NCBI RefSeq assembly: GCF_001632845.1
Contig: NZ_CP011994.1
Coordinates: forward strand, 248,001-312,000
Length of the DNA: 64,000 bases
Source: Ectothiorhodospira sp. BSL-9
GTDB lineage: Bacteria > Pseudomonadota > Gammaproteobacteria > Ectothiorhodospirales > Ectothiorhodospiraceae
Direction: 5' to 3'
A program made the translations under genes and the position numbers. Shown one piece after another: positions 1-64,000 of the stretch (position 1 is its first letter; the number at the start of each line of letters is the position of its first letter). The notes below the pieces were generated by a model that worked only from the letters and a program-made list of their open reading frames with translations, was not told where the DNA came from and ran no database searches.

Positions 1-32
1 TGCAACGGGCCATGGAGGTCCTGGAAGCATGA
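1..32 (+). pseudogene. tnpA: IS66 accessory protein TnpA, C-terminal end only
   Basis: Only the last nine codons and the TGA are inside the window. The stop overlaps the tnpB ATG as ATGA, the usual coupling of IS66 orf1 and orf2. The rest of the gene lies to the left, so its integrity cannot be judged. The call rests on position and overlap rather than on the short residue string. Confidence 0.5.
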
Positions 33-394
33 TCGCGTGGCCCACGGGCGTGGCCATCCACCTGGCAGTGGCGCCGGTGGATTTCCGCAAGGCCTTCGAT
101 GGTCTGTGCATCGAGATCGTCGAGGCCCTGGAGCGGGATCCGCTCAGCGGTGAGTTGTTCGTCTTCCGCAACCGGGCCGGGGACAAGCTCAAGGCCCTGT
201 ACTGGGATGGCCAGGGCTTTGTGATGATCTACAAGCGCCTGGAGAAGGGGCGCTTCAAGTGGCTCCAGCAGGTGGATGGAGATGCAGAGGGTGAGGTTCG
301 GCTCTCCCGCAGCCAGATGCAGGCGCTGTTCGAGGGTATCGATTGGCGGCGCCTGGAAACCCCTCGAAAATGCCTTGCCACAGCCACCCGCTGA
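29..394 (+). CDS. tnpB: IS66 accessory protein TnpB
   Basis: 121 aa, close to the usual 110-120 aa for IS66 Orf2. It carries the family hallmarks: a VDFRKAFDGL segment near residue 20 and YWDGQGF followed by KRLEKGRF around residues 60-75. TnpB is needed for IS66 transposition but its biochemical role is not settled. It follows tnpA with a 4-base overlap and precedes the broken tnpC. The reading frame is full length, but the element it belongs to is no longer intact. Confidence 0.9.
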   Translation: MIAWPTGVAIHLAVAPVDFRKAFDGLCIEIVEALERDPLSGELFVFRNRAGDKLKALYWDGQGFVMIYKRLEKGRFKWLQQVDGDAEGEVRLSRSQMQALFEGIDWRRLETPRKCLATATR

Positions 395-1029
395 TAGATA
401 AATACCATCAACAAGTCAGCCACTTAGCGCTTTCGGAATGGTAAAATGCGGGCATGTTCAAGGGCGCTGCACAAGACCTGCCGACACCCCCTTCCGGCCT
501 GCGCGAATCGCAGTTCCGCGCTGCCCTGGCGGACCGTGATCAGCTCATTGAGCAGCAGTCCCAGCTACTCGCCCAGCAGCAGTCCACGATCAATGAGCTG
601 AGCGAACAACTGGAGAATCTCAAGCGCCAGGTCCTTGAGGCCCAGCGCAAACGCTTCGGTCAAAGCTCCGAGCGCGGGTGTTACCTCCAGGAGGATCTCT
701 TCCACCCGCAGGAAGCCCCCGGCGGCTGTCAAGGTTGTTGGAACCCGGGTCATGCAGCCTCTAATGAGACACGAGGATCATTTTGAGTTTCAGGGTTGAG
801 CCACACCGGACCCACCGGCGTCCAGTTACGGGTCTCACCGGACCAGCGCTCGGGTTTGGCGGCACGGGCAGCCTGGTAGAGCTGGTGACGGCGCGCCAGG
901 ATCTCGTGATCCAGGCCTCGATGGCGTTCGTCAGGCGTGACGTAACGGATCCCACTGTGAAGTGGACCCCATCCACTGGACCACCTGACAGGGGGGTTAA
1001 GCTCTAACCGGGGTTGTAGCTCTCAGGCG

Positions 1030-1881
1030 TCAGGCCGCCCGAGTCAGAGGTTGGTTGAAGTAAACCTCATCCGGTGTTGCGTCGTCCAGCCCCTGATGGG
1101 GCCGCTCGGCGTTGTACCAGGTGAAGTACTGCTTCAGATCCTGGCGTAAGTGGACGCCATTATCAAAGGCCTTCAGGTAGACGCACTCGTACTTCACGCT
1201 GCGCCAGAGCCGCTCCACAAAGATGTTGTCCTGGTAACAGCCCTTACCGTCCATGCTGATCTGGATTTTGTGGTCTTTCAGCACCTGGGTGAACGCCTTG
1301 CTGGTGAACTGGCAGCCTTGGTCCGTGTTGAATATCTCGGGTCGCCCATGGCGTGCCAGAGCCTCCTCAAGGGCATCAATGCAGAAGTCGGTGTCCAGGG
1401 TGTTCGACACACGCCAGGAGAGCACACGACGACTGTGCCAGTCCATGATGGCCACCAGGTACATGAACCCCCGGGCCATCGGGATGAACGTCACATCGGT
1501 CGCCCAGACCTGGTTGGGACGATCGATCACCAGATCCCGCAGCAGGTAGGGATAGATCTGGTGGCCCTCGCCCGGTCGACTGGTGCGCGGCCTCGGATAC
1601 ACGGCGTGCAGGCCCATCTGGCGCATCAGCCGCTGGACTCGCTTGCGGTTTACCGGGTGGCTCAAGCGGTTGAGGTAGGCCCTCATCCGCCGCGAACCAT
1701 AGAACGGCCTTCGCAGGTATTCCTCGTCAATCAGGCGCATCAGCTCCAGGTCGCTATCCTGGGTCGGCTTGGGCCGGTAGTACACCGAAGAACGGCTGAT
1801 GTCGAGCAACTGACACTGTCGCCGGACGCTGACATCAACCGCCTGCGGCTCCACCAGGGCCTGTCGCTGGGCCCGGCTCAA
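1030..1881 (-). CDS. IS3-family transposase OrfB (copy 1)
   Basis: 283 aa in the OrfB frame. The HTH_21-like N-terminal region is followed by an rve integrase core with a DDE triad: ATDVTF near residue 130, FNTDQG near residue 192, and NIFVERLWRS near residue 228. The tail WYNAERPHQGL is typical of IS3. The listed start is TTG. The real protein is probably an OrfAB fusion made by -1 frameshifting at the heptamer described separately. Confidence 0.93.
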   Translation of the reverse strand: MSRAQRQALVEPQAVDVSVRRQCQLLDISRSSVYYRPKPTQDSDLELMRLIDEEYLRRPFYGSRRMRAYLNRLSHPVNRKRVQRLMRQMGLHAVYPRPRTSRPGEGHQIYPYLLRDLVIDRPNQVWATDVTFIPMARGFMYLVAIMDWHSRRVLSWRVSNTLDTDFCIDALEEALARHGRPEIFNTDQGCQFTSKAFTQVLKDHKIQISMDGKGCYQDNIFVERLWRSVKYECVYLKAFDNGVHLRQDLKQYFTWYNAERPHQGLDDATPDEVYFNQPLTRAA

Positions 1882-2165
1882 CGACCGAGCCTGCGTGATA
1901 AAAAATCGCGTTCCACCGTCAGCTTGCCGATCTCACGGTACAGGGTGTCGATCTCCTCCTGAGTCTTCTGGGCCGCCTTGCCCCCACCCTTGCCCTCGAA
2001 GATCCCCGTCGCCTTGTCCAGCAACTCACGCCGCCACTGACTCACCATGGTCGGATGGATCTCGAAGCGGGCTGCCAGCTCCGAGGTGGTCTGTTCCCCT
2101 TTGAGGGCTTCAAGGGCCACCTTGGCCTTGAAGTCGGCGCTGTATTGCTTGCGTTTCCTGCTCAT
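1878..2165 (-). CDS. IS3-family transposase OrfA (copy 1)
   Basis: 95 aa with the HTH_Tnp_1 pattern: RKRKQYSADFKAKVALEAL at the start, then a second helix around VSQWRRELL. The C-terminal region TLYREIGKLTVERDFL is the leucine-zipper-like helix used by IS3 OrfA and OrfAB for multimerisation. The gene overlaps orfB by 4 bases. An AGGAG-like sequence (on the minus strand) lies just upstream of the ATG. Confidence 0.92.
   Translation of the reverse strand: MSRKRKQYSADFKAKVALEALKGEQTTSELAARFEIHPTMVSQWRRELLDKATGIFEGKGGGKAAQKTQEEIDTLYREIGKLTVERDFLSRRLGR
1899..1905 (-). promoter_or_regulatory. Likely -1 ribosomal frameshift heptamer T TTT TTA
   Basis: On the minus strand the orfA frame reads GAT TTT TTA. 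This is an X XXY YYZ heptamer in the correct phase. Slipping back one base continues into the orfB frame (ITQARSLSRAQ) without meeting a stop. IS3 elements make OrfAB this way. The same heptamer is at 10610-10616 in copy 2. Confidence 0.65.
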
Positions 2166-3074
2166 GATCAGATTCTCCTGTCGGAATGATCAGAGCTTAA
2201 CCCCTGGTCCGAATCTTGGGGTCCACCTCACTGTGGCGATGCTCATGGTTGTACCATTGGACAAAGTGATGGACCCATTCGCGGGCTGCCTCAAGGCTCT
2301 CAAAGCCCGTCGTCGGATAGTCGGGGCGGTACTTGCAGGTACGGAACATCGCCTCGGAGAAGGCGTTATCGTTGCTCACGCGCGGCCGACTGAAAGAGGG
2401 GTTGATCTCGAGCTTTTGCAGGGTGGCCAACAGCGTGGAGCCCTTCATGGCCCCGCCGTTGTCGGCGTGCAACCTGGGAGGCGCATGGCAGCACTGCTCC
2501 CGGAGCACGGCCCGTCGGATCAGGATGCTGCTGTTATCGGCGTTCTCCGATGCAAAGACCTCACTATCCACAATCTTGCGGCTGTAGATGTCGATGATCA
2601 TGTACAGGTAGTAGAACTGGCCTCGCACGGCTGTGGGCAGGTAGGTCACGTCCCAACTCCATGTTTGCAGCGCCCCATCCGCCCGGTGTCGCGGCGGTGG
2701 ACCGGGTTGCCGGGGCGGCGCCATGCGCCCCCGGTGATGCTGTTCATTGGCGTCGTGCAGAATCCGGTAGAAGGTGGATTCCGAGGCCAGGTAAGTACCC
2801 TGGTCGGCCAGGCGTGCGACGATCTGAGCCGGCGGCAGACTGGCAAACTCGGGCTGATGACACACGTCCAACACAGCCTGGCGCTCTGCATCACTCAAGG
2901 CCTTCGTGGGCTTGGGTCTGATGGCATGAGGCCGCTTGTCCTGGCCACCCGCTGCCCAGCGCCGGTAGGTGTTCAGTCCAATGCCCAACTCGGCACAGGC
3001 GCTTTTCAGGCGCGCTCCGGCAGCATGAGCCTCATTGACCAGTTCAACTGCTTGCTGGCGATCCCGGGTGCTGG

Positions 3075-3566
3075 TCATTCTTCCTCTTCCCCCCAGATCG
3101 CCCGGGCCTTTTTTCGCAAGGTCAGCAGCGCTGCCGTTTCCGCCAGGGCCGCCTCCTTGCGCCTGAGTTCCTTCTGCAAATCCCGGCTGCGCTTGCGCTC
3201 CTGCTTGAGTTCTTCGCTCTCCTGGCGTGACGCTGCCCGAGTCCTTTCATTGGCGCCCTCGCAGCTTTGCCGCCAGCGCCGGATCTGTTCCGGATACAGG
3301 CCACGTTGGCGGCAGTACTCCGCCAGTTCCGTCTCACTGAGCGCGGCGGTTTCCAGCACCGCATTGAACTTGTCACGGGAACTCCAGCCTTCGGAGCCGG
3401 CACCGCTCTCCGGCAGGAGCTGGCCATCATCACGGGCCTGCTTCCGCCACAGATACAAGGTAGCCGCGCTGATCCCTTCTTCCTCTGCCACCTCGGAGAT
3501 GGGCCGGTTGTTGGGCGGGAACAGCTTCTTGAGCACTGCTTCCCGGCGTTCTTCGGAGTACTTCAT
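3075..3566 (-). CDS. IS3-family OrfA with helix-turn-helix
   Basis: 163 aa, longer than the usual ~100-aa IS3 OrfA. Two helix-turn-helix-like segments are visible: one around residues 20-45 ending in TLYLWRKQA, and one near residues 75-100. A charged, probably coiled-coil tail occupies residues 115-150. OrfA proteins bind the IS ends and supply the leucine zipper to the OrfAB transposase. The gene is intact, but its partner orfB is broken. Confidence 0.8.
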   Translation of the reverse strand: MKYSEERREAVLKKLFPPNNRPISEVAEEEGISAATLYLWRKQARDDGQLLPESGAGSEGWSSRDKFNAVLETAALSETELAEYCRQRGLYPEQIRRWRQSCEGANERTRAASRQESEELKQERKRSRDLQKELRRKEAALAETAALLTLRKKARAIWGEEEE

Positions 3567-4771
3567 CGGAACCCTCTCGTCGCCCCCTTCAGGGTTTAAG
3601 ATTCTAACAGCAGGTCAGGTTCCAACTACTTTGCCAGCGGGGGCCCCGATCCCCGAGCAAGACGAAGAAGAAACCACCGAGGCGCCCAAAAAGCGGCGCA
3701 AGACCCAGCCCCCTCGAGGTCGCCGTGTCCTCCCACCGGAATTGCCCCGGGAGACGCAGCGCTACGACTACGACGACGAAACCCGGGCCCAACTGGAAGC
3801 CCAGAACGGCGGCCCGCTGGTGGAGATCGGTGTCGAGGTGACCGAGACACTGGAGTACCAACCCGGGCAGCTGTACGTGAAGCGCCACGAGGTGCCCAAG
3901 TATGCGATCCAGGGGGATGACGGGGAGCGCACCATCGTCTCTCCATCGCGCCCTTCGCCACCGATCCCCGGCGCCCAGGTGGGTGCCAGCCTGCTGGCCC
4001 ATACCGTGATCAGCAAGTTCGCGGATCATCTGCCGCTCAACCGCATCAGCCAGCAGCTGGCCCGGGATGGTTACGACGTCCCCCGCCAGCGGCTGTGCGA
4101 CTACGTGCTGCTGTCCGCCTCGGTCCTGGCCCCGCTGGCCGACCTCGTTCGCCAGGATGCCCTGGCCAGTCCGGTACTGCACAGCGATGACACCACGGTG
4201 CCGCAACTGGAGAAGGGCCGACGACAAACCCGAACCTGTCGCCTGTGGCTCTACCTGGGCCGCGGGCGGAAGGACGGCATCATCCCGGTGTTCTACGACT
4301 ACACCACCAACCGATCCCAGGAAGGTCCGCTGGAACACCTGCGTGACTACCAGGGCTACCTGCAAGCCGATGCCTATGCGGGCTACCTCAATGCCGAACG
4401 GATCCAGGAGGCGCTGATCTGGTGTGCCTGCTGGGCCCATGCCAGGCGCCCGTTCGAAAAGATCGCCCGCAAACACAAGAAGCACGGCCGGGTGCATCTG
4501 GTGATGAAGCTGATCACGGCGTTCTACCAGGTGGAGTCGCGCCTGCGCGAACAGGGGATCACGGACCCCGAGCAGATCCGCGAGGCCCGCCAGCGCCGCA
4601 CGGTGCCCATCCTCAAGCGCTTGCGTCGCCTGCTGGACCGCAGCCTGCCCAGCCTGCCGCCCCGGGGAGACTTCGCCAAGGCGATCGGTTATGTCCTCAA
4701 CCACTGGCAGGCCCTGATGCGCTTCACTGAGGAGTAAGCGCCAAGGAACCGACCCCCTTGCGGGATTGGAA

Positions 4772-4980
4772 TTAGGCTGCTTTGGCTGCCGGCAGCTGCA
4801 CGTTCCAGGGCAGCAGTGCTTCGAGCTTCTCCACCGTATCGGCCTTGGCAATGTGCTCCAGCACATGATGGATATAGGCCGAGGGCTCCAGGCCATTGGC
4901 TTTGGCCGTTTCGATCAGTGAGTAACAGGTGGCACTTGCCCGGGCCCCCTGCGGGGTATCGGCGAACAACCACGCCTTGC
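4772..4980 (-). pseudogene. tnpC: IS66 transposase TnpC, C-terminal fragment
   Basis: About 69 codons matching the extreme C-terminus of IS66 transposases: a WLFADTPQGARAS segment, then YSLIETAKANGLEP, then EALLPWN before the stop. It lies on the strand opposite to the truncated tnpC at 454-4733, so it is not that gene's missing end. It has no start of its own and is cut at the RIT boundary near 4981. Confidence 0.85.
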
Positions 4981-5007
4981 GATTATGCGCAGCTGCACAT
5001 AACTGTA

Positions 5008-5037
5008 ATTATGCCCAGCACCCGATTATGCGCAGTT
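5008..5037. repeat. RIT left inverted repeat
   Basis: 30 bp matching the complement of 8461-8490 at all but about five positions. It contains TTATGCCCAG and, after a short variable stretch, CGATTATGCGCAGTT. The paired motifs look like recombinase-binding sites at the element end. Confidence 0.8.
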
Positions 5038-5135
5038 GTCCTGCCTGGCCCCGACCACGATCCAGCATCAATGCCCCTCGAGTGCCAGCAGCTGGACCGT
5101 GGTTTTCTCATAACACTCAGAAAGACTGCGCATAA

Positions 5136-6143
5136 TCACAAGCTGTCGAGGAAGGCCAGCACGTCTGGCTTGGGTACGAAGCGCGGTGTCGTCGTTTCCG
5201 GTGGCTGCAGGCTCGCCAACGCGCGCTCCTTCATGTCCAGGTCGGCCTCGAGATACTGGTGTGTGGTCGTCACCTGCTCGTGACCCAACCACAGGGCAAT
5301 AACCGCCAGGTCGACACCCGATTGCAGTAGATGCATGGCGGTAGTGTGACGAATCACATGCGGTGACACCCGACGACCTTTCAGGGCGGGGCAGTGTGCG
5401 GCGGCCTGCGACACCGCCAGTTGCAAGCGCTGTTCCACACCGGATCGGCTCATGGACTGACCACCTCGGTTCAGCAGTATCGGCTGCATCCTGTCACTCG
5501 AGAGTGTGACCATCCACTCATCCAACGTCTGAGCCGTGCGCTTCCACAGCGGCACCACTCGCTCCTTGCGCCCTTTGCCGTGCAGCTGGATGGCCTGTGC
5601 GTGCTGTGTATCGACATCCCCACGACGGATGCTGATGAGCTCAGAGACGCGTGCACCGGTGTTGTAGAGCAGCAGGATCAGCAGGCGATCCCGTTGCCCC
5701 GTCCAGGTCTCGGCGTCCGGTGCCGCGAGGATAGCCTCCATCTCGTCACGTGACAGAAACCCGACCACTGGTCGCTCGAAGCGCTTCATGGGAATGGCCA
5801 TCACCCGCTGTACCTGCGCCAGGAACGCGGGTTCTTGTAGTGCCACATAGTGGAAGAAGGCCCGGATAGCCGCGAACCGCGCATTGCGGCTGCGAATACA
5901 GTTGTGGCGATGAGTCTCGAGGTGATCGAGGAAGGCCAATACCAGGGAGACATCCAGGTCATGGAGGCACAGCGTGCTGACGTCACGACCGAGGTGCTGC
6001 TCGGCAAAGCGGAACAGCAGCCTGAAGGTATCGCGGTAACTGGTCACGGTCCGAGCACTGAGGTGTTGCTGTTGCTGAAGGCGCTGGCAGAAAAACCGCT
6101 GTACGAGCCGGGCCAGATCGGTTTCAGACGTCGTCGATCTCAT
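5136..6143 (-). CDS. RIT tyrosine recombinase, third gene
   Basis: 335 aa with an N-terminal SAM-like core-binding domain (about residues 5-110) and a C-terminal catalytic domain. Visible catalytic signatures are TGARVSEL (Arg I) near residue 172, SPHVIRHT (His-x-x-Arg) near residue 273, and LGHEQVTTTHQYLE (His/Tyr) near residue 298. Its ATG overlaps the stop of the middle recombinase. The stop lies in a TGATTATGCGCAG motif resembling the element's terminal repeats. Confidence 0.9.
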   Translation of the reverse strand: MRSTTSETDLARLVQRFFCQRLQQQQHLSARTVTSYRDTFRLLFRFAEQHLGRDVSTLCLHDLDVSLVLAFLDHLETHRHNCIRSRNARFAAIRAFFHYVALQEPAFLAQVQRVMAIPMKRFERPVVGFLSRDEMEAILAAPDAETWTGQRDRLLILLLYNTGARVSELISIRRGDVDTQHAQAIQLHGKGRKERVVPLWKRTAQTLDEWMVTLSSDRMQPILLNRGGQSMSRSGVEQRLQLAVSQAAAHCPALKGRRVSPHVIRHTTAMHLLQSGVDLAVIALWLGHEQVTTTHQYLEADLDMKERALASLQPPETTTPRFVPKPDVLAFLDSL

Positions 6144-7096
6144 GGCTGATCCTCCTCTGACGTGGCGGCCGCCAGTTCGAAACGCTCAGCGGCAATTGCC
6201 ATCAGTGCCGGGATGCCGGTGAGATACCAGTAGGTGTCGGAGACCTTGCAGTGCCCCATGTAGGTGGACAACTGTGGCAGCCTCTGGTTGACATCCACCC
6301 CTTCGGCGTACCATCGCAGCAGACACCGGCAGGCAAAGGTATGCCGTAGATCGTAGAGCCGCGGCTTAGGACCGGCCGCTGGCTTGTCCCAGCCCAGCTG
6401 TTGGCGAATGAGATGAAAGGCGTAGCGCGCCTGAGCCCCCGTGATGGGACGGGCGTTGTCGAACACGAAGAAGCCAGACGCCTGAGCAACTCCTAGGCAT
6501 CGTTGCCGCACGCAAAGGTATTCAGCCAATGCCTCCGTGGTGCTGGCGTGGAGCGGAACCAGGCGGGATTTGCGGAATTTGCTTTCGCGCACCTCGACCA
6601 TGCCCCGCTCCAGGTCGATATCCTGGTCCTGTAACCGCAAGGCCTCGCCGAGGCGAAGACCTGTTGCAGCGAGCAAGCCAAGCAAGGTGTGCATGGTCAC
6701 CGGCCGAAGCCCCTCGATGGGGGACAACGCTGCCGTTGCCGCCAGCAGTTGCTTGAGCTCCTGCGAGGAATAGATGTGCGGTGGTAGGCGACGATGGGCC
6801 GGTCCGAAAAGCCGAGCGGGTGGAATCTCCGTCTGTGGCTCGAACAACTGACAATACTTGGCGAAGGGCCGTAGCGTTTCCAGGCGCCGGGCGGGACCCA
6901 GCCCTTCCGGTGTGAGGGAGGCATTGGCCCAGTCGACCGCCAGTGCCAGGGTCAGGGGGCCCTGATGGTCCCGTTGCTCGGCAAAATGGGCAAAACGCTC
7001 GAGCTGCTGGCCTTCGATGGTCAAGGTGAAGCCCAGGGCTCGGCGTGTCCGCAGGTACGCGGCCACCCGTTGATGCATGCTGCTCCAGTGCGTCAT
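6140..7096 (-). CDS. RIT tyrosine recombinase, middle gene
   Basis: About 318 aa from the ATG at 7096. That start is chosen because GGAGGA lies six bases upstream, and the ATG overlaps the preceding stop as ATGA; a longer upstream reading has no such support. The catalytic domain shows ATGLRLGEAL, LYDLRHTFA, and a GHCKVSDTYWYL box with the nucleophilic Tyr. Translation is probably coupled across the three genes. Confidence 0.9.
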   Translation of the reverse strand: MTHWSSMHQRVAAYLRTRRALGFTLTIEGQQLERFAHFAEQRDHQGPLTLALAVDWANASLTPEGLGPARRLETLRPFAKYCQLFEPQTEIPPARLFGPAHRRLPPHIYSSQELKQLLAATAALSPIEGLRPVTMHTLLGLLAATGLRLGEALRLQDQDIDLERGMVEVRESKFRKSRLVPLHASTTEALAEYLCVRQRCLGVAQASGFFVFDNARPITGAQARYAFHLIRQQLGWDKPAAGPKPRLYDLRHTFACRCLLRWYAEGVDVNQRLPQLSTYMGHCKVSDTYWYLTGIPALMAIAAERFELAAATSEEDQP

Positions 7097-8346
7097 GACC
7101 ATTCCTCCGGCCAGGGCTGCGCCACGCAGGTCAACTGCGGCAGATCGACTTTGGTGTAAATGGCCGTGGTGTCGATGCTGCGGTGGCGCAGCACATCGGC
7201 GATCTCCTTGATCGAACAGCCGCTTTGCAGCATGCGCCGGGCAGCGGTGTGGCGTAACACATGGGTGCCGCTCCAGGGCAATATGGCGCGCTGGAAAGCG
7301 CGACGCATGGCGCCACGCACCGTCGTAACGGCGACGGCTTGACCCAGAGGGGCACGGTGATGGACGAACAGGGCACGGCTGCTCGAGGCCGGTCGACCAT
7401 GACGCAGATAATCGACCAGACTTTCGCCGGTCGATTTCGGCAGCGGCAGACGATCGACGCGGCGGCCCTTGTTGTGGGCCAGCGTCAGGACCCCACCACG
7501 CCAATCGATCGCCTCCAGATCCAACTGCGCGACCTCATGACAACGCAGCGCCATGTCGGCGAGACACCGCGCCATGGCGTAATCACGTTTGCCGATGGCG
7601 ATGCTACGGTCGAAGACGGCCCAGAAACGGGCCAGTTGTTCGTCATCCAGTGCCGGTGGCAGGGCCGTGAGCGACCAGCGGGCCGGAGACGGGATGGCAT
7701 CCCCGAGGTTGTCGACCAAGGTTCCATCGAAACGCAGGAAGCGCAGATAGCTGCGTAACGCCCCCACCAGAGCAGTCGCCGTCAGGCCGCGTGCCCTAGA
7801 TGCCCGGTCAGTGACGTAGTCGATCAGGACCGGTGGCGTGATGTGATCGACGATCAACGGGCCCGCCCCGAACATATCAGAGAGGAATTGCCGTACCTCG
7901 CGGCACCGGCCACGGCGCGTTTGCACCGCCAAGCCGCAGACGTCGCGCAGATAGGCATCGAAGGCAATGATTGATGCCTCGATAGCCGTCGGGGGCGGCA
8001 CATCGCGTTGGATCACGCGGGGTTGGCCATGCATCGACAGAAGCTGATTCAGTGCTGCCCGGACTGTCTTCCGCCAGCGAACAACCGGAGAAACGCAGCG
8101 GCAAGCTGGCAAATGCTCATCGAGAAAGACACGCACGGCCTCGGTGCTGACCGCCTCTGCCAGCGAGGAGGCCGCGATAGGGTGCCATTGCAGATAATGC
8201 ACCACCGCATTGCGGTAAGCCTTCGTCGTACTGACGGTATGCCCTCGTCGTTCCAGGTGGGCGATATACCGGTCAAGCACGTCTGTGTCAGCGCTCGATA
8301 GTGCCGATTGCGGTATCTGAACACGAATATATGGATGGTCTGACAT
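7093..8346 (-). CDS. RIT tyrosine recombinase, first gene
   Basis: About 417 aa from the ATG at 8346, which has GGAGGG five bases upstream. It has an N-terminal core-binding region (about residues 15-200) and a catalytic domain with ALRCHEV, THVLRHTAARR and LRHRSIDTTAIYTK. It is the longest of the trio, as usual for the first RIT gene. About 115 bp of non-coding DNA separates it from the right inverted repeat and probably carries the promoter. Confidence 0.9.
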   Translation of the reverse strand: MSDHPYIRVQIPQSALSSADTDVLDRYIAHLERRGHTVSTTKAYRNAVVHYLQWHPIAASSLAEAVSTEAVRVFLDEHLPACRCVSPVVRWRKTVRAALNQLLSMHGQPRVIQRDVPPPTAIEASIIAFDAYLRDVCGLAVQTRRGRCREVRQFLSDMFGAGPLIVDHITPPVLIDYVTDRASRARGLTATALVGALRSYLRFLRFDGTLVDNLGDAIPSPARWSLTALPPALDDEQLARFWAVFDRSIAIGKRDYAMARCLADMALRCHEVAQLDLEAIDWRGGVLTLAHNKGRRVDRLPLPKSTGESLVDYLRHGRPASSSRALFVHHRAPLGQAVAVTTVRGAMRRAFQRAILPWSGTHVLRHTAARRMLQSGCSIKEIADVLRHRSIDTTAIYTKVDLPQLTCVAQPWPEEWS

Positions 8347-8460
8347 GAGTACCCTCCGACAGGGTGGCGAATGGTACTCAAAGCTTATGTCTTGTGGACC
8401 CATTCCTCCGGGCAGAGATTTCTATTCATAGTCAGTGCGTTACAGATAAAGCGTCCGAAT

Positions 8461-8490
8461 AACTGCGCATAATCGAGAACTGGGCATAAC
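8461..8490. repeat. RIT right inverted repeat
   Basis: Complement of the left repeat at 5008-5037. It reads AACTGCGCATAATCG and then CTGGGCATAAC. IS66 tnpA sequence begins immediately to the right. Confidence 0.8.
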
Positions 8491-8615
8491 TTGCGCCAAT
8501 ACACAAACCGGCCATAGGCCAGCGACTCCTGCTTGCAGTAGGCCATCCCGGATAATCCGGACGACCGCCACTGCGTGATATGCTCCTGCCAAAGTTCAGC
8601 TCGCTTGCCGGCCAT
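8491..8615 (-). pseudogene. tnpA: IS66 TnpA, N-terminal fragment
   Basis: About 41 codons from the ATG at 8615 resemble IS66 Orf1: ELWQEHITQW, then a segment with AYCKQESL and VYWRKL, where a helix-turn-helix is expected. The frame runs into the RIT inverted repeat and continues as unrelated residues. A good AGGAGG-like site (minus strand) precedes the start. It marks the right end of the remnant IS66. Confidence 0.75.
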
Positions 8616-8720
8616 ACTGATTCCTCCTGAGACTGTGGGGGATCAGTGTGGTCAATCTCAGGCCGGCAGGGTAGGTGCTGATTCTCTGGCGCTTACGTTT
8701 GACATATCGGGAATCGCTCG

Positions 8721-8752
8721 AACACTCAAGAGTGCCAACACTCAAGAGTGCC
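8721..8752. repeat. Two tandem 16-bp repeats
   Basis: AACACTCAAGAGTGCC occurs twice in a row. Each copy contains the short palindrome CACTC-AA-GAGTG. It lies between the remnant IS66 tip and the 3' end of the first cassette gene, where the missing attC would be expected. Confidence 0.8.
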
Positions 8753-8758
8753 TGTCCT

Positions 8759-9166
8759 TCACTTTTTTTCCCCGATCCTCTCCCAGGCTTCGCTGTACTC
8801 ATCCACGCAGTACGATCTTGGCTGAAGCCAATAACTGACGCGGCCATCCTTCTCGCCTCGGTGAGCCAACTCCTTGACCTCGTCTGGGCCAAGAACATAA
8901 GTTTTCGGGTCTTTGCCAATGTTGTTAACAATGACCCACCAGTCTCCCATGATCTTATCTAAGCTCGACCCAAGCGGTACAGGAGCTCGCTTTGTAAGTG
9001 CTTTCACCTGAACGCCAATAAACTCTCTGCCAGTTTTGTCATAGGCAATTAGGTCTATACCTCGGGCGTTCCTTGCAGTTGGCATCACATTCCACCCCAT
9101 TCGGGAAAGGTGGTAGCAGACATAATACAAACCGATATTACCGGTTACTTGAGTCTCGAGCTTCAC
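8759..9166 (-). CDS. PD-(D/E)XK-like protein, integron cassette gene
   Basis: 135 aa from a GTG start with GAGAGG five bases upstream. Residues about 30-58 show the fold's core: an RNARGIDLIA strand with the Asp, then EFIGVQVKAL. The usual E-x-K is Q-x-K here, a variant known in several restriction-like nucleases. Such small proteins are common as integron cassettes and are often of unknown function. No partner gene is present. Nuclease activity is possible but not shown by the sequence. Confidence 0.6.
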   Translation of the reverse strand: MKLETQVTGNIGLYYVCYHLSRMGWNVMPTARNARGIDLIAYDKTGREFIGVQVKALTKRAPVPLGSSLDKIMGDWWVIVNNIGKDPKTYVLGPDEVKELAHRGEKDGRVSYWLQPRSYCVDEYSEAWERIGEKK

Positions 9167-9183
9167 ACAGCCTCTCTTTGCGT

Positions 9184-9270
9184 CTTAACGTCCAGCGTAA
9201 CCGGCAGCGTAAAACTACAGAACGAAGTGGCGTAGCTTTACGCTGTCCGAGTTGACGCTATTGTTAGGCT
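9184..9270 (-). repeat. attC site (cassette with PRTase and carbamoyltransferase)
   Basis: Minus-strand reading starts with GCCTAACAA and ends near CGTTAAG. The inner arms GGACAGCGTAAA and TTTACGCTG can pair, with the end of the carbamoyltransferase gene (stop at 9215) lying in the loop. Confidence 0.75.
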
Positions 9271-9740
9271 TTTCAAATATTGTTCCATTAATAACAGCAA
9301 TATCAATATCGGTGTTTAAAAATAGATCATATGTATCTTCTGGTCTTTCAGTTATCGGCATACCATTACCATTCAAGCTTGTGTTTAGAAGTATAGGAAT
9401 CCCTGTTATATTCCCATGCTCCATTAATAAGTTGTGTAATAGCGGATTATCATTTAAATGTAATGATTGAACTCTAGCGGTCCCATCTATATGTGTAATC
9501 TCTTCTAGTTGATCCCTGTATTTCTGGGTTACTGGCACAGCTTGGAGCATTAGAGAGGTTAGTCGGGAAGGCATGCCATCAAAAAAACGGCTGAAGCTTT
9601 CTTCAATAACCACTGGAGCAAGAGGGCGGAACAACTCACGCTTCTTGATTTTTAAGTTAATGTAATCCTGAAGTGGACCCCATCCACTGGACCACCTGAC
9701 AGGGGGGTTAAGCTCTAACCGGGGTTGTAGCTCTCAGGCG

Positions 9741-10592
9741 TCAGGCCGCCCGAGTCAGAGGTTGGTTGAAGTAAACCTCATCCGGTGTTGCGTCGTCCAG
9801 CCCCTGATGGGGCCGCTCGGCGTTGTACCAGGTGAAGTACTGCTTCAGATCCTGGCGTAAGTGGACGCCATTATCAAAGGCCTTCAGGTAGACGCACTCG
9901 TACTTCACGCTGCGCCAGAGCCGCTCCACAAAGATGTTGTCCTGGTAACAGCCCTTACCGTCCATGCTGATCTGGATTTTGTGGTCTTTCAGCACCTGGG
10001 TGAACGCCTTGCTGGTGAACTGGCAGCCTTGGTCCGTGTTGAATATCTCGGGTCGCCCATGGCGTGCCAGAGCCTCCTCAAGGGCATCAATGCAGAAGTC
10101 GGTGTCCAGGGTGTTCGACACACGCCAGGAGAGCACACGACGACTGTGCCAGTCCATGATGGCCACCAGGTACATGAACCCCCGGGCCATCGGGATGAAC
10201 GTCACATCGGTCGCCCAGACCTGGTTGGGACGATCGATCACCAGATCCCGCAGCAGGTAGGGATAGATCTGGTGGCCCTCGCCCGGTCGACTGGTGCGCG
10301 GCCTCGGATACACGGCGTGCAGGCCCATCTGGCGCATCAGCCGCTGGACTCGCTTGCGGTTTACCGGGTGGCTCAAGCGGTTGAGGTAGGCCCTCATCCG
10401 CCGCGAACCATAGAACGGCCTTCGCAGGTATTCCTCGTCAATCAGGCGCATCAGCTCCAGGTCGCTATCCTGGGTCGGCTTGGGCCGGTAGTACACCGAA
10501 GAACGGCTGATGTCGAGCAACTGACACTGTCGCCGGACGCTGACATCAACCGCCTGCGGCTCCACCAGGGCCTGTCGCTGGGCCCGGCTCAA
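9741..10592 (-). CDS. IS3-family transposase OrfB (copy 2)
   Basis: 283 aa, identical in translation to the OrfB at 1030-1881, with the same DDE motifs and TTG start. Production as OrfAB by frameshifting at 10610-10616 is likely. Confidence 0.93.
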   Translation of the reverse strand: MSRAQRQALVEPQAVDVSVRRQCQLLDISRSSVYYRPKPTQDSDLELMRLIDEEYLRRPFYGSRRMRAYLNRLSHPVNRKRVQRLMRQMGLHAVYPRPRTSRPGEGHQIYPYLLRDLVIDRPNQVWATDVTFIPMARGFMYLVAIMDWHSRRVLSWRVSNTLDTDFCIDALEEALARHGRPEIFNTDQGCQFTSKAFTQVLKDHKIQISMDGKGCYQDNIFVERLWRSVKYECVYLKAFDNGVHLRQDLKQYFTWYNAERPHQGLDDATPDEVYFNQPLTRAA

Positions 10593-10876
10593 CGACCGAG
10601 CCTGCGTGATAAAAAATCGCGTTCCACCGTCAGCTTGCCGATCTCACGGTACAGGGTGTCGATCTCCTCCTGAGTCTTCTGGGCCGCCTTGCCCCCACCC
10701 TTGCCCTCGAAGATCCCCGTCGCCTTGTCCAGCAACTCACGCCGCCACTGACTCACCATGGTCGGATGGATCTCGAAGCGGGCTGCCAGCTCCGAGGTGG
10801 TCTGTTCCCCTTTGAGGGCTTCAAGGGCCACCTTGGCCTTGAAGTCGGCGCTGTATTGCTTGCGTTTCCTGCTCAT
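10589..10876 (-). CDS. IS3-family transposase OrfA (copy 2)
   Basis: 95 aa, identical in translation to the OrfA at 1878-2165: helix-turn-helix N-terminus and zipper-like C-terminus. It overlaps orfB by 4 bases. Confidence 0.92.
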   Translation of the reverse strand: MSRKRKQYSADFKAKVALEALKGEQTTSELAARFEIHPTMVSQWRRELLDKATGIFEGKGGGKAAQKTQEEIDTLYREIGKLTVERDFLSRRLGR

Positions 10877-12184
10877 GATCAGATTCTCCTGTCGGAATGA
10901 TCAGAGCTTAACCCCTGGTCCGAATCTTGGGGTCCACCTCATCCTTGACCCCGACTCTCGCTGGTGAAGCTAGAATGCTTCGATTTCCCAGCGCACGCGG
11001 TCCATATTCAGACCTTCCCCAGTGCCACGCAATGACATGCCCCTGCGCCAACTTTTTGGCAACGTAGGAGATCAATTCTCCTCTATCTTCATATATCATC
11101 CCTTCAGGGTAATTAGCTGAATCACCAGTGTCAGTCCTAGGCCCCAAGTATGGGCTGAATGTCTTCGGCTCATACTCCTGCTGTAGCACTTCAACATGTG
11201 CATAGATTGCTGCTCCTAGCGCTATGCCATCATCGCCAGCAGCTGAAATACAAAAAATATTCTTGAATCCAGAATCACAAACCAACCTATTGTTTGCGAC
11301 ACAATTTAAAAAGACGCCGCCAGAAACACATAAATAATTCTGACCAGTCAACATTCTTGCTTGCTTGGCTCTAAAGAGAACAGCTTCTTCTACAGCTATC
11401 TGAGTAACACTGGCTAGATCGGCATAATGCATCACATCGCTTTTAGATGTTGAATCGACCTCTTGTAAGAATGAAGACTTTACGCAAACATTATTCCGAC
11501 TGATTGCTATAGCCCGCTTCCAGTCCTTGTCTTTTCCGTACGGTGCTAACCCCATCGTTTTCCCAGCATCAAAACGGGATCCAAAAATTTTCTTTGAAAC
11601 ATAGCTATATAAACGGCCAATGCTGATATCTTCTTTAGAAAACTGCCCTGTGTTATGAGTTGACAGGCGGCGCAATACTGGATGCACCCGATGACCAACT
11701 GCATTATAAATAGTCATGCTTTCATGCGCTGTCCCTAAATACTTTCCAGAAAATATACTCTCGTTTTCTATTGGGCAAGCTCCAAGGTCACTCAAATACT
11801 TAATATGCGTGCCTAAACCATCCATAACGAGAATGGAGCTTTGTCTAAACCCGGATGAATAATAGACACTATAAGCGTGGAGCAGGTGGTGGCTTTCACA
11901 TACACAATACTGCTTTGACTGTTCTTTTAGTTTTTGTAAAGCAATCTTGCTTTCTTCATTTTTGAGACACTCTTCCAGTCCGTGTCTGCACACAACTACA
12001 GCGTCTAGTTCTTCATATTTAACTGCATAGTCATTAAGGACTTTTGCAATACAGTTAAAAACTGAATATGAATGGTGTTTTTTCTTTGTAATTCGTTCTT
12101 CCGCGATAGAAGCTACGGGCTCTCCATCGATTAAAAGAACTGCAGATGCATCAAATGCGGGGTTAATCCCTAGGCAAATGCTAC

Positions 12185-12766
12185 TCATAAACCAGGCCCC
12201 AGAACCTTTCCCCAGGGTAAATATACGCTGGAATCAGGCACACGATATCGAAACCAATTTGGTGCTTTACCTGCGTCTATAGACAATTCTGTAGCTAGCA
12301 AGGTGGCCCAGCGCAAGTTATCAGAATCAAACCCTTTTCCGATTAAATATTCTGTTACTTCTTTTATTGTATCGCCGGTAAGCGATGCACCATCTACAAT
12401 CAGAATTTTCTCGTTCTTGTTTTTCAAGAATTCACTAGAAAACGCTATATCCCATTTCGTCGTTGAAACAGTCAACTTTGTCTTTGGTACAGTCCCGTTC
12501 TTATTTGGTATTGCAACGTGAAGAGGAAGATAAACTCCCTTTTTTGCCATTAACAGACTTGCGATAGTGCAGCCTGGCGCGGAAACTGTAAGTATTCTAT
12601 CAGGCTTATATTCTGAAATACCTTTTTGGTATATATATTCAACCGCATTTTCTACATCTTGCCACGTAAATCTACGAATACGCTCTTCAAGCTTCTTCGC
12701 CTTAACTCCAAAAAATACGGATGCAATAATGCCAGCGACACCAATTACCAATCCGAGTATGTCCAC
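12185..12766 (-). CDS. Membrane-anchored phosphoribosyltransferase-domain protein
   Basis: 193 aa. Residues 3-22 form one hydrophobic segment, followed by a charged KKLEERIRR stretch, suggesting a single-pass anchor with a cytoplasmic domain. The rest resembles a type I phosphoribosyltransferase: a PDRILTVSAPG strand-loop, then ILIVDGASLTGDT around residues 122-134, the PRPP-binding loop with acidic residues shortened to a single Asp. Its stop overlaps the start of the carbamoyltransferase gene by 4 bases. Sharing a cassette suggests joint function, but no substrate can be named. The PRTase may bind nucleotides rather than catalyse transfer. Confidence 0.65.
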   Translation of the reverse strand: MDILGLVIGVAGIIASVFFGVKAKKLEERIRRFTWQDVENAVEYIYQKGISEYKPDRILTVSAPGCTIASLLMAKKGVYLPLHVAIPNKNGTVPKTKLTVSTTKWDIAFSSEFLKNKNEKILIVDGASLTGDTIKEVTEYLIGKGFDSDNLRWATLLATELSIDAGKAPNWFRYRVPDSSVYLPWGKVLGPGL

Positions 12767-12789
12767 TATTTCTCCAGTATTATTCTGTA

Positions 12790-12868
12790 GCCTAACACCC
12801 GGCTCACGCGCCGGCTTGGAGCCGCGAAGCGGCGGAAAATCGGTCGCTGTGCAGCCGATTGTTAACTG
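12790..12868 (-). repeat. attC site (EEP cassette)
   Basis: Minus strand runs from CAGTTAACAATC to GGTGTTAGGC. The arms CGGCTGCACAGCG and CGCGTGAGCCG pair with one extrahelical base, and the loop holds a further GC-rich hairpin. Confidence 0.8.
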
Positions 12869-13614
12869 TTGATGCTCAACGTCAATGGCACGTGGTCACT
12901 TATTGAAATCCACTCGTCATGCTGACCGACCTGCAAAGTACATTCTTCCGTGAAATCAGACGAAGTAAAAACATAATCAATGTGGTACGCCTTCTCGCGG
13001 TTCCGCTGCAAGAAAAATGTTGGGCTGGTCTCGTTTCCCTGCTCTTCCTCGAAGACTCGATGATACTGGCTCTTGAAACCCATCTCGTTAAGCTCAGCAA
13101 CCACGTCCGAATGATTCCACCAACGGTCAGGCTTATCCCAGCGCACATTGCTATTAAAATCGCCGAGCATGACTGTCTTTGGCCCGCTAAGGTCTTCACG
13201 GTGGTTCTGAAGGTACTTCCAGAATTGCCCCATGTAGCCAAATGCTTCTTCATTGCGCCCCTTCGTCCAGACGGCCAGCACAGTGAAATCTCCGTCGATG
13301 GTGAAAGGTAGAAAAAGCCTGAGATCTTCCGTGTTCCAATTCAGTGTTTCACTCTTGCTCAGCAGCCCAGGCACAGAAAAACTGCGGCTCCAATCTAACT
13401 TTTCAACTCGATGACCGTTTCGAGGAAAAATGCCGATACCACGATTTTTTGACTCGCCCACCCACAGGTATGAGCCTGCCCAATCCTTATAGGCGGGAGT
13501 TGATAGCGCAGGGTCTTCGCATTCCTGAACCACCAAGACATCAGCTTGCAAGATCTCTGCTTCTGCAAGCTTTCGTCTCAGTGCCCCATTACAGTTCCAG
13601 GTTACTAATTTCAT
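12862..13614 (-). CDS. Endonuclease/exonuclease/phosphatase-family protein (cassette gene)
   Basis: 250 aa with the full EEP signature in order: TWNCNG near residue 5, VVQECE near residue 30, LGDFNSN near residue 150, YHIDYVF near residue 212 and SDHVPL at the end. These are the metal- and phosphate-binding residues of the DNase I/exonuclease III fold. Substrate could be DNA, RNA or a phosphoester. No secretion signal is visible, so it should be cytoplasmic. It lies in its own cassette, with its stop inside the attC. Confidence 0.85.
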
Positions 13615-13625
13615 AGATAGAGACA

Positions 13626-13682
13626 GTTAACGCCTGCCTTCAGCCGCGCCGTCCTCGGCGTCGACTGGAAGGCCTTGTTCGA
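13626..13682 (-). repeat. attC site (methyltransferase cassette)
   Basis: Minus strand from TCGAACAAGG to GGCGTTAAC. Arms CCTTCCAGTCGACGCCG and CGGCGCGGCTGAAGG pair with bulges typical of attC. The site is embedded in the 3' end of the gene. Confidence 0.75.
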
Positions 13683-14361
13683 CTTTTCTAATCTTAAGCA
13701 TCTGATTCCCGCCTCGCTGGAATTCGTAGGAGACCTGTACCTGCATAACCTCGTACCCCATAGCCCGAAAGTGCTTCATTACCGGATCGACGTGAGGGGA
13801 GGGCGTGGCTCCCAGCTGAAGGAGGGGAAATATCCGCACTTCTCCGGACACGCGACTCAGTTCGGTAATGGTCTCAAGATGGAACTTGAGATCGAGATGG
13901 TCGCTATAAAGAAACAGGAAGTGTGAAGCCAACGCAAGGCCGAAGCTGTCATCAGGAAAAGCCAAGGCGGGAGCGGACTGCGCGAGATATCTCCCGCTGC
14001 TCCGGCCTTGTGGGTAGTCTTCAAGGAAGTCACGCATCGCCGCCATCCGAACCTTGCCCAGTTCTTCAACGGAGTGGATGTGCTCCCAGACGAACTCAGC
14101 TTCGTTCTGACGTGTTTGCCGTATAACATCATTAAACGTCTCGTCGATTCGTTGTCGGATATCTTCTGCTCCAAATGCGTAGAGCGGATCTACCGAAACA
14201 ACCGCGCCTCCGCGCCTTGTCAACTCGGCATTGAAACCGGCAGGACCATCACCGCACCCAAGAATTGGCCTAGTGAGGTCATCCTTCGAGAGTGCAAAAA
14301 TGTCCACGTATTCTTGGAACGATCGACCCCAGGGTACAATCTGCTTCAGTTCAAATGCCAT
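13627..14361 (-). CDS. Class I SAM-dependent methyltransferase-like protein (cassette gene)
   Basis: 244 aa. Residues about 30-60 contain PILGCGDGPAGFN followed by VVSVDPLY, the SAM-binding glycine loop and the acidic end of strand 2. ALAFPDDSFGLALASHFLF near residue 140 fits motif II of the same fold. The substrate is unknown. The C-terminal residues (about the last 20) are read out of the attC and may be dispensable. An AGGAGA-like site precedes the ATG. Confidence 0.72.
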   Translation of the reverse strand: MAFELKQIVPWGRSFQEYVDIFALSKDDLTRPILGCGDGPAGFNAELTRRGGAVVSVDPLYAFGAEDIRQRIDETFNDVIRQTRQNEAEFVWEHIHSVEELGKVRMAAMRDFLEDYPQGRSSGRYLAQSAPALAFPDDSFGLALASHFLFLYSDHLDLKFHLETITELSRVSGEVRIFPLLQLGATPSPHVDPVMKHFRAMGYEVMQVQVSYEFQRGGNQMLKIRKVEQGLPVDAEDGAAEGRR

Positions 14362-14379
14362 CCGATCTCTCCTGCGGTC

Positions 14380-14450
14380 GAACGTTGAAAATCACCGGAC
14401 GCCAAAAAGCGCAGCTTTTTGGCGTCCGGTGCATTGCCTTGTTAGGTTGC
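14380..14450 (-). repeat. attC site (HNH cassette)
   Basis: A very clear attC: minus strand from GCAACCTAACAAGG to TTTTCAACGTT. A long stem, GGACGCCAAAAAGC against GCTTTTTGGCGTCC, closes on a 2- to 4-base loop. Confidence 0.88.
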
Positions 14451-15131
14451 ATTACGGCGGACTTCACGCACCGACCGATGACCGTGCTTGTATAAGCCGT
14501 TCGTATTTCCATCCAGCGATTTGCAGCGAACCGCGAAGCCTTCTTCGAGCACCTTCCGCACCATAGTCTCTTCGTCCACCTCTTCGCTGGCCTCAAGAGT
14601 ATTGCCGACCGTCCCGCCAGCAGAAATTCTGAATGCGATAGTTCCAGTCTCACGCCTCTTCATTTGAACCGGAAAAACTTCCGTCCCATTGTTGAGAACA
14701 AAACTGAATCTTCTGGATATTCGCTCTTGCGCGACAGGCATATTAATTTCCATTTTGAGTTGCTGAACTGATTTAGCAGGTCCTACCGGTGCACGGCTGA
14801 GCGCTCCAGCATTCTTGCGAAAGTTGCATTCGTAGCACTCTGCCTGAATATTGGAAATGTCGTCCGATCCACCGTGATAAATCGGCGTTTTGTGCCCCTT
14901 GGTCCAGGGGTGTTTGTAACGTGGATCAGGTCGAGGAGGAATCACAGCCCATGATCTGCCACACACTGCGCAGGTCGGACTGCTTGCAAGAAGAGACTTC
15001 CATTCGGCGCTTGTATGAGAGCCGCCATTTTTCTTGATTCTCTCGGCCCGAACTTTCGCGCGCTGGTTACGGCATTCCATGCAACGATTCCAGCTGTTAA
15101 ATCGAGTCCCGCCGCACTTTGTGCAAATCAT
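14442..15131 (-). CDS. HNH endonuclease-like protein with zinc ribbons (cassette gene)
   Basis: About 229 aa from the ATG at 15131, preferred over upstream readings because they run into the neighbouring attC. It starts with a zinc ribbon (CTKC ... CMEC, residues 3-20), then CAVC near residue 55, then an HNH-type block with GHKTPIYHGG, a conserved Asn in SNIQAEC, and CNFRKN. This is the beta-beta-alpha-metal arrangement of HNH nucleases. The second half (about 120-229) is unassigned. It may cut DNA, but no partner methylase or defence gene is adjacent. Confidence 0.72.
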   Translation of the reverse strand: MICTKCGGTRFNSWNRCMECRNQRAKVRAERIKKNGGSHTSAEWKSLLASSPTCAVCGRSWAVIPPRPDPRYKHPWTKGHKTPIYHGGSDDISNIQAECYECNFRKNAGALSRAPVGPAKSVQQLKMEINMPVAQERISRRFSFVLNNGTEVFPVQMKRRETGTIAFRISAGGTVGNTLEASEEVDEETMVRKVLEEGFAVRCKSLDGNTNGLYKHGHRSVREVRRNAT

Positions 15132-15138
15132 GGTCTGC

Positions 15139-15234
15139 AACCTAACGTCTATGATAAGCGGCGCGGCCACGGTCCTAGCCCCGCTTTACCGGCCACCAAT
15201 TTAGCCCGCGTCCGCTTGAGCATTTTGTTGGGCC
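15139..15234 (-). repeat. attC site (two-TM protein cassette)
   Basis: Minus strand from GGCCCAACAAAATGCTCAAG to ATAGACGTTAGGTTGC. CAAGCGGACGCG and CGCGCCGCTT are the pairing arms. This is the most canonical attC of the array. Confidence 0.88.
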
Positions 15235-15887
15235 ATTGGCTTCCACTCTTGAACGCCGTAGCCCTGATCAGATAGTCTCTCAATACCTACTCTATACTTG
15301 CGAAGGAAATACAGCGTGGTCATGTTGGTTCCGGAGAGCTTATCGTGCTCCTGGCAATACTGACGTAGCGAATTTAGATAGATAGTGATTGTGCTGAAAG
15401 CTTCATAGCATATGACCAATGGCTCGTTGCGACTTACCTGCCCGTTTGATGCGTGTAATCTATCTTTAACCTGTTTTTCGGAGGGGATTACGGCTCGCCA
15501 TTCGAGAAAGGTTATATTCAGAAAGGCATCAGTTCCTGTAGCATTAACTTGCTCTTGTTTATAGGTGACGTTGATTGTCAGCTTATCAAGTTCAGCCTGA
15601 ATATCTTTTTCTATTTTTTGGACGAAGCGCATCAGATCCAGCCTGTTGCTTTGCGACTGCAAACTTTTCATCTCAGCTTGATGCGCTCGTTCTCTCTGCA
15701 ACAATGCGAATGCAGCGACCATTATGGTGATTGGAGTAAGCACTCCGCCAATAAAAGTCCCGTACGCCGCAAGCTGATTAGGCTCTATTGCTGTAGGTAG
15801 GACCGAGTTATCAAATACCACTAGAGCAACAGAACCCAGAAAAATAACGAGTAGGAACCCAAGCAAAACGATTGTGAATGGTCTCAT
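15201..15887 (-). CDS. Two-transmembrane protein with coiled coil (cassette gene)
   Basis: About 228 aa from the ATG at 15887, which has GGGGAG four bases upstream. Two hydrophobic segments (about residues 3-24 and 40-60) are followed by a charged, probably coiled-coil region (residues 62-105), then a globular part. The layout resembles a family of small putative phage-abortive or stress membrane proteins, but no specific family is recognised. The stop lies inside the attC. Confidence 0.6.
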   Translation of the reverse strand: MRPFTIVLLGFLLVIFLGSVALVVFDNSVLPTAIEPNQLAAYGTFIGGVLTPITIMVAAFALLQRERAHQAEMKSLQSQSNRLDLMRFVQKIEKDIQAELDKLTINVTYKQEQVNATGTDAFLNITFLEWRAVIPSEKQVKDRLHASNGQVSRNEPLVICYEAFSTITIYLNSLRQYCQEHDKLSGTNMTTLYFLRKYRVGIERLSDQGYGVQEWKPMAQQNAQADAG

Positions 15888-15896
15888 TTGCTCCCC

Positions 15897-15946
15897 GCCC
15901 AACGCCGCAATCACGCGCTCGTCGCGTGCATTGCCTTGTTAGCTGC
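15897..15946 (-). repeat. attC site (412-aa protein cassette)
   Basis: Short attC: minus strand from GCAGCTAACAAGGCAATGCA to GCGGCGTTGGGC. Arms TGCACGCGACG and the complement in CGCGTGATTG pair. Confidence 0.75.
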
Positions 15947-17185
15947 CTATCTTGGCGTGTGGTACAACATGACTGCGATTCTTACCGCTCTATTTCTGTC
16001 ACCATTTAGGTGAAATGAGTAGTTTAGCCAAGTCTCATCAATCTGATCTTTATACTCGATGAAATTTTGATGCTCACTGATAGCTTGCTTTGCAGTTTCA
16101 AGGGCGGACGTAAAATCTTTATTTGGTACAAACATGATCACCGCGGCTTTAGAGTCTCTCCACGTTAAATATCCGAGTAACTGGGTGATTGTATCTAAGA
16201 AATTCTTTTGTCCGCGCCAAAACTTGCACTCCGCAATAAACACGTTTTTACCTTCGTAACGCAGAAGAATGTCAGTTTTCCCTGTTTTATTAAAAGTTTC
16301 ACCTGTAGCAGAACCCTCAAAATTGGGCTCAAGCATCATAAGAAAGTGATCCCTTAAATGCTCTTCTTCTTTTCCTGCGTAGAGGCTCGGGAGGCGTTCA
16401 AACTCTTTTCCAACATCATGAATTAGTCGAAGTATGTCTGTATATGCTGATTGATCAAGGCTTGGCTCGGGCTTGTAGCCAGTCTCAGCTACAGCAGGGC
16501 GACTGAAAGTTACTTTCTTACGCTTTTGCGGTGTGGGAACAGAAAATGTTGAAGAAACATTGCCAGCCTTTTTAATAGGTACACCTAAAGAAGCCAGCAC
16601 ATTACTTTTTGCTAGGATTCTCTGCTTTCTTGCTTCAAACGCTTGTTTAATTTGTGAATGTAAGACCGAGTTATAACGCTCCACTTCTGAGGAAACGTTC
16701 CCAAGTTGCTGCATAATGCTTCGGATGTTTGAATCTCTATCTCGGCCTATGCTTTCTGCATTATCACTAAAATTTATTATTTCAAATGAAAATTCGTTAC
16801 CTGCAATCTCCACATCCATCGACCATAAGACTCGTGTACTAGGAGCGCATCTAAGGAGGTCTAGGTTACCGCTAAACGGAATGTGGAATTTAATCACATC
16901 TTTCTTATAGCTTTTCCCTGAGTAAACATGGAACGATTGCGGAAAATACTCAGCTGGAATCATTTGCTCCGATGACGAAGCATAAATCTGGTCTACATGA
17001 ATCTCCAAAGGGTCAACAAACGCCTCGTCTACCTTGTACCTTACATAGTCGGATTCATTCACGTTAAGAAGGTAGTCATCCTGTTCATTTTCGATGGAAT
17101 GAATTACTGAGGATTTTCTTTCCTTCATGTAATCTCTCAAGTCTTTTTCAGCGAAAATTGCTATTTTTCCGTAACCGCGCCTCAT
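15947..17185 (-). CDS. Protein with C-terminal PD-(D/E)XK nuclease-like domain (cassette gene)
   Basis: 412 aa from the ATG at 17185, with GGAGA a few bases upstream. The N-terminal ~230 residues are unrecognised. From about residue 285 there is a restriction-endonuclease-like core: GKTDILLRYEGKN with the Asp, then FIAECKFWRG with the E-x-K, then TQLLGYLTWRDSKAAVI. The catalytic D, E and K are all present. It could be a DNA-cleaving effector or a repair enzyme. No toxin-antitoxin partner is seen. GC content is clearly below the chromosome average. Confidence 0.68.
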   Translation of the reverse strand: MRRGYGKIAIFAEKDLRDYMKERKSSVIHSIENEQDDYLLNVNESDYVRYKVDEAFVDPLEIHVDQIYASSSEQMIPAEYFPQSFHVYSGKSYKKDVIKFHIPFSGNLDLLRCAPSTRVLWSMDVEIAGNEFSFEIINFSDNAESIGRDRDSNIRSIMQQLGNVSSEVERYNSVLHSQIKQAFEARKQRILAKSNVLASLGVPIKKAGNVSSTFSVPTPQKRKKVTFSRPAVAETGYKPEPSLDQSAYTDILRLIHDVGKEFERLPSLYAGKEEEHLRDHFLMMLEPNFEGSATGETFNKTGKTDILLRYEGKNVFIAECKFWRGQKNFLDTITQLLGYLTWRDSKAAVIMFVPNKDFTSALETAKQAISEHQNFIEYKDQIDETWLNYSFHLNGDRNRAVRIAVMLYHTPR

Positions 17186-17206
17186 ATTCTCTCCGTTCCT
17201 TTTACA

Positions 17207-17293
17207 GCTAACGTTTAAGCTAAGCGGCGCGGCTTTAGCCGCGTCCGGTGGAGCGCGAAGCGCGGAACGAACTTGAGCGCCATGTTATGTTGC
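17207..17293 (-). repeat. attC site (first cassette)
   Basis: Minus strand from GCAACATAACATGGCGCTCA to GCTTAAACGTTAGC. The internal loop holds paired GC-rich hairpins. Its GCAACATAAC end is repeated at 17781-17790, the other boundary of cassette 1. Confidence 0.82.
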
Positions 17294-17294
17294 G

Positions 17295-17762
17295 TTATCT
17301 AATGTTCACTGTGAAAATATTGGCCACATGCAAGATGGAAAACAGCAGGCCAAGAAGGATTACAATTACGTGAGGAAGCGCTACATGGGCCCGGAACATA
17401 ATACGCAATAGACGCTTCGTTCCTCCAGTTTTCAGTCTCTTATTCCAAACTCTTCCAATCTGCATTGGTGCAAGAAGAGTCTTCTCCCCAGAGAAATGAT
17501 CTTCTATTTCTCCGGTACGCTGATAATATGCGTATTGAAATAGTTTCCAATATCCTTCAAGCAACCAAAACAGCAAGGCGCTGATTGTGGCAAGTAGAAG
17601 AACGAGCGGCACATTTACAGCGTAGGCTCCGCCCAATGCGGCGAGGCTAAACGTAACACTCCAAGTCTTTATGGTGATCGCTTTCGAATCGAATTCCTGA
17701 ACTACATTTTGTAGGTAGAGGTATTCTTTCGCGAGTAGCTTGTTCAGCTCAGATGTGTCCAA
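17295..17762 (-). CDS. Two-helix-hairpin membrane protein (first cassette gene)
   Basis: 155 aa from a TTG start with AGGGAGG about 11 bases upstream. Hydrophobic segments lie at about residues 35-70 (probably two passes) and 125-150. The N-terminus is helical and charged. No family is recognised with confidence. It is the cassette nearest attI, so it would be the best expressed if the integron promoter is active. Confidence 0.55.
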   Translation of the reverse strand: MDTSELNKLLAKEYLYLQNVVQEFDSKAITIKTWSVTFSLAALGGAYAVNVPLVLLLATISALLFWLLEGYWKLFQYAYYQRTGEIEDHFSGEKTLLAPMQIGRVWNKRLKTGGTKRLLRIMFRAHVALPHVIVILLGLLFSILHVANIFTVNIR

Positions 17763-17944
17763 TTTCTGTGAACCTCCCTAGCAACATAACAGTTAATTGG
17801 ACGGAATCCGCCTTCCCCAGGATAGACAGATTCCGCATAGCATGGCTTCAGGCTTTGCCTGCGTAATGCGCCGAAGGTTGCCAGCCATACCCCGGGTGTT
17901 GCATCATCAAGCATCACCTACACCTCATGAGCGGAGCCAAGGAC
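17763..17944. promoter_or_regulatory. Probable attI and integron promoter region
   Basis: Non-coding DNA between the first cassette and intI. The cassette boundary is at 17789/17790 (GCAACATAAC on the plus strand), so attI should extend rightward from there. The cassette promoter, read leftwards, is expected here or inside intI. I could not assign convincing -35/-10 hexamers by eye. Confidence 0.55.
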
Positions 17945-18329
17945 ATGGCCACCCCCACTCTTACGGAGAAAGAGCGCGCTTTCTGGTCTCGGTTCAGCAA
18001 GCATCTGATTCAAAAAGGAATTAAGCCTGACTCGGTACGTTGGTATCGGATTCGGGCGGAGCAGTTCATCCGTGCTTTTCCTCGCCGACGACTCGCTTCC
18101 CTCACCTCTGACGATGTATCGGCCTATCTGCTCAAGGTAGGCGAATCCCCCAGCCTGAAGCCCTGGCAGTACCTGCAGGTCATCGATGCTATACAGATTC
18201 TGTATAAGTTGGCACACACGGAATGGAGCCAGACTTTCGACTGGGACTACTGGCGTGCATCGGCCAGAGCGCTGGAACCCCAGCACGCGACCCTGGCCCG
18301 GGAATATGTACCGCTCACGCCGTCTGAGT

Positions 18330-19681
18330 CTGAGGTATCCCCACGTTTTCGCAGGCAGAATTCCTTGTGAAACAGTGGGATAAGAGGAGGTAGGGGTGGA
18401 CATGCACCGGCAAGATCGTGATTCTTTAAGGTTACGAAGCCGAAAAAGAAGCACGAAACAAGCCGATGCACGCCACGGACCTGATTCACGCAAACTTGGG
18501 GGTTGCTTGTCAATCCATTCACCGCACCCGCTTCAACGCGCTGTTGACCGCGACGGCGGCGGCCCTGGACGGGCAGACCACCTCGGTTACCGGTCTTGGC
18601 CGGGCATCGCAGCGGCAGATCACAGAAAAGGCGAGCATCAAGCAGATGGATCGGCTGGTGGGTAACCCCAGGATGCATCAAGAGGCGGCGACGGTTTATC
18701 AGGCCATGGCTCACTGGCTGGTTGGCCAGGAAGAGCGCCCGGTGATTCTGGTGGATTGGTCGCCGGTGGCAGTGGATGAGAGCATTCACGTGTTGCGCGC
18801 CTCGGTGCCCGTGGGTGGCCAGGGAAGAACCCTGTACCAGGAGTGCCACCCTCAGGCCAAGTACGCGAACCGCCAGATTCAGGAGGATTTTTTGAAGCAC
18901 CTCTCGGAGGTTTTGCCCGCCGGAGTCTGCCCGGTGATCGTCACGGACGCCGGCTTCAAGAAACCCTGGTTTCGCGCCGTGGAGGCCTTGGGCTGGGACT
19001 GGGTGGGCCGAGCGCGAGGCCTGGTCCAGATGACGCGGCCAGGCGAGGACACCTGGCTCAATACCCGCGAGTTGGGGTGCTTGCTGGATGAGAATCAGCC
19101 GACCCACATGGGTGCCTTTGCCATGACTCGTAACGATTCGTTGGTGTGCCAGGTGTATGGCCTGCGCAAGACTCTCCAAGGGCGTATTCATGCGACCCGG
19201 TCTGGTCAGCGTGCCCAGAGCGGCAAGAGTCGCGCGCATGCAGCGGGCGAACGGGAACCCTGGGTGATTGCTACCTCCCTGCCAGGAGGGTCGAAGATCA
19301 CCGACCGGGTGATAGCCCTCTATTCGCTGAGGATGCAGATTGAAGAGGATTTTCGAGCCAGCAAGAACGAGCATTATGGACTTGGCGTGAATCGCTCCAG
19401 GTCCCGCTCCGCGCAACGATTTGATGTGCTGTTGCTGATTGCTGCCCTGGCCAGCTTCGCAGCCTGGTTGGTGGGCTTGGCAGCAGAGCACGAGGGACGC
19501 CACCGTCATTACCAGCCGAACACGGCCAAGCGACGGGTGTTATCCCACTTTTTCCTGGGATTGAGGATATTGCGGCGGGAATCCGCCAACATCCTCGACG
19601 ACACCTTACACCGCATCAGATCGGCCATACGAACTGTGTTTGCCGCTGGGATCCCTGCATGATTTCGTGGGGATATCCCAG
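18330..19681 (+). mobile_element. IS4-family element in intI
   Basis: 1,352 bp with inverted ends CTGAGGTATCCCCACG and, complemented, CTGGGATATCCCCACG. A perfect 9-bp target duplication CGTCTGAGT is at 18321-18329 and 19682-19690, as expected for the IS10-like group of IS4. It carries one transposase gene. Confidence 0.93.
18466..19662 (+). CDS. IS4-family transposase
   Basis: 398 aa. DDE residues are visible in ILVDWSP (about residue 92), IVTDAGF (about 160) and the YSLRMQIEEDFRASKN block (about 290-305), the Y-(2)-R-(3)-E-(6)-K signature of IS4. The length is typical. The element is inserted in the same direction as intI. Intact and probably functional. Confidence 0.92.
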   Translation: MHATDLIHANLGVACQSIHRTRFNALLTATAAALDGQTTSVTGLGRASQRQITEKASIKQMDRLVGNPRMHQEAATVYQAMAHWLVGQEERPVILVDWSPVAVDESIHVLRASVPVGGQGRTLYQECHPQAKYANRQIQEDFLKHLSEVLPAGVCPVIVTDAGFKKPWFRAVEALGWDWVGRARGLVQMTRPGEDTWLNTRELGCLLDENQPTHMGAFAMTRNDSLVCQVYGLRKTLQGRIHATRSGQRAQSGKSRAHAAGEREPWVIATSLPGGSKITDRVIALYSLRMQIEEDFRASKNEHYGLGVNRSRSRSAQRFDVLLLIAALASFAAWLVGLAAEHEGRHRHYQPNTAKRRVLSHFFLGLRILRRESANILDDTLHRIRSAIRTVFAAGIPA

Positions 19682-19716
19682 CGTCTGAGTTCGCCCAGCA
19701 TGTGGGTGAAAAACGG

Positions 19717-21199
19717 GTAGCTGTTCAGGCTGTCGCAGCCAGCCGCAGGACTTCGAAGGGGTTCTGTCCGCGTAGCTTGCTGGTTTCCCATACCGAGCGA
19801 ATGATGCAGAAAGCCCGGGTGCCACCCATGGCCCGGAAGCCGCCGATGACCTTCAGCTTCACCTTGATGGGGCGCACCATCCGCTCGGCGAGGTTGTTGG
19901 TGAAGGGGATTCGCCAATCGGTCAGGAAGCGCCAGATGGACTCGCGAAAGTCACGCAACCTCACGAGCAGGTTGGTGGCGGGATGCTGCTTGATACGCCG
20001 CCGGCTGCCATCATCAGGCACTTTGACCGGCTTGGCCGCCAATCCCTCGGCCACCTGTTCGTCGTAGGCCTTGAGAAAGGAGTCGACCTGGTCGCTTGGC
20101 AAGGTGGTCAGGCCCTTTGCCTTGGCCTGTGCCACGGCGTCATTGGCCTGGAGCAGCGATTCTCGGAGCAGGCGTGGCCAGAGATGGCCGGTGAGCTCAT
20201 CGCTGTAATTCAATTCTCGAAGATGATGGGCATTGCACAGGACATGCTCGCAGTCCTTGTAGCGCCAGTAGGGAGCCCAGTGATCATGCACCGCCACCCC
20301 TTTGAAGTGGGGAAGAATACCGGCCTCATCCATGGCCTCATGCCCCCGCTTGGTGTGGGCCGTGTAGTACACCGCATCGGTCGTGGCGGCCACGTGGAGC
20401 CAGTGCAGTCGACCCTGCACCCGCAGCCCGCTCTCATCGAAATGGGCCACGGCGGCCTGACGGATCTGGTCACCGGCCGCCTGATAGGTCGCCTCCAGGC
20501 CATCGGCCATCCCCAGAATCCAGTTCTGCAACGTCCCTGCGGAGGGCGCCACGCCATACTGGTCTCCCAGAATCTGACTGGTACGCTGCAAGGCGACAAA
20601 ATGCCCCTGGTTCAGGCCAATCGCATAGGCCTTCAGGCGCGGACCATAGCTGATGTTGGGCGTCACACCCGCCGGAAACTCGCCCAGATGGCGACGGCCA
20701 CAGCCGCACACCACTTGCATCCGTCGGAATTCGGTATAAATGGCCCGAGGCTCGGGAATTTCAATCTGCTGGCGACGTTCCTTCATCGTGGCCGGCAACA
20801 CGCCCAGATCGCAACCACACGCACAGCGACCCTGGGGCAGCAGTTCCTCCACCGCATCCGGGTTATCCACCATCTGCCGGGTCGCGCCTTTGTGGCCTTT
20901 TTGGCCACCACTGGATCTTTGGCCCTTTTGCCGCGGTTGGGCCGGACCTTTGCGTGGACCGTCCGAGGATGGAGGCTTGCTGGAGTTGCGACTGTTCTTC
21001 TCGACCTTCTTCTCCAACTCGGCCAATCGGGCACTGAGCGTCTCCAGCGCATCGAACAACTGCAGGATCAGCGCATCCTTCTGCGCATGGGTCATGCCGT
21101 CGAGTTCTGCTTGCGTGGGGCGCTGGAGCTTCATACAGGGCAGGATAGCCTATCGAGGGAAAAATGGGCAGACTGCGGGCAGGGAGCCTGAACAGTTAC
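19717..21199 (-). mobile_element. IS66-family (ISBst12-type) element in intI
   Basis: 1,483 bp with inverted ends GTAGCTGTTCAGGCT and, complemented, GTAACTGTTCAGGCT. A perfect 8-bp target duplication AAAAACGG is at 19709-19716 and 21200-21207. The tips and duplication length fit IS66. Only one gene is present, as in the ISBst12 subgroup, which lacks tnpA and tnpB. Confidence 0.92.
19725..21134 (-). CDS. IS66-family transposase (ISBst12 type)
   Basis: 469 aa. N-terminal coiled coil ([15 protein letters not shown]), the linker [11 protein letters not shown], a zinc-binding region with CACGCDLG and CGCGRRH, then the catalytic core with HFDESGLRV and HDHWAPYW, and a C-terminal block with [14 protein letters not shown]. 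All expected domains are present, and the gene reads opposite to intI. Confidence 0.92.
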
Positions 21200-22320
21200 A
21201 AAAACGGTTTGCGCCCCTGATCCTGGCGCATCAGCCGGTTTTTGAAAAACTGATCACCGTGATGCGAACGCGCAATATGTCCATCCGGACAGAAAAAACC
21301 TATATGGGCTGGATTTGCCGATTCATCCATCATTCCGATGGACAGCCTCCCAGTAGCTTGGGGCCTGCGCAGGTAGCGGATTTCCTCCAGTATCTGGCGG
21401 TCACACGGAACGTGGCGGCCAGCACTCAGAACCAGGCGTTGAACGCGCTGGTCTTCCTGTTCAGCAAGGTGCTTGAGCAACCCCTTGGCGATATTGGCCC
21501 CTTTTCCAAGGCCAAACGCCCCAGGCGATTGCCCTCGGTGCTCTCCAGGGACGAGGTGCGGCGTTTGCTTGGCGAATTGTCGGGGGTTCCCTCCCTGGTC
21601 GCCTCTTTGCTCTACGGAACTGGCATGAGACTGATGGAATGTCTGCGGCTTCGCGTGCAGGACGTAGAATTTGACCGGGGATTGATCGTGGTGAGATGCG
21701 GCAAGGGGAATAAGGACCGGATCGTGCCCTTGCCGGAATCGCTGGTTGGCCCGTTGACGGAGCACCTGGAAGCCGTGCGTGCACTGCATGCCAGGGATGT
21801 TGAGCAGGGATTGGGGGAAACAGTCCTGCCCGATGCGCTGGCGCGCAAGTATCCCAATGCCCCTCGCGAATGGCGCTGGCAGTTTGTGTTTCCCAGCGGT
21901 CGGCTCTCGGTAGACCCTCGCTCGGGAAAAGCCCGACGCCACCACCTGCACGAAACCGCTGTGCAGAAGTCCGTCAAAGGTGCCGCTAGAAGGGCGGGCA
22001 TTCACAAGAAAGCCAGTTGCCACACCTTGCGGCACAGTTTCGCGACCCATTTGCTGGAGCAGGGTTACGACATCAGAACCGTTCAGGAACTGCTGGGGCA
22101 CAGCGATGTGTCCACCACACAGATTTATACCCATGTGTTGAACCGTGGAGGCCTTGCCGTGAGAAGTCCCCTGGATGTCTGAAACGACACGCCGTGCCCT
22201 ATGCTGTCTGGCCAGCGGGGCCTTCCCCAGGTATCTACCCTCGCCTGCTTTGCACCATTCAGGCTGCTCGGGCTCCGTGTGCTCCATGTCCTGTACCGTT
22301 GGGTGTTGGAGCGTCAAAGA

Positions 22321-23616
22321 TTAGCTGATTTTGTGACCCATTTCAGGTTTCAGGCATGCGCTTGTCGGCGCATTACCCACGATTAGCGACCCTGGTTGCA
22401 CCATATAAGGGCCTGTGGAGTTAATCGCCTCCAAGTCCAGCCACCACCACCTACTCCCCCACCCTCTCAAACATCCCCAAATACCCCCCCTCGCCATCAC
22501 CCCCAACTCCGCCACCGCCAACACATCCTCCAGATGCTCCGGCGTGCTGATGCCTGTCAGGCTCGTCCCCACCCCGGGCGTCGATCGATTGAATTGCAGT
22601 GCCCTTTGGGCAGGATTAGGCAGATCCACCAAAGCACGCGCAACCGTGTCCACGGACTGCGCCGCCAGATGCCCCTTGAGCAGGGAGTGCGACGCCATCA
22701 CATAGAGCTGAAGCTGATGCGCGGCCTGGATGGGTGAGGCCACGTTGCCCTGGCCGGTGGCGGTGTTGAAGCGGGTGAAGCCTTCCAGCATCACCTGGTT
22801 GAAGGGCATCATCACGAGCTTGAAGTGGTGTCGGGCCTGGGGGTTGCCGGTGACGGTGTGGGCGGCGCGTTCGGCCAGGCCTACGAGCGAGGTGAGGGAG
22901 AGGAACAGGGGGGCGTCGGTCTCCACGCGGAAGCTCTCGAAGCTGGTGATGCCGTAGCGTTGGATGCGGCCTTCCTGTACGGCGCGCTCCAGCATTTCGA
23001 ATACGGGCTCCAGCCGCTGCAGGGTGGCCTCCTTGCCGCGCTCGGGGATGTGGACCTCGGGCTGGTCCACCAGGAAGGCGTCCAGGGTGTCCACGCCCAT
23101 GAGGTGGCGGGAGAGTTCCAGTTGGTAGTTCAGGTACTCGGGGGTGAGCAGGTGGGCGCCCTTGGCCAGTTGCTCGCGAGTGCCCAACCCCTGGGCGGTG
23201 ATCTCGTCCTGGAACCATTGGGCCATGTCGGCGGGCGGGCCACCCCGCAGGGTGAGAAAGCCCCCCTTGGAGACCAGGAACATGGCCTCCCGTGGGATGC
23301 CGGCCTCCAGGGCGGTGCGCACCCCGGCCCCTACCGCCGCCAGGGAGCGGCCGTAGCGATAGTGGGCGCCGGTGTCGATCACGTTGATGCCATGGGTCAG
23401 GGCCCGGGCCACCACGGCGCTGATGCGGGCGTCCACCGCCGGGCTGGGCTCGCCGCCAAAGCTGCCCACGCCCAGGCTGGATAGCTGCAGGTGTTCGCGG
23501 GGGAAGTCGCTGTAATGGCCCTCGGCCACACGGCCGGCTGCCTGGTGGGCCTCGGCGTAGGCCTGGGTGGCGGCGCGGGTGGCGGCACCGGGGATGAGAT
23601 GGTTTTTTTCGGTCAC
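22321..23616 (-). CDS. Aldo/keto reductase-family protein, probably frameshifted near its end
   Basis: The AKR fold is shown by GVGSFGG near residue 50, INVIDTGAHYRYGRSL near residue 77 (Asp and Tyr), FLVSKGGF (Lys), and a LDAFLVDQPEVHI segment where the His is expected. After AELGVMARGG the present frame continues ~45 residues unlike the family to 22321. Inserting one G in the G7 run (22484-22490) would give GGYLGMFERVGE and a TAG at 22453-22451. So either a slippage mutation or a base-call error has extended the protein. The substrate is unknown. It starts just right of the integron and reads towards it. Confidence 0.78.
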   Translation of the reverse strand: MTEKNHLIPGAATRAATQAYAEAHQAAGRVAEGHYSDFPREHLQLSSLGVGSFGGEPSPAVDARISAVVARALTHGINVIDTGAHYRYGRSLAAVGAGVRTALEAGIPREAMFLVSKGGFLTLRGGPPADMAQWFQDEITAQGLGTREQLAKGAHLLTPEYLNYQLELSRHLMGVDTLDAFLVDQPEVHIPERGKEATLQRLEPVFEMLERAVQEGRIQRYGITSFESFRVETDAPLFLSLTSLVGLAERAAHTVTGNPQARHHFKLVMMPFNQVMLEGFTRFNTATGQGNVASPIQAAHQLQLYVMASHSLLKGHLAAQSVDTVARALVDLPNPAQRALQFNRSTPGVGTSLTGISTPEHLEDVLAVAELGVMARGGIWGCLRGWGSRWWWLDLEAINSTGPYMVQPGSLIVGNAPTSACLKPEMGHKIS

Positions 23617-23652
23617 GAGGTTCCCGGGCTATGGACTGTGCATGGACGCTTG

Positions 23653-23670
23653 GTTATATAATCATAACCT
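23653..23670. promoter_or_regulatory. Inverted repeat overlapping a TATAAT box
   Basis: GGTTAT-N6-ATAACC lies in the 80-bp divergent region between the reductase and the gene at 23697. TATAAT at 23657-23662 is a -10-like box for the rightward gene. A repressor site over the promoter is the simple reading. No clear -35 is seen. Confidence 0.4.
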
Positions 23671-23696
23671 TAAACAAGACAACACCGGGGAACCCG

Positions 23697-24014
23697 ATGG
23701 CACTGGTCAAGCTCGTCAAGCTCAACAACCTGCAGTACAACCCCAATCGCGACCCGGAGTTTTATCGCCGCCCGGTGGGCAAGGAGTTTCGCCTGCAGGC
23801 CGTATTGAATGGCAGTGGCCGCGCCAAGGCCCGGTTTGTGGCCGAGGGCAAGACCCTCTGCGAGACGGAGATCCCGATGCCCGGCACCTTTGACTGCCGC
23901 TTCCATTACGACACCGCCGGCACCCGGGTGGGCACCCTCAGCGTGGAGGGCAACGGCGAAACCTTCAGTCAGGACATCCGCATCGATACCACGGAACACG
24001 CCTGGGTGGGCTGA
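23697..24014 (+). CDS. Small conserved-looking protein of unknown function
   Basis: About 105 aa from ATG 23697. It has no signal peptide or membrane segment and is rich in predicted beta strands, with two Cys (in TLCETEI and FDCRFHY). The alternating hydrophobic pattern suggests an immunoglobulin-like or beta-sandwich fold, which recalls SoxZ in a general way, but no SoxZ motif is present. It converges on the last gene of the lip cluster with only 3 bases between the stops. Function unknown. Confidence 0.6.
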   Translation: MALVKLVKLNNLQYNPNRDPEFYRRPVGKEFRLQAVLNGSGRAKARFVAEGKTLCETEIPMPGTFDCRFHYDTAGTRVGTLSVEGNGETFSQDIRIDTTEHAWVG

Positions 24015-24017
24015 GGC

Positions 24018-24434
24018 TCAGCGCCCCCAGCCGTAGAGTTCGAAGAACCGGGGCAGCATCTCCAGGAGTTCTGCCTCGGTGAAGAACCGGTCCGCCCGGG
24101 CCAGGCGCATCTCTCCCTGCAGGTCCGCATCCCCGCCCAGGCAGAAGACCGGCAGATTGATCTGATACTCCATGCGCAGGGTCTCGATGACGTCCAGGGG
24201 ATCAAACGCCCCCGGGTCATCCAGGTCCAGCAGCATGAAGCGGTGCAGCAGGATCTCGTTCCAGGGGCCGATGGCGTCCAGGTCCGTCACCGTCACCCGC
24301 GTCCAGCCATCCGGGATGAGTGGGTCCAGCGCCTGAAGAAACCCCTCCCGTGTGGTCATGACGATGAAACGACGCTCCATACGGGACTCGATGGTGGGGG
24401 CCTGCCCCGTGTCGGAGGGGTCTTGGGATGCCAT
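24018..24434 (-). CDS. Receiver-like protein of unknown function at the end of the lip operon
   Basis: 138 aa. Alternating strands and helices look like a degenerate CheY-type receiver: RRFIVMT (strand 1), FMLLDLDDP (strand 3, with Asp where the phospho-acceptor would be), INLPVFCLGG (strand 4) and ADRFFTEAELLEML (strand 5 and helix 5). The conserved Lys after strand 5 is missing. It starts 6 bases after the preceding gene's stop, so it is probably co-transcribed with lipS1. A role in regulating or assembling the sHdr/lipoate machinery is a guess from position. Confidence 0.55.
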   Translation of the reverse strand: MASQDPSDTGQAPTIESRMERRFIVMTTREGFLQALDPLIPDGWTRVTVTDLDAIGPWNEILLHRFMLLDLDDPGAFDPLDVIETLRMEYQINLPVFCLGGDADLQGEMRLARADRFFTEAELLEMLPRFFELYGWGR

Positions 24435-24440
24435 GGCGCC

Positions 24441-24809
24441 TCAGGAGAAGTAGCGGAAGTAGAAATCGGACCGGGACAGGTCGTCGTAGAGCTTGGCCCG
24501 CTCCTCCACCCCCAGCTTGAGGATCTGGATCAGGGCCTGCGCCTGCTGAGCGTCCACGATGTGCATCTGGCCCACCAGGTCCTCATCGGGGCTCAGGCAA
24601 TGGGCCACCAGCTCGTCCGGGTGCTCCACGTAGATCAGGAAGGACTTGCAGGTCTCGTCTTCCGGGTCCAGGGGCTGCATGAGCACCTTGCCCAGCCAGG
24701 CCAGTCGGGCCACCTGGTTGAACTGGTGGATGTCGAACTTCTTGCCCTGCCGGTAGCGATTGAGCTGGTTGCGCAGGTCGCTGACATTGGTGATGTCGAT
24801 CTTCTTCAT
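24441..24809 (-). CDS. Unknown protein encoded directly after lipS1
   Basis: 122 aa from ATG 24809, with GGGGAGG five bases upstream. It is cytoplasmic (no signal), acidic, with two Cys (ETCKSF and AHCLSP) and a helical C-terminus ending in FYFRYFS. It begins 22 bases after the lipS1 stop and is followed 6 bases later by the receiver-like gene. I recognise no family. Operon position links it to the sHdr/lipoate pathway. Confidence 0.55.
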   Translation of the reverse strand: MKKIDITNVSDLRNQLNRYRQGKKFDIHQFNQVARLAWLGKVLMQPLDPEDETCKSFLIYVEHPDELVAHCLSPDEDLVGQMHIVDAQQAQALIQILKLGVEERAKLYDDLSRSDFYFRYFS

Positions 24810-24831
24810 CGGGCCTCCCCGGGCCGGACCT

Positions 24832-25983
24832 TCAGTCCGAGTCGTGATCGAAGGTGCCCACGGACTCCCCGGCCATCTGCCGGCGCACCACGGCCACGTC
24901 CCGCTCATTGAGGGCGAACGGGAATGACATGATGTCCGTGGGGCTGGAGTCGCCATAGGGGCGGGTGCAGGCCGAGACGGTGTCCTGGTCCGAGCGCCCC
25001 GGGCAGCCGGAGGTCCTGAAGGGCGTGCCTTCATTGATCAGGGCCTCCAGCTCCGCCGGTTCCAGGCCGTATTCCACCACCTCGCCAGCGGCGTTGAAGC
25101 GCATGTCCTCCACCCGGCCATCCAGGTAGTCGATGATGTAACGGGCCAGCTGCACCCGCCGCCATTGGGCACGGGGCACCGGGGACCAGGCCTCCATCAG
25201 CGACCCCTGCTCGGGGAAGAAGGCGAACAGGTGGTTGTGCCCACCCATGTCGCGCACCCGCTGACACACTTCCAGCATCTCCTGTTCCGTCTCGCCCATG
25301 CCGCAGATCAGGTGTACGCCAAAGCGCTTGGGACCATAGATCTCGGCGGCCCATTCCAGGGTTTCCCAGTACTTGTCCCAGCGGTGCGGGCTGTCCACTG
25401 TGGCGCCCCGGGTGTGCTCGAAGATCTCTGGCGTGGCCGCATCCAGGGCCACGGTGAAGATCTGGGCTCCGGCCTCCTTGAGCTGCACCAGATCGTCCCG
25501 GGACATGGAGGTGGGGTTGGAGAGGATCGAGGCCGGGATGTGGGGCACCGCCTCCACCCAGCGCTTGAGCAGGGTCAGGGTGTCGGCGTCGGAATCCGGG
25601 TGGGTGATCATGGAGATGCACATGCGCTCGAAACGGCCCCGATCCGCACCGTCACGCACCCGCTGGATCACATCCTCGTAACGGGCCGTGGGCCAGTCCA
25701 CGCGGATGAAGTTGCGGTCGGCGTAGTCCTGGGACTCTTCCCGGTGACGGGCCAGGCCGCAATAGCTGCAGTTGGCCCGGCAGCCCTCGGGATAGGTGAC
25801 CAGCAGGTTCAGGCAATGGGTGCAGTCGGTGCGGTGCATCCAGCCCCGCACCAGCCCCAGGGTGATGGCCGCGGCCGTGGACATCTGCACGTATTCGGGC
25901 GAGCGCATGTCCGGGGTCTTGATGTAGGGATCGGGCCGATAGAAGTTCACCGTCTCGGCGGCGATGCTCTCCGGGGTGCTCAT
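24832..25983 (-). CDS. lipS1: Radical SAM lipoyl synthase subunit LipS1
   Basis: 383 aa from ATG 25983 (upstream in-frame residues lack coding character). The radical SAM cluster motif C-x3-C-x2-C is C68-RAN-C72-SY-C75. An extra CTHC pair at 54-57 and Cys in SGCPGRSD and SACTRPYGD near the end could hold an auxiliary Fe-S cluster, as sulfur-inserting enzymes need. In sHdr-bearing organisms LipS1 and LipS2 together replace LipA, each adding one sulfur to the octanoyl chain on the carrier protein. The downstream position from sLpl and lipT supports this over a biotin-synthase-like role. Confidence 0.85.
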   Translation of the reverse strand: MSTPESIAAETVNFYRPDPYIKTPDMRSPEYVQMSTAAAITLGLVRGWMHRTDCTHCLNLLVTYPEGCRANCSYCGLARHREESQDYADRNFIRVDWPTARYEDVIQRVRDGADRGRFERMCISMITHPDSDADTLTLLKRWVEAVPHIPASILSNPTSMSRDDLVQLKEAGAQIFTVALDAATPEIFEHTRGATVDSPHRWDKYWETLEWAAEIYGPKRFGVHLICGMGETEQEMLEVCQRVRDMGGHNHLFAFFPEQGSLMEAWSPVPRAQWRRVQLARYIIDYLDGRVEDMRFNAAGEVVEYGLEPAELEALINEGTPFRTSGCPGRSDQDTVSACTRPYGDSSPTDIMSFPFALNERDVAVVRRQMAGESVGTFDHDSD

Positions 25984-26044
25984 GGTTGTCTCCTCCTCTG
26001 GTGCGGTGCCATGCCCGCACGCGTGTCTCACGGATCCGTGTCGC

Positions 26045-27118
26045 TCAGGGGCTGACCGGGTCGTTGAAGTATTCGTCAAAGGCAATCCAGCCGCGCCGGT
26101 GGACGGCATCCTCATGGGCCTGGGGCTGATGCCAGATGGAAGCCAGTTCCCGGCGCCGGGTCACGGCCCGGTCCAGGCTGGGGCCGTAGCGGTCCCGCAG
26201 GTCTTCCTGATAATCCTCCAGGGCATCCTCATCCCCCCGCAGCCAGGCCACGATGGCCTCCCCCGCCAGCTCGCCGGAGGCCACCGCCGGGGCGATGCCG
26301 CCGCCGGTGATGGGGTGGGTGAGGCCCGCCGCATCACCGGCAAACACCACCGCCCCCTCGAACACCCGGGGACGCAAGCCGCCCACGGGGATGGCCCCGC
26401 CGGTGCGGCGCAGGATCTCCTGACCCACCCAGCCGGCCTCCACCAGGTCCCGGTGCAGGGTGTCCAGTGGGGTCTTGAGGTCGGGGGCCAGGGTCTTGTC
26501 CATCCCCAGGCCCAGGTTGGCGTGGGTCTCACGGGGGAACAGCCAGGCGTAGCCGCCCGGGTAGTCGGGGGAAAGCCAGATGACGGTGTCGTCCCGGGCC
26601 TTTTTCAGGGGCACGGTGTACTGACGGGTGTGCACGGTCTCAAGGGCGGGCCAGCCAAGCTGGGCCGCCACGGGGGAATGGGGGCCATCGGCCGCCACCA
26701 GGGCGCGGAAGGCCACGGTCTGCTCCTGGCCCTCATGTCGCACCCGGGCCGTGCGGCCCTGCGGGTCCACGTGCAGCAGTGTGGCGTCGGTCCAGAGGGT
26801 GGCGCCGTGTTCCCGGGCCCGGGCGGCAATGGCCTGATCGAAGGCGGCCCGGTTGATCATGATGCCGGGGAAATCCGATTCCCGGCAGGTGCCGGAGGGC
26901 AGCAGCGTGGTCATGCGATCGATGGGCTGGGAGAACACGCCGGGGGCCTGGGCGTAGCTGCCCATGGGCAGGGGGATGAATTCGGCGCATTGCACGGGTT
27001 CGCCAATCACCGCCCGCCGGTCGATCCCCAGCACCGACAGGCGCTGACGGGCGGCCACCCGGGCGGCGCTGCCGCCGGCGGGGCCCAGGCCCACCACCAG
27101 GACATCAACCGACTGCAT
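26045..27118 (-). CDS. lipT: FAD-dependent oxidoreductase LipT (geranylgeranyl-reductase-like)
   Basis: About 357 aa from ATG 27118. The N-terminal dinucleotide fold DVLVVGLGPAGGSAA is at residues 4-18. The second FAD motif appears as VVFAGDAAGLTHPITGGGI around residue 260. The protein resembles geranylgeranyl reductases, but the setting between sLpl and lipS1 matches LipT of the lipoate-assembly clusters of sulfur oxidisers. There it is thought to supply electrons or redox control for lipoate synthesis. The start overlaps the sLpl gene by 14 bases. Confidence 0.78.
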   Translation of the reverse strand: MQSVDVLVVGLGPAGGSAARVAARQRLSVLGIDRRAVIGEPVQCAEFIPLPMGSYAQAPGVFSQPIDRMTTLLPSGTCRESDFPGIMINRAAFDQAIAARAREHGATLWTDATLLHVDPQGRTARVRHEGQEQTVAFRALVAADGPHSPVAAQLGWPALETVHTRQYTVPLKKARDDTVIWLSPDYPGGYAWLFPRETHANLGLGMDKTLAPDLKTPLDTLHRDLVEAGWVGQEILRRTGGAIPVGGLRPRVFEGAVVFAGDAAGLTHPITGGGIAPAVASGELAGEAIVAWLRGDEDALEDYQEDLRDRYGPSLDRAVTRRRELASIWHQPQAHEDAVHRRGWIAFDEYFNDPVSP

Positions 27119-28220
27119 GGCTGGGGTCGTCACTGGCGCCCCGTGAGGCATCGTCCGAATCCAGGGCCAGGCGCAGCACGCGGATGAAATCATCCCGGGT
27201 GAGCATGAGCATCTCCACCGGGTAGTCGTCGAAGAAGTCGTGCAGGGTGCGTTCCAGGTCTGCCACGGCGATGCCGCGCAGGGCGGCCTCCAGGTCCACC
27301 AGCATGCGTCGGGGGTTGGTGAAGAAGTCGCCGGTGATCCATACCTGGCCAATGCGTCCCCTTTCCCGATCCAGGGTCACGCCGGCCCGCATGAGGCCTC
27401 CGGGGGCTCGGTGCACCGCCTCCAGCAGCGGCGAATCCACCGCCGGGCGGTTGCGCTGGTAGATCCATTCGTCGCTGTCGATCTCCTTGAGAACCTGCTC
27501 GAAACGGGCCTGTTCCACGGCATCCATGGCTTCGGCCGGCGCCAGGGTCACGTTGAAGGTCTCGGCAAAGGCCTCGGCCAGGGACTGCTGGATGGTTTCC
27601 AGCGGCGGCACTTCGCCCAGGAGTTCACGCAGGTTGGCCACCCGGTCCCGGGCCGAGGCGATGGCCTTGTGGGAGAGCTTTTCGGCGGGGATGCGCAGCA
27701 CCCGCAGCATGCGCTCCACGTCGAAATCGATCAGCAGGGTGCCCTGGTACATGATGGAATCCCCATCAAAGGCCCCGCCGGTGCCGGATACCTTGCGGCC
27801 ATCCACTTCGATGTCGTTGCGGGGGCGGAACTGGGCATCCACCCCCAGGCGGCTGATGCCCCGGGCCGCCGCGCGGCAGATGCGCCCGGCGATCTTTTCC
27901 ATGTTCGCCGAGCCCACGAAGCGCTTGTCCACGTAGAGCTCCCAGCCGATCTGGGTGGGATCGAAGTAGATGGCGCCGCCGCCGGTGATGCGGCGCTGGA
28001 TGTCGATGCCCTCGGCGCGGCAGACCTCGGTGAGCAGTTCCTGATCCACGTTCTGGTGAAAGCCCACCAGGGCCGAGGGTTCGAATCGCAAAAAGCGCAG
28101 GGTATGGGGGGAATGCCCTTCCTGGTGGCACTCCAGCAGGGAGCGGTTCAGGGCCAGGTTCTCGGCGGCCCGACGCAGGCCCGTATCCAGAACCCGCAGG
28201 GTATGTTCATCACGCATCAT
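27105..28220 (-). CDS. slpl: Lipoate-protein ligase sLpl(AB)
   Basis: About 371 aa. Starts are tightly clustered (GTG 28223, ATG 28220, ATG 28217). GGAG lies four bases before 28220, so I chose that one. The large N-terminal domain has RRITGGGAIYFD (about residues 77-88) and RKVSGTGGAF (about 147-156), the lipoyl-adenylate loop and the binding Lys. The C-terminal ~100 residues match the accessory LplB-like domain, making the fused AB form. It loads lipoate or octanoate onto LbpA. Confidence 0.85.
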   Translation of the reverse strand: MMRDEHTLRVLDTGLRRAAENLALNRSLLECHQEGHSPHTLRFLRFEPSALVGFHQNVDQELLTEVCRAEGIDIQRRITGGGAIYFDPTQIGWELYVDKRFVGSANMEKIAGRICRAAARGISRLGVDAQFRPRNDIEVDGRKVSGTGGAFDGDSIMYQGTLLIDFDVERMLRVLRIPAEKLSHKAIASARDRVANLRELLGEVPPLETIQQSLAEAFAETFNVTLAPAEAMDAVEQARFEQVLKEIDSDEWIYQRNRPAVDSPLLEAVHRAPGGLMRAGVTLDRERGRIGQVWITGDFFTNPRRMLVDLEAALRGIAVADLERTLHDFFDDYPVEMLMLTRDDFIRVLRLALDSDDASRGASDDPSHAVG

Positions 28221-28237
28221 CACTCTCCAACCAGCAT

Positions 28238-29419
28238 TCAGGCCCCGGGGGCCACGTTTTCCATGACCACGGGGATGCCTCCCGGCCCCATGCCCGGTGC
28301 GCCCCGTTGCCGCCGGCGCGCCCGCTCATCGGCGACGATGGCTTCCAGGTCGATCTCCAGGGCCTCCCGCCCGCCGTCCAGGGCCATGACCTCTTCACCC
28401 ACCGCCATGGAACAGCAGGAGGGTATCACGCGCACCTGCCGCCCCAGCCGGGCCGCCAGTTCCACCACGCCATCGGCGGGATGGGCCAGGCCATCAATGC
28501 CGGCCATCACCGCGTAGGCATCCATCTCGCCCTTCACCTGACCCGCCGGCCGGGCACAGCCCAGCAGCAGGGGCAGGTCCGGCAGGGCCTGGCGCGCATC
28601 GCGGAAGAAATGCCCCACATCCACGGCCTGGGGCGTGGCAAAGGGTTTGCTGTCAGGGGCATAGAAGGGCATGACCACCACCAGCACCACCGCGTCGGGC
28701 CGGTGCCGCTGGATCATGTTCAGGGCCTCCCATTCTCCCAGGAAGCGGCCGTAGTGCAGGCCCATGACGATGTGGGGCACCACCTTCATGCGGGTGTTCA
28801 CCAGGGCCTCCAGGGTGGCCTCGAAATCCGCCACCGAGCGCTTGAGGTGATAGACCTGGGTGATGGTTTCCTGGGCGCCGATCACGTCCATCATGGCGGC
28901 GTCGATGCCGGCCTGCTCCATGCAGCGGGCGGCATCATCGTCCACCAGGGCGGTGTGCAGGGCGATGCGAAACCCGGGGAAGCTGTCCTTGATGCGACGG
29001 ATGGTGTCGTAGAAGGGGCCGTATTCCACCTCGTTACGGTGGTTGGAGCCGCCGGTGAGCAGCATGCCCTCCCCGCCCTGCTCGACGATGCCGTTCACCA
29101 CCCGCCATAGCGTTTCGGGATCGCGTGCGGGGATCATGGGCTCCAGCAGTTTGGCCTTGCAGTGATCACAGCGCAGCTTGCAGTCGGGCCCGGTGATGGA
29201 CACCGCCGGCCAGGCGTTCTTGCCGCAACTGCTGATCTCGGAGGTCTGGTAGCTCTTGAAGGTAGGGGTGTAGAGATCCACGGGATGGCCGTGGTTGCGG
29301 AAACGGGGCTCGTTGTCCGCCTCCAGGGTGCTGACCAGCGCCGCATCCAGCGGGATGTCCTCGAGGGGTTCCACGTGGCGCACGAGGTCTTCCCAGTGAC
29401 TTGGGGATGGATCACTCAT
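28238..29419 (-). CDS. lipS2: Radical SAM lipoyl synthase subunit LipS2
   Basis: 393 aa from ATG 29419. The radical SAM motif is C80-KLR-C84-DH-C87, and a further Cys at 65 (SSCGKN) and SCCSM near the C-terminus may ligate a second cluster. The start is not certain: the frame is open up to 29521, reading a His-Glu-Pro repeat. ATG 29419 has no ribosome-binding site of its own and overlaps the stop of a possible 14-codon leader ORF. It partners LipS1 in adding the two sulfurs of lipoate. Confidence 0.85.
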   Translation of the reverse strand: MSDPSPSHWEDLVRHVEPLEDIPLDAALVSTLEADNEPRFRNHGHPVDLYTPTFKSYQTSEISSCGKNAWPAVSITGPDCKLRCDHCKAKLLEPMIPARDPETLWRVVNGIVEQGGEGMLLTGGSNHRNEVEYGPFYDTIRRIKDSFPGFRIALHTALVDDDAARCMEQAGIDAAMMDVIGAQETITQVYHLKRSVADFEATLEALVNTRMKVVPHIVMGLHYGRFLGEWEALNMIQRHRPDAVVLVVVMPFYAPDSKPFATPQAVDVGHFFRDARQALPDLPLLLGCARPAGQVKGEMDAYAVMAGIDGLAHPADGVVELAARLGRQVRVIPSCCSMAVGEEVMALDGGREALEIDLEAIVADERARRRQRGAPGMGPGGIPVVMENVAPGA

Positions 29420-29460
29420 GGCAAGGGGCTCATGGGGCTCATGGGGCTCATGGGGCTCAT
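29416..29460 (-). CDS. Possible leader ORF coupled to lipS2
   Basis: 14 codons made of four ATG-AGC-CCC repeats, then a TGA that overlaps the lipS2 ATG (ATGA). AAGGA lies five bases before its first ATG, whereas the lipS2 ATG has none. This would allow translational coupling. It may equally be a chance product of the 9-bp repeat. Confidence 0.3.
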   Translation of the reverse strand: MSPMSPMSPMSPLP

Positions 29461-29466
29461 GGGGTT
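29422..29466. repeat. 9-bp tandem repeat before lipS2
   Basis: Five units of CATGGGGCT; the outermost two are degenerate (CAAGGGGCT and CATGGGGTT). The unit is a multiple of three, so copy-number change would keep both overlapping frames open. Confidence 0.88.
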
Positions 29467-29595
29467 CCTTTGCTGGTCCTTGTGTCGGGGATTGCGGGCG
29501 CCCGGACATATCAGGCGTCATCCCCTTGCCGGGATGACCCGCCGGGGCCGCACATCGGGGCGGACCGATCAGCCCGCCCCGGGGCTTGAGGGCCT

Positions 29596-30033
29596 TCAGC
29601 AGCCCTTGAAGCCGTCTGCCTCCATCTTGGCCTTGATGGCTTCGATGGCATCGTTGCCGGTCTTGAGTGCGGCGGAGTCGCCGTCCCAGTTATCGGGCGT
29701 GATCTTCACCAGCCAGCCCTCGCCATACGGGTCCTCATTGATCAGGCCGGGGTTGGCAGACACCGCATCATTGATGGCGGCCACCTCGCCGCTGATGGGG
29801 GACTTGGCAGGCCCCACCCACTTGCCGGACTCCACCGTGGCGCAGGACTTGTCCTTCTTCACGGCCTTGCCCACCTTCTTGGGGGTGTAGGACACCACCT
29901 GCCCGGCCAGGGAACCGGCATACGAGGTCAGGCCGATGGTGGCGGTGCCATCGGACTCCTGGCGGACCCAGACGTTGTTCTCGATGCTGTAGAGCAGGTC
30001 CTCCGGTAGGTCACAACCTTTGACTTCGCTCAT
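29596..30033 (-). CDS. lbpA: Lipoate-binding protein LbpA (first in the lip half of the cluster)
   Basis: 145 aa GcvH-like protein. The lipoylation site is Lys71 in TVESGKWVG, within the beta-barrel. Cys at positions 7, 64 and 145 go beyond the GcvH pattern and are in keeping with the LbpA type used in sulfur oxidation. AGGAGG lies just upstream of the ATG. It opens the lipS2-sLpl-lipT-lipS1 transcription group after a 105-bp gap. LbpA is thought to carry the sulfur intermediate on its dithiolane arm to or from sHdr. Confidence 0.92.
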   Translation of the reverse strand: MSEVKGCDLPEDLLYSIENNVWVRQESDGTATIGLTSYAGSLAGQVVSYTPKKVGKAVKKDKSCATVESGKWVGPAKSPISGEVAAINDAVSANPGLINEDPYGEGWLVKITPDNWDGDSAALKTGNDAIEAIKAKMEADGFKGC

Positions 30034-30105
30034 GCTTTCCTCCTGATGTTTATAAGGTTATTGATGTTTGCTTGATCAGTATCCGGGTCACCGGGACGGC
30101 ATATG

Positions 30106-30119
30106 GTGATCTGGATCAA
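30106..30119 (-). promoter_or_regulatory. FNR/Anr-like box upstream of lbpA
   Basis: Minus strand reads TTGAT-CCAG-ATCAC, nine of ten positions of the TTGATNNNNATCAA consensus. The centre is about 80 bp before the lbpA ATG. A GATACT -10-like hexamer at 30083-30078 would place it near -41.5. A chance match is possible. Confidence 0.35.
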
Positions 30120-30138
30120 GGCGCGTGGCACACCCGCC

Positions 30139-30540
30139 TCAGAAGGAGAGGACCTTGTCCCCCCGCAGCATGAGATCCCCCAGGTCGCTGGCCCGGGCCA
30201 CGTGGTCCACCTCGTCGATCAGATCGGTGGCCGGGTCCAGGCCATAGCCCGGCAGCGCCGGGTCGCACACATGCAGTGTCACCCCGGCGCGCTTGGCATC
30301 GCGGATGAAATCGATCAGGAACTTGCCTCCTTCCATGGCCTGCAGGCCCTCGGCCACGCCCTTTTCCATGAGCCTGACCCCTTCCATGGTGAAGAACAGG
30401 TGTACATCCGCATCCATGGTGGCCAGCACCGACCCCAGATAGAAGGGGGTGGCACAGCGGGAGGGGGTGCTGGGGCCGCTGGTCATCACCAGCACCACCG
30501 TCTGTTCGTCTCCGTCCAGATAATCCGGCTGCTTGTTCAC
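30139..30540 (-). CDS. DsrE-family protein between the two lbpA genes
   Basis: 133 aa with the DsrE/DsrF-like fold: VVLVMTSGP strand-loop at the start, then FYLGSVLATMDADVHLFFTMEG, and a C-terminal GVTLHVCDPAL. Cys29 and Cys92 are present, the second at the position where sulfur-binding Cys occurs in DsrE proteins. It follows the upstream lbpA by 11 bases. It may relay sulfane sulfur or tune LbpA. It differs from the dsrE-like gene at 36780, so the cluster holds two types. Confidence 0.8.
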   Translation of the reverse strand: MNKQPDYLDGDEQTVVLVMTSGPSTPSRCATPFYLGSVLATMDADVHLFFTMEGVRLMEKGVAEGLQAMEGGKFLIDFIRDAKRAGVTLHVCDPALPGYGLDPATDLIDEVDHVARASDLGDLMLRGDKVLSF

Positions 30541-30551
30541 GGTGCGCCCCG

Positions 30552-30992
30552 TCAGTCCCGATGACAGTGGATGTCATCGCGCCGAGCCCGCTCGCAATAG
30601 CCCTGGTGGGCTGCGTCCCCGGTGAGGTAGTCCTTCAGCACGCTGGCGCCGCCGCCCTCCACTTCCACCCGCGCCACCCAGGCCCCGTAAGGGTCCTGGT
30701 TGAGCAGGTCGGGCTGATCCATCACGGCCTCATTGGCCTCGATGATGGTGCAGTCCATGAAATTGGGGATGGGACCGGCCCATTTGCCGCTCTCGATGGT
30801 GGCCACCGGTTTACCCGGTGGCCGCCGTGTTCCGGGGCGACGCACGCGTACATGGAGGATATGACCGGCAATGGCCTGGGAGAGGTCGGTCATGCCCACG
30901 GTGAGGGTGTCGTCCTCTTCCAGACGCAGCCAGATCTGGTACTCCGCGTCGTAATACAGCTCCGGTTTGAATTCGCAGCCGTTGCAGTCCAT
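30552..30992 (-). CDS. lbpA: Lipoate-binding protein LbpA (next to hdrB2)
   Basis: 146 aa from ATG 30992, five bases after hdrB2 stops; longer upstream readings are not coding-like. GcvH-like with Lys70 in TIESGKWAG. Cys3 and Cys6 (MDCNGC) and Cys in FMDCTI are additional. This placement, directly after hdrB2, is the conserved one for LbpA in sHdr clusters. Two paralogues in one cluster suggest either two redox partners or separate loading and transfer steps. Confidence 0.92.
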   Translation of the reverse strand: MDCNGCEFKPELYYDAEYQIWLRLEEDDTLTVGMTDLSQAIAGHILHVRVRRPGTRRPPGKPVATIESGKWAGPIPNFMDCTIIEANEAVMDQPDLLNQDPYGAWVARVEVEGGGASVLKDYLTGDAAHQGYCERARRDDIHCHRD

Positions 30993-30997
30993 GCGGG

Positions 30998-31909
30998 TCA
31001 GAATACCCCCCGATCCTTGAGGAAACCAATGGAGTCGCTCACGTTTTCGTGAATGCCCAGCTTGCGCGGCGACAGCCCCATGGCCAGCCCCAGCAGCTGG
31101 GTGAAGTACAGGATCTTCACGTTGGTCTTGATGCCGAATTCGGTCTCGGCACGCACCTGGTGCATCTCCAGCCCCGAGTGGCAGGTGGGGCACTCGGTGG
31201 CGATCACCTCAGCGCCACAGTCTTCCGCCGCCTGCAGCAGGTTGAGCACCAGCTGGGTGGAGGTGTCGGAGTCCGACAGGGTGTGGGCGCCGCCGCAGCA
31301 GGCGGTCTTCAGGGGGAAGTCCATATTCACACCGCCGGCGGCCTCCAGCAGGTCGTCCATGAAGTGCGGCTTGTAGCTGGACTCGGAGCCCGGGCCCTGA
31401 TCCTTTTCCGGGAAGATCTGCCGGGGCCGGGTGTACATGCAGCCATAGTAGTTGGCGATCTTGATGCCGTTGAGGCTCTTGGTGAACTTCTGCTTGATGC
31501 CCTCGGGGCCCAGTTCCTCCATCAGCCATTCCAGCAGGTGCAGGGTACGCACGTCGCCGGTGTAGACGGGGTCATCGGACTTGCGGGCCAGGTCCTGAAT
31601 CGTCTGCATCACCTCTTCGGAGGTGGCGGTTTCAAACTCGGCCTTCTTGAGGTTGTGATAGCAGCCGTTGCAGGGGGCCATGACCGTATCCAGGCCCATC
31701 TGCTCGGTGGCGATGGCCAGGTTGCGGGCCGAGAGGTAGGTCTGCAGCATGGGGTGGACGTTCTTCACCTCCATGGCGCCGCAGCAGTTGTAGTCCCGCA
31801 GGTTTTCCATCTCCAGGCCCAGGGAGTTCACCAGCACCCGGGTGGACTTGTCATAGGGGCCGCCGGAGCCTTCCAGCGCGCAACCGGGATAGTATGCAAC
31901 CTTAGCCAT
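30998..31909 (-). CDS. hdrB2: sHdr subunit HdrB2
   Basis: About 303 aa from the ATG at 31909; the longer GTG reading gives unlikely residues. Two CCG (cysteine-rich) domains are readable: YNCCGAME and CNGCYHN in the first, TACCGG and CPTCHSG in the second, with YYPGCA and YYGCMY completing them. In HdrB such domains bind the non-cubane [4Fe-4S] clusters that handle disulfides. It overlaps the 3' end of hdrC2 by 8 bases. Confidence 0.92.
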   Translation of the reverse strand: MAKVAYYPGCALEGSGGPYDKSTRVLVNSLGLEMENLRDYNCCGAMEVKNVHPMLQTYLSARNLAIATEQMGLDTVMAPCNGCYHNLKKAEFETATSEEVMQTIQDLARKSDDPVYTGDVRTLHLLEWLMEELGPEGIKQKFTKSLNGIKIANYYGCMYTRPRQIFPEKDQGPGSESSYKPHFMDDLLEAAGGVNMDFPLKTACCGGAHTLSDSDTSTQLVLNLLQAAEDCGAEVIATECPTCHSGLEMHQVRAETEFGIKTNVKILYFTQLLGLAMGLSPRKLGIHENVSDSIGFLKDRGVF

Positions 31910-32618
31910 GGGCGGCCTCCTTCTGTTCGCGGACGTATTGCTGGAGCACCTCACCGGTGCGGCCCCAGGATTTGGTGCGGGGCTTCATGAGCACGTTGCG
32001 GCCGAACTTGAGCCCCAGGCTCACCGGCAGATGCCGGGCCAGGCGCAGGCCGAACACCCGCAGCCAGTTCTGGAACATGGACTGGCCGGTCTTCTTGTAA
32101 AAACCCATGAGGACGTGGCTGTCCTCGATGCGACCGCGCGCGTAGATCTGCTCGGTGAATTCCTCGTCGAAGATGGTGGAGGGTGTCTTGTCGGTGATGC
32201 CCTCCTCTTCCATCCAGTGGGCCAGGGCCTTCATGACGCCCTCGGGCCGCACGTCCTTGGGACAGATGTTCGTGCACTTGTTGCAGGACACGCACTGCCA
32301 GACGATGTCCTTGTCCTTGATGATCTCTTCCTTGAGCCCCAGGCGTACCGCATAGATCCAGTAGCGGGGATTGAACTGCACGTTCTGGGCATACATGGTG
32401 CAGGAGTTGGTACATGAGCCGCATTGCCAGCAGCGATGCACGTTCTCGCCACCGGGGATGGCCTGGATCTTCGCCTCGAAATCATCATCGTAATCGGTGA
32501 GGGTTCGCGGCGTGATCATCGTGTTCCAGTGCCCGGACACGTCCACCCCGTCCACCACCAGTTCGTCGTGGTGGAGCAGGCGCTCGGGCTCGATGAGGGA
32601 CTTCTCGTGTATCGCCAT
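31902..32618 (-). CDS. hdrC2: sHdr subunit HdrC2
   Basis: 238 aa with two ferredoxin-type [4Fe-4S] motifs, CWQCGSCTNSC and CVSCNKCTNICP, in the N-terminal half, and a helical C-terminus. It shuttles electrons between HdrA and HdrB-type subunits. It is preceded by a 44-bp gap and overlaps hdrB2, so the pair is translationally linked. Confidence 0.92.
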   Translation of the reverse strand: MAIHEKSLIEPERLLHHDELVVDGVDVSGHWNTMITPRTLTDYDDDFEAKIQAIPGGENVHRCWQCGSCTNSCTMYAQNVQFNPRYWIYAVRLGLKEEIIKDKDIVWQCVSCNKCTNICPKDVRPEGVMKALAHWMEEEGITDKTPSTIFDEEFTEQIYARGRIEDSHVLMGFYKKTGQSMFQNWLRVFGLRLARHLPVSLGLKFGRNVLMKPRTKSWGRTGEVLQQYVREQKEAAHG

Positions 32619-32662
32619 GCTGTTCTCCGAAACTCGCTTTTACCGGGTTCGACACATGCCGG

Positions 32663-33463
32663 CTAATGCCATGTCTGCGACGCGGCGGCGTGACGCTCGC
32701 CGCGTCGGGCATCGATACCCAACAGTTTGACCACCAGCTCCATCGGGTCCTGCTTGGCACCAAATTCGCCCTGCAGGATTCCCAGGCCGCCGGAAATGGA
32801 CCGCACATAATCCGAATAGGCCCGCGCCAGGATGAGATCCGTCACGAACGGCAGATCCCGGTAGAACCCACTGGCGGTGAGGTGCTCCACAAACCAGCTG
32901 CGCACCCCTTCCAGGTGTTCGGGGCTGGCCTCCAGGGGCAGCACGTTCATGCCCTCGTTGCCGGCCACGAACTCACGCACCGCGCCGCTCATGGTCTGCG
33001 TATCCCACACCCAGCGGGTCATCAGCGGGACGGCATCCGGGTAACGGAAATGCAGCAGTTCCGCCGCCAGATCCCAGGCCGCCCCCGATTCCTTGCGGGT
33101 TTGAGTGGGGATGCGCTCGCAAAAGGCGCGCATCCGGCTCAGCAGATCCCCCCGCCCATACACCAGCCCCAGGATGGCCTCCGAAAAGGCCTCCGGGGAC
33201 AGGTTCTGCATGGGGCCGGTGAGCTTGCGGCGGGCCGGGAAGACGCATTCCAGCAACACCCCGGAGATATCCGCCCGCAACGCCGCGGGGCGCTGATCCG
33301 GCAAGGCGGCGGTGAAGACCTGGTGCTTGCTGCGCAGCGCATCCAGATAGGTTTCCACCCCTCCGCGATCCTTCATGTCCTCCAGCAGTTGCTCCAGTTT
33401 GCTGGCGGCAATACGCGGTTCCAGGCGGATCTTCAGCGGGGCAGGCCGGATGTGCTTGTCCAT
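32663..33463 (-). CDS. sHdr-associated hypothetical protein (hyp)
   Basis: 266 aa. No cofactor motif is visible; the sequence is mostly alpha-helical with a few Trp. It occupies the fixed place between hdrA and hdrC2 in hdrC1B1AhypC2B2 clusters, which identifies it as the conserved hyp gene. Its role is unknown; co-conservation argues for a complex component or assembly factor. Confidence 0.85.
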   Translation of the reverse strand: MDKHIRPAPLKIRLEPRIAASKLEQLLEDMKDRGGVETYLDALRSKHQVFTAALPDQRPAALRADISGVLLECVFPARRKLTGPMQNLSPEAFSEAILGLVYGRGDLLSRMRAFCERIPTQTRKESGAAWDLAAELLHFRYPDAVPLMTRWVWDTQTMSGAVREFVAGNEGMNVLPLEASPEHLEGVRSWFVEHLTASGFYRDLPFVTDLILARAYSDYVRSISGGLGILQGEFGAKQDPMELVVKLLGIDARRGERHAAASQTWH

Positions 33464-33470
33464 GACCGCG

Positions 33471-34520
33471 TCAACCCGCCTTGCGGACCAGGGCCGTCAG
33501 GTCCATCACGGCACGGCCGCCGGCCGCCGCCCCCTGAGCGATGGAGTCGTCGATGGTCTCGGGGCCATAGGCGGCGCCGCAGGAATACACCCCGGGCCGG
33601 GAGGTGCCGCAGGTGTTGGTGTATTGCTCACCCTTTTGCAGGAAACCATGTTTCTCCAGCTCCACCCCGAAGACCTTGGAGATCTCCGGGTTGTCCTGGT
33701 TGGGATCCATGCCGATGGCGTGCACCACCATGTCGAAGGGAATGACGATGGGCCGCTTGACCAGGGTGTCCTCCCCCTTCACCAGCAGGCGCCCATCCCC
33801 CGAGGCGGTCACCTCGGCAATACGAGCCTTGACGAACTTGGTCTTGAACTCCTCCTGGGACTTCCAGTAGAAGCGGTCCTCGTAGAGCCCGAAGGTACGG
33901 ATGTCCATGTAGTAGATGAACACGTCGGTCTCGGGGGACATTTCCTTGATCTCGATGGCCAGGTTGGCCGAGACGGTACAGCAGATCTTGGAACACCACT
34001 CGCGCCCGATCTGCCGATCCCGGGAACCCACGCACAGCAGGATGGCCACCCGTTCGGGTACGCGCCCATCGGAGGGACAGGCGATCTTGCCGGACGCCAC
34101 CATCTGCTCCATCTGGGTGCTGGTGAGCACGTCCGGGAAGGTGCCAAAGCCCCACTCGGGCTTGTTCACGGAGTCGAAGTGGGTGAAGCCGGTGGCCAGG
34201 ACCACGGCCCCGGCCTTCACCTGCTTGTTGTTGCTCAGCTTGGCGGTGAAGTTGCCAGGCTCGCCATCCAGCTGGGTGACACGGGTCCCCTTATGGATGG
34301 TGATGGCCTTGTCGTCCTCCACCCGCTTGACCATGCGACCAATGGCGTCCTTGGCCCACTCGCCGGAGGGCACCAGCTTGGCGTAGCCGGAGAGGATGGG
34401 GGCACCGCCCAGCACATCCTCCTTTTCCACCATCACGACCTTGTAACCGGCGCCGGCCACCTGTGCGGCAGCCGACAGGCCGGACGGACCCGACCCGACG
34501 ATCAGTACTGTATCCTGCAT
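33471..34520 (-). CDS. hdrA: sHdr subunit HdrA, FAD protein
   Basis: 349 aa, the short form without the extra ferredoxin modules of methanogen HdrA. FAD-binding GxGxxG is VGSGPSG at 8-14, and a second NAD(P)/FAD loop, VVLATGFTHFD, is near residue 110. A Cys-rich segment (CVGSRDRQIGREWC and SKICC) around residues 165-185 is where the [4Fe-4S] cluster of HdrA binds. It starts 6 bases after hdrB1 stops. HdrA is the electron-splitting hub of the complex. Confidence 0.93.
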   Translation of the reverse strand: MQDTVLIVGSGPSGLSAAAQVAGAGYKVVMVEKEDVLGGAPILSGYAKLVPSGEWAKDAIGRMVKRVEDDKAITIHKGTRVTQLDGEPGNFTAKLSNNKQVKAGAVVLATGFTHFDSVNKPEWGFGTFPDVLTSTQMEQMVASGKIACPSDGRVPERVAILLCVGSRDRQIGREWCSKICCTVSANLAIEIKEMSPETDVFIYYMDIRTFGLYEDRFYWKSQEEFKTKFVKARIAEVTASGDGRLLVKGEDTLVKRPIVIPFDMVVHAIGMDPNQDNPEISKVFGVELEKHGFLQKGEQYTNTCGTSRPGVYSCGAAYGPETIDDSIAQGAAAGGRAVMDLTALVRKAG

Positions 34521-34526
34521 GATGCC

Positions 34527-35933
34527 TTACCCCCCGTAAGCCAGTTCGGGTTTGTAGAGATATTCGATGTTCCCCTGCTCCACCTCCTTGAGGTAGGCAT
34601 GGAAGTTCTTCTTGGCCTCGGACCAGGAGATACCCATCTTTTCCACCAGGTCCTCGCAGGGCGAGGCATGCCACTGCAGCTGCACGATCTTGAGCGGATC
34701 GGCGCCGCAGGCCAGGGCGGCAAACTGCACCTCGGCCATGATGGGGATCTGGAAGTCCTGCTCGTGGGCCTTGCCGATCCACTGGTTCTTGTCCATGGTG
34801 GTCACGCAGCCGGTATCGTTGGCCAGCATGACATCGGCATTGGCCTCTTCCCGGGCCACGCGGATCTTGCGGTTCATGGTGAATGAACGGGTGAACTCCC
34901 GCTCCGAGATGATGTGCCGGAAGCCAAAGCCACAGCAGTCGTACCAGGTGGAGTAGTCGATCACCTGGGCACCCAGGGCCTGGGCCATGGAGGTGATGAT
35001 GGCGGTGCGGTTACCCCCCAGGACCTCGGGATCGTAGACCGCATCCTCGTGGATCATCTTGTAGTAGTGGCAGGCCACGTGGGCAGTGGTGCGAATGTGG
35101 GACACGTCGATCTTCTGCAACTCCGAGGCGATGCGGTTGCGCATCACGTGTACCCACTCGGAGTAGTGGATGATCTCCTCGGGGATGACGAGCTTGCCAT
35201 CCACCAGACGACCCAGCTTGTCCAGGATCTTGGTGACCTTCTCGCGCAGCTCCGGTGACTCGACCAGGTACTTGCGGATCTCCTTGTAGTTGCCAAAGGA
35301 GGTGCCGCAGTGCACCAGCGGGTAGAAATGCCCCGGCTCGTGGCCGTGTGCCTGGCCCGACACATAAGCCTGGTGGAAATTGCGCAGGAACACCGCTGCC
35401 AGGGATTCCACGTTGCCAATGCCCGAACCATGGTAGTTCCAGGCCGTGCAGGAGGTCTGGTCGGTCTCGTCCAGGTAGTCCTTGCCCGGCACGAAGCCGA
35501 ACTCGTTCATGAACCACAATAGCGAGGTGGGGTAGCCGGGAATGTTGCCGCACTGACCACAGGACTTGTGGTGCCACAACTGCTTGGTGGGGATCTTCTT
35601 GTCCCAGCCGAAGAGGGTCTTGACCGTCTTGGGCTCGTGCTGGTCTTCAATACGGTGGATCAGGATCTTGCCTTCCTTCTCCAGCTCGTACATGTGCTCA
35701 CGCACATCATCCATGCGATCGCCCAGGTCGATGGTGCGCCGATCCACGTGCTTGCGCACCCAGTCGGTGGCAGTGACGGCCTCCTCGCGGGAGAGCTGGG
35801 TCTGCTGGAAGAAGGAACCGTGACCGGCCACGCCCTGGCCGTCGGTATTGTGGAAACCGGGTTTCATGGCACCGGCTCCGGTGCCTTCGGCGGTGGCGTT
35901 GTGCCCACCGGGGGTCTGGTCTTTAGCTGTCAT
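34527..35933 (-). CDS. hdrB1: sHdr subunit HdrB1
   Basis: 468 aa, longer than HdrB2 because of an N-terminal extension of about 130 residues. Cys motifs in order: SCGQCGN, CTAWNYH, VACHYYKM, YDCCGFGFRH, and TGCVTTMD, matching CCG-domain ligands with some replacements. AGGAG lies 11 bases before the ATG. It probably forms the second HdrB-like site with HdrC1, which precedes it by 53 bp. Confidence 0.92.
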   Translation of the reverse strand: MTAKDQTPGGHNATAEGTGAGAMKPGFHNTDGQGVAGHGSFFQQTQLSREEAVTATDWVRKHVDRRTIDLGDRMDDVREHMYELEKEGKILIHRIEDQHEPKTVKTLFGWDKKIPTKQLWHHKSCGQCGNIPGYPTSLLWFMNEFGFVPGKDYLDETDQTSCTAWNYHGSGIGNVESLAAVFLRNFHQAYVSGQAHGHEPGHFYPLVHCGTSFGNYKEIRKYLVESPELREKVTKILDKLGRLVDGKLVIPEEIIHYSEWVHVMRNRIASELQKIDVSHIRTTAHVACHYYKMIHEDAVYDPEVLGGNRTAIITSMAQALGAQVIDYSTWYDCCGFGFRHIISEREFTRSFTMNRKIRVAREEANADVMLANDTGCVTTMDKNQWIGKAHEQDFQIPIMAEVQFAALACGADPLKIVQLQWHASPCEDLVEKMGISWSEAKKNFHAYLKEVEQGNIEYLYKPELAYGG

Positions 35934-35986
35934 GGGTGTGCCACTCCTCTACGCTCGGCATGTGGTGGTGCAAGGCGAAGGTGGAC

Positions 35987-36670
35987 TCAATCTTCTTCCT
36001 GTTCTTCGAGCCACTCGTCGTATTCCTCCCTTTTCTCGTCGATGAAATCCTCGATCACGTCGAACAGGTTTTCATCCATCAGCTCAAGCGACTTGAGCAC
36101 CCCGGTCATCTCCCAGATGGTGTACATCTCTACGGATGTTTTCAGGGAGACTTCCCAGGCGGTATCGGTGGTCTGCAGGGTCTGCATGGGGATGGCCTTG
36201 CGCAGGATGCGAAGATCCCCGTCCACCTTTTGAATGTTCGGGCCCCAGTCGGGGAAATGGTCGGGCTGGATCATGTCCGGGGAGAGCTGGTTGCCGGTGG
36301 TGATCAGCTTGAGCATCACCCGCCCGAAGGGTCGCAGCACGTCCTTGGCGGATTGCATTTCGTGCTTGATGGCCACTTCCCGCATGATGGCCACCAGGCC
36401 GCCGGGGGAGTTCTTGAAGGGGCAGCGGGCCGCGCAGGTCATGCACTGGGCGCAGGCCCAGATCTTCTCCTGCATGGCGTCGTAGATCTGCTCCACGTTT
36501 TCGGTCCAGAGCAGCTGCACGATCTCGCGGGGGCTGTAATCGTAGAACTGGGCCGAGGGGCAGGTGGCGGTACAGATACCGCAGTTGAGACAGCCGTTGA
36601 GTTCGTGGTCGTAACGGAAGTCCCCACGAATATCGTCGTAGATCTGCTGCATTTCCGCATAGGTTGCCAT
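35987..36670 (-). CDS. hdrC1: sHdr subunit HdrC1
   Basis: 227 aa with two [4Fe-4S] sites: Cys27, 30, 33, 37 and Cys73, 76, 79, 83, both CxxCxxCxxxCP. The C-terminus is very acidic (last ~20 residues mostly Glu/Asp). First gene of the hdr operon, with its own TTGACA element upstream. Confidence 0.93.
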   Translation of the reverse strand: MATYAEMQQIYDDIRGDFRYDHELNGCLNCGICTATCPSAQFYDYSPREIVQLLWTENVEQIYDAMQEKIWACAQCMTCAARCPFKNSPGGLVAIMREVAIKHEMQSAKDVLRPFGRVMLKLITTGNQLSPDMIQPDHFPDWGPNIQKVDGDLRILRKAIPMQTLQTTDTAWEVSLKTSVEMYTIWEMTGVLKSLELMDENLFDVIEDFIDEKREEYDEWLEEQEED

Positions 36671-36697
36671 GGGATACCTCGTTGCATATCGCGGGGC

Positions 36698-36729
36698 GTT
36701 ATAGATCTATGCCCTAGTAAAACTGTCAA
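36698..36729 (-). promoter_or_regulatory. Candidate promoter of the hdr operon
   Basis: Minus strand has a perfect TTGACA (36729-36724) and TATAAC (36703-36698) 30-60 bases before hdrC1. The spacing is 20 bp, longer than the ideal 17, so help from an activator would be needed, or the true -10 lies elsewhere. Confidence 0.4.
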
Positions 36730-36779
36730 CTTTTCAGCCGTTGAGGAAGTCTAGACCATTTCCCGGACTTCGCTAGTCG

Positions 36780-37247
36780 TCACACGTACAGGCAGATATC
36801 CGAGTCACCCGCGAACTCGAAGAAGGTGGCGGCGCCACCGTAGTCGATGCCCTCAATGAAGTCGTCCCGGGCCATGTCGAACAGGTCCACGGTCATCTGG
36901 CAGGCGATCATCTTCACTTCCGCCTCCAGGCACATCTCCCGCAGCTCTTCCACGCTGGCCACGCCCTTGGACTTCATCTTCTTCTTCATCATGGAGGTCA
37001 TCATGCCCTGCATGCCGGGCAGGGCCTGCACCAGCACGGGCATCGGCATGGGCATGGGCATGCCCGGGTTACCCAGGGAGGTGACCTGCAGATCCGGCTT
37101 TTTCTTCAGCAACTGCAGGCCGTAAAAGGTGAAGAACACCTGCACCTGGTAGCCCAGGGCAGCGGCCGTCGAGGCCAGGATGAAGGGCGGGTAGGCCCAA
37201 TCCAGGGTTCCCTTGGTGGCGATGATGGCGAGTTTCTTTTCCGACAC
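36780..37247 (-). CDS. DsrE3-like sulfurtransferase
   Basis: 155 aa from GTG 37247, chosen because AAGGAGG lies eight to nine bases upstream; the longer frame reads through a hairpin. DsrE-like fold with a Met-rich insert (residues 63-92, including Pro-Met repeats). Cys106 and Cys116 lie in MCLEAEVKMIACQMT, the paired Cys region of DsrE3A proteins that bind sulfane sulfur. Together with TusA next door it forms the usual sulfur relay into sHdr. Confidence 0.88.
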   Translation of the reverse strand: MSEKKLAIIATKGTLDWAYPPFILASTAAALGYQVQVFFTFYGLQLLKKKPDLQVTSLGNPGMPMPMPMPVLVQALPGMQGMMTSMMKKKMKSKGVASVEELREMCLEAEVKMIACQMTVDLFDMARDDFIEGIDYGGAATFFEFAGDSDICLYV

Positions 37248-37321
37248 GTCCTGCAACCTCCTTGAATCTGCCTGCTTGAAATGCCAGGTCATTGGCCCTT
37301 GAACGGGGGCTCTTGATCGAG

Positions 37322-37346
37322 ATGGCCGTCGCTGGGCGACGGCCAT
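37322..37346. terminator. Hairpin between tusA and dsrE-like gene
   Basis: ATGGCCGTCG and CGACGGCCAT pair around a short loop just after tusA on the minus strand. There is no T-run, so it may modulate or protect the transcript rather than terminate it. Confidence 0.45.
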
Positions 37347-37356
37347 GCAGCCCTCA

Positions 37357-37587
37357 TCAGGACTTGCGCATCAGGAAGTAGAACTTTCCGCCCTCTTCCT
37401 TGTGCTCCATCAACTCGTTGCCGGTCTGCTTGGCAAAGGCCTCGAAGTCCTTCACCGCGCCCGGGTCGGTGGCGATGATGTGCAGCACCTGTCCGCTGGA
37501 CAGGGAGGCCAGGGCCTTCTTGGCGCGCAGAATGGGCAATGGGCAGTTCAGTCCGGAGGCATCCAGTTCCTGGTCGAATTCAGCCAT
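37357..37587 (-). CDS. tusA: Sulfur carrier protein TusA
   Basis: 76 aa, the normal TusA length. The active Cys15 lies in GLNCPLPILRAKKAL, the CPxP signature. GAGGAG is about nine bases upstream of the ATG. TusA passes persulfide sulfur from rhodanese/DsrE-type donors to the oxidation machinery. It heads the leftward sulfur-transfer and sHdr genes. Confidence 0.95.
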   Translation of the reverse strand: MAEFDQELDASGLNCPLPILRAKKALASLSSGQVLHIIATDPGAVKDFEAFAKQTGNELMEHKEEGGKFYFLMRKS

Positions 37588-37961
37588 GGTTCAATCACTC
37601 CTCTTGCGCGGGACGGGCGGGCTTGAGCGCAACCGCGGCAATGTCCCTGATGTCATGTGGAAAAACCTTCGCCGCCAGATCATCGCATGAATGGTCCAGG
37701 CTTCGGGGCTTTCGCGTCTTAAGGATTTTTTATCCCCAAGAGGATCATACTTATGCCCGGATGGCCTGCGTTGACTTGCGACAACTCAATTGCGCCACAC
37801 GTTACCGTATTAGCATATACTAAGACAACATATAATTAGATGTTTTGGAAATCCACCCGGGGACGCCGCCCCCTGAACCAAGGAACCGCGCCGATGTCAG
37901 AGGCGTGGTAGTGTTCAGCGGACCAGGATCATCCCCGCCTTCAAGCCGAGGAGCCCAGACC
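37588..37961. promoter_or_regulatory. Divergent control region between tusA and the gene at 37962
   Basis: 374 bp without a gene. AT-rich in the middle. It holds the palindrome TTAG-CATATA-CTAA (37810-37823) and a TATAAT box on the plus strand (37831-37836) with no good -35. The palindrome sits where a -35 would be, as expected of a repressor or activator site. No leftward promoter was clear. Confidence 0.4.
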
Positions 37962-38276
37962 ATGGACAAGAAAGCCTTTGCCGTTGACACCCAATACGCC
38001 GTCACCTTGCGTGACGCCACTGGCCGGCTCCGGCCCGCCAACCTGTATGTCCACCAGCTCTTCGACCAGGACATGATCGCCCGCCGCACCGACGGCGGCG
38101 CCCAGTCCGGCTTGCTGTTCAAGATCCCTTACAAGGACGTGGCGCGGGTGGTGCGCACGGTGCCGGTATCCGACAAGAAACGCTTCATGCTGCCCGAAGC
38201 CATGTTAAAGCCGAAATTATGGGAAAACCGAAGTTCCATGGCCGCCTATTCTTCATCCCCGGGATTGGGCAAGTAG
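37962..38276 (+). CDS. Small protein of unknown function
   Basis: 104 aa from ATG 37962, preceded by GAGGAG. Basic, no signal peptide or membrane segment, and no Cys. Its last ~19 codons overlap the start of the protease gene at 38219 in another frame. I recognise no family. It is divergent from tusA and shares its control region. Confidence 0.5.
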   Translation: MDKKAFAVDTQYAVTLRDATGRLRPANLYVHQLFDQDMIARRTDGGAQSGLLFKIPYKDVARVVRTVPVSDKKRFMLPEAMLKPKLWENRSSMAAYSSSPGLGK

Positions 38277-39766
38277 ACGACACCGCTCGCGGACAAGGCC
38301 CGTCGCACCGAGGGCGGGGAGCACACGCCCCCCGCCTGTGGGCGCGACTGGTCACTGCCCTGCTCTGCCTGGCCCTGCTGTGGCCCGTGCATGCTCCGGC
38401 CCAGGTATCCCTGCCGGAGATCGGCGACCCCTCTTCGGCCATGCTATCCCCCTCCCAGGAGCAGCAACTGGGCCGCTCGCTGCTGCGGGAAGTACGCCGC
38501 AACCTGCCCTTGAGCAAGGATCCGCAACTGCTGGGATACGTGGAGGCCGTGGGTCAGCGTCTGGTCTCCAGCGCCCCGGATGGGCATCCCAACTTCACCT
38601 TTCTGGTGGTGGAAGACGATGGCATCAACGCCTTTGCCATGCCCGGGGGTATCGTCGGGGTCAACACCGGCCTGATCGAGGCCACCCGCAACGAGGCCGA
38701 ACTGGCGGCGGTGCTGGCCCACGAAATCGCCCACGTCACCCAGCGCCACATCGCCCGCGCCTACGCCGGCAGCACCCGCATCGACCTGGCCGCGGGCCTG
38801 GCCATCCTGGCGGGCATCATCGCCAGTGCCTATGCCCCGGAAGTAGGCCAGGCGGCCATCGTCGGCGGCATGGCCGGCAGTGCTCAGGCGCAAATCAACT
38901 TCACACGCGCCAACGAGCAGGAAGCCGACCGCATCGGCATCTCCATCCTGGCGGCCACCGGTTTCGACCCCCAGGCCATGCCCAGTTTCTTCGAACGCCT
39001 GCAGCAACTCAGTGGTGGGCTGGCTGAGGCCGTGCCCGAGTATCTGCGCACCCACCCGGTCACCAGCAACCGCATCAGTGACAGTCGCTCGCGTGCCGAC
39101 CAGTACGACGGGGAGTACCGCAGCGACTCCCAGGAGTTCCGGCTGATCCGGGCCCGCATCCAGGCGATCCAGGACCCCTCGCGGGCCATCAGTCTTCACG
39201 AGCGGCGAAATGACGGCGAAGCCCCCAAGCCGGAAGAACTCTATGGCTATGCCCTGGCCCGGAACGAGCGCGGGCAACGGGATCAGGCACTGGCGGCCCT
39301 GGACCGCATCGACACCTCCGACAATGAAAGCCTGGCGCTGTACGTGGACCTTGCCCGGGCTGAAGTCCACATGGAAGGGCGGAATCCGGATCACCCGCAG
39401 GCCCTTGAGATCCTGGAGCGACTGCACGACATCTATCCCGGTTACCTGCCCGTGGCCCAGACCTACGCCAGGGCCCTGAAGGACTCCGGCCGCCATGATC
39501 AGGCCATCCAGGTGCTCGACCGACTGCTGCAAGCGGATCACCCGCCCCCGGAACTGCTGCGCCTGCGGGCCGATGCCGCCGCACGCGCCAATCGCCAGGT
39601 GATCAGCCACGAGAGCATGGCAGAATATTATTTCCATCACGGACAGTACCGTGAGGCGGTCAGACAACTGGACCGGGCCCTGGCATCACCGGACCTCACC
39701 CCGCACCTGGAGGCCCGGGTGCGCAGCAAAAGGGACATTGCCATGCGTTTTACGGACGACCGATAG
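38219..39766 (+). CDS. bepA: M48-family metalloprotease with TPR repeats (BepA-like)
   Basis: 515 aa. A hydrophobic signal-like stretch (LVTALLCLALLW) begins near residue 44, so the true start may be later than ATG 38219, although no better start codon with a ribosome-binding site is obvious. HEIAH in the AAVLAHEIAHVTQRH helix is the zinc site, and the third ligand lies in EQEADRIGI. The C-terminal half (about residues 340-515) has TPR-like helical repeats. BepA acts in periplasmic outer-membrane protein quality control. Confidence 0.88.
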   Translation: MGKPKFHGRLFFIPGIGQVDDTARGQGPSHRGRGAHAPRLWARLVTALLCLALLWPVHAPAQVSLPEIGDPSSAMLSPSQEQQLGRSLLREVRRNLPLSKDPQLLGYVEAVGQRLVSSAPDGHPNFTFLVVEDDGINAFAMPGGIVGVNTGLIEATRNEAELAAVLAHEIAHVTQRHIARAYAGSTRIDLAAGLAILAGIIASAYAPEVGQAAIVGGMAGSAQAQINFTRANEQEADRIGISILAATGFDPQAMPSFFERLQQLSGGLAEAVPEYLRTHPVTSNRISDSRSRADQYDGEYRSDSQEFRLIRARIQAIQDPSRAISLHERRNDGEAPKPEELYGYALARNERGQRDQALAALDRIDTSDNESLALYVDLARAEVHMEGRNPDHPQALEILERLHDIYPGYLPVAQTYARALKDSGRHDQAIQVLDRLLQADHPPPELLRLRADAAARANRQVISHESMAEYYFHHGQYREAVRQLDRALASPDLTPHLEARVRSKRDIAMRFTDDR

Positions 39767-39804
39767 ATCGCTTCAGTATGTTCTGATATTCGACTTTTCG
39801 TATA

Positions 39805-39838
39805 TAACTAAAAAACACTTGTAAAAAAGATTTAGTTA
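39805..39838. promoter_or_regulatory. Inverted repeat upstream of soxY
   Basis: TAACTAAA and TTTAGTTA separated by 18 bp in a very AT-rich stretch, about 170 bp before soxY. It could be an operator. No defined promoter was assigned. Confidence 0.4.
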
Positions 39839-40006
39839 GGTACGCTGTGGATTGTGATCCGTCAAAGCAGCCTGAATCGCAGATTGGCATGCCACTTAAA
39901 AGGCCTGTCAAACCATGAGATCGAGTGATCGATCCAACCCCGAATCCTCAGGGATGGGTTAACGGGCCAGGCGAGGCCCCGCATTGAAATAACTGGAGGA
40001 GACCAC

Positions 40007-40471
40007 ATGAACAGCAAGCGTCGAGTGTTTCTCAAGGGCACCCTGGCGGCAGGCACCGTGGGGGTGGCCGTAGGCGCCGGCCTGCTCACACCCAGCACCG
40101 TACTGGCCAGTGCCCGGGAGGGTTTCGAGGCCGGGTCAATCAGTGATGCACTGCAATCCGTGATGGGATCGGACAGCCACGACTCGGGCGACATCACCAT
40201 CAGCGCTCCGGAACTGGCAGAAAACGGTGCCGTGGTACCCATCACCGTGGAATCCAGCCTCACCGGCGTAACGGACATCGCCATCCTGGCGGCCGCCAAC
40301 AACACCCCGCTGACCTCCAGCTACAAGCTGGGTGAGGGCACCAAGGCCTACGTGGCTACCCGCATCAAGATGGGCGAGAGCTCCGACATTGTTGCCGTGC
40401 TCAAGTCCAACGGGCAGCTCTACAGCAGCTCGCGGGAAGTCAAGGTCACCATCGGCGGATGCGGCGGCTGA
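40007..40471 (+). CDS. soxY: Sulfur carrier subunit SoxY
   Basis: 154 aa. A Tat signal with RRVFLKG at residues 5-11 and a hydrophobic core is followed by the mature domain. The C-terminus is GGCGG, with the swinging-arm Cys152 that carries sulfur intermediates covalently in the periplasm. GGAGG precedes the start. soxZ follows 45 bp downstream. Confidence 0.97.
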   Translation: MNSKRRVFLKGTLAAGTVGVAVGAGLLTPSTVLASAREGFEAGSISDALQSVMGSDSHDSGDITISAPELAENGAVVPITVESSLTGVTDIAILAAANNTPLTSSYKLGEGTKAYVATRIKMGESSDIVAVLKSNGQLYSSSREVKVTIGGCGG

Positions 40472-40516
40472 TCCACCAGCCCGCGCACCCCCAGGCCCAA
40501 ACCAGGAGAACCTGCC

Positions 40517-40825
40517 ATGTCCAGCATTCGCGTACGCGCTCAGCTCAGTGACGGTGTAACCAATGTCCGCGCCTTGATCAGTCATCCCATGGAGACAGGT
40601 CAGAGAACCGACAGCGGCGGTAACACCATTCCGGCCCACTACATCACCGAGGTCAAAGCCAAGGTGGGGGATCGCGAGATCCTCACCGCCAACTGGGGCC
40701 CGGCCATCTCTCGCAACCCCTATCTGTCCTTCCAGTTCGAGGGTGCCTCTTCCGGCGATACCCTGGATATCTCCTGGGTGGACAACAACGGGGAATCGGA
40801 CAGCACTCAGGTGCAGATCAGCTAA
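40517..40825 (+). CDS. soxZ: Sulfur carrier subunit SoxZ
   Basis: 102 aa, no signal peptide of its own (exported with SoxY). Has the Ig-like family motifs HPMETGQR and HYITEV near residues 23-45. Forms the SoxYZ heterodimer. AGGAG lies upstream of the ATG. Confidence 0.96.
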   Translation: MSSIRVRAQLSDGVTNVRALISHPMETGQRTDSGGNTIPAHYITEVKAKVGDREILTANWGPAISRNPYLSFQFEGASSGDTLDISWVDNNGESDSTQVQIS

Positions 40826-40937
40826 CAATCATACAATCATAAGGCCGGGAGCCTTGCAGGCTTCACCGGCTGTACGAGTAACAGGTTTGTAGTACGTCGC
40901 GCCATTCGTTCCCCCGGGAACGGCCACCAAGAGGAGC

Positions 40938-40966
40938 GACCCGACCACCCAGCGCGGTGGCGGGTC
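40938..40966. other. Strong hairpin between soxZ and soxB
   Basis: GACCCG-A-CCACC pairs with GGTGG-CGGGTC. It lies about 110 bp after soxZ, before the T-rich terminator. It could be part of a 3' structure protecting soxYZ mRNA. Confidence 0.45.
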
Positions 40967-41004
40967 ACGGCAGGAAAAAACATAATCATACCTGCCATTT
41001 GAGC

Positions 41005-41031
41005 AAGCCCGGTTTTCGCCGGGCTTTTCTT
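41005..41031 (+). terminator. Rho-independent terminator after soxYZ
   Basis: AAGCCCGG and CCGGGCTT with a TTTTCG loop, followed by TTCTTT. It separates soxYZ from soxB, which would then need its own promoter or read-through. Confidence 0.8.
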
Positions 41032-41081
41032 TGCATGGGAAAGACGCCGGACAACGGCGCATCATGTCTGGAGGAAGCTAG

Positions 41082-42854
41082 ATGAATCTATCCCGCCGAG
41101 AATTCCTGCAGGTCCTGGCCGCCGCCGGTGTGGCCGGTTTCTCACTGCCCGCCAGTGCCCGACTCGGGGCCGCCGGCAAGAATCCCAGCGACCCTTACGA
41201 GTTACCGGCCAAGGGCAACGTGTCGATCCTGCACTTCACCGACTGCCATGGGCAGTTGCTGCCCGTGTATTTCCGCGAGCCCCATGTGAACCTGGGCGTG
41301 GCCGACATGAAAGGCCGCCCACCGCACCTGGTGGGCAAGCACCTGCTGGAGCACTATGGCATCGACCACCCCGGCCTGCTCTCCCACGCCTATACCTACC
41401 TGGACTACGTGAAACTGGCGGAACACTACGGTCGCGTGGGGGGCTTTGCCCATCTGGCCACGCTGGTGAAAAAAATCCGCGATCAGCGCCCCGGCGCGCT
41501 GCTCCTGGACGGCGGCGACACCTGGGGCGGCGGCTCGGGTACGGGCCTTTGGACCAACGCTCAGGATATGGTGGATGCTCAGCTCAAACTGGGCGTGGAC
41601 ATCATGACCGGCCACTGGGAATACACCTTCGGGGCCGACCGGGTGCGGCAGATCGTGGAAAACGACTTTGCCGGTCATATCGAATTCCTGGCCCAGAACG
41701 TGGTGGACGTGGACTGGGGCGACCGCATCTTCAAGCCCTACACCATCCGTGAGATGAACGGCGTGAACGTGGCCGTGATCGGCCAGTCCTTCCCCTACAC
41801 CCCCATCGCGAATCCACGGCACATGGTGGCCGAGTGGTCCTTTGGCATTCGCCAGCGGGAGATGCAGGAGACGGTGAATGAGGCCCGCGCCGAGGGGGCA
41901 GAGGTGGTGATCCTGCTGTCCCACAACGGCATGGATGTGGACATCAAGCTGGCCCAGGTGGTGGACGGCATCGACGCCATCATGGGCGGGCACACCCACG
42001 ACGCGGTCCCCGCCCCGCTGGAGGTGAAAGGGCCGGAGGGCGGCACCTGCCTGGTCACCAATGGGGGTTCCAACGGCAAGTTCCTGGGCGTGCTGGACCT
42101 GGACTTCCGCGATGGCCGCATCCGCGATTACCAGTACCGTCTGCTGCCGGTATTCGCCAACCTGATCGAACCGGACCCGGACATGGCCCATTACATCGAA
42201 CAGGTGCGCGACCAGGAGGTCACCTTTGATGGCCAGACCTTCAACATGAAGGACAAGCTCTCGGAAGAGCTGGCGGTGAGCGAGGATCTGCTCTACCGGC
42301 GCGGCAATTTCAACGGCACCTTCGATCAACTCATCTGCGATGCCCTGATGGAGCAGGTGGATGCCCAGATTGCCTTCTCGCCGGGCTTTCGCTGGGGCAC
42401 CACGGTCCTGCCCGGCATGCCCATCACCTTCGAACACATCATGGACCAGACCGGCCTCACCTACCCGGCGGTGACACGCAACGAAATGAGCGGTGCCATG
42501 ATCAAGGAGATCCTTGAAGATGTGGCCGACAATCTCTACAACGCGGACCCCTTCTATCAGCAGGGGGGCGACATGGTGCGGGTGGGTGGCCTGAAATACA
42601 GCATCGACCCCACCCGCTCCATTGGCGAGCGCATTGCCGACATGGAACTGAACGGCAAGCCCATCGCCCCCAACGAGAATTACGTGGTGGCCGGCTGGGC
42701 CAGCGTGCAGGAGCAGCCGGCGGGCGACACCGGTCGCAAGATCTGGGACGTGGTGGCCGACTACCTGCGCGACCACGAGACGGTGTCCATCAGCGAACTG
42801 AACGAACCGAGGCTGCGGGGCGTTGAGGGTAATCCGGGGGTTTCCTCGGTTTAA
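41082..42854 (+). CDS. soxB: Thiosulfohydrolase SoxB
   Basis: 590 aa. Tat signal with SRREFLQ near the start. Metallophosphatase-like motifs: HFTDCHGQ, DGGDTWGG, GHWEYTFG and GGHTHDA, which bind the dinuclear Mn site. SoxB hydrolyses the sulfate group off SoxY-bound intermediates. SoxA/X and SoxC/D are not in this window. Confidence 0.97.
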   Translation: MNLSRREFLQVLAAAGVAGFSLPASARLGAAGKNPSDPYELPAKGNVSILHFTDCHGQLLPVYFREPHVNLGVADMKGRPPHLVGKHLLEHYGIDHPGLLSHAYTYLDYVKLAEHYGRVGGFAHLATLVKKIRDQRPGALLLDGGDTWGGGSGTGLWTNAQDMVDAQLKLGVDIMTGHWEYTFGADRVRQIVENDFAGHIEFLAQNVVDVDWGDRIFKPYTIREMNGVNVAVIGQSFPYTPIANPRHMVAEWSFGIRQREMQETVNEARAEGAEVVILLSHNGMDVDIKLAQVVDGIDAIMGGHTHDAVPAPLEVKGPEGGTCLVTNGGSNGKFLGVLDLDFRDGRIRDYQYRLLPVFANLIEPDPDMAHYIEQVRDQEVTFDGQTFNMKDKLSEELAVSEDLLYRRGNFNGTFDQLICDALMEQVDAQIAFSPGFRWGTTVLPGMPITFEHIMDQTGLTYPAVTRNEMSGAMIKEILEDVADNLYNADPFYQQGGDMVRVGGLKYSIDPTRSIGERIADMELNGKPIAPNENYVVAGWASVQEQPAGDTGRKIWDVVADYLRDHETVSISELNEPRLRGVEGNPGVSSV

Positions 42855-42881
42855 TTTCTCGGTTTAAAGGGAAGGGCTGGG

Positions 42882-42906
42882 GAGAGGGGCGAAAACCCCT
42901 CTTCCT
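42882..42906. terminator. Possible hairpin between convergent soxB and cyclase genes
   Basis: GAGAGGGG and CCCCTCTTC with a GAAAA-containing loop. No U-tract, so termination is only possible. Confidence 0.35.
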
Positions 42907-43858
42907 ACCAATCCGCCACCACCTGATCCCGCCCCTTCTGCTTCGCCCGGTACATGGCCGCATCCGCCCGCTGTATCAGGGAGTCCACACCCTCCGTTTC
43001 CCGCCATTCGGCCGCACCGATGCTGGTACTGGGTCTAAAGTCATCATCCAGAGGTCGCAACTCCCGGGTCCGCAAGCGCAAGCGCTCACCCACCTTCATG
43101 GCCACGTCCAAAGAGGTGTCGAGCATGTACAGACCAAACTCCTCGCCACCCAGACGCCCCGGCAGATCCGACACCCGTACCAGGGCGCGCAGCAAATCGG
43201 CGAAGGCCACGAGCACCCGATCTCCCGCCGCGTGGCCGTAGGTATCGTTCACCCGCTTGAAGTGATCCAGATCGATCATCAGGATCGACAGGCGATGCTG
43301 CCGGCTCCTGGCCTGGGCCACACCGGACTCAAGCCGCTCCAGGAAATGGCGACGATTGGCCAGGCGGGTGAGCCCGTCGGTACGGGCCAGTTCCTCGTTC
43401 AAGGCATTCACCCGGGCCAGATCCCGGTTGGCCCGCCTCAGGTCACGCACCAGCCGGGACATGTCCAGGGTGAGGTTGCCCATACGGGCCACCACTTCAT
43501 GATCACCAGCCTCGGCCACTTCGCCTATCAACAGGGTGTGCCCATCCAGGGGATAGGCGTGAAACAGACAGCGCTCCCCCTCCGCCGTGGCGCGAAACAC
43601 CCGGGCCACGGTCTTCTCTTGTGCCTCGCCGGGCTCAATGTCCAGTGGACCGTGTTCGTCACTGAAAAAACGGGCAATGGGCTCCCCGCGCACATCGGCA
43701 AAACCCGCATAACGGGACCTGAAGGCGCTATTGGCGCAGATGATCCGGCCATCCTGCCCCACCTCCAGCACCAGCAAACGTCCCGAATTCACCACATAGT
43801 CCTGCAAGGCCCTGGCCAGATCGGGCCCGGGAGGGGTATCGCGGGTCCCCGGTCTCAT
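42905..43858 (-). CDS. Diguanylate cyclase with N-terminal PAS-like domain
   Basis: 317 aa. Residues about 15-120 look like a PAS domain. The GGDEF domain has the active motif GGEEF (about residue 242), preceded five residues earlier by RVSD, an RxxD inhibitory site. It should make c-di-GMP and be product-inhibited. Its ATG overlaps the stop of the upstream B12-binding protein gene, so the two are translationally coupled. Confidence 0.9.
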   Translation of the reverse strand: MRPGTRDTPPGPDLARALQDYVVNSGRLLVLEVGQDGRIICANSAFRSRYAGFADVRGEPIARFFSDEHGPLDIEPGEAQEKTVARVFRATAEGERCLFHAYPLDGHTLLIGEVAEAGDHEVVARMGNLTLDMSRLVRDLRRANRDLARVNALNEELARTDGLTRLANRRHFLERLESGVAQARSRQHRLSILMIDLDHFKRVNDTYGHAAGDRVLVAFADLLRALVRVSDLPGRLGGEEFGLYMLDTSLDVAMKVGERLRLRTRELRPLDDDFRPSTSIGAAEWRETEGVDSLIQRADAAMYRAKQKGRDQVVADW

Positions 43859-44961
43859 CTGGGGGCACCCAGACTTCGGGCCCAGGCCACCGCGGCCATG
43901 GCACTCTCAAGATGCAGATCCGCGTTGACCGACTGCACCAGCCAGGGAGCCTCATGAAAGGCCTGCCCACCGACCACGATGGGGGTGGCATCATCCGGCC
44001 CCAGGGCCGCCCGCAAACTGGCCACGGTGGAACGGGCCTCGCCCACGTTACCCACCAGCGTGACCGACAGGGCCACGAAGCGAGGGCGCTCCTCCAGCAC
44101 CGTGGCCACCAGGGTTTCCGGAGGCGTGTCGGCGGTCAGCAAGGTGATATCCCAACCATCCAGTTCCAGGCTCACGGCCAGCATCCAGGAACCCATCTCG
44201 TGGAATTCGTTGGACACGGGAGACACCAGCCCGCGACCCCGGTCGCTCTCGGGGAACGGTTGGTCGTAGTAAAGCGCAGCCAGCACCCGATAGACCATGG
44301 CCGTGGTCTGGTGCTCCATGGCCACCGACAGTTGACCGGCCTCCCAGCGAGCCCCCACATCCACCATGGCCGGATAAAACAGGTTTTGCAGCAGCGATTC
44401 ATAGGGCATCCCATCCAGCAACAGGCCATGGCAGCGATCGATCACGCCCGTCGTGTCCCCCTGGATAAGGTGGTCGACGATATACTGATAGTCGTCTTCC
44501 CAGCGAGGCTGCACGGATGCCCGCCGCGTCCGGTACTGGTGCGCGGCCTCGATGAGTTCATCATGGTGCTGCACCATCCACTCATAAATGGGGAGGATCG
44601 CCTCCGCTTCCCGCGCGGGCAGGATCCCGGCAATCGCCTCTTGCCAGGTTTTCCACTCGTGGAGGAAGAAGTCGAAGGACACGCCCTGATTGTGATAAGT
44701 GGCATAGACCCAGGCCAGGGCCTGCTCCAGCAACCGGGCGTCGTTCCCCGCCATGACCTCACCCATGAAGGCGGCATGGTGGCGACGGGTGCTATCCATC
44801 AGCCTTGGCGAATGACTGCCCACCCATTCCCCCAGCCGGGAATCCTGATCCATCCGACGGGCCACGGCATTGACCAGTTCGCCACGGCGCGCGCGAAAGG
44901 CCTCTGCCGCGACTTCCGGTACTGGCAAGGGAGCATGCGTTGTTTTTGGATTCGTTGGCAC
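43855..44961 (-). CDS. Cobalamin-binding signalling protein (CarH-like module)
   Basis: 368 aa. The N-terminal ~150 residues are helical and unassigned. The middle has the B12 cap with W-x9-EH (WEAGQLSVAMEH), the residues that surround the adenosyl group in CarH-type photoreceptors. The C-terminal Rossmann domain has E-F-H-E-M-G, fitting the ExHxxG form of the DxHxxG cobalamin loop. No DNA-binding MerR domain is present. Coupled to the diguanylate cyclase, it could sense light or B12 and act on c-di-GMP. Confidence 0.8.
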   Translation of the reverse strand: MPTNPKTTHAPLPVPEVAAEAFRARRGELVNAVARRMDQDSRLGEWVGSHSPRLMDSTRRHHAAFMGEVMAGNDARLLEQALAWVYATYHNQGVSFDFFLHEWKTWQEAIAGILPAREAEAILPIYEWMVQHHDELIEAAHQYRTRRASVQPRWEDDYQYIVDHLIQGDTTGVIDRCHGLLLDGMPYESLLQNLFYPAMVDVGARWEAGQLSVAMEHQTTAMVYRVLAALYYDQPFPESDRGRGLVSPVSNEFHEMGSWMLAVSLELDGWDITLLTADTPPETLVATVLEERPRFVALSVTLVGNVGEARSTVASLRAALGPDDATPIVVGGQAFHEAPWLVQSVNADLHLESAMAAVAWARSLGAPR

Positions 44962-45060
44962 GATGGACTTGGGCTATTTTGAGACAAAGTCCAGATTACA
45001 TCATTGTGACGCTGCCAGGCATTGTCCGGAATCATATCCGGGCAGCTGGCCATATCTCTG

Positions 45061-45645
45061 TCAATATATCTTGTGAAAGGCAGCGGTAAAGTCGTTGTCC
45101 AGATAGTCTTCGAGGATCTCCACTCGTGCCCCCAGTGCCTCCCCCTGGGCACGAATCTCCTCCGGCAGATAATAGTTGAAGCGTGATGGTCCCGGCTGCC
45201 CCTTGAGCAGGTTGAATACAAAGGCCTGCCGCGCGGCACCGTAGCAGTGCTGGATGAAGCACCCCGTTTCGTCCCGGGTGAGATTGTTCATGGCCCCGCT
45301 GCACAGATAGAAGTCTGCCTCGGGCAGAGGGTCATGGAGTACATCCCGCAACCATATCTGACATCCTGTGCGCTCACGGGCTGTCTGGATCATGGGCTCG
45401 CATACTTCCAGACCGATATATCCGGCTGGTGGGCCACGATGCTTGCACAGAAAAGTATAGAGATCTCCGAACCCACAGCCGGCATCCACGAGCGTTTTGC
45501 CAGTGAGGTCATGGGGCAGGCAGCGGGCCAATGCAACAAAACGCGCCGTCTGAGTGTAGGCCGAGCGCCAGTGCAGTCCCTGTGGCGTCGCCCCGTGGTT
45601 CGCCATGGCACGGCGGTAGAAGGCCTCATTATCGACTCTGGGCAT
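45061..45645 (-). CDS. Class I SAM-dependent methyltransferase
   Basis: 194 aa with LVDAGCGFGDLYTFL near residue 55 (motif I) and YIGLEVCEPMI (motif Post-I). Substrate unknown. Stands alone: 99 bp from the B12-protein gene and divergent from the DUF4168 gene. Confidence 0.85.
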   Translation of the reverse strand: MPRVDNEAFYRRAMANHGATPQGLHWRSAYTQTARFVALARCLPHDLTGKTLVDAGCGFGDLYTFLCKHRGPPAGYIGLEVCEPMIQTARERTGCQIWLRDVLHDPLPEADFYLCSGAMNNLTRDETGCFIQHCYGAARQAFVFNLLKGQPGPSRFNYYLPEEIRAQGEALGARVEILEDYLDNDFTAAFHKIY

Positions 45646-45876
45646 GGCACAGTGACCGCGGCAATGGTGTCACGCCAACATAGTCCCCAGGGTTTTCAGG
45701 GTCAATGCACCTGACTGACGCCGACTCACGCGCCAACCTTTGCCGATGTGATACCACCTCACGTGACGCATGTGCTGTTTTGATACGCCCGCGACCTGGT
45801 TAACCGCCCCGGACACTTCGCAGCACCAAGCCCATAAGTCACTGTTCATAAAGATATTAACAACCTCAGAACTCAA

Positions 45877-45895
45877 TTGGCACGCCCCCTGCTTT
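45877..45895 (+). promoter_or_regulatory. Sigma-54-type promoter
   Basis: TTGGCACG-N4-CTGCTTT matches the -24/-12 consensus with one mismatch. GG (45879-45880) and GC (45891-45892) have exactly 10 bases between them. It lies about 40 bp before the DUF4168 gene. Confidence 0.65.
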
Positions 45896-45934
45896 ATCTT
45901 GGTTGTCATTTCACCAACCCAATGGGAGCAATCA

Positions 45935-46411
45935 ATGACATTACGCAAGACAGCCTTGGCCCTGGCCATCACTTCCCTCTTTGCCCTCGGTGGCACGGCC
46001 GCCGCTCAAGGCTTCGGCGATGATGCCGGCGGCGCGCCCCCGGATGCCCAGCAAGGCACCCCCCCTGATGCCGGCGGCGCTGCCCCCGAGCAAGGCGGTG
46101 CCCCGCCGGAAGGCGCAGCCCCTGGCGCAGCCCCCGAACCCACGGTGGAACTTACCGATGAGGTGATCGACGACTTTGTGGATGTCTTCGTGGAAGTCCA
46201 GAAGATCGAGGAAGACTTCGCGCAGCAGCTGGATGCCGCCGAAGACCAGGCAGAAGCACAAGCCATCCATCAGGAAGCTCAGGAAAAGATGGTTGAGGCC
46301 GTCGAAAGCAATGGCATGAACGTGGAGGAATACAACGAAGTGGCCATGGCCCTGCAGGGTGACCCCGAGCGTCTTGAAGAGGTGATTGAACGTACCCAGG
46401 ATCGCCTGTAA
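45935..46411 (+). CDS. DUF4168 periplasmic protein
   Basis: About 158 aa from ATG 45935, with GGGAG upstream. Signal peptide ends at TAAAQG near residue 25. Residues about 28-70 are a low-complexity Ala-Gly-Pro-rich linker, followed by a helical DUF4168 domain (from about 75 to the end). Function unknown. The sigma-54-type promoter suggests activator-dependent expression. Confidence 0.85.
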   Translation: MTLRKTALALAITSLFALGGTAAAQGFGDDAGGAPPDAQQGTPPDAGGAAPEQGGAPPEGAAPGAAPEPTVELTDEVIDDFVDVFVEVQKIEEDFAQQLDAAEDQAEAQAIHQEAQEKMVEAVESNGMNVEEYNEVAMALQGDPERLEEVIERTQDRL

Positions 46412-46489
46412 GACACAGGATCATTCCAGCCTCTGCCCGGCCGGCCCACCGCTGGCCGGGCCCTGGTCAGTCCCGATAGGAGTTGCACC

Positions 46490-46798
46490 ATGAGACACGT
46501 GAAGAAAACCCTGGGCGTGCTCGCCGCCGTCCCGCTGGCACTGCTGGTGGGCTGTGGCGACCCAGGCCCGGAGATGGAAGAACAGTTCGAGCCAACCGAT
46601 CAGCCGGATATGGAGCAGCAGGAAGGGATGGGTGCACCGCCGGATGATGGCATGGGCGCACCGCCTCCCGACGACGGCATGGGCGCACCGCCCGCCGATG
46701 ATGGGATGGGTGCACCACCCCCGGACGATGGGATGGGTGCACCGCCCGAGGGTGACATGGATATGGAAGCACCCGAGGGTGACGATCAGGACCGCTGA
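46490..46798 (+). CDS. Repeat-containing lipoprotein
   Basis: 102 aa. Lipobox LLVGC near residue 22. The mature part is highly acidic and contains about four DDGMGAPP(P) repeats (residues 50-87). No known domain. A hairpin at about 46435-46462 lies between it and the DUF4168 gene, and it may share that promoter. Confidence 0.8.
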   Translation: MRHVKKTLGVLAAVPLALLVGCGDPGPEMEEQFEPTDQPDMEQQEGMGAPPDDGMGAPPPDDGMGAPPADDGMGAPPPDDGMGAPPEGDMDMEAPEGDDQDR

Positions 46799-46815
46799 GT
46801 CCGTTTCATCCCACG

Positions 46816-46850
46816 GCAGGTCCCGCCCACGGGCGGGATCTGCACGTTTT
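46816..46850 (+). terminator. Rho-independent terminator after the lipoprotein
   Basis: GCAGGTCCCGCCC and GGGCGGGATCTGC pair around a short loop, followed by a short TTTT. Confidence 0.7.
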
Positions 46851-46857
46851 CAGGCAG

Positions 46858-47796
46858 CTACACCAGCAGCCAGGCCAGATAGGCCAGGTAAGCCCCCAAC
46901 AAGAGCACCCCGAAGACACGCCCCAGGTCACGCCGCCAGGCGAACGCCATCCACACCACCAGCGAGAACAGCAGCATCACCGACAGATCCACATAGGTGA
47001 TACCGCCAGCGCCCAGGGGAATGATGGTAGCGGTGATGCCCAGCACCGCCAGCACGTTGAAGACATTGGAACCAATGATGTTGCCCAGCACCATGCCGGT
47101 CTCCCGCTTGAAGGCGGCTGCCACGGTGGTGGCCAGTTCCGGCAGACTGGTACCCACAGAGACCAGAGTCAGACCGATCACCGCCTCGCTCACTCCCAGG
47201 GCCCGGCCAATGGTGATGGCACCACTCAAAAAGGCCTCGGAACCCACGTACAGACAGCCCGTCCCGAAGACCACGAAGAGGGCCGCCCGCCCCATGTCAA
47301 TCCCCGCATAGGCCCCCACCTCTTCCGCCACCTGATGGCCCGCCATCTGACGCCGGGCCAGATGCACCTGCCAGGCCACGAACCCCACCAGCAGGAGCAG
47401 CAGCACCATACCTTCGATGCGAGAGATCATGCCGTTGTAGAGCAGAAGAAACGGCAGGGCCACGGCGCCCACCATCAGCGGCAGTTCCCTCTTGAAGGTT
47501 TCCTGTTCACAGCGCACGGGATAGAGCAGCGCGGCCGCTGCCAGCACCAGCCCCAGGTTGGCAATATTCGATCCCACCACATTGCCCACGGCGATGCCCG
47601 ACTGCCCCTGCAGGGCCGCCATGACGCTGACCACCAGTTCCGGGCTGCTGGTGGCAAAGGCCACCACCGTCAGACCGATCAGCAGGGGCGAAATCCCCGT
47701 GCGCAGGGCGATGGCACTACTGCCAGCCACCAGACGGTCGGCGCCATAGGTGAGCAGGGCCACGCCCAGCAACAACATGAGAACTGCAAGCAACAT
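46858..47796 (-). CDS. Calcium/sodium antiporter (YrbG family)
   Basis: About 312 aa starting MLLAVLMLLLG; an upstream in-frame ATG at 47817 would add seven residues. Two homologous halves each contain the exchanger alpha repeat: FATSSPELVVS-like in the first and SVGTSLPELATTVAAA in the second. About ten membrane segments. Exchanges cations across the inner membrane. Confidence 0.9.
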   Translation of the reverse strand: MLLAVLMLLLGVALLTYGADRLVAGSSAIALRTGISPLLIGLTVVAFATSSPELVVSVMAALQGQSGIAVGNVVGSNIANLGLVLAAAALLYPVRCEQETFKRELPLMVGAVALPFLLLYNGMISRIEGMVLLLLLVGFVAWQVHLARRQMAGHQVAEEVGAYAGIDMGRAALFVVFGTGCLYVGSEAFLSGAITIGRALGVSEAVIGLTLVSVGTSLPELATTVAAAFKRETGMVLGNIIGSNVFNVLAVLGITATIIPLGAGGITYVDLSVMLLFSLVVWMAFAWRRDLGRVFGVLLLGAYLAYLAWLLV

Positions 47797-47967
47797 GATG
47801 GGAGTCTTCCAGATCAAAACAGGGGGCGGAGTATCGCACAGCCCCAGGTGCGTAAAAGCTCAGCAGTCCTGTTCCATCCGATTGTGACCGACCGCCTCGG
47901 CGCGGAACAGGGCCATGTCGGCGCGCCCGGGGATATTATCACCGGAGCATCCGGGCATAATGAAGGG

Positions 47968-48912
47968 ATGAACAATGCCTTCACCAACCGACTGAGCAAG
48001 AACCTGCGTCACTGGGGCAAATGGGCCCGCCGGCGCGGGATCGAGTGTTTTCGTGTCTATGACCGGGACATCCCTGAATTCCCCGTGGCCATCGACGTGT
48101 ACGCGGGGGTGCCCCATGTGCACGTGTACGAGACCCGCTGGGAGGCGGACGATGCCGAGTATGGCGCCTGGTTAAGACAGGTGCGCGATCAGGTGGCCGG
48201 GGTCTTCCAGGTCGATCCGGTGCATCTGGCCATGAAGGTGCGACGCCGCCAGAAGGGACTGGCGCAGTACGAAAAGACCGGCCTGGAGGGCAAGGAGATG
48301 ATCGTCCACGAGGACGGCCTGGCCTTCTCGGTGAATCTGCATGCCTACCTGGACACAGGCCTGTTCCTGGATCATCGCCAGACCCGGGCCATGGTGCGCG
48401 AACGTAGCCAGGGCAAGCGCTTTTTGAACCTGTTTGCCTACACGGGCAGCTTTACGGTTCATGCCGCCGCCGGCGGCGCCAGCGACAGCCTGACCCTGGA
48501 CATGTCCCGCACCTATCAGGACTGGTCCCTACGCAATTTCCAGCTCAACGACCTGGCCCCGGACCGACACCGCCTGGAACAGGTGGACGCGATGCAATGG
48601 ATGGAAGCGGCTCCGGCCCTGGGGCAACGCTATGACCTGATCGTGCTGGACCCGCCGTCGTTTTCCAACTCCAAGCGCATGGAGGCCACCCTGGACGTGC
48701 AACGGGATCATCCCTGGATGATCAACCGTTGCCTGGGTCTGCTCAGCCCGGGGGGTGAGCTGTTCTTCTCCAACAATCGCAAGGGTTTTCGGCTCTATGA
48801 GGACGAACTGGCCCCCTGCGAGGCGCGCGAAATCACGGCGCAGACCGTGCCGGAGGATTTTCGGCGCAGTCGCCCCCATCGTTGCTGGTTGATCACACGC
48901 CCCGGCGCCTGA
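47968..48912 (+). CDS. rlmK: 23S rRNA methyltransferase RlmK-like protein
   Basis: 314 aa from ATG 47968; the long upstream extension is antisense to the antiporter and rejected. Motifs: FLNLFAYTGSFTVHAA for SAM binding, LDPPSFSNSKRME for the active site with DVQRDH, matching the RlmK half of RlmKL. RlmK makes m7G2069 in 23S rRNA. The RlmL half is absent here and must be elsewhere. Confidence 0.87.
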   Translation: MNNAFTNRLSKNLRHWGKWARRRGIECFRVYDRDIPEFPVAIDVYAGVPHVHVYETRWEADDAEYGAWLRQVRDQVAGVFQVDPVHLAMKVRRRQKGLAQYEKTGLEGKEMIVHEDGLAFSVNLHAYLDTGLFLDHRQTRAMVRERSQGKRFLNLFAYTGSFTVHAAAGGASDSLTLDMSRTYQDWSLRNFQLNDLAPDRHRLEQVDAMQWMEAAPALGQRYDLIVLDPPSFSNSKRMEATLDVQRDHPWMINRCLGLLSPGGELFFSNNRKGFRLYEDELAPCEAREITAQTVPEDFRRSRPHRCWLITRPGA

Positions 48913-48921
48913 GACGCCAGC

Positions 48922-50403
48922 CTACCGGCGACGCCCCGTGAGGGAACCCAGCAGGCCCCGCACGATCTGACGCCCCACCTGGGTGCCGATGGCCCTGGCG
49001 GTACTCTTGGCGGTGGCAGTCACCAGGCTGTCACCCCGTCGGGCCGGGGCGCGCCCCTGGCGACGGGTTCGCGCGGCCTGCTGGGTGCTGGTCTCCACGG
49101 GCTGTTCGCTCAGGGCCGCCTTGGCCTGCCGCTCCAGGATCTGATAGGCCGATTCCCGATCCACCGGCGTATCATAGGCCCCGGCCAGGGGGGACTGCTG
49201 GATCAGGCTGCGACGCTCCGCATCGGTCAGCGGCCCCATGCGGCTGGCTGGCGGCCTAATCAGGGTGCGTTCCACCTGCGTGGGCTGCCCCCGCTCGTCC
49301 AGCACCGACACCAGGGCCGACCCCGTGCTCAACTCGGTGATCACCTGCTCCGTGTTCAAATCAGGATTGGGCCGGAAGGTCTGTGCAGCACTGCGCACGG
49401 CCCGCTGGTCCCGGGGCGTGAAGGCGCGCAGGGCATGCTGGATGCGATTGCCCAGCTGGCCCAGTACCGGCTCGGGCAGATCCAGCGGGTTCTGGGTCAC
49501 GAAGTACACCCCCACCCCCTTGGAGCGGATCAGGCGCACCACCTGCTCGATGCGATCGGTGAGCGAGCGCGGCGCATCCTTGAACAGCAGGTGCGCCTCG
49601 TCGAAGAACATCACGAAGCGAGGCTTGTCCACATCACCCACCTCCGGTAACTGTTCGAACAACTCCGACAGCAGCCACAGCAGCAGGGTGGAGTACACCA
49701 GGGGGCTGCTACGGTACAAGCGCTCGGCATGCAGGATGTTCACCACCCCGCGCCCCTGCTCATCCGTTTGCAGAAAATCCTCCAGGGTCACCGCGGGCTC
49801 TCCGAAGAACCCCTCCGCCCCCTGGGCTTCCAGATTCAGCAGGTTCCGCTGGATGGCACCGATACTGGCCGGGGCGATGTTGCCATAGTCCCGGGACAGT
49901 GCCTGGCGCTGCTCCCCCACCCAACTCACCATCGCCCGCAGATCCTTCAGGTCCAGCAGCAACCAGCCCTTGTCATCGGCCACCCGGAACACCAGTTGCA
50001 GCAGGCCGCTCTGGGTCTCGTTCAGGTTCATCAGGCGGGACAGCAGGGTGGGCCCCAGGTCCGCCACCGTCAGACGCAAGGGGTGTCCATGCTCACCGAA
50101 CACATCCCAGAAGACGGTCGGTGCGCCATGCATTTCCAGGTCTTCCAGCCCCACTTCAGTGGCACGCTCCCGCACCCGCTCGCTGAGCTCCCCCGGGGCC
50201 GCGATCCCCGAGAAATCCCCCTTGATGTCCGGCACGAATACCGGCACGCCCAGGTCCGAGAAGGACTGGGCCAGGGTCTGCAGGGTGATGGTCTTGCCGG
50301 TACCGGTCGCCCCGGCAATCAATCCATGACGGTTGGCCATGCGGGGGGTGATGGCCACGGGGCGGCCATCGGCCGCACCAATCAACAGCGGGTGAGCATT
50401 CAC
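48922..50403 (-). CDS. HerA/YjgR-type ATPase (DUF853)
   Basis: 493 aa. Walker A GATGTGKT at residues 31-38 and Walker B FVMFFDEAH. A C-terminal basic tail follows. Its start overlaps the blc stop by 4 bases. YjgR-type proteins are HerA-like helicase ATPases of poorly known role. Confidence 0.88.
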   Translation of the reverse strand: MNAHPLLIGAADGRPVAITPRMANRHGLIAGATGTGKTITLQTLAQSFSDLGVPVFVPDIKGDFSGIAAPGELSERVRERATEVGLEDLEMHGAPTVFWDVFGEHGHPLRLTVADLGPTLLSRLMNLNETQSGLLQLVFRVADDKGWLLLDLKDLRAMVSWVGEQRQALSRDYGNIAPASIGAIQRNLLNLEAQGAEGFFGEPAVTLEDFLQTDEQGRGVVNILHAERLYRSSPLVYSTLLLWLLSELFEQLPEVGDVDKPRFVMFFDEAHLLFKDAPRSLTDRIEQVVRLIRSKGVGVYFVTQNPLDLPEPVLGQLGNRIQHALRAFTPRDQRAVRSAAQTFRPNPDLNTEQVITELSTGSALVSVLDERGQPTQVERTLIRPPASRMGPLTDAERRSLIQQSPLAGAYDTPVDRESAYQILERQAKAALSEQPVETSTQQAARTRRQGRAPARRGDSLVTATAKSTARAIGTQVGRQIVRGLLGSLTGRRR

Positions 50404-50960
50404 ACATCGTCTCCTTGATCATGTTGCACGTAGATGAGTTCATCCACATCGAAACCCAGTTCCCGGGCCTGTTCCACCAGCGAGGCCACCACCGCCTCGT
50501 CCAGGTCCGGCGAGCGGGCCAGGATCCACAGGTAGGAACGGGTCGGACCGCTCACCATGGCGTACTGGTAGTCCTCGTCGTCCAGGGCGATGAGGTTGTA
50601 GCCCCCGTAGAACGGACCGAAGAACGACACCTTCAACCGGCCCACATTGGGCGATTCGATGAACCTGGCCACGCCGCGGGCCTCGCGCCATTCTTCCTTG
50701 TCCGGGTGATAACCCCGGTTGACCACCCGGATGGAACCATCGTCCCGCAACTCATAGTGGGCGGTCACGTTGGTGAGATCCCGTTCAAACGAGTGATCCA
50801 GGCGCGCAATGGAATACCAGGTCCCCAGATAACGCTCCGGCTCCAGGTTCTGAACGGGCTTCACGCCATCGGGGATGCCGGTGCAGCCGGTCAGCACCAA
50901 GAATAGGGCCAGGACGGGCAACAGCCAATAGGGGGAACGCACGAAAAACCGGGGCATCAA
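50400..50960 (-). CDS. blc: Outer-membrane lipocalin Blc
   Basis: 186 aa. Lipobox LTGC near residue 25. Lipocalin signature RYLGTWYSIARLDHSFER near residue 43. Binds lipids or lysophospholipids. Coupled to the HerA-like gene. Confidence 0.92.
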   Translation of the reverse strand: MMPRFFVRSPYWLLPVLALFLVLTGCTGIPDGVKPVQNLEPERYLGTWYSIARLDHSFERDLTNVTAHYELRDDGSIRVVNRGYHPDKEEWREARGVARFIESPNVGRLKVSFFGPFYGGYNLIALDDEDYQYAMVSGPTRSYLWILARSPDLDEAVVASLVEQARELGFDVDELIYVQHDQGDDV

Positions 50961-50979
50961 TCAACCTCCTGAAAAAAGC

Positions 50980-51342
50980 CTAAGGCTCAAACAACAACCG
51001 ATACGGATGCGCATCGAACAACGCCTCGATCCGGTCGATACGCCCCCCCTGCACATGCACCCACTGCACCAGATCCACGGCCATTTTCTCCGATAACTGC
51101 ACATGAAACACCAGAAAATGACACACGTCCGGCCCGTCCACGAAAGCGTGGCGAACCTCAACACGCTGGACGATGCTGCCACTGAGCGACATGTGAGCGA
51201 TGAAGGCGTCGGCATCGGAGAATCGCGAGATGGGGCTCTTGTAGACAAAGTCCCCATCCGACAGCAGGGCACGGGCGGTGTCGTAGTCGTGGGCCTCGAT
51301 GGCCCTAAGATACTGCATCGCCAGGGTCTGGGGATCACTCAT
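50980..51342 (-). CDS. SnoaL/NTF2-like protein
   Basis: 120 aa in the NTF2 fold: an initial helix (AMQYLRAIEAHDYDTARALL), then strands with HVRHAFVDGPDVCHFLVFH-like alternation. No signal peptide. Substrate unknown. Placed 19 bp before blc. Confidence 0.7.
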   Translation of the reverse strand: MSDPQTLAMQYLRAIEAHDYDTARALLSDGDFVYKSPISRFSDADAFIAHMSLSGSIVQRVEVRHAFVDGPDVCHFLVFHVQLSEKMAVDLVQWVHVQGGRIDRIEALFDAHPYRLLFEP

Positions 51343-51398
51343 CGCAGGTCCTCATGGGGTCACGGCGTCGACTCACCGCCGGGCTGGCACCCGACCGC

Positions 51399-52067
51399 TC
51401 AAGCCACCTGCCGAAACATGGGCTCCGGGGCTGGCCGGTCCACCGCGGCAAACACCTCCGCCAGACGGTCCCGGGCCTCACCGGGTTCCTGGCGAGCCAA
51501 TCCCCCGGCTCGGGAGGCTTCGTCCCGGCGCTCGGCCATCTCTTCCTGGCGTTCGGCGGCCAGTTCGCGGCGTGCCTCGGCCTCCATCAATCTCGCCTGG
51601 GAGGCCACACGGTAATCCTGGGGGGAGGGATCGACGGGTGCCATGGCCGCGCTGAACACCACCCGCGCCTTGGCAATGGCCTCCTGGGGATCGGAGGGGC
51701 GCGAGGTATCGATGGAGACTTCGCCCCCCACGGCATAACGGCGACCATCGGGGCCGGTCTCATAGTCGTAACTGGGGGCCGCCGTCACATACTGCCCGCC
51801 CGCTGCCACATGGGCCTGCTCATGGGCACGCACAGCACGATCCCGCTGCTGCAACTCGCGCACCACCCGTTCCTCCTCGGGGGTGAGCTCCAGGGGATTG
51901 CGGTCGGTCTCAGGACCGGCCTGCTCCCCCTCCTCCGCCTCATCCACGGGGGCAAGCGAACTCTCCGCCTCCAGCTCGGTGTCTGAAGGCGGCGACTGAC
52001 GCTGTGCATCGGGCCGGATCATGGGCCCGAATGCCGCCACTGGGGCGACGCTGCCATCGATCATCAT
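51399..52067 (-). CDS. SprA-related putative metalloprotease-like protein
   Basis: 222 aa. The core RAHEQAHVAAGG is the SprA-related family motif with HExxH. The N-terminus is rich in acidic and Pro residues. The C-terminus is a long charged helix. No signal peptide is visible. Confidence 0.75.
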   Translation of the reverse strand: MMIDGSVAPVAAFGPMIRPDAQRQSPPSDTELEAESSLAPVDEAEEGEQAGPETDRNPLELTPEEERVVRELQQRDRAVRAHEQAHVAAGGQYVTAAPSYDYETGPDGRRYAVGGEVSIDTSRPSDPQEAIAKARVVFSAAMAPVDPSPQDYRVASQARLMEAEARRELAAERQEEMAERRDEASRAGGLARQEPGEARDRLAEVFAAVDRPAPEPMFRQVA

Positions 52068-52275
52068 GACCTATCCGGGAGGGCCTCATTGGCAAACACT
52101 CCTTACGACGCTAGCCCTGGCCATCGAGGGTGTCAAGGCCGGGTGACGAAGGTCACACATCAGGGGGTGCCCGGCCGATCATGCGGGGTCGATGGTGGAG
52201 GCGGCCCCAGTGGATGCGTTATAAATATGCCTCGACTGCACTCAAGAACACCCATACGCAGCCAAGGAGTCCAGG

Positions 52276-54546
52276 TTGAATCTCACCCGCCAGACGCTCG
52301 CCCGTGTTCTGCTGTTACTGCTGACAGCCGTGCTCATCCTGCCCATGCCCGCGCTGGCCGACTCCCCTTCCGGAGACAGTCGCCTCGCCGACATTCTTGA
52401 GGACGACCAGGCCCGGGCGTCACTGATCGCGGAGCTGCGGCGCAGTGCGGCAGAAGCCGATGCCGTGCAGGCTGAGGAGACGGAACCTGCGGTCTCGCTG
52501 CCGGGCCGGGTGGCACAACTCACCCAATCCCTGGCCGAGGGCACCGTCACGGAGGTGGAGGCCGCCCTGCAGTCCGGTGGCCAGGCCTGGCAACAGCTCA
52601 TGACGGCAGACCTGATGGACCTGACCCTGCAGGTGGGGCTGCTGGCCAGCCTCATTGCCGCCACCCTGGTCACCCTGTGGCTGCTCTCCTGGCTGGCACG
52701 ATTCGCCTACCGGGGCCTGAACGCATACGCGTTCTCCCGCACCGGCACGGTGGGCATCATCCGTCGTGGCGTGGCCATCATTTCCTCCCTGGTCATTGAT
52801 GTGGCCACCGTTCTGCTGGCCTGGCTGGCCGGGTACGCCATCGCCCTGTTCGTACTGGGTACGTCGGGCGAGATGACCACCCAGGCGACCTTATTCCTCA
52901 ACGCCTTCCTCATCGTGGAACTGCTCCGCGCCGCCATCCGCCTGGTCTTCTCCAAGCACTGGCCCGGCCTGCGCCCCGTGCCCCTCACCGATGAAGAGGC
53001 CGCTTACTGGACCGCCTGGACCACGCGCATGGCGGCGTTTCTGGGATATGGCCTGCTGTTCGTGGTGCCGGTCGTCAAGCAGACCGTTACTCCGGAACTG
53101 GGGCGCGCCTTGGCCCTGATCATCATCTTCATGGCCTTCCTCAAGGGTGTGGCACTGGTGATGCAGAACCGCAAGCGGGCTCGGGACAGACTCTCCGCGC
53201 TGGCGGACCAGATGGAAACGGGCTTTGCACAGATCAGTCTGAATCTGGTGGCCAAGACCTGGCACATCATCGCCCTGGTGTATCTGGCCGCCATTCTCAG
53301 CACCGCCGTGCTGTTCCCGGAACAGGCCCTGCCCTTCATGCTCACGGCCACCGTTCAGACCCTGATCGCCGTGGCGGTGGGTATTGCCCTGTCGGCGTTT
53401 CTCACCCGGGTGATCCTGCGTCGCATCCAGTTGCCCGAGGATACCCGGACCAAGTTCCCGCAACTGGAAGAGCGGCTGAACGCCTACATCCCCATGAGTC
53501 TGAAGATCACCCGGTTCACCATCCTGGCCGTCGTTGCCGGTGTGATCCTGGATGCCTGGACGCCCTTCAGTCTGGCTGGGTGGGTAACCTCGGACAGTGG
53601 CACCCTGATCATCGGCAAGATCGTCGCCGTGGCCCTGATCATCGCCTTTGCCCTGCTGCTCTGGCTGGTGATCGCCAGCTGGATCGAATTCAAACTGAAC
53701 CCGGCGGCGGGCAACGGTGAGCCCAACCCCCGGACCCGCACCCTGCTGACCATCTTCCGCAATGCCATCGCCATTGCCCTGATCGTGATGACGGTGATGG
53801 TGGTTCTGGCGGAGATCGGCATCAACATCGGCCCGCTGATCGCCGGTGCCGGCGTGCTGGGTCTGGCCATCGGTTTCGGAGCCCAGAAACTGGTCCAGGA
53901 TGTGATCACCGGCGTCTTCATCCAGCTGGAGAATGCGGTGAATGTGGGGGACGTGGTCACCGCCGGGGGCATGACCGGCACCGTGGAACGCCTCACCATT
54001 CGCTCCATGGGCCTGCGGGACCTGTCCGGCACTTACCATCTGATCCCCTTCTCCTCCGTGGACGCCGTATCCAACTACATGCGCGAATTCGCCTATCACG
54101 TGGGCGAGTACGGCGTGGCCTATCGGGAGGACACGGATCAGGTGATCGCCCGCCTGCGGGACGCCTTCGCAGAACTGCGCAGCATGCCGGAGGTGGCCCC
54201 CAACGTGCTGGGCGACCTGGAGGTGCATGGCGTCACCGCCCTGGCCGACAGTTCGGTGAACGTGCGGGTGCGCATCAAGACCGCTCCGGGCATGCAGTGG
54301 GCCGTGGGCCGCGAGTACAACCGCCTGGTCAAACGGCATTTCGACGCCGCCGGCATCGAGATTCCATTCCCGCACATGACCCTGTACTTCGGCGAGGACA
54401 AGGCCGGCCACGCCCCGCCGGCCCGGGTTCTGCTGGAGGAAGACGGCACCGGTCACGAGGATCCCGCCACCCCGTCGCGGATCTCCCGTTTCCGCTCCCG
54501 CTCCAACCCCAAGTTCAAGGGGGACTTCGACGAAGGGGAGGAATAG
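52276..54546 (+). CDS. MscS-family mechanosensitive channel
   Basis: 756 aa from a TTG start with AAGGAG upstream. A signal peptide and a periplasmic segment (to about residue 110) precede multiple membrane segments. The pore-lining helix and beta domain are in AGAGVLGLAIGFGAQKLV and the following VNVGDVV near residues 535-565. A C-terminal cytoplasmic cage and acidic tail follow. Protects against osmotic downshift. Confidence 0.9.
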   Translation: MNLTRQTLARVLLLLLTAVLILPMPALADSPSGDSRLADILEDDQARASLIAELRRSAAEADAVQAEETEPAVSLPGRVAQLTQSLAEGTVTEVEAALQSGGQAWQQLMTADLMDLTLQVGLLASLIAATLVTLWLLSWLARFAYRGLNAYAFSRTGTVGIIRRGVAIISSLVIDVATVLLAWLAGYAIALFVLGTSGEMTTQATLFLNAFLIVELLRAAIRLVFSKHWPGLRPVPLTDEEAAYWTAWTTRMAAFLGYGLLFVVPVVKQTVTPELGRALALIIIFMAFLKGVALVMQNRKRARDRLSALADQMETGFAQISLNLVAKTWHIIALVYLAAILSTAVLFPEQALPFMLTATVQTLIAVAVGIALSAFLTRVILRRIQLPEDTRTKFPQLEERLNAYIPMSLKITRFTILAVVAGVILDAWTPFSLAGWVTSDSGTLIIGKIVAVALIIAFALLLWLVIASWIEFKLNPAAGNGEPNPRTRTLLTIFRNAIAIALIVMTVMVVLAEIGINIGPLIAGAGVLGLAIGFGAQKLVQDVITGVFIQLENAVNVGDVVTAGGMTGTVERLTIRSMGLRDLSGTYHLIPFSSVDAVSNYMREFAYHVGEYGVAYREDTDQVIARLRDAFAELRSMPEVAPNVLGDLEVHGVTALADSSVNVRVRIKTAPGMQWAVGREYNRLVKRHFDAAGIEIPFPHMTLYFGEDKAGHAPPARVLLEEDGTGHEDPATPSRISRFRSRSNPKFKGDFDEGEE

Positions 54547-54671
54547 ATTCAGGGTGGCATGCTCATTCATGCTCCGTTCAGGGAACAAGGCGAATAATGG
54601 CCCCGAAGCCTGGAGAAATGATCCGGGCCATACGACAAAGCCATTCGCCTCGATGCGAGAAGGAGCACACC

Positions 54672-55001
54672 ATGAAGACCCTGAACAACAACGTGAGCCG
54701 TCGCCGTTTCCTGCAGTTCGGTGCCTATGGCCTGGTGGCTGTCCCCCTGGCCGGCCTGGGCTGGACCACCGCCGCGCAGGCGGGCGTGGAACAACTGGAC
54801 CCGGCCTCGGACACCGCTCAGGCCCTGAGCTACACCCATGATGCCGGGAGCGTGGAGCATGACCAGTTCAAGGAAGGCAGCAACTGCCTGAACTGCATGC
54901 TCTACTCCGACCCCAATGCCAAGGAATGGGGCCCCTGCGCGGTGTTCCCGGGCAAGCATGTAGCCGCCGAAGGCTGGTGCACCGCCTGGGTTGCGCGCTG
55001 A
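54672..55001 (+). CDS. hip: High-potential iron-sulfur protein (HiPIP)
   Basis: 109 aa from ATG 54672. A Tat signal with SRRRFLQ leads into a small mature domain with four Cys (NCLNCM, GPCAVF, GWCTAW) binding one [4Fe-4S]. Periplasmic electron carrier common in Ectothiorhodospiraceae. Confidence 0.95.
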   Translation: MKTLNNNVSRRRFLQFGAYGLVAVPLAGLGWTTAAQAGVEQLDPASDTAQALSYTHDAGSVEHDQFKEGSNCLNCMLYSDPNAKEWGPCAVFPGKHVAAEGWCTAWVAR

Positions 55002-55071
55002 TCCGGGGGATTGCGCCCTCCGCTCCCCCCTCATCCCCGACCCTTCTCCCCTGAGGGGAGAAGGGAGCCAT

Positions 55072-55132
55072 GGGACGAAAACGGGGACAGACACCTTTTT
55101 GGCAAAAAGGTGTCTGTCCCCGTTTTCGTCCC
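55072..55132. repeat. Perfect palindrome with 30-bp arms
   Basis: Two exactly complementary 30-bp arms around a single G at 55102. The arms contain GGGGACAGACACC, a motif typical of dispersed REP/BIME-like palindromes. It lies between the HiPIP and iorA genes and would form a strong hairpin in RNA. Confidence 0.8.
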
Positions 55133-55271
55133 CGTTTTGCCGTTTCGCATTCAAAACCCCAGAAATTCCTCCCCCATTGAGGAATCATGTAGACTTGCGG
55201 GCTGTCGCCCGCGTTGCCGCGTCGTCGGTCGCCGGGCTCCGTCGTCCCACAGACAGATTGAGCAGCAGATC

Positions 55272-56897
55272 ATGGCATCGACCGAACGTCTTCTTCTGAG
55301 CGGCAACGAAGCGGTGGCCCTGGCCGCCCTGCATGCCGGTGTCACCCTGGGGACCGGCTACCCCGGCACCCCTTCCACCGAGATCCTTGAGGCCTTCGAC
55401 CATATGGGCGGTCCAGCCCAATGGGCGCCCAATGAGAAAGTGGCCCTGGAAGTGGCACTGGGCGTGTCCTTCGCCGGTGCACGCAGCCTCACCACCATGA
55501 AGCACGTGGGCGTCAATGTGGCCGCCGACCCCCTGTTCACCGCCGCGTACATCGACATGACCGGCGGTCTGGTGCTGGTCTCCGCCGACGACCCGGGCAT
55601 GGCCTCCAGCCAGAACGAGCAGGACAACCGCCATTACGCCCGGGCCGCCATCGTGCCCATGCTGGAGCCGGCCGATGCCCAGCAGGCCTATGATTTCACC
55701 CTGGCTGCCTTTGAGCTTTCCGAACGCTGGAAGGTGCCTGTGATCCTGCGCATGACCACCCGTATCTGCCACGCCAAGACCGAGGTCCACCCGGGACCCG
55801 AGCGCCCCTCCAGCATCCAGCCCGGCTATGAACGCGACATTCCCGGTCGGGTGATGATCCCCGCCTATGCCCGCCCCGCCCACCACAAGGTGCGCGCCAA
55901 GATGGAAGAGATCGCCCAGTGGAACGAGCAAAGCGACCTCAACCAGATCCACCCGGGTGATCGCTCCCTGGGCATCATCACGTCCGGCGTTGCTGTCATG
56001 CATGCCCGCGAAGCGGCACCGGAGGCCACCATACTGGCCCTGGGGCTCACCTGGCCGCTGCCCATGAAGCGCATCAAGGAATTCGTGGAGAGCGTGGATC
56101 GCTGCGTGGTGATCGAGGAAGGCGATCATCTGCTGTACGAGGCCCTGAAGGTGGCCGGTCTGGACGTGGAAGGCAAGCCGGAGATGTACCGCTTCAGTGA
56201 GCTGAACGTCCCCCGGGTGCGCCGCATCCTGGCCGGCGACACCACCCCAGAGGCCAAGCCACCCCGGGGCAAGCCGCCGGAGCTGTGCAAGGGCTGCTCC
56301 CACCGGGAGGTCTTCGAGGCCCTGAGCCGCATGGACTGCATCGTCGCCGGCGACATCGGCTGCTATACCCTGGGCGTACTGCCCCCCTTCGAGGCCATGG
56401 ACACCTGCGTGTGCATGGGCGCGGCGATCGGCGTGGGCCTGGGGCTGCGCCACGTGCTGCCAGAGGACCAGGCCCGGCGCGTGGTCAGTGTGATCGGTGA
56501 TTCCACCTTTGTGCACTCGGGCCTCACGGGGATTGCCGAGATGGTGTACAACCCGCCGCCGACGGGGCACGTGGTCCTCATCGTGGATAACAGCACCACC
56601 GCCATGACCGGCCGCCAGGAACATCCGGGCACCGGCCGCAGCCTCAATCACGAGCCCGCCAACAAGATGGATTTTGGTGCCGTCTGCCGCGCCATGGGCG
56701 TGAAGAACGTGGAAGTGGTGGACCCGCAAAAGCCCGGCGAGGACTTCGAGGGCCGACTGCGGGCCATGCTGGAAAAGGACGAGCTCTCCGTCATGATCGC
56801 CGAGCGCCCATGCATTCTGGCGGCCCCGCTGATCCGCAAGTTTGAGAAGGCACAGGAGGAGAAGCAGGCCCAGTGTTCCGCCGCCATGACGGACTGA
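55272..56897 (+). CDS. iorA: Indolepyruvate ferredoxin oxidoreductase, alpha subunit, short form
   Basis: 541 aa from ATG 55272. The pyrimidine-binding half has GNEAVALAALHAG and YPGTPSTEI. The TPP site has GDIGCYTLG and VIGDSTFVHSG, with CKGCSHRE before it. The usual C-terminal two-[4Fe-4S] ferredoxin domain is missing (ends at AAMTD). Oxidatively decarboxylates aryl pyruvates to aryl-acetyl-CoA. Confidence 0.9.
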   Translation: MASTERLLLSGNEAVALAALHAGVTLGTGYPGTPSTEILEAFDHMGGPAQWAPNEKVALEVALGVSFAGARSLTTMKHVGVNVAADPLFTAAYIDMTGGLVLVSADDPGMASSQNEQDNRHYARAAIVPMLEPADAQQAYDFTLAAFELSERWKVPVILRMTTRICHAKTEVHPGPERPSSIQPGYERDIPGRVMIPAYARPAHHKVRAKMEEIAQWNEQSDLNQIHPGDRSLGIITSGVAVMHAREAAPEATILALGLTWPLPMKRIKEFVESVDRCVVIEEGDHLLYEALKVAGLDVEGKPEMYRFSELNVPRVRRILAGDTTPEAKPPRGKPPELCKGCSHREVFEALSRMDCIVAGDIGCYTLGVLPPFEAMDTCVCMGAAIGVGLGLRHVLPEDQARRVVSVIGDSTFVHSGLTGIAEMVYNPPPTGHVVLIVDNSTTAMTGRQEHPGTGRSLNHEPANKMDFGAVCRAMGVKNVEVVDPQKPGEDFEGRLRAMLEKDELSVMIAERPCILAAPLIRKFEKAQEEKQAQCSAAMTD

Positions 56898-56956
56898 TCC
56901 GTCGCGACGCATCCCGGCTTTCTTCCACACTTACCAACGAATTCAGAGGATCAGCA

Positions 56957-57463
56957 ATGGCTGTCACCAATATTGTGCTTGCCGGCCTGGGGGGCCAGGG
57001 CGTGGTCAAGGCATCGGACCTGCTCTCCACCACCGCCTTCAACGCCGGTTGCGAAGTCAAGAAGAGCGAAGTGCACGGCATGAGTCAGCGGGGCGGCTCC
57101 GTCACCAGTGACGTGCGCTTTGGCGACAAGGTGCTCAGCCCCATGGTGCCCATGGGCGAGGCAGATTTCCTGCTGGTGTTCGAGTCCAGTCAGGTGGATA
57201 TCAACCGCGGCTGGCTCAAGCCTGGCGGTGTGCTCATCACCCCGGACGCCATCCCCGAGGGAGCCCTGCGCAACCGCAAGAGCCTGAACGTGGCCATCCT
57301 GGGTGCCCTGTCGGTGATGCTGGACTTCGAAGAAGACCAGTGGATCCGCTCCATCCATACCTGTCTTGCCGAAAAGCTGCACGCGGTCAACGAGCAGGCC
57401 TTTGCCCTGGGGCGGGAAGTAGGGCAACAGCTGGGCCGCGTCAAAGAAACCGAGGGGGTTTAA
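56957..57463 (+). CDS. iorB: Indolepyruvate ferredoxin oxidoreductase, beta subunit
   Basis: 168 aa from ATG 56957. GLGGQGVVKASDLL near residue 9 and KSEVHGMSQRGGSV near residue 36 are the gamma-domain motifs of 2-oxoacid oxidoreductases. It abuts paaK directly. Confidence 0.92.
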   Translation: MAVTNIVLAGLGGQGVVKASDLLSTTAFNAGCEVKKSEVHGMSQRGGSVTSDVRFGDKVLSPMVPMGEADFLLVFESSQVDINRGWLKPGGVLITPDAIPEGALRNRKSLNVAILGALSVMLDFEEDQWIRSIHTCLAEKLHAVNEQAFALGREVGQQLGRVKETEGV

Positions 57464-58798
57464 ATGCTCAAAGAACGCTGGAACGACGTGGAGGGAGGCT
57501 TCCACCCGGCCAGTGCGCCGGACTACCTGCCCGAGGAGAAGCTGCGCGAAGTGCAGCTCAGACGCCTGCGGGTCGTGGTGAAGCGCGCCTATGACAACGT
57601 GGAACTGATCCGCACGCGGATGCAGGAAAAGGGCATGGCGCCCGAGGACATCAAGCAGTTGTCCGATGTCGCCCACCTGCCCTTCACCACCAAGCTGGAT
57701 CTGCGCGACACCTACCCCTTTGGTCTGTTTGCCAGCCCCATGAGTGACATTGTGCGCCTGCACGCCTCCTCCGGCACCACCGGCAAGCCCATTGTGGTGG
57801 CCTACACCCGGGAGGACCTGGAAGTCTGGGCCGAAGTCATGACCCGCACCTTCGCCTCCTGCGGCCTGCACCGGGGCGATGTGGTGCAGAATGCCTTTGG
57901 CTATGGTCTGTTCACCGGCGGCCTGGGGGCCCACTACGGGGCCGAATCCCTGGGCGCCACGGTGATCCCGGTGTCCGGCGGCAACACCGAACGGCAGCTG
58001 ATGGTGATGAAGGATTTCTCCGTCACCGCCATGTGCGCCACCCCCAGCTATTTCACCCACATCATCGAGCGTGCCCACGACATGGGTATGGACATGCGCG
58101 ACCTGCCGCTGCACACGGGCATCTTCGGGGCCGAACCCTGGAGCGATGCCATGCGCGCTCACATCGAGGAAGGTGCCGGCATCAAGGCCTACGATATCTA
58201 TGGCCTGTCCGAGATCATCGGGCCCGGGGTAGCCAGCGAGTGCGCCGAGCAGAACGGCCTGCATGTGTTCGAGGATCACTTCTATCCGGAGATCATCGAT
58301 CCGGAAACTGGCGAACCACTGCCCGACGGTGAAGAAGGTGAGCTGGTGCTCACCACCCTGAGCAAGCAGGCCATGCCCATCATCCGCTACCGCACCCGGG
58401 ATATCACCCGCATCATCCCCGAGACCTGCGCCTGCGGACGCACCACCCGGCGCTTCCGTCGCGTGGGCCGCCGCTCCGACGACATGTTCATCATCCGCGG
58501 CGTCAATGTCTTCCCCTCCCAGGTGGAAGCTGCGCTGCTGCAGGTGGAAGGCACCCTGCCCCACTACCAGATCATCCTCACCCGCGAAAACGGGCTGGAT
58601 CAGATGGCCGTGGAGGTGGAGGTCACGCCGGAGGTATTCAGCGACAAGGTCCGGGCCCTGGAGGATGTGCGTGCCGCCCTGGCCAAGGCCATCGAGCACA
58701 TCGTGGGCATCCGTGTTGGCCTGCGCCTGGTGGAACCGCGTACCATTGCCCGCAGCGAGGGCAAGGCCAAGCGGGTGATCGACAACCGTTCGCTGTAA
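57464..58798 (+). CDS. paaK: Phenylacetate-CoA ligase
   Basis: 444 aa. AMP-binding P-loop HASSGTTGKPIVVAYT near residue 103, then YGLSEI-like IYGLSEIIGPG and TRDITRI. The start follows the iorB stop by a base (TAA ATG). With IorAB it can recover or activate arylacetates from aromatic amino acid breakdown. Confidence 0.93.
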   Translation: MLKERWNDVEGGFHPASAPDYLPEEKLREVQLRRLRVVVKRAYDNVELIRTRMQEKGMAPEDIKQLSDVAHLPFTTKLDLRDTYPFGLFASPMSDIVRLHASSGTTGKPIVVAYTREDLEVWAEVMTRTFASCGLHRGDVVQNAFGYGLFTGGLGAHYGAESLGATVIPVSGGNTERQLMVMKDFSVTAMCATPSYFTHIIERAHDMGMDMRDLPLHTGIFGAEPWSDAMRAHIEEGAGIKAYDIYGLSEIIGPGVASECAEQNGLHVFEDHFYPEIIDPETGEPLPDGEEGELVLTTLSKQAMPIIRYRTRDITRIIPETCACGRTTRRFRRVGRRSDDMFIIRGVNVFPSQVEAALLQVEGTLPHYQIILTRENGLDQMAVEVEVTPEVFSDKVRALEDVRAALAKAIEHIVGIRVGLRLVEPRTIARSEGKAKRVIDNRSL

Positions 58799-58822
58799 GT
58801 CGTCACAGGAGCATCACATCCC

Positions 58823-59260
58823 ATGAAGCTGCAACAGCTTTCCGTTTTTCTGGAAAATCGCCCGGGACACCTGGCCGAACCGCTGGAACTCTTGTCCCGG
58901 CAGGGCATCAACCTGCTTAATCTCTCGCTGGCCGACACTGCCGAGTTCGGTATCCTGCGTATCATCGTGCGCGACTGGCAAAAGGCTGAGCAGGTCCTCA
59001 AGGACGCTGGCTGGGTGGTCAAGCTCACCGAGGTGGTGGCCGTTGACGTGGAAGATCGTCCCGGCGGCCTCGCCGAAGTGCTGCAGGCGGCTGGACGGGC
59101 GGAACTGAAGATCGAATACATGTACGCCTTCCCGCTGCGCCGCAATGACCGCGCGGCCTTGATCTTCCGATTCGAACAGCCAGATCGGGCCATCGAGCAA
59201 CTGCAGAGTGCCGGCATTCACCTGATCGAGGCGGAAGAACTCTTCGCCGCCGTGGAATGA
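58823..59260 (+). CDS. Tandem ACT-domain protein
   Basis: 145 aa made of two ACT domains (residues 1-65 and 68-140), the first with FLENRPGHLAEPLELL and the second with VEDRPGGLAEVLQAA. Common partner of iorAB-paaK; probably senses an aromatic ligand. Confidence 0.9.
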   Translation: MKLQQLSVFLENRPGHLAEPLELLSRQGINLLNLSLADTAEFGILRIIVRDWQKAEQVLKDAGWVVKLTEVVAVDVEDRPGGLAEVLQAAGRAELKIEYMYAFPLRRNDRAALIFRFEQPDRAIEQLQSAGIHLIEAEELFAAVE

Positions 59261-59270
59261 TCCCAGGCCC

Positions 59271-60578
59271 ATGAATCTGCCCTTCAAGGAACATGCGCTG
59301 CGCCGTGCCCTCAACGGTGAGTTGCACGCCCGCACCTTCGAGCCCACCCAGGCACCGGCGCGGGTGTCGCACCTGGCGTTTCTGTGCGGCGAACGGGGCA
59401 GTGGTATCAACACTCGCCATCTGCACCGTCTGCTGAAGCATTTCGGTGCCCCCATCCCGGAGCAGGTGGGGCAGTATCATGTGGCGAATCTGGGGGATAT
59501 CCGGCTGCACTGGGAGCGGCACACGGAGTTTGTCACCTATACCTTCACTCACTGCGGCCCGTTCACACACCCTTTCGACGACCCGGTCATCGAGCGCCTG
59601 CCGAACAACTGGCTGGAGAACTCCCCTGGTGAGTTGATTGCCGCCGTTTCACTGGCCATGGAGTCTGCCGACATGCCCGAGCGCAGCCTGGAGGAAATCT
59701 CCGGGTTGTTTGGTGGCAATATCCTCATCGGTTCCGAGGTGGTGGGGGGCAAGGGCCGGGCCTGGTCGGACCTGCGTATCCATCCGGATGGCTTTGCCCG
59801 GATCCTGCTGCGCAACGACAACCTCACCGATGCACAGGCCGGGCGGCTGATCAAGCGCATCCTGGAAGTGAGCGCCTATCGGGCCATGTCACTCATGGGA
59901 CTGCCCATGGCCCGCAAGGCCAGCCGCTCCCTGGGCACCGCCGACCGTCGTCTGGCCGAGCTGGCGGCCCGCATGACCGAACAGAACAGCCACGACTCCG
60001 GCGAAACCCAGGGGGAACTGCTGGCGGACCTCACCCATCTGGCCGCCCAGATCGAGGCCGTGGCCGCCCAGACCACCTACCGGTTCGAGGCCTCCCGGGC
60101 CTATTACCGGGTGGTACAGCAGCGTCTTCAACAATTGCGTCAGCAGCGTATCGAGGGATTGCAGACCTTCACGGAATTTCTCGAGGCCCGCCTGGCACCG
60201 GCCGTGGCCACCTGCGAATCGGTGGGTGACCGGCAGCGAGGGCTGGCTGAGCGGGCGGCGCGTCTGACCGCCTTGCTGAGGGCCCGGGTGGAGGTGAGCC
60301 TGCAGGCCCAGAACCGCAACCTGCTGGAATCCATGGACCGTCGTGCCAGCCTGCAATTGCGGCTGCAGGATACCGTGGAGGGACTGTCAGTGATTGCCAT
60401 CAGCTACTACGGTGTGGGTCTGGTGGGTTATGCCCTCAAGGGACTGGAGAGCCAGGGCTTGCCCATCAGCCCGGCCCTGGGGATGGGCCTGGCCACGCCG
60501 GTGGTGGTCTTCAGTGCCTGGATGTTCCTGCAACGGGTGAAGCGGCGCATCCTCGGGGACGAAAAGAGCGAACACTGA
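59271..60578 (+). CDS. DUF3422 membrane protein
   Basis: 435 aa. N-terminal soluble part starts with a RALNGELHARTFEP motif typical of the family. A coiled-coil central region is followed by two C-terminal membrane segments (about 370-395 and 405-425). Function unknown. It begins 10 bp after the ACT gene. Confidence 0.85.
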   Translation: MNLPFKEHALRRALNGELHARTFEPTQAPARVSHLAFLCGERGSGINTRHLHRLLKHFGAPIPEQVGQYHVANLGDIRLHWERHTEFVTYTFTHCGPFTHPFDDPVIERLPNNWLENSPGELIAAVSLAMESADMPERSLEEISGLFGGNILIGSEVVGGKGRAWSDLRIHPDGFARILLRNDNLTDAQAGRLIKRILEVSAYRAMSLMGLPMARKASRSLGTADRRLAELAARMTEQNSHDSGETQGELLADLTHLAAQIEAVAAQTTYRFEASRAYYRVVQQRLQQLRQQRIEGLQTFTEFLEARLAPAVATCESVGDRQRGLAERAARLTALLRARVEVSLQAQNRNLLESMDRRASLQLRLQDTVEGLSVIAISYYGVGLVGYALKGLESQGLPISPALGMGLATPVVVFSAWMFLQRVKRRILGDEKSEH

Positions 60579-60741
60579 GGCGTCGTTGCCAGGATCAACG
60601 CCCCGGCGGAAGGTTGACCCCCATCAACGGCGCCCACCTGTCGTACGTGACATGATATTCAGCGCAGCACGGCCCGCCATGCGCAAAGGGAACCCCTTAT
60701 CGGCCCAAACAGCCGGCGCATCCATCAGGGATGGATGACGA

Positions 60742-60768
60742 TCAAGTTAAGCCTGTCACTGCCGATAT
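60742..60768 (+). promoter_or_regulatory. Sigma-28 (FliA)-type promoter
   Basis: TCAAGTTA-N11-GCCGATAT fits the TAAAGTTT-N11-GCCGATAA consensus, 58 bp before the chemoreceptor gene. This fits control with the flagellar late genes. Confidence 0.7.
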
Positions 60769-60825
60769 ACTGAGCCGGACACGAAAGAATCCTGCCAAGG
60801 GTCTGGCAGCCAACGGGGAATCGCA

Positions 60826-62442
60826 ATGCGACGTATTTCAGACCTGCCGATCTGGGTCCGCCTGGTAGGTGCCATGTGGTTGATACTCCTGCCCGCCTGG
60901 GCCGGCATGATCCTGTGGGCCATCCATGAGCAGCGCAGTACCGCCATCGAACAGGCCGAAGGCTTCTCGTCCACCATTCACGAGATGACCATGGCAGGCC
61001 TGACCACCATGATGATCACCGGCACCACCCATCGGCGGGAGGAATTCCTCGAGCAGATCGTCGAACTCCAGAGTGTTACCGACCTTCGCGTCCTGCGTGG
61101 CGAGCCGGTCTCGCGGCAGTATGGGGAGGGCACGGAACACGAACGCCCGCAGGACGCGGTGGAGCGACGGGTGCTGGAGACCGGCGAGCCCCACATCCGG
61201 CTGGCGGACGACCGCAGCACGCTGCGCGCCGTGCTTCCCGTTTACAACGAGCGTGAATACCTGGGCAAGAACTGCACCTCCTGCCATGCCCTGGCCGCGG
61301 AGGGAGACGTGCTCGGTGCCACCAGCATGCAGATCCGCCTGGACGATGTGAACGCCGCCGTACACCGCTTTGGCTGGAGCATCACCCTGCTGGCCATCCT
61401 GGTGAGCATCCCGGTGCTGGTATTCCTGTTCCTGTTCGTGCGCCGATTCGTCACGCGCCCCCTCAACGACATGACCCGGGGGCTCAAGGGTATCGCCGAG
61501 GGGGATGGCGATCTCTCCCATCGCCTGCAGGTCAGGGGCAATGATGAGATCGGTGAGGCCTCCCAGGCCTTCAACGCCATGATGGACAACTTCCGCGACC
61601 TGATCAGCCGGGTGCTGGACTCCACCGCGCATCTGGCCCGGGCGGCCTCGGACCTGGCGGCCATCACCGAGCGCACCGACGCCGGTGTGAGCCGACAGCG
61701 CTCCGAGGTGGACCAGTTGGCCACCGCGATGAACGAGATGAATGCCACGGCCCAGGAGGTGGCGCGCAGCGCCCAGCAGGGCGCCGATGCCACCCGTGAC
61801 GCCCATGGCTCAGCCATGGCCGGCAAAAATGTGGTGGCCGGCACCATGGATCGCATCGAAAAACTGGCCGAAGAGGTGCAGCGGGCCGCCGACGTCATCC
61901 GCGACCTGGACAAGGACAGCGAGCAGATCGGCAAGGTGCTGGACGTGATCCGGGGCATTGCCGAACAGACCAACCTGCTGGCCCTGAATGCCGCCATCGA
62001 GGCCGCCCGGGCCGGCGAGGCCGGGCGCGGATTCGCGGTGGTGGCCGACGAGGTGCGCTCACTGGCCACCCGCACTCAGAGTTCCACCCAGGAGATTCAG
62101 GAGATGATCGAGCGCCTGCAACAAACCAGCCAGCGCGCCGTGGTGGTGATGGAGGAGAGTCAGCAATATGCCCAGTCCAGCCGTGACAGCGCTGCTGAGG
62201 CGGGTCACTCCCTGGACTCCATCACCCAGGCGGTGAGCACCATCAACGACGTGAATACGCAGGTGGCCAGTTCAGCCGAAGAGCAGAGCGCCGTGGCCGA
62301 GGAGATGAACCGGAACGTGACCAGCATCTCCGATGCCGCCGAGGAGAACGCCCAGGGCGCACGGGAAACCACCCACGCCTCCGAGCAACTCTCCCGACTG
62401 GCCAACGAGCTTCAGGATCTGGTGGGCCGCTTCAAGGTGTGA
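60826..62442 (+). CDS. Methyl-accepting chemotaxis protein with a periplasmic heme c site
   Basis: 538 aa. Membrane segments at about 15-33 and 180-205. Between them the sensor domain carries C150-TS-C153-H154, a heme c motif. HAMP (about 205-260) and a signalling domain follow, with the hairpin [20 protein letters not shown] redox or gas sensor is the likely reading. Confidence 0.92.
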
Positions 62443-62467
62443 GAACACCGCGACCCCGTACCCGTCA

Positions 62468-62501
62468 CCCTGGGGTGGACACGCCACCCCAGGGTTTTTT
62501 T
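62468..62501. terminator. Strong bidirectional terminator
   Basis: CCCTGGGGTGG and CCACCCCAGGG with a short loop, followed by seven T. It lies between convergent genes (chemoreceptor and CBS protein). Confidence 0.9.
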
Positions 62502-62889
62502 AATGCTCCGACATCTCCACAATGGCGGAAACGATGTCGTTCATGGTGACCAGGCCGGCCAGTTCGTTATTGTTCAGCACGACAATGCGACGGATGCGCT
62601 GCAGCACCATCAATCTCGCCACATGCTTCACTTCCATCTCCGCCGGCACGGTGATGACAGGTTTCGAGCACACGTCGTAGACATTGATGAGGTCAATGTC
62701 CCCCTCCTCCGCGACGATGGTGCGCAGGATGGTGGTGTAGGTGATGATCCCATAGGCGTCATGGGAGTGTTGCTTGTTCACCACCAGGGACTTGACCCGA
62801 TGGCGTTTCATTTCCTGCATGGCCTCGCGGATGGTGGCGAGCGGGGAAATCGTCGCCACGTTCTTGACCATGAGATCTTTAACCAGCAT
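62500..62889 (-). CDS. CBS-pair protein
   Basis: 129 aa consisting of two CBS motifs (residues 5-60 and 70-125), with no other domain. Such proteins bind adenosine nucleotides. It lies 50 bp downstream of the PII-like gene. Confidence 0.88.
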   Translation of the reverse strand: MLVKDLMVKNVATISPLATIREAMQEMKRHRVKSLVVNKQHSHDAYGIITYTTILRTIVAEEGDIDLINVYDVCSKPVITVPAEMEVKHVARLMVLQRIRRIVVLNNNELAGLVTMNDIVSAIVEMSEH

Positions 62890-62939
62890 GGATAACCTCT
62901 GGGTAGTGTGAAAGGACGGCCCTGGGGCGACGGTCAGGT

Positions 62940-63287
62940 CTACAGGTCGTCCTTGATGCGTTCCTCAAAGCGCTCCACCTGACTCAGATCGATCCCCGCG
63001 ATATGCTCCAGGGGCACCGTGAAGACCACGCCATGGGAGTGGGATTTCAGCTCCAGCTCATCGCGCAGGGCCTTCATCACAGCCAGGGAGAGCTTTTTCT
63101 CCAGTACAAAGACGAGCGCCGACTGACTGCCTTCATAGGTCAGCCCGAAGAAGGTCTTCTTCTCCTTGCCGCCGATACCGCGGGCATCGAGGATGGTCAC
63201 GCCCCCCGCCCCCGCCTTGCGAGCCACGTCAATGGCCTTCTCTTCCAGATTGTCGGCCAGGATGGCCACCAGTACGGCAAACTTCAT
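62940..63287 (-). CDS. PII-like regulatory protein
   Basis: 115 aa with the ferredoxin-like PII fold: KAGAGGVTILDARGIGG resembles the T-loop region of PII, then ALVFVLEKKL. It starts inside the DUF1538 gene's stop (4-base overlap), pointing to a partner role for that membrane protein, as with other PII-like/transporter pairs. Confidence 0.8.
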   Translation of the reverse strand: MKFAVLVAILADNLEEKAIDVARKAGAGGVTILDARGIGGKEKKTFFGLTYEGSQSALVFVLEKKLSLAVMKALRDELELKSHSHGVVFTVPLEHIAGIDLSQVERFEERIKDDL

Positions 63288-63997
63288 GACGGTTGCTGCC
63301 TCCAGCGATTGGCAAGTTCAACGGCAATAGCATAGAGCATGACACTGATGATCGGGAAGATCGAGGCAAAGGCGATCAGACCAAAGCCATCGATGAGCAC
63401 ATTGCGGTCCTCAATGTGGGTGGCCAGGCCAATGCCCAGGGCGGTCACCAGGGGCACGGTCACCTCAGAGGTGGTCACCCCCCCCAGGTCGTAGGCCAGG
63501 GCGACGATGTAGCGGGGCGCCAGCATGGTGAGGAGGATCACCACCGCGTACCCGCCCATGATGTAGTAATGGATGGAGTCACCGACGATGATCCGGTGCA
63601 CGCCAATCGTGATCCCCACGGCCACACCCATGGCCACCAGCAGGCGGATGGTATTGCCATTGAGCTTGCCCTTGCCCGCCTCCTGTGCCTTCTGACCAAT
63701 GGCGATCAGGGCCGGCTCGGCCATGGTGGTGGCAAACCCGATACTGAAGGCAAACAGATAGACGAACAGGAAGCCATCCAGGGTGATCAGCTGTTCCGCC
63801 ATGCTGCGACCGATGGGGAACAGACCCAGCTTCAGGCCCACCACAAAGGCATACAGGCCGAAGATGACCAGAACAAAACCGCCCATCACCTTGTGCACAT
63901 GGGCGATGCCCTTGCGGATCACCAGGTACTGGAAGACCAGGACCACCGCAATGATGGGCAACACATCACGAAACATCACCAGCAGGTCCGTGAGCAT
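63284..63997 (-). CDS. DUF1538 membrane protein
   Basis: 237 aa with about six membrane segments, including a TTSEVTVPLVTALGIG loop between the last two, typical of DUF1538. The ATG at 63997 is three bases from the window end, so a longer start cannot be excluded. Likely a transporter regulated by the PII-like protein. Confidence 0.82.
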   Translation of the reverse strand: MLTDLLVMFRDVLPIIAVVLVFQYLVIRKGIAHVHKVMGGFVLVIFGLYAFVVGLKLGLFPIGRSMAEQLITLDGFLFVYLFAFSIGFATTMAEPALIAIGQKAQEAGKGKLNGNTIRLLVAMGVAVGITIGVHRIIVGDSIHYYIMGGYAVVILLTMLAPRYIVALAYDLGGVTTSEVTVPLVTALGIGLATHIEDRNVLIDGFGLIAFASIFPIISVMLYAIAVELANRWRQQPS

Positions 63998-64000
63998 GCC

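Follow-up and report, generated by a model that had tools for sequence, protein, structure and literature searches.

A photocobilin-like B12 protein encoded in overlap with a diguanylate cyclase gene in Ectothiorhodospira sp. BSL-9, a candidate two-gene light switch

The window analysed here, a stretch of 64,000 nucleotides from Ectothiorhodospira sp. BSL-9, whose genome is placed in Ectothiorhodospira by its relatives (protein identity 94% to E. haloalkaliphila and 80% to E. marina), contains a gene for a B12-binding protein that overlaps a diguanylate cyclase gene, and the question is whether the two form a switch through which light, or B12, controls c-di-GMP. The original prediction was a CarH-like B12 photoreceptor module coupled to the cyclase. 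A two-gene light switch of the photocobilin type, with a photocobilin-like protein controlling a separate GGEEF cyclase, is in our view probable, since the B12 protein resembles light sensors, the genes overlap and photosynthetic relatives keep the pair. No paper on this B12/cyclase pair was recognised among the matches listed from the open-licence literature.

The overlapping genes and the B12 module

By ORF reading, the B12 gene (43855..44961, minus strand) has a GTG start and encodes 368 residues arranged as a photoglobin domain, a B12 helix bundle and a B12 Rossmann domain, constituting a globin-first photocobilin-like protein. The cyclase gene (42905..43858) is located downstream on the same strand and codes for 317 residues with a PAS-like region (weak match) and a GGDEF diguanylate cyclase domain, and the ORF coordinates place the stop of the B12 gene and the start of the cyclase gene in the same four bases, ATGA (43855..43858, minus strand), as predicted. 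The GGDEF domain (Pfam E 2.1e-44) has the signature GGEEF at residues 237-241 and an inhibitory site RxxD at 228-231, and both the active site and the I-site are intact (GGEEF, D196, N204, D205, R228 and D231). The nearest neighbours of the B12 gene are, besides the cyclase gene, a methyltransferase gene and sox genes. The former encodes a small SAM-type methyltransferase (45061-45645, same strand, about 100 bases upstream) and may be on one transcript with the pair, and soxY, soxZ and soxB (40007-42854) are convergent to it; in G005 (L042) a gene that by eye looks like soxB is likewise convergent at the same place. One weak σ70-like site precedes the pair (45090-45063, minus strand), the scanned region having three such sites with 0.8 expected, and no cobalamin riboswitch or other Rfam family reached the gathering score in the window.

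Two Pfam families match the B12 part above cut-off, B12-binding_2 at residues 161-230 (44272..44481, minus strand, E 3.1e-13) for the helix bundle and B12-binding at residues 243-352 (43906..44235, minus strand, E 5.2e-15) for the Rossmann domain, and they give support that is independent of the motifs. The helix bundle shows GxxW at 203-206 (GARW) and EH at 216-217, and the Rossmann domain contains His254, the predicted cobalt ligand, within NEFHEMG. The motifs W-x9-EH and ExHxxG on which the prediction was built are both found (residues 206-217 and 252-257); W-x9-EH arose in 2.9% of 20,000 shuffles of the protein, and W-x9-EH followed by ExHxxG in 0.17% of 20,000. The claimed lack of a DNA-binding domain also held, the two B12 families being the sole Pfam matches at E<=1. 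A corrinoid methyltransferase protein was considered and rejected, the MtgC_2 model giving 50.1 bits, far under its cut-off of 370, and the upstream methyltransferase being of the small SAM type.

The AlphaFold model (AF2) of the whole protein has a pLDDT of 82.9 with 6 sequences in the alignment. The nearest solved structures to the B12 part are the photocobilins 8j2w and 8j2x (sequence E 1.5e-19, VIA Z 23.4-23.6; 8j2w itself at E 1.5e-19 and Z 23.6), one of which derives from a cyclase fusion; AerR (Z 19.4) and AppA SCHIC (Z 17.5) are further structural relatives. CarH matches at E 1.9e-7 and Z 17.5, and the CarH equivalog model NF052513 gives 36.7 bits where its cut-off is 400. The protein shares with CarH the light-sensing B12 core with the W, the EH and the His ligand, but it has no MerR DNA-binding domain. 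The name CarH-like is too general, as photocobilins are nearer and a globin domain of the photocobilin type is present; because of this N-terminal globin the closest known kind is the photocobilin rather than CarH.

AerR genes lie beside PpsR/CrtJ. In the genome of the window, a B12 gene at about 3250 kb of G000 (L004/L044), which we take to be AerR-like, immediately precedes a PpsR gene (TIGR02040), away from the pair, and its product is without W-x9-EH. The window protein is like the AerR of purple bacteria, which according to the available text of PMC5362033 acts on CrtJ/PpsR, in being a B12-binding protein without HTH from photosynthetic bacteria, but its gene is surrounded by the methyltransferase, cyclase and sox genes and not by PpsR/CrtJ.

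Distribution, conserved pairing and signature residues of the clade

A full-length relative at E<=1e-50 was found in 7 of the 47 genomes of the window's family, itself included (the order-level sample is the same 47 genomes), and the family of Allochromatium palmeri has 13 intact genes, one split gene (G867) and one fragment (G933) in 146 sampled genomes. The class sample (369 genomes, E<=1e-25) and the phylum sample (398 genomes, E<=1e-22) each gave one distant relative besides the query. The split gene of G867 (L059/L063) is interrupted by an insertion encoding resolvase-like and TnpB-like proteins (read by eye), presumably IS607-like, and in G933 (L060) a fragment alone is left beside cyclase remnants. 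The 20 intact proteins group together against nine outgroup proteins (L012, L013, L014, L016, L017, L027, L045, L061 and L062) with support 100/99, in a tree where long branches leave the outer placements unsure. Outside the count of 20 are G867 and G933, the remoter matches L012, L014, L027, L045, L061, L062 and L064, the paralogues L013, L016 and L017, and L015 and L018-L021, which match the B12 part only; the residue table leaves out L064, L015 and L018-L021. L022-L026 are the same genes as the members from G001, G004, G414, G415 and G002, and were counted once and served for structure and alignments.

With G867 and G933 included as carriers, the gene, intact or broken, is present in 22 of the 68 genomes searched that have reaction-centre genes versus 0 of 125 that lack them (7/11 versus 0/36 in the window's family, Fisher 5e-6, and 15/57 versus 0/89 in the A. 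palmeri family, Fisher 2e-7), with Fisher values that are inflated by shared descent and a reaction-centre link that is confounded by it. Some genomes that gave no reaction-centre match (G012, G014, G810 and G882) do carry remoter globin-B12 relatives, and the restriction is therefore a property of the clade and not of the kind.

In all 20 intact members, the window included, the B12 gene has a GGDEF gene as its neighbour (18 found by script, and L052 and L054 by separate inspection), which follows it on the same strand in 19 and is upstream in one (G046). A possible cyclase start at the same four-base offset before the end of the B12 gene is found in 11 of the 20, again including the window. 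With the 41 GGDEF matches in the window's genome, and 3200-3400 genes assumed, the chance of a GGDEF gene at one of two neighbours is about 2.5%. All 20 partner cyclases retain the residues of the active site and the I-site, with the motif GGEEF in 17 and GGEEL in three, and a weak PAS match under the cut-off is present in 6/6 close cyclase relatives scanned, that of the window included, and in neither of two remoter cyclases scanned (L035 and L053). Homology, the predicted structure and the conservation of the gene pair give good support to the central part of the prediction, namely that a photoreceptor module of the B12 type is paired with a diguanylate cyclase. The pair is natural, separate and kept across two bacterial families, and signalling by stand-alone photocobilins is therefore directly testable with it.

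Residues G203, W206, E216, H217 and H254 are kept in all 20 intact members, the window protein included. The combination of W-x9-EH and E/DxH is a photocobilin feature, with a spacing equal to that of SasPcob in the alignment; the photocobilin paper writes the motif spacing as W-(10)x-EH in its available sections (PMC10979010). The signature published for light-responsive B12 proteins (SignatureFinder; PMC11796333, section 8) consists of GxxW, EH, GxxH and GxxxP, and the window protein has the first two but differs from photocobilins in N251 and T276, which break the others (NEFH with N251 for G, and TADTP with T276 for G). The full four-element signature is found in 0/20 clade members, the first position of GxxH being G in one, N in 18 and D in one, and G276 together with P280 occurring in seven. 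Sequence rules for B12 light sensors are affected, as the published signature, read strictly, would miss all 20 of the clade members found here. The residue after the Trp is Glu in all 20 (Glu207 in the window protein), unlike CarH, which has the His of the bis-His light state (His132), while SasPcob has Gln and AbDPcob Tyr (PMC11796333, section 11).

The N-terminal photoglobin domain

The N-terminal 150 residues were not mentioned in the prediction. By fold comparison and profiles, residues about 13-142 (44536..44925, minus strand) constitute a separate, all-helical domain with a predicted globin fold of the phycobiliprotein-like type. The AF2 model of this domain alone has a pLDDT of 86.5 (6 sequences in the alignment), and in VIA-align its Z was 13.9 with smURFP, 11-13 with phycobiliproteins (phycobilisome globins), 12.0 with the globin of the photocobilin 8j2x (8j2x 227-346 on model 15-140) and 11.6 with RsbR, although helical models often reach a Z near 13. 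The heme globin of the cyclase DosC, with Z 12.2, ties with the photocobilin globin, and the fold therefore does not separate bilin from heme globins. Foldseek matches were weak (best E 7e-3). A profile-profile comparison (hhalign) of nine clade N-domains with eight other globin-B12 N-domains, L013 left out, gave 96.1% probability, and it weighs more than the fold scores in the putative globin assignment, for which folds and profiles are the basis. The profile of the nine clade N-domains found none of the PDB sequences at E<=1, and the single N-domain sequence found allophycocyanin ApcD3 at 5e-4 (phmmer). The Pfam family Phycobilisome had no match in the window protein and five close relatives scanned, and in a set of four relatives it was above cut-off in L061, below in L017 and without a match in L045 and L011.

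A globin-like domain fused to the B12 module is a feature shared with photocobilins, and the available sections of PMC10979010 describe the W-x9-EH and E/DxH module together with a photoglobin domain in SasPcob and AbDPcob. In the window the globin is N-terminal and the cyclase is encoded by a separate overlapping gene, unlike in these two; the globin-first order is not new, because photocobilins with the B12 domain first or last are already described there. Photoglobins (Schneider et al. 2022) are likewise described as non-heme, phycobiliprotein-like globins fused to a B12-binding domain, but the CXQD motif reported for them in the available text of PMC10151467 is lacking in the clade, the window protein having M55-D56-S57-T58 at that place.

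The biliverdin pocket of SasPcob has a key Asp (Asp270), which is not found here: in the profile alignment its position is T58 and that of Trp296 is W84, and the spacing of 26 equals the published one. The phmmer alignment to ApcD3 puts the Asp three residues on, at H61, with a gap just after, and the position from the profile alignment was preferred. AbDPcob has His at this position and, according to the same sections of PMC10979010, still binds biliverdin weakly. Asp is present at the position in 0/20 clade members (N in 15, T in three, E in one and S in one) versus six of the nine outgroup proteins, and the W84 position is Trp in 29/29 proteins. A heme oxygenase match was lacking in the window's genome, in all 10 genomes of the genus and in G046, and was found in 2/2 Allochromatium carriers, the two of the 13 intact carriers of that family that this search covered. 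A bacteriophytochrome (PHY-domain) protein as user of biliverdin was also sought in the window's genome, with no match. Since the Asp is absent and the genome has no heme oxygenase match, a second, bilin chromophore is unlikely in this organism.

Proposed light control of the cyclase

Most likely, the cyclase is controlled by light through AdoCbl and by contact between the proteins, the bilin part having been lost or altered. AdoCbl would be bound between the helix bundle and the Rossmann domain, with His254 below the cobalt and the adenosyl group surrounded by W206, E216 and H217; light absorbed by AdoCbl would break the cobalt-carbon bond, and the protein would rearrange and alter the activity of the GGEEF cyclase by direct contact, so that c-di-GMP would follow light. 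We infer the cofactor, its binding and photolysis, and the contact from the known systems. In AbDPcob (Zhang et al. 2024, PMC10979010) a B12 module regulates a diguanylate cyclase by light: AdoCbl reduces its activity in darkness, and illumination increases it more than 10-fold. Separate photocobilins alter the isolated AbDPcob cyclase in trans, apparently by contact, as seen in mixtures of purified components, namely this cyclase, the photocobilin domain of AbDPcob itself and a photocobilin from a different organism. By analogy, photolysis of AdoCbl would make the window protein either release or restrain its cyclase; the sign is not predictable because SasPcob carrying only AdoCbl had the reverse effect on the test cyclase, indicating that the sign can reverse without biliverdin (same sections of PMC10979010). 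The photoglobin would probably be a structural or signalling part, or hold an unusual ligand, rather than serve as the usual biliverdin antenna. A tentative extension, to which we give a clearly minor chance, is that the clade, found here in reaction-centre genomes only, gave up biliverdin and constitutes a natural two-protein relay from light to c-di-GMP in which the photoglobin pocket is reused, for example for another tetrapyrrole of the photosynthetic pathway or for gripping the cyclase.

The 368-residue protein could instead report the form of cobalamin, the redox state or oxygen, and tune the cyclase by metabolic state, with B12 as its ligand, or with heme bound either in the B12-type fold (as in AppA SCHIC) or in the globin. 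The structural relationship of the B12 part to AppA SCHIC and AerR, the tie between the DosC and photocobilin globins, the two altered signature elements and the weak PAS match of the cyclase itself are consistent with this, but the W, the EH and the cobalt-ligand His, which are marks of light-responsive B12 modules, are kept in all 20 members of the clade, which were found solely among reaction-centre genomes, and we consider such a sensor unlikely. A full photocobilin with two chromophores, AdoCbl and biliverdin, and sensitivity to red as well as green is more improbable still: the missing Asp, kept in most of the outgroup, and the lack of a heme oxygenase match in the window's genus and G046 argue against it, while the kept globin fold, the invariant Trp with its published spacing, the heme oxygenase matches of the Allochromatium carriers and the weak biliverdin binding of AbDPcob speak for it. 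That both genes are merely co-transcribed and belong to separate pathways is very improbable; contact between the products is inferred, and the correlation of gene distances in the pair (Spearman 0.91) is what shared descent alone is expected to give, but the genes stay adjacent where identity has fallen to 33% and also in G046, where their order is reversed, and a fusion of the same parts is known from the available sections of PMC10979010.

AdoCbl-based control of the cyclase by light would be a possible route by which purple sulfur bacteria tie light to motility or attachment. Light input is tied to c-di-GMP enzymes in purple sulfur bacteria also in BldP of Allochromatium vinosum, a flavin BLUF phosphodiesterase (review PMC8846402), and in PPD of some Chromatiaceae, a PYP/bacteriophytochrome/cyclase/phosphodiesterase hybrid (PMC8877833). 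The available text of review PMC8846402 has no match to cobalamin or B12, and that of PMC8877833 and PMC10224512 names no B12 photoreceptor.

Judging from gene neighbourhoods, the globin-B12 module seems to be used more widely with separate output enzymes, since other globin-B12 genes adjoin genes for GGDEF-EAL, GGDEF and histidine kinase proteins. No adjoining GGDEF gene was seen for L012, L027, L045, L061 and L062. A second globin-B12 protein is encoded in three Ectothiorhodospira genomes (L037, L038 and L040 in G002, G008 and G004), in all three divergent to a GGDEF-EAL gene, with the Pfam domains confirmed for L037, and in G012 a GGDEF gene is located downstream of the globin-B12 gene. The remoter B12 genes L045, L061 and L064 are upstream of separate histidine kinase genes, and an N-terminal globin is present in L045 and L061, with none recognised in L064.
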